A stretch of DNA of 10,166 nucleotides, from contig WLOR01000050.1 in the NCBI GenBank assembly GCA_009699165.1, positions 1 to 10,166 of the forward strand, in the 5' to 3' direction. The first letter of the stretch is position 1. Each line of letters opens with the position of its first letter. Shown piece after piece: positions 1 through 10,166 of this stretch. Made by a program: the position numbers and the translations under genes. Origin of the DNA: Actinomycetota bacterium. GTDB lineage: Bacteria > Actinomycetota > Actinomycetes > Nanopelagicales > Nanopelagicaceae. The notes below the pieces were generated by a model. That model was not told where the DNA came from, made no database searches, and saw only the letters and a list, made by a program, of their open reading frames with translations.

Positions 1-494
1 ACTCCGACCCAATATCCTTGAAGCGGTAATGAACCTTGCCAGTTCAAACTGGGCAAATCTGCAGTCGTCAATATGCCTGCTAAATCCGTCGTTTCATCCC
101 AGGTGAAAACAGAACCCTGTTGGCGACTCTTGTCAGACAGAATTAGAGTCACGTTGGTATTTTGTGTGCAATCGGCAATCACATGGTGATTCGTAACTAG
201 GTAGCTCTTAAACCCCTGACTTTTCTGCTGAGTGGTCAGTTCGGTGTTTATCGCCCAGGCAGTACCTTGCTTATTCCCACAAAGAATAGTGACTACTGAT
301 TTTGTGATTTTTGGAGCCAGCAAAGTCACATCATCTGGTGCCGAACTCGGATTAGCTAGGGTAGAAACACTTGAGGTTCCTACCGTGGGAAGTTCTGCGG
401 TTGGGACACTAGAGACCGAATTGCCAGCCCATGAACCAGTAGACAGAAAACACAACTGGACTACGACTAATACGCTCACGAATTTGAACTTCAT
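1..494 (-). CDS. Exported HtrA/trypsin-like serine protease, 3' end cut off by the window edge
   Basis: Reading the minus strand from ATG at 494-492 gives 164 codons without a stop up to the left edge. Residues 1-23 look like a Sec signal peptide: charged MKFKF, a hydrophobic stretch, and a cleavage site after SWA. A Ser/Thr/Pro-rich linker runs to about residue 52. Then comes the start of a chymotrypsin-fold domain: SVVTILCG with GTAW (residues 66-80), the catalytic-histidine segment LVTNHHVI (His104) and DETTDLAGIL with the expected catalytic Asp137. The catalytic serine (GxSG) lies beyond the edge. Cys72 and Cys109 sit either side of the histidine, as the C42-C58 disulfide does in chymotrypsin. 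A PDZ domain cannot be judged. The likely role is an extracytoplasmic protease. A weak Shine-Dalgarno (AGGG) precedes the ATG. The gene lies outside the tRNA-remnant repeats and has no visible link to the sugar cluster. Confidence 0.8.
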   Translation of the reverse strand, partial: MKFKFVSVLVVVQLCFLSTGSWAGNSVSSVPTAELPTVGTSSVSTLANPSSAPDDVTLLAPKITKSVVTILCGNKQGTAWAINTELTTQQKSQGFKSYLVTNHHVIADCTQNTNVTLILSDKSRQQGSVFTWDETTDLAGILTTADLPSLNWQGSLPLQGYWVG

Positions 495-632
495 ACAAAC
501 ACCCTACTCAAGTCCACTGACATTGCCCATGTTTTGCCCAGGAATTAGGTTCAGATAGGCATATTTGAACCAATTAATTGCACTGTAAACTGGTTAAATA
601 AGCGTAGATGAGAGATAAGACAACCCTGCAGT

Positions 633-694
633 CCTCACTGCTAACGAGGTAAGGTTTAATCGCCTTCAGGAGTTCAAATCTCCTCGTCTCCGCA
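633..694 (+). repeat. tRNA-Ser(GCT) 3' remnant, left copy (putative attachment-site scar)
   Basis: The segment folds as the 3' two thirds of a class II tRNA. The anticodon stem CCTCA/CGAGG has one A-C mismatch at the loop end and carries loop CTGCTAA (anticodon GCT, 640-642). The variable arm AAGG/CCTT is 651-654 with 663-666. The T arm AGGAG/CTCCT has loop TTCAAAT (668-684). The acceptor 3' strand CGTCTCC is 685-691, followed by discriminator G692. The tail reads CA, so no full CCA is encoded. A long variable arm with GCT makes it serine. The matching 5' acceptor strand (GGAGACG, even allowing G-U pairs) is absent from about 590-632 and I find no D arm there, so this is not an intact gene. 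It ends only 14 bases from the stop codon of the converging minus-strand operon. It aligns without gaps to 9673-9734. Confidence 0.8.
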
Positions 695-708
695 GAATGA
701 ATTTATAC

Positions 709-1332
709 TCAAAGCAGCTTATTAAGCTCAATTAATTTGCCAGCCCCGAACAAGGCGCTTGGTTGTGACACGTCTTCTATTTCGATTGTTGTTACTGCAC
801 CATTTATTATTCTCGGAAAATTAGTTCGGTAATTATTTAAATCAATACCGGTCAGACCACAGAGCATAAGTCTTCCCAATGTTGAGTGTGCAACCAACAA
901 AACTTTATGGGCACGATCAACCGACATTAATTCGAAGAGCGCATCAAATACGCGATTGACTGCATCGACGCCTCTCTCTCCGTTAGGAAGAGCGGAGTCT
1001 GCAGGCGCCTTTATAAATGCTTTCCGCGCTTGCGGAAATTTCACTTCCATCTCATCCGAAGTGAGGCCTTCGCCCAATCCGAAATCAACTTCTCGAAATC
1101 TAGGATCAATTTTGTGGGCAACTTTCGTAGCGATAACGCTGGGTGTCGCGGTAATAATCGCGCGAGATAGATCGGAGGAAGCAATCAGTTCTATATCTGT
1201 ACCTTTAGCCCACTCGGCCAACTTAATGCCCTGCTCAACCCCTTTTGGTGTTAGCGAGACATCAGTACTTCCCGCGTAACGATTTTCAGAATGCCACTCG
1301 GTCTCTCCATGACGCACAAGATATAAAATCAT
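709..1332 (-). CDS. Histidine phosphatase superfamily protein (phosphoglycerate-mutase-like)
   Basis: This 207-residue protein is about the usual size for small branch-1 histidine phosphatases. The N-terminal LVRHGETEW carries the phosphohistidine (His8) and Arg7. Arg57 in SDLSRA is the second phosphate-pocket arginine. FREVDFGLGEG supplies the acid (Glu81). VAHSTLGR holds the second catalytic histidine (His149). It therefore probably hydrolyses or transfers a phosphate on a small metabolite in the cytoplasm. Its size fits a phosphatase at least as well as a glycolytic mutase, which is normally longer. The ATG overlaps the stop of the upstream kinase as ATGA, indicating translational coupling as the last gene of the minus-strand operon. 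In context it may dephosphorylate a sugar-phosphate intermediate or recycle a dead-end product. The substrate cannot be read from sequence. Confidence 0.85.
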   Translation of the reverse strand: MILYLVRHGETEWHSENRYAGSTDVSLTPKGVEQGIKLAEWAKGTDIELIASSDLSRAIITATPSVIATKVAHKIDPRFREVDFGLGEGLTSDEMEVKFPQARKAFIKAPADSALPNGERGVDAVNRVFDALFELMSVDRAHKVLLVAHSTLGRLMLCGLTGIDLNNYRTNFPRIINGAVTTIEIEDVSQPSALFGAGKLIELNKLL

Positions 1333-2828
1333 ACGTAAATCCTCGCCAATGCAAAGTTTTTCAATTCAGTTGTAATCCAAAGTTGATCATGAAGCATCTC
1401 AACAAATTGTGCATACTGGGTGAGCAATAGTTTTCCATTAGATAAATTCGGCTTGATTTCAAAACCCGATGAGAGCAATCGGTTTGCAACGTTTGCAAGC
1501 TTCAACCTCTCTTCAGATACTTCAAATGCCGCTGCAGCCAAGATTGCCATACCAACAGCGCCTTCTACTTCTTCGGGAACAATAACAGGGTGGCCCAGAA
1601 TGTCTGAGCGAAGTTGGTTCCAGTCTGCATTCTTGGCGCCTCCTCCTGTGAATGTATATGTACCAGAGATGTCATAACCAACATAAGCGAGGAGATCGAA
1701 AGAGAGGCGCTCGACAAATGCAACACCCTTTGCGATTGCTGCGAAAGTCTTTTGCACACCATCATTTTCAAGAGTTGGGAAATTTGCCCCATTAGCAACA
1801 AGTGTATGCGCCTTGCTGGATACAAAGGGAAATCGTTCTCCAATGCCGGGGAGGGGATAAACAATTGGTGCATCGAGCACATTTTGGAAAGTAAATTTGA
1901 GTTGATCGACTTCAACCCCCGGCAACCAATGTGCGATTGCATTTGTACCAGTACTTGATGCACCACCTGGCCACCAACCTGTAGAAAATGGTGCTCTATG
2001 AGAATAGACCGACCCGGTTTGATCACGCTTTCGAACTAAGCTGGAACCTTTGATAACTAAAGTTGTTCCCAGAACTGAGTTCCAACTACCTGATGCAAGT
2101 GCTGCAGCAGCAATCTGTGCAGCACAACCATCAGTCATGCCCGCGACGATCGAGGTCTGTGAGGTTAGTGGCGTTTCATTGGCGCCAGAAACAACTCCGA
2201 TTACTTCGCCAGCCATGGTTACGTCAGGGAGAACATCACGGGGGATCTTAAGTCCTGCTAATAAATCTGAAGACCATTGAACTTTCTCGATGTCGAAACC
2301 CGATTTAAGAGTATTGCTTGCATCGCTATTTACTTGTTTACGAGCGAGCTTCCATGCGATGTAATCACCTTGGTGAATAACTTTTCTTCCCACAACCAGA
2401 GTTCCCTGATCAAGTAGCCAAAGAATTTTTGGTAACGCCCATGACTCTTGAATCCTGTAGCCGAGGTTAGCCCAGAGCGCTGCACCGACCTCATTACATT
2501 CTGCCGCGCGATCGCCAGCTCGGGCGTCGTCATACATAATGCCCGTACTTACTGGTTTGCCTTGCGAATCTACAACTACAAGAGATCCAGAAGTTGAAGA
2601 GATGCTTATCGCCTTAACATCTTCTGGTGTCACTGTTGATATGACTTTTGCGATTACCTCTTGAGATGCGGCCCACCACTGTTCTGGATCTTGTTCGTGA
2701 ATAACACCTTCACGCGTGCTTTTTAACGGCGCTGCGGCATTTGCAATGATTATTCCAGAGTCATCAATTAGGACAGCTTTGATGCTTTGTGTACCTATAT
2801 CTAACCCTAACCAGAACGGTGTCTTCAC
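1329..2828 (-). CDS. FGGY-family carbohydrate kinase, D-ribulokinase/xylulokinase-like
   Basis: The protein has 499 residues, normal for FGGY kinases, which transfer the ATP gamma-phosphate to a sugar or polyol hydroxyl in the cytoplasm. Numbering from the chosen start, LGLDIGTQSIKAV (Asp10) is the N-terminal phosphate-binding motif. ISSTSGSLVVVD and IMYDDARA (about 76-103) form the substrate side. MTDGCAA gives the probable catalytic Asp233, followed by LGTT. TGGGAKNADW (about 394-402) is the C-terminal adenine-binding loop. The STSG plus MYDDARA pattern resembles D-ribulokinase-type members, but specificity is not settled. I chose GTG at 2828-2826 because it overlaps the upstream kinase stop by one base (TAGTG) and gives a compact MKTPFWLGLD start. 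An in-frame TTG at 2840 would add four residues. It is co-translated with the kinase before it and the phosphatase after it, and all key motifs look intact. Confidence 0.85.
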   Translation of the reverse strand: MKTPFWLGLDIGTQSIKAVLIDDSGIIIANAAAPLKSTREGVIHEQDPEQWWAASQEVIAKVISTVTPEDVKAISISSTSGSLVVVDSQGKPVSTGIMYDDARAGDRAAECNEVGAALWANLGYRIQESWALPKILWLLDQGTLVVGRKVIHQGDYIAWKLARKQVNSDASNTLKSGFDIEKVQWSSDLLAGLKIPRDVLPDVTMAGEVIGVVSGANETPLTSQTSIVAGMTDGCAAQIAAAALASGSWNSVLGTTLVIKGSSLVRKRDQTGSVYSHRAPFSTGWWPGGASSTGTNAIAHWLPGVEVDQLKFTFQNVLDAPIVYPLPGIGERFPFVSSKAHTLVANGANFPTLENDGVQKTFAAIAKGVAFVERLSFDLLAYVGYDISGTYTFTGGGAKNADWNQLRSDILGHPVIVPEEVEGAVGMAILAAAAFEVSEERLKLANVANRLLSSGFEIKPNLSNGKLLLTQYAQFVEMLHDQLWITTELKNFALARIYV

Positions 2829-4288
2829 TAGAGAGACCAACTTGGCTGAATCGATTTACGGAGGGCAACAAATGTTGCATGTTGAGCTGAGTAGAAATCA
2901 ACTAGTTCCGCTGTCGGAATAAAAGTATCTGATTGTGAGACAAGGTTCTTTGCAGCCTCCTCTAATGAAGAGAATTTCCCAATTGAAACGGTCGCGTACA
3001 TCAGTGCACCTTTTGCACCGACTTGAGTATCACTTGTCCGAGACGTAGGAACACCAACAACATCGGCAATTAATTGACACCAGAAATCACTTCGTGCTCC
3101 ACCTCCGCTTATGGCAAGTTGCCTTATTGGTGATTTCGTCATCTCTAAGCACTCACGAATAACATGCGCAAGTGCTTCGTAAACTGAACGAGCAATATCT
3201 TCTCGAGTGGTATTGCTGGTGATACCGTGCAAGCTCGCGCGTGCGCGTGAATCAAGGAATGGGGCACGCTCTCCAGCACTAGAGAAGTAAGGCAGAAGAA
3301 TTACGCCACCTGCACCAGGTCTAGAGGTCGATGCAGCGTCACCAACTTCTTCAACTGTTGAGTAGTGGAGAGATTCCATCGCCCACGTCAGCGCACTTGT
3401 GCCGGTGAGAGTAGGCAGAGCGCGTAAGTATGAGTTGCTTTGGCCGGTAAGCAAATTAAGACCTGCAGCATCTCCTGAGGTATCAAGGCTCTTTAGCAAA
3501 ATACCGGGGCAGGTTGTTGTGCCTAGAATTACAAATGCATCACCCTCATCGAGGGCACCAGAGCCAGTTGCAGTAGCGAGAATGTCATACGGTGACATCA
3601 CGACAGGTATTTGGGTTGCAATCCCTAGCTCACTCGAAGCCTGCACCGATAGCCGAGATTGAGAATCTATAAGTACGGGTGGTATTTTCCCCGCGAATTC
3701 GGTAAGGCCATAAAGCTCAATTAGTTCTTTGCTTATTGACCCATTCGCGATTTCTATCCAAGGGGCAGATGCCTCAGAGATGTGCTGGCCAATAACGCCA
3801 GTGAGTTTGAAGTAGATCCAACTTCCACAAGTCAGAACCGAAGAGGTCTTTTCTAAGACCTGAGGATCATTCTTTGAAAACCATTTAATAATCGCATTTG
3901 GAAGGCCAAGACTTGTCAGCGAACCATTTATCTTAAAAGCTTTATCAAGCAGACCATTCTTTTCCCATTCATCAATTTCAGCTGCAGCGCGACCGTCATT
4001 CCATAAAACAGCGTTGCGTACTGGGCTGCCTGTGTCATCAATCATCCACGCGCCATCACCTTGCGCAGTAACAGAGACGGCATCAATGGGAAGTTCTGTT
4101 TGCGTAAGAATTTCCTTACAAGTTTCAACAACACTCTGCCAGACCTCGTTCATATCCTGCTCTGACAATCCATCCGCCGGACTCAAAACATATGTGGCTC
4201 GAGATGCAACTAAAAGTTCATTGCCCCGCTCATCAAATAGCACTGATTTGATAAGAGTTGTACCTGCGTCAATGCATAAGATTGCCAT
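2828..4288 (-). CDS. FGGY-family carbohydrate kinase, erythritol kinase/L-xylulokinase-like
   Basis: This 486-residue FGGY kinase has all the main motifs. CIDAGTTLIKSVLFD (Asp7) is the first phosphate motif. VSVTAQGDGAWMIDD and LWNDGRAA (about 71-102) line the substrate pocket. SPYDILATATGSG contains the probable catalytic Asp235, followed by LGTTTC (255-260). ISGGGARSDFW (about 393-403) binds the nucleotide. The AQGDG signature with WNDGR is typical of the EryA/LyxK side of the family, so a tetritol, pentitol or L-ketopentose is a reasonable substrate guess. It is only about a quarter identical by eye to the neighbouring kinase, so the pair is not a recent duplication and probably acts on different substrates. 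The start ATG lies 14 bases after the dehydrogenase stop, with no clear Shine-Dalgarno. Its own stop overlaps the next kinase start (TAGTG). Confidence 0.86.
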   Translation of the reverse strand: MAILCIDAGTTLIKSVLFDERGNELLVASRATYVLSPADGLSEQDMNEVWQSVVETCKEILTQTELPIDAVSVTAQGDGAWMIDDTGSPVRNAVLWNDGRAAAEIDEWEKNGLLDKAFKINGSLTSLGLPNAIIKWFSKNDPQVLEKTSSVLTCGSWIYFKLTGVIGQHISEASAPWIEIANGSISKELIELYGLTEFAGKIPPVLIDSQSRLSVQASSELGIATQIPVVMSPYDILATATGSGALDEGDAFVILGTTTCPGILLKSLDTSGDAAGLNLLTGQSNSYLRALPTLTGTSALTWAMESLHYSTVEEVGDAASTSRPGAGGVILLPYFSSAGERAPFLDSRARASLHGITSNTTREDIARSVYEALAHVIRECLEMTKSPIRQLAISGGGARSDFWCQLIADVVGVPTSRTSDTQVGAKGALMYATVSIGKFSSLEEAAKNLVSQSDTFIPTAELVDFYSAQHATFVALRKSIQPSWSL

Positions 4289-4302
4289 AAGAAATATCGA
4301 AA

Positions 4303-5358
4303 CTACTTTTCAAGTAAGTGGGTAGAAAGAATCTCTTTGTTGGCAACAAATTGAGGTGCTTTGCCTTCAAGGAAGAGCTTGATTTCATCACCGATTATAT
4401 TTGCCGCTCTCCAAGCAGTTTGTTTCGTTGCGCCTGCAAGATGCGGGGCAAGAACTACATTTTCAATTCCTAGCAGTGGCCAATCACTTGGTGGTGGCTC
4501 GATATCATAAACATCAAGAGCTATTGCACCAATACGACCTGAACGAAGCAAATCTGGAAGGGGTTTGTAATCCATCAGTCCCCCGCGAGCCGAGTTTACA
4601 ATTACCGCACCTTCTGGAAGCAGTTTCATATTTTCTGCATTAAGAATATTTCTCGATTCAGAAGTTAAGCGCGCATGAAGACTTACTACACTCGAATTTT
4701 TCAATAGGTAATCGAGCTCAACAGATTCGACACCGTCGGCTTCCATAACTGTCTTATCCGTATAAGGATCAAAAACAATTACATTCGCGCCCATTGCGAT
4801 AAGAATTTTCGCAACAATTCTTCCGATTGCGCCATAGCCAATAAGCCCGACAGTTGTGCCGCATATTTCAATTCCAGTTTTTTCGTAGCTATAGAAATCT
4901 CCACGCCAAATACCATTATGAAGATCAGAATTTCCACGTGTGATTCTGCGCATCGCAGCCAACATCAACGCAATTGCAAATTCAGCTGCAGCTTGTGCGT
5001 TTCTCCCTGGTGCATAAGAGACGAGCACCCCTGCCTCGGTCGCTGCTTTTAAGTCAATATTGACTGGCCCGCCGCGGCATACACCAATCATCTTGAGGTC
5101 AGGGGCATTCTTAAAAACCTCTGCAGAAAAAGGGGCTAAATGAGTCGCTGCAATCTCAACACCTTGTAGTTTTTCAATTAGCTCACTGACTGCACCACTT
5201 GCTTCGAAAACCCCATCAATATCTCGAAAGGGTTCCATCGGCCACTGCGTTTTGATGTATGTGAATTCAAAAGGATGCGATGGCAAACGCTCGCGAAGAG
5301 CACCGTCAAATAATTCTGGGAGAACGAAAAAATCTCCTGCACAGAGAATTTTAGTCAT
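4303..5358 (-). CDS. D-isomer-specific 2-hydroxyacid dehydrogenase (phosphoglycerate-dehydrogenase-like)
   Basis: The protein has 351 residues in the usual D-2-hydroxyacid dehydrogenase layout: a split substrate-binding domain around a central Rossmann fold. The dinucleotide loop is GLIGYGAIGR (GxGxxG at 174-179). Asp197 at the end of the next strand (VIVFDPYTD) indicates NAD rather than NADP. The catalytic triad is present: Arg258 in NSARGG, Glu287 in DVYDIEPP and His306 in APHLAG. The substrate loop reads CRGGPVNIDL (94-103), unlike the GVGVDNID-type loop of serine-pathway phosphoglycerate dehydrogenases. It lacks the ACT/regulatory C-terminal domain. It probably interconverts a 2-hydroxy acid, perhaps a sugar acid or its phosphate, and the 2-keto acid. 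The ATG follows the repressor stop by nine bases without a clear Shine-Dalgarno, so coupling to the regulator gene is likely. Confidence 0.87.
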   Translation of the reverse strand: MTKILCAGDFFVLPELFDGALRERLPSHPFEFTYIKTQWPMEPFRDIDGVFEASGAVSELIEKLQGVEIAATHLAPFSAEVFKNAPDLKMIGVCRGGPVNIDLKAATEAGVLVSYAPGRNAQAAAEFAIALMLAAMRRITRGNSDLHNGIWRGDFYSYEKTGIEICGTTVGLIGYGAIGRIVAKILIAMGANVIVFDPYTDKTVMEADGVESVELDYLLKNSSVVSLHARLTSESRNILNAENMKLLPEGAVIVNSARGGLMDYKPLPDLLRSGRIGAIALDVYDIEPPPSDWPLLGIENVVLAPHLAGATKQTAWRAANIIGDEIKLFLEGKAPQFVANKEILSTHLLEK

Positions 5359-5367
5359 CTGTGTCGC

Positions 5368-6147
5368 TCATCGCGCTACATGTACTGTAGTTACTTCACG
5401 CAGCTGGCTAATAACTTCATCAGGTGTTTCATCAGTTAGCACCACATCAGTGAAATCCGAGGCTGGGACAAAACGGTTGAGAGAAGTTCTCCCGATTTTA
5501 GATTCATCTAAAAGCAAGAATTTACGAGTACCAGCCCGGAGCATTGCTCGCTTCATCAAAACAACATCGTGCTCTTGGTGGTATGTCATTCCATCATGCA
5601 TGGTTGATGTTGAGAGAAAAACTGCATCAACAGCGTAATTCTCGATCCCGGTCATATTCGGAATACCAATAAATGAATCATGAGTACGTGAATAAGTGCC
5701 GCCAAGAATAATAAGTCGCACATCAGGACAATCAGCGAGAACTTCAATTGCTGGACGGAAATTTGAAATAATTGTGATTGGCCCAAAGTCACTTAATAAT
5801 CGGGCGAGCGCTAATACTGTTGTTGAATCGTCAAGCATGACCGACATGCCCGGTTCAATAAATTTAATTGCTTCGCGTGCGAGTTTTTCCTTAGCTTCAC
5901 TACTTCGCCCCATACGAAAAGCTGAACTAGATTCAAAGATGCTTGTTGGAAGCGCAGAAACGCCGCCATGGAATTTACGAACCAGGCCGCGCGTAGAAAG
6001 TTCATCTAGATCACGATGGATAGTCATAATTGAACAATTGACAACCTCTGCGAGCTCAGCAGAGGAGGCAGAACCAGCTTTTAGGACATAGTCCAGGACG
6101 GTGCGCTGGCGAAGTGCGCGGGCACTTGTTGGTTCAACCACCGACAC
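5368..6147 (-). CDS. DeoR/GlpR-family transcriptional regulator of sugar metabolism
   Basis: From the chosen start the protein has 259 residues, standard for DeoR-family repressors. Residues 12-63 form the winged helix-turn-helix: RQRTVLDYV, ELAEVVNCSIMTIHRDLDEL, then GLVRKFHGGV. The recognition part reads MTIHRDL where most members have TIRRDL. The rest is the sugar-phosphate-sensing DeoRC domain, with MLDDSTT (104-110) and LGGTYSR (148-154). Such proteins usually repress neighbouring genes until a phosphorylated sugar binds. I prefer GTG at 6147-6145 because AAAGGGG lies seven bases upstream. An in-frame GTG at 6183 adds 12 residues but has no ribosome site. It is the first gene of the minus-strand operon, divergent from the transporter, and the 22-bp palindrome at 6225-6246 is its likely operator, which would make it autoregulatory. 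Confidence 0.88.
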   Translation of the reverse strand: MSVVEPTSARALRQRTVLDYVLKAGSASSAELAEVVNCSIMTIHRDLDELSTRGLVRKFHGGVSALPTSIFESSSAFRMGRSSEAKEKLAREAIKFIEPGMSVMLDDSTTVLALARLLSDFGPITIISNFRPAIEVLADCPDVRLIILGGTYSRTHDSFIGIPNMTGIENYAVDAVFLSTSTMHDGMTYHQEHDVVLMKRAMLRAGTRKFLLLDESKIGRTSLNRFVPASDFTDVVLTDETPDEVISQLREVTTVHVAR

Positions 6148-6224
6148 GAAACCACCCCTTTCTGGGTCTAAATACGCTTGCACTGAGAAGTATGCATGCT
6201 TTTCATCAAGCCTAATGATATAAC

Positions 6225-6246
6225 TTTATAACAATTTTGTTATAAA
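6225..6246. promoter_or_regulatory. 22-bp palindrome, candidate DeoR-type operator
   Basis: Arms TTTATAACAA and TTGTTATAAA are perfect ten-base inverted repeats around a two-base TT centre. The site sits in the AT-rich gap between the divergent repressor and transporter genes, which is where an operator controlling both directions belongs. TTGTTA at 6237-6242 could also serve as a -35 element for the transporter, with TAGTTT at 6261-6266 as -10 (18-base spacer), so binding would block transcription. On the other strand, AT-rich -10-like hexamers lie just beyond the site toward the repressor gene. Assignment to this repressor is inferred from position and symmetry. Confidence 0.7.
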
Positions 6247-6397
6247 TCACATTATTTCTGTAGTTTTTCACTTTTTTCTTGATATTTATATTACCTTACC
6301 GCATAAGGAGCAGGAGTCGCCAAATGAGTGGCATCTACTGCAGACGAGAAGGAAAAAGAAGTTCTCACTCTGGGAACTCACCAAACAAGGAGAAAAT
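6247..6397 (+). promoter_or_regulatory. Promoter and leader of the transporter operon
   Basis: This AT-rich stretch contains several possible promoter elements for the binding-protein gene. One is the TTGTTA/TAGTTT pair starting in the operator. Another is TTGATA at 6279-6284 with a weak CATAAG 17 bases on. None is a strong consensus, so the transcription start is uncertain. The downstream leader has a good ribosome site AAGGAG at 6387-6392, five bases before the ATG at 6398. It also holds a short ORF at 6324-6455 (43 codons) preceded by CAGGAG at 6311-6316, out of frame with and overlapping the start of the binding-protein gene. A weak hairpin AGTTC/GAACT spans 6360-6378. Confidence 0.4.
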
Positions 6398-7447
6398 ATG
6401 CAGAAGTCAAAGAAGTTCTTTGCGGCAGTCGGTGCAGTCGCACTCGTTGCTGTGACAATTTCGACTGCTCCAGCTCACGCTGCTAGCGGCAAGATTGCGT
6501 TCTTAATGCCAGACCTTGCATCAACACGTTATGAACAACAGGATGCTCCCTTCTTTAAGGCAGCAGTTGCAAAGCTTTGCCCAACATGTGAAGTTCTTTA
6601 CCAGAACGCAGACTCAGATGCTGCAAAGCAGCAGTCACAAGCCGATGCTGCAATTACACAAGGTGCAAAAGTTCTCGTACTCGATGCAGTAGATGCTAAA
6701 GCAGCTGCTTCAATCGTCAAGACAGCACAAGCTGCGGGTGTAATTGTTATTACATACGATCGCCCAATCATTGATGCAGTCGCAGACTTCTACATCTCAT
6801 TCGACAATGAATATATCGGCAAGGCAATTGCACAGTCTTTGGTTAAGGGACTTGATGCAAAGAAAGCTAAGGGCGGAATTCTTGTTGTTGGTGGATCACC
6901 AACAGATAATGCTGCTGGCCTTATCAAGAAAGGCATGCTCGCAGGAGTTGCCGGAAGTAAGTACAAGGTCCTAGCAAAGTTCGATACACCAGCTTGGGAT
7001 CCTGCAAAAGCACAAGCATGGGTATCAGGACAGATCACACAGTTTGGTTCAAAGATTGTTGGTATTGTTGCAGCTAACGACGGAACAGGCGGCGGATCAA
7101 TTGCAGCTCTTAAGGCTGCAGGAGTTAAGCCACTTCCACTTGTTACAGGTAACGATGCTGAAGTTGCTGCTATCCAGCGCATTATTGCTGGAGATCAGTA
7201 CAACACAATCTCAAAGCCAATCCAGATTGTTGCTGAAGGTGCCGCAAAGATTGCAGTTGGATACCTGAACGGTACCCAGCCAAAATCAACAGGCATTCTC
7301 TACAAGACCAAGTCACAGCTCTTCACACCAACAGTAGTTACAGCTAAGAACATCAAGGCTCAACTATTTGATTCAGGGCTGTACAAGGCTGCTGATGTAT
7401 GTACAGGTGTTTACGCAGCTGGATGTAAAAAGCTCGGAATTAAGTAA
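6398..7447 (+). CDS. Sugar ABC transporter substrate-binding protein (CUT2, RbsB/XylF-like)
   Basis: This 349-residue secreted binding protein delivers the sugar to the transporter encoded downstream. Residues 1-28 are a Sec signal peptide with cleavage after AHA. The mature part begins ASGKIAFLMPDLASTRYEQQ and continues as a periplasmic-binding-protein type I fold. Typical segments are QADAAITQGAKVLVLDAVD, VITYDRPI, VAANDGTGGGSIAALKAAG and LVTGNDAEVAAIQRI. The overall pattern is closest to xylose/ribose/fructose-type members; ligand identity is not deducible. There is no lipobox cysteine at the cleavage site, so it is apparently not a lipoprotein, although Gram-positive binding proteins usually are. 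Cys61/Cys64 and Cys335/Cys343 could form disulfides. Codon use is strongly uniform (GCA, GTT, AAG favoured), as in highly expressed genes. The ribosome site AAGGAG supports the ATG. Confidence 0.92.
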   Translation: MQKSKKFFAAVGAVALVAVTISTAPAHAASGKIAFLMPDLASTRYEQQDAPFFKAAVAKLCPTCEVLYQNADSDAAKQQSQADAAITQGAKVLVLDAVDAKAAASIVKTAQAAGVIVITYDRPIIDAVADFYISFDNEYIGKAIAQSLVKGLDAKKAKGGILVVGGSPTDNAAGLIKKGMLAGVAGSKYKVLAKFDTPAWDPAKAQAWVSGQITQFGSKIVGIVAANDGTGGGSIAALKAAGVKPLPLVTGNDAEVAAIQRIIAGDQYNTISKPIQIVAEGAAKIAVGYLNGTQPKSTGILYKTKSQLFTPTVVTAKNIKAQLFDSGLYKAADVCTGVYAAGCKKLGIK

Positions 7448-7449
7448 AT

Positions 7450-7467
7450 ATCCTACGTAGGTAGGAT
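7450..7467 (+). repeat. Small inverted repeat after the binding-protein gene
   Basis: ATCCTAC and GTAGGAT are perfect seven-base arms around a GTAG loop, starting three bases after the stop codon. The loop and inner stem also contain the palindrome CCTACGTAGG. It lies five bases before the large hairpin at 7473-7514. It may act as an mRNA 3'-end stabiliser or a protein site; the function is unknown. Confidence 0.5.
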
Positions 7468-7472
7468 CTAGT

Positions 7473-7514
7473 TTTTGGGCCAGCAACTGATTTGAAATAG
7501 TTGCTGGCCCAAAA
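7473..7514 (+). terminator. Strong 16-bp stem hairpin (terminator or mRNA-stabilising attenuator)
   Basis: TTTTGGGCCAGCAACT and AGTTGCTGGCCCAAAA pair perfectly over 16 bases with a ten-base loop. The stem is GC-rich in the middle and A/T at the base, and a loose T-rich stretch (ATTATTTT) follows the right arm, so it can serve as an intrinsic terminator. Its place between the binding-protein gene and the ATPase gene is the classic position for partial termination. That would leave a stable, abundant binding-protein transcript and less ATPase/permease message. A weak secondary promoter is conceivable just downstream (TACTAT at 7541-7546, no good -35). Confidence 0.8.
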
Positions 7515-7584
7515 GCATTATTTTCACCAGAAATTCTGAATACTATTAGCACGTAAATCTGCGCGGTTAACAAGAGGGATCATG

Positions 7585-8367
7585 ATGAGCAATAAGACAG
7601 TAACAAGTGAAGTAGTTCTTTCACTTAAAAACGTCTCTAAAAACTTTGGTGCAGTAGCAGCCCTCACAGATGTTGAACTTGACATCAGAGCTGGCGAAGT
7701 TGTCGCTCTTGTTGGTGATAATGGAGCAGGCAAATCAACATTGGTAAAGATTTTGGCTGGTGTTCACCCGCAAGATGTGGGTGTCGTAAAAATCGCCGGT
7801 CAGGAAGTCCATCTTGCATCTCCGTCAGATTCAATCAAGTACGGAATTGCAACAGTATTTCAAGATCTCGCACTCTGCGACAATCTTGATGTAGTACAAA
7901 ATTTATTTCTGGGTCGTCAGCTTCGGAGACACCGCCTTGATGAAGTAACAATGGAAACCACGGCCTGGGATCTCATCCGACAACTACGCGCAAAAATTCC
8001 ATCAGTTCGTATCCCTATCGCATCACTTTCTGGTGGACAACGCCAGAGCGTTGCCATTGCTCGATCACTACTTGGAAACCCAAAACTCATCATGCTCGAT
8101 GAACCAACGGCTGCACTTGGTGTTGCTCAGACAGCCGAAGTTCTTAATTTAATCGAGCGGCTTCGTGACCGTGGCCTTGCCGTTATTCTTATCAGTCACA
8201 ATATGGATGACATTTTTGCAGTTGCAGATCGCATTGCAGTTCTGCGACTTGGGCGAAACAACGGCATCTTTAGTGCTAATCAAACATCACGTAAAGAAGT
8301 GATTGAAGCAATCACTGGTTCCGTGGATAACGCAGTGACTCAGCGCGCAGAAGCACAGTCCAAGTAA
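7585..8367 (+). CDS. Sugar ABC transporter ATP-binding protein, single-domain (FrcA/XylG-like)
   Basis: The protein powers uptake by ATP hydrolysis on the cytoplasmic face. Numbered from the preferred ATG, Walker A is GDNGAGKST (44-52), the Q-loop VFQD has Gln93, the ABC signature is LSGGQ (148-152), Walker B is LIMLDEP (168-174) and the switch histidine is His205 in LISHN. At 260 residues it has one nucleotide-binding domain, unlike the roughly 500-residue tandem RbsA/AraG type. It matches the short form seen in FrcA-type systems, which act as homodimers. Two ATG codons are adjacent (7582 and 7585). The second is better spaced from the GAGGG ribosome site at 7574-7578. The permease gene follows within 25 bases. 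Confidence 0.92.
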   Translation: MSNKTVTSEVVLSLKNVSKNFGAVAALTDVELDIRAGEVVALVGDNGAGKSTLVKILAGVHPQDVGVVKIAGQEVHLASPSDSIKYGIATVFQDLALCDNLDVVQNLFLGRQLRRHRLDEVTMETTAWDLIRQLRAKIPSVRIPIASLSGGQRQSVAIARSLLGNPKLIMLDEPTAALGVAQTAEVLNLIERLRDRGLAVILISHNMDDIFAVADRIAVLRLGRNNGIFSANQTSRKEVIEAITGSVDNAVTQRAEAQSK

Positions 8368-8391
8368 GAATTCATGAGAGATGGAATTAGA

Positions 8392-9624
8392 ATGACTACA
8401 CAGCCAACTGACCTTCAAGATGAACGACTGATTATCAATAAAGGCTTAGGTGGGGCGATAAAGAAAACCCGCAACCGCATTAAGTCTGGTGATCTCGGTA
8501 ACCTTCCTGTCATCATTGGCCTGCTCATTATTTCTACAATTTTCCAGATCTTGAATCGGTTTTTCTTATCAAGTGCCAATCTCTCCAATCTCTTGATGGA
8601 ATGTTCTGCCGTAGGAGTTCTTGCTCTTGGAATCGTGCTTGTTCTTCTCGTAGGCGAGATTGATCTCTCCGTTGGTTCTATGAGCGGCCTGTCAGCGGCC
8701 ATTTTTGCAGTTCAATTTGTTCGAAATGGCTTGCCACTTGTGTTCTGCATCCTTCTTTCTATTGCAGCAGGAGCTTTCATCGGCTGGATTTATGGTCAAA
8801 TTTACAACCGGATTGGCGTCCCTGCCTTCGTCATTACTCTCGCAGGACTCTTAGGTTTTCTTGGCCTCCAGCTTTTTGTACTTGGTGCGACAGGAACCAT
8901 CAACCTTCCCTTTGAATCCCCACTTGTTCAATTCGGCCAGCAGGCATATCTGGGCCATACTTTCTCTTATATTTTGGCAATTTCAATCGCACTTGTGCGC
9001 TTTGGGCTGGGTTACTACGGAGCAACGACTCGTCGAAAAGCAGGCCTTTCGGCTCCGTCATTGACTTCAATTGCACTCCAATCTCTCTTCATTGCTATAG
9101 CACTGGGATCGATGGCTTGGTATCTCAATAAGAGCCGCGGAATCGGCTGGATGTTCGTCTTCTTCATTACATTAGTTGTCATCATGGATTACGCACTACG
9201 CCGCACAAGTTGGGGTAATTCAGTTTTTGCAGTTGGTGGTAACCGTGAAGCTGCACGCCGTGCTGGAATCAATGTAAAAGGAATCTACACATCGGTCTTC
9301 ATTCTCTGTTCAACGCTTGGGGCGATTGGAGGCTTGCTTGCCGCAGGTCGACTAGCAGCCGCAGCACAAAGTAGCGGCACTGGTGACGTCAACCTCAATG
9401 CAATTGCAGCCGCCGTTATTGGTGGAACGAGCCTCTTTGGTGGTCGTGGAAGTGCATATGCTGCACCACTTGGAATGGTCGTGATCGCTGCAATTTCAAG
9501 TGGCCTGACTCTGATGAACCTCAACTCATCAATTCGCTATATGGTCACAGGCGCAATTGTCCTCCTCGCGGTATCTGTTGATGCTGTTGCGCGCCGTTCA
9601 CGAACCTCACACGGACGGGCCTAG
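8392..9624 (+). CDS. Sugar ABC transporter permease (BPD_transp_2 family, RbsC/XylH/FrcC-like)
   Basis: This integral membrane subunit forms the translocation path for the sugar. From ATG at 8392 it has 410 residues: a hydrophilic N-terminus of about 38 residues, then around nine or ten hydrophobic segments (for example about 38-54, 73-88, 98-110, 115-135, 143-165, 190-207, 228-245, 252-267, 300-318 and 355-395). Family hallmarks are the EIDLSVGSMSG motif (89-99), the GGNREAARRAGI cytoplasmic loop (282-293) that contacts the ATPase, and GGTSLFGGRGS (344-354). A basic loop near 212-218 (ATTRRKA) divides the protein. An in-frame ATG at 8374 would add MRDGIR but has no ribosome site; 8392 is preceded by a weak purine-rich stretch. 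It is co-transcribed with the ATPase and is the last gene before the right tRNA remnant. Confidence 0.92.
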   Translation: MTTQPTDLQDERLIINKGLGGAIKKTRNRIKSGDLGNLPVIIGLLIISTIFQILNRFFLSSANLSNLLMECSAVGVLALGIVLVLLVGEIDLSVGSMSGLSAAIFAVQFVRNGLPLVFCILLSIAAGAFIGWIYGQIYNRIGVPAFVITLAGLLGFLGLQLFVLGATGTINLPFESPLVQFGQQAYLGHTFSYILAISIALVRFGLGYYGATTRRKAGLSAPSLTSIALQSLFIAIALGSMAWYLNKSRGIGWMFVFFITLVVIMDYALRRTSWGNSVFAVGGNREAARRAGINVKGIYTSVFILCSTLGAIGGLLAAGRLAAAAQSSGTGDVNLNAIAAAVIGGTSLFGGRGSAYAAPLGMVVIAAISSGLTLMNLNSSIRYMVTGAIVLLAVSVDAVARRSRTSHGRA

Positions 9625-9672
9625 TCACCTCCAAGAATTTTCTTTTAATATCGAATACTTCGATCGGGTGCG

Positions 9673-9735
9673 CTTCATTGTTAACGGGGGAATGTTTAAT
9701 CGCCATCAGGTGTTCAAATCTCCTCGTCTTCACCA
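9673..9735 (+). repeat. tRNA-Ser 3' remnant, right copy (diverged direct repeat)
   Basis: This copy aligns without gaps to 633-694, same orientation, with 51 of 62 positions identical. The anticodon-stem region CTTCA/CGGGG has two G-U pairs where the left copy has C-G and T-A. The loop reads TTGTTAA, so the anticodon position is GTT rather than GCT. The variable arm is weakened (ATG/CAT) and the T stem has a mismatch (AGGTG/CTCCT). The acceptor 3' strand is CGTCTTC, discriminator A, followed by CCA at 9733-9735. No complementary 5' acceptor strand or D arm is found upstream, so it is a pseudogene fragment. It ends 31 bases before the next gene. Confidence 0.75.
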
Positions 9736-9743
9736 GAGAACAA

Positions 9744-9766
9744 GAGTCTAAATATAGACTCGCGAA
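9744..9766 (+). promoter_or_regulatory. Inverted repeat and probable leaderless promoter of the AMP-binding gene
   Basis: GAGTCTA (9744-9750) and TAGACTC (9755-9761) are perfect seven-base arms around AATA. The hexamer TATAGA at 9753-9758 resembles a -10 box ending eight bases before the ATG at 9767, which has no ribosome site, so the transcript may be leaderless. A TTCACC at 9729-9734, within the tail of the tRNA remnant, is positioned as a possible -35. The inverted repeat covering the -10 could be an operator; this is inferred. Confidence 0.4.
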
Positions 9767-10166
9767 ATGCAAAAACCCGAAAATCGAGAGTCTTTGAGTT
9801 CACGCTCAATAGCTCAAAGAGCCATAGATTTTCCTGAGCAAATAAGCCTTGCCTCTGAAACCGAAAAAATCACCGCCTTTGAATTGAATGCGATAGTTAA
9901 CTCGTTTTCACAAACTCTTAGCCAGATACCAAAATCACCAACATTTCTTCCAGTGCTCTTAGGTCCAAATATTAACTCCGTCATCGCATATCACGCAGCG
10001 ATTCGATCTAGGACACCATTTGCACTTATCGACTCAAATGTTAATCCAGATTATCTGCAGTCAATACTTACTCGTTTAGGCAATCCGAAATATTTTGTGA
10101 ATACAAATCCTGAGGCATTAAATATAAGTGCTCTTGAACAGGTATTTGTGGGAAGAGATAAGGCAA
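9767..10166 (+). CDS. AMP-binding/adenylation-domain enzyme, N-terminal part only
   Basis: An open frame runs from ATG at 9767 to the right edge (133 codons), with an in-frame TAG at 9755 fixing the upstream limit. The pattern fits the N-terminal subdomain of ANL-superfamily enzymes (acyl-CoA synthetases, NRPS adenylation domains). SIAQRAIDFPEQISLAS is followed by ITAFELNAIVNSFSQTL. LPVLLGPNINSVIAYHAAI comes next, then RTPFALIDSNVNPDYLQSIL in place of the usual aGaayvPldp...erl..il, and KYFVNT. Such enzymes activate a carboxylate with ATP to an acyl-adenylate. The AMP-binding P-loop and substrate pocket lie beyond the edge, so the substrate is unknown. It lies outside the tRNA-bounded cassette and shows no functional link to it. 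Confidence 0.6.
   Translation, partial: MQKPENRESLSSRSIAQRAIDFPEQISLASETEKITAFELNAIVNSFSQTLSQIPKSPTFLPVLLGPNINSVIAYHAAIRSRTPFALIDSNVNPDYLQSILTRLGNPKYFVNTNPEALNISALEQVFVGRDKA

What the first reader, a model, noticed from the sequence alone, without database searches (positions are those of the whole stretch)
633..9735. Sugar cassette bracketed by direct repeats of a tRNA-Ser 3' end: a probable cargo island without its own integrase
Both ends of the self-contained regulator, enzyme and transporter cassette carry the same 3' portion of a serine tRNA gene in the same orientation (633-694 and 9673-9735). They share 51 of 62 positions, including an 18-base perfect run across the T loop. Neither has the 5' half of a tRNA. 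Tyrosine recombinases that use tRNA genes leave exactly such 3' duplications. tRNA-remnant-bounded cargo units lacking obvious phage genes resemble the tycheposon-type elements described in marine picocyanobacteria, but I know of no assignment for this one. The locus would be a swappable nutrient-uptake module in a streamlined genome.
Basis: partly seen in the sequence, partly recalled or inferred. Interest (0 to 1): 0.85.

Follow-up and report, generated by a model that had tools for sequence, protein, structure and literature searches.

The report
Sugar-gene cassette in tRNA integration hotspot
A set of sugar-uptake genes in a small-genome bacterium sits between two broken copies of a serine tRNA gene, probably the scars of successive DNA insertions at a spot where related bacteria carry nothing, other nutrient genes or restriction genes.

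Summary
In detail: 633-694 and 9673-9734 match at 51 of 62 positions (run of 18), and both derive from tRNA-Ser(GCT). One correction: the right copy keeps decayed 5'-half homology; only the left lacks it.

The island reading is supported. In relatives the locus reads M24-peptidase / tRNA-Ser(GCT) / oxidoreductase ('fprA'). Of 45 genomes where the distance could be read, 23 have under 50 bp between tRNA and fprA and 22 have 0.46-28 kb. G023 carries the same cassette directly behind an intact tRNA-Ser.

The repeats are probably not the two ends of one element. The left scar belongs to a later, upstream insertion: a 110-bp end precedes it, shared with G002, G073 and G118 between different genes. 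Its outer motif lies exactly 111 bp from the tRNA core at eight sites, three of them intact tRNAs. One (G057) ends an element with an integrase gene and DNA methyltransferases; G010 has a related integrase behind the same tRNA.

New variant of a known kind (tRNA-anchored additive island). Lateral movement of this cassette is inferred; dS shows no recent exchange.

The parts
3..494 (-). Start of a trypsin/HtrA-like secreted protease gene, cut by the contig end; probably cargo of the upstream (later) element
   Evidence: PF01732 6.3e-06 and PF13365 7.9e-05, both below Pfam's cut-off
523..548 (+). Outer motif of the element end, TTGCCCATGTTTTGCCCAGGAATTAG (direct repeat TTGCCCA)
   Evidence: 8 of 135 genomes, one site each, with a pattern fitted to the instances; each exactly 111 bp before a tRNA-Ser core
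523..632 (+). 110-bp arm shared with G002, G073, G118; different genes beyond it on either side
   Evidence: 90-96% identity, found in 4 of 135 genomes; alignment; neighbours
584..591 (+). TGTAAACT, presumed -10 box of the tRNA-Ser promoter (role inferred), kept in the arm
   Evidence: same sequence at offset 61 from the motif in 8 of 8 sites
633..694 (+). 3' piece of tRNA-Ser(GCT): scar of the later, upstream insertion
   Evidence: 61 of 62 positions match a relative's intact tRNA-Ser
709..1332 (-). Histidine phosphatase superfamily gene
   Evidence: PF00300 1e-43
1329..2840 (-). FGGY carbohydrate kinase A
   Evidence: PF00370 2.9e-36
2828..4288 (-). FGGY carbohydrate kinase B
   Evidence: PF00370 1.3e-45, PF02782 2.8e-26
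4303..5358 (-). D-2-hydroxyacid dehydrogenase
   Evidence: PF02826 3.1e-50
5368..6183 (-). DeoR-type regulator
   Evidence: PF00455 5.4e-37, PF08220 2.7e-11
6398..7447 (+). Sugar-binding protein (xylose/ChvE-like)
   Evidence: PF13407 1.4e-55; TIGR02634 4.4e-53, under its cut-off
7473..7514 (+). 16-bp perfect hairpin between binding protein and ATPase
   Evidence: I8; G023 matches it at 88%
7582..8367 (+). Sugar ABC transporter ATPase, single domain
   Evidence: PF00005 1.3e-31, one stretch
8374..9624 (+). Sugar ABC transporter permease
   Evidence: PF02653 3.1e-25
9644..9735 (+). Decayed, nearly full-length tRNA-Ser(GCT) copy: scar of an older insertion
   Evidence: 53 of 63 matches at tRNA positions 30-92, 17 of 29 at positions 1-29
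9767..10165 (+). Start of an unassigned gene (by eye like an AMP-binding enzyme, not tested); an island gene
   Evidence: no family hit; homologues of 58-60% downstream of tRNA-Ser in G092 and G060

Best explanation
The window is a slice of a modular island that grows at the tRNA-Ser(GCT) gene of a small-genome actinobacterium. SHOWN: relatives have an empty site (tRNA-Ser next to the oxidoreductase gene called fprA here), other cargo, or this very cassette right behind an intact tRNA-Ser; tRNA-Ser pieces mark borders inside the islands; a conserved end (motif exactly 111 bp before the anticodon core) recurs at eight borders; an integrase family was found in 2 of 135 genomes, in both on a contig with this tRNA-Ser, in one of them inside an element ending in that motif. 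INFERRED: the eight-gene sugar operon entered as cargo and abutted the tRNA, as in G023; an older event left the decayed tRNA at 9644-9735; later an element with the conserved end recombined at the anticodon core of the tRNA, put its own DNA (with the protease gene) between the intact tRNA and the cassette, and left the displaced 3' piece 633-694. So the pieces record successive insertions, the youngest nearest the intact tRNA. The integrase that acted is not in the window; it was lost or acted from elsewhere, and the G057/G010 integrase family is the candidate.
For: Cassette behind intact tRNA-Ser in G023. Of 45 genomes with a readable distance, 23 are empty and 22 occupied; ten of the empty ones are also tight on the peptidase side. 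Arm plus 3' piece in four genomes with different genes on both sides. In the two of these four whose intact tRNA-Ser is assembled (G002, G118), the piece has the host's own variable-arm type, one base apart in G118, while the arm is shared; this is expected if the arm came with the element and the 3' end was the host's. G118 has the intact tRNA and, 6.9 kb downstream on the same strand, the arm and 3' piece, with a sugar ABC transporter between. Motif to core exactly 111 bp and to the TGTAAACT box 61 bp in 8 of 8. One of the eight (G041) was found by a genome-wide pattern search made without regard to tRNAs. G057: 5' tRNA piece, integrase gene (phrog_1, 5.6e-19), a small excisionase-like gene (phrog_1840, 2.6e-06), two methyltransferases, motif, intact tRNA on one contig. 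That integrase family in 2 of 135 genomes, both at this tRNA; its presumed active-site residues are shared by the two. Left scar 61 of 62, right scar 52 of 62.
Against: No integrase in the window. In its assembly there is one PF00589 match, a 309-aa protein on another contig, taken as a Xer type, and no G057-type integrase. The near-complete arm-bearing genomes G002 and G118 also have only two PF00589 matches each, Xer-like, and no G057 type, so the link between arm and integrase rests on the shared motif. The assembly is fragmented, so the order intact tRNA / protease / left scar / cassette is not seen on one piece. Cassette dS between G000 and G023 (0.37-1.5) is not clearly below the one unsaturated core value (1.3), so lateral transfer of this cassette is not shown. 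G023 has no detectable right-hand scar. The motif pattern was fitted to its instances; its reversed control gave 8 hits in 135 genomes at up to 2 mismatches. The spacers inside the 111 bp are not all unrelated: between the five sequence types 8-18 of 34 positions match, and four pairs reach 16-18, so part of the fixed spacing may be common descent. Neither Pfam nor a PDB sequence search recognises the integrase family and its structure model is poor, mean pLDDT 41.7. No viral contig has an exact match to the arm, core or tRNA 3'-end patterns.
Confidence: 0.72

Rival explanations
1. One reading: the two repeats are the paired attachment sites of a single cassette element that inserts and leaves as a unit.
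For: The eight genes fit exactly between the copies, 14 bp from the left one and about 20 bp from the right one. The cassette is a self-contained operon; all eight genes lie in the same order in two Agromyces genomes (L141, L142).
Against: The left copy carries the end of a different, upstream element; decay is unequal (61 versus 52 of 62); the right copy retains 5'-half homology and has no motif at -111; G023 has the cassette with no detectable right scar.
Confidence: 0.17
2. Cargo is exchanged by ordinary homologous recombination between tRNA-Ser copies or flanking core genes, without a dedicated integrase; tRNA pieces are remains of tandem whole-gene copies.
For: G109 has two intact copies on separate contigs and G105 three copies or pieces on one contig; 5' pieces with intact copies further on (G068, G092); no integrase recognised in the islands of G118, G002 or G023; the cassette in G023 ends without a detectable scar.
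Against: Exact 111-bp motif spacing, sharp common arm edge, and an integrase family found only at this site in the genus.
Confidence: 0.2
3. The cassette is ancestral at this locus and was lost in most lineages; tRNA pieces come from unrelated neighbours.
For: Cassette dS between G000 and G023 is of the order of core dS; same junction with tRNA-Ser in both.
Against: The four nearest relatives of G000 by fprA among the held loci (G103, G004, G083, G015) and two of the three nearest of G023 by the peptidase gene (G146, G141) have empty sites; the third, G075, has at least 1.5 kb of other DNA behind its tRNA and no cassette match. The cassette was found in 3 of 61 genomes; other genomes hold unrelated cargo there.
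Confidence: 0.2
4. The 523-694 unit is a functional small-RNA gene made from a tRNA-Ser promoter and 3' half rather than an attachment scar.
For: Keeps the TGTAAACT box at the tRNA distance; the 5' part before the core varies little in four genomes; 6 of 7 acceptor pairs possible by eye.
Against: No ARAGORN gene and no convincing Rfam match; found in 4 of 135 genomes, each time at a cargo border.
Confidence: 0.08

Closest known systems
Additive flexible islands at tRNA genes in marine 'Ca. Actinomarinales' (PMC7771536, passages read)
   Same: [quoted passage not shown] two further such loci (Ile, Glu) lie next to ABC transporter genes; small-genome planktonic actinobacteria.
   Different: Other tRNAs; no conserved element end in the passages read; the words integrase and recombinase do not occur in that text.
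tRNA/tmRNA genomic islands mapped by Islander (PMC4383910, passages read)
   Same: Intact tRNA plus displaced fragment in the same orientation; tandem arrays and 5'-fragment islands are known there (159 islands with 5' fragments, 3760 with 3' fragments).
   Different: Islander rejects candidates without an integrase; here nutrient modules show none, and sites with the same motif border both 3' pieces and tRNAs that appear rebuilt from the 5' side.
Tycheposons (term as used in PMC10872708, passages read; original paper not held)
   Same: tRNA border, nutrient cargo, streamlined plankton.
   Different: No recombinase in the window; other phylum and tRNA; no tycheposon core genes were looked for.

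Membership tests
tRNA-anchored additive genomic island | Empty sites in relatives at the same tRNA | tested here: met
   23 of 45 genomes with a readable distance
tRNA-anchored additive genomic island | Partial tRNA repeats at cargo borders, same orientation | tested here: met
   window; G118, G002, G073, G091
tRNA-anchored additive genomic island | Different cargo at the same site | tested here: met
Islander-type integrative island | Intact tRNA gene paired with its fragment on one replicon | tested here: inconclusive
   no intact tRNA-Ser(GCT) in the 83%-complete assembly; met in G118
Islander-type integrative island | Integrase gene inside the island | tested here: not met
   none in the window; present at the site in G057 and G010
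Tycheposon | tRNA at the border | tested here: met
Tycheposon | Tyrosine recombinase in the element | tested here: not met
   one PF00589 match in the assembly, on another contig
Tycheposon | Tycheposon-specific genes other than the recombinase | not tested
   original description not held
Prophage or phage satellite | Phage integration, packaging or structural genes in the window | tested here: not met
   PHROGs matches of ten window proteins are metabolic, regulatory or transporter-like
Prophage or phage satellite | Attachment site or integrase known from viruses | tested here: not met
   no exact match of four patterns in viral contigs; no viral or phage relative of the G057 integrase found

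The most novel reading that the evidence does not exclude
A family of integrative elements in these bacteria shares one recombination end (paired TTGCCC repeats 111 bp from the anticodon core of tRNA-Ser(GCT)) and carries either defence cargo, in one seen case with its own integrase, or nutrient cargo without one. Members can rebuild the tRNA from its 3' side (leaving a 3' piece) or bring their own promoter and 5' half (leaving a 5' piece), so integrase-less sugar cassettes ride on a recombination system supplied by defence elements.
Probability: 0.32. Interest if true: 0.75.

Novelty: new variant of a known kind. Interest (0 to 1): 0.5.

Why it matters
Small-genome planktonic bacteria are reported to differ in carbohydrate transporters (PMC10872708, passage read). 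This locus offers a testable route: one tRNA gene where nutrient and defence modules are added one after another, with scars that record the order, and an attachment sequence that can be searched for in metagenomes. If the integrase of the defence elements also moves integrase-less nutrient modules, phage defence and nutrient use would be exchanged by the same machinery.

Tried and rejected
Chance similarity: rejected. A functional tRNA or other Rfam RNA at either repeat: none (the tmRNA hit at 667-684 is only the T arm, E 0.29). PF00589 integrases near the tRNA in 34 relatives: besides Xer-like ones, matches on a fragmented-genome contig that also holds tRNA-Ser were in G139, where it proved to sit behind tRNA-Arg(ACG), G053 (62 kb away) and G018 (weak, about 20 kb away, not followed up). 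PF00589 does not see the G057 integrase, and the list was cut short, so absence by that model is weak. Exact patterns in viral contigs: none. Viral or phage relatives of the G057 integrase: none. Recent transfer judged by dS: not shown. Motif at the right copy: absent (8 of 26 positions at the expected place, at most 12 within 8 bp). Structure model of the integrase: low confidence, not searched against structures. tRNA pieces that merely end at a contig end were not counted as scars (G137, G104, G129, G133, G100, G052, G125). A naming error of mine: scripts and notes call the left core gene 'DAHPS'; Pfam shows an M24 peptidase. The literature library holds neither the freshwater actinobacteria microdiversification paper nor the tycheposon paper. 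Odds: on recounting, the spacer matches made the fixed spacing less independent, so I lowered the novel case from 0.35 to 0.32.
Full report
Setting. The window is a complete 10,166-base contig (G000:C79) of an unnamed 1.3-Mb assembly, 132 contigs, 83% complete. The nearest named relative with the cassette, G023, is the contig CAIJHZ010000120.1, 'uncultured actinobacterium isolate Ja2-D2_bin-0117'. That the group is the freshwater order Nanopelagicales (acI) is my inference from genome size and relatives; no call says so.

Observation. The repeats are real, in the same orientation and far above chance. Both come from tRNA-Ser(GCT). The left copy matched something in 23 of 41 genomes at E up to 1 (weak chance matches included), and 17 of the 29 loci L029-L057 hold an intact tRNA-Ser(gct) by ARAGORN. 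The left copy agrees with a relative's gene at 61 of 62 positions but its 5' side does not resemble a tRNA (11 of 29). The right copy agrees at 52 of 62 and keeps 17 of 29 positions of the 5' side, so it is a decayed, nearly full-length copy.

The locus in relatives. I scanned the stretches around tRNA-Ser(GCT) for neighbouring genes. The core order is an M24 peptidase gene (reverse; PF00557 7.5e-51), tRNA-Ser(GCT), an oxidoreductase gene (PF07992 1.6e-15; I call it fprA from its sequence by eye), then often tRNA-Arg(ACG). The distance from tRNA-Ser to fprA could be read in 45 genomes. In 23 it is under 50 bp. In 22 it is 0.46 to about 28 kb (three of these span two fetched stretches: G139, G149, G150). 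In ten of the 23 (G004, G014, G015, G058, G063, G083, G085, G103, G116, G146) the peptidase side is tight as well, so the site is completely empty. The 45 are not a random sample: 107 of 135 genomes of the genus have some tRNA-Ser(GCT) match, I fetched loci for only part of them, and short loci can show an empty site but not a long insert. Genomes with 1.5 kb or more behind the tRNA and no fprA in view are in neither count.

The cassette. The eight genes are histidine phosphatase, two FGGY kinases, 2-hydroxyacid dehydrogenase, DeoR regulator, sugar-binding protein, single-domain ABC ATPase and permease. The same eight lie in the same order in two Agromyces genomes (L141, L142), so this is an ordinary actinobacterial sugar operon used as cargo. 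In the genus, a long match was found in 3 of 61 genomes: G000, G023 (80% over 633-9625) and G076 (76%, on a contig that holds only part of the cassette) (four candidate places scored per genome). In G023 it lies between an intact tRNA-Ser and, after one small gene, fprA, with the same left junction as in the window. The four nearest relatives of G000 by fprA among held loci (G103, G004, G083, G015) have empty sites. So have G146 and G141, the nearest of G023 by the peptidase; the next one, G075, has at least 1.5 kb of other DNA behind its tRNA and no cassette match. Synonymous divergence between G000 and G023 is 0.37-1.5 in the cassette, 1.3 and about 3 (saturated) in two core genes, so the data do not show a recent exchange.

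The left scar belongs to another element. The 110 bp before the left copy (523-632) occur in 4 of 135 genomes, each time joined to a tRNA-Ser 3' piece: G000, G002, G073, G118. The genes on either side differ in all four. In G002 and G118, whose intact tRNA-Ser is assembled, the piece has the host's own variable-arm type (one base apart in G118) while the arm is shared; for G000 and G073 this cannot be checked. This is what site-specific integration gives when the arm comes from the element and the 3' end from the host. In G118 the intact tRNA-Ser and the arm with the 3' piece lie 6.9 kb apart on one contig, same strand, with a sugar ABC transporter in between. The simplest history for the window is that the cassette once abutted the tRNA, as in G023, and that an element with this end (and the protease-like gene) was inserted later at the tRNA, leaving 633-694 behind. 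The more decayed right copy records an older event. A homologue of the gene at 9767 also lies downstream of tRNA-Ser in G092 and G060, so the right flank is island DNA too.

A shared attachment end. The outer 26 bp of the arm form a motif with a direct repeat of TTGCCC. A first pattern search over 135 genomes found it in six, with no hit of the reversed control. The sixth, G041, was unexpected: the motif stood before an intact tRNA-Ser. Looking upstream of 69 distinct tRNA-Ser(gct) sequences then held showed two more, G057 and G101. A pattern fitted to all eight finds those eight, one per genome; its reversed control gives 8 hits at up to 2 mismatches. In all eight the motif is exactly 111 bp before the anticodon core and 61 bp before TGTAAACT. 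The spacers between motif and TGTAAACT fall into five types that share 8-18 of 34 positions; four pairs reach 16-18, so some of the constancy may be common descent. In the held sequences, which are rich in this locus, a looser repeat pattern has 11 hits, nine of them beside a tRNA-Ser core.

Integrase-bearing members. In G057, one contig reads: 5' piece of tRNA-Ser (positions 1-47), a 216-aa gene, a gene with a weak excisionase match (0.003), a 486-aa integrase (phrog_1, 5.6e-19), a small HTH_17 protein with an excisionase match (2.6e-06), two DNA methyltransferases, motif, intact tRNA-Ser. G010 has a 49% identical integrase behind an intact tRNA-Ser, with a TTGCCC repeat 126 bp after the core; PHROGs gives phrog_216 at 2.5e-05 there. 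These are 2 of 135 genomes (more distant relatives could be missed). Residues expected for a tyrosine recombinase (R257, K304, H399, R402, W426, Y436; roles assigned from recall) are shared by the two. Pfam and a PDB sequence search do not recognise the family and the predicted model is poor. G101 has the same kind of left end with a related gene (32% identity) on one contig, and McrBC-type restriction genes, motif and intact tRNA on another; that these belong to one element is inferred. In G057 and G101 the tRNA appears rebuilt from the 5' side, since the 5' piece is left on the peptidase side. In G000, G002, G073, G118 and G091 a 3' piece is left. Islands with 5' pieces are a known minority (159 against 3760 in Islander, PMC4383910, passages read).

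What is known. [quoted passage not shown] Passages of PMC10872708 describe a tRNA-Lys additive island and tycheposons in Methylophilaceae and mention carbohydrate-transporter diversity in Nanopelagicales. My searches for islands, tRNA or integrase with Nanopelagicales, Planktophila or freshwater actinobacteria listed no paper that, in the listings and passages I saw, describes this tRNA-Ser site or its motif; most subscription papers are not in the library.

Verdict. A real tRNA-anchored island whose content varies between relatives; the cassette is one module in it; the two repeats are best read as scars of two events. The likely new point is the common attachment end that links integrase-less nutrient modules to integrase-bearing elements with restriction or methylation genes at one tRNA.

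Noticed in passing
L248 (G139:C4), 2566-3852: An integrase gene (379 aa, PF00589 4.2e-28) lies directly behind tRNA-Arg(ACG), just past fprA: a second integration site next to this hotspot.
   Followed up: partly
L228 5877-5926, L252 5092-5142 (-), L093 8174-8223 (-): In G007, G003 and G005 a sequence like tRNA-Ser positions 2-52 (80-88%) ends just before an ATG about 1.3 kb behind the intact tRNA.
   Followed up: partly
L225 (G105) 4717, 7901, 10177: Three tRNA-Ser copies in a row on one contig, the first and last damaged in different parts, with kinase and aldolase genes upstream that look like an arabinose set by eye (not tested).
   Followed up: partly
L244 (G109:C57) 2-151 and 7182: A partial second copy of fprA lies 7 kb before the tRNA-Ser/fprA pair, as if a segment including fprA had been duplicated.
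   Followed up: no
L238 and L260 (G149), L239 and L286 (G150): About 28 kb between tRNA-Ser and fprA in two single-contig genomes, without detectable tRNA-Ser pieces.
   Followed up: no
window 7473-7514: Perfect 16-bp hairpin between the binding protein and the ATPase gene, also matched in G023; may tune expression of the binding protein.
   Followed up: no
window 7582-8367: Single-domain sugar ABC ATPase of 261 aa, while the xylose/ribose-type models it resembles are about 500 positions long.
   Followed up: no
L089 (G010:C67) 237-1706 and 4226-5359: The G010 integrase element also carries an endonuclease-like gene (phrog_681 9.7e-46) and a 377-aa gene with no family match.
   Followed up: no
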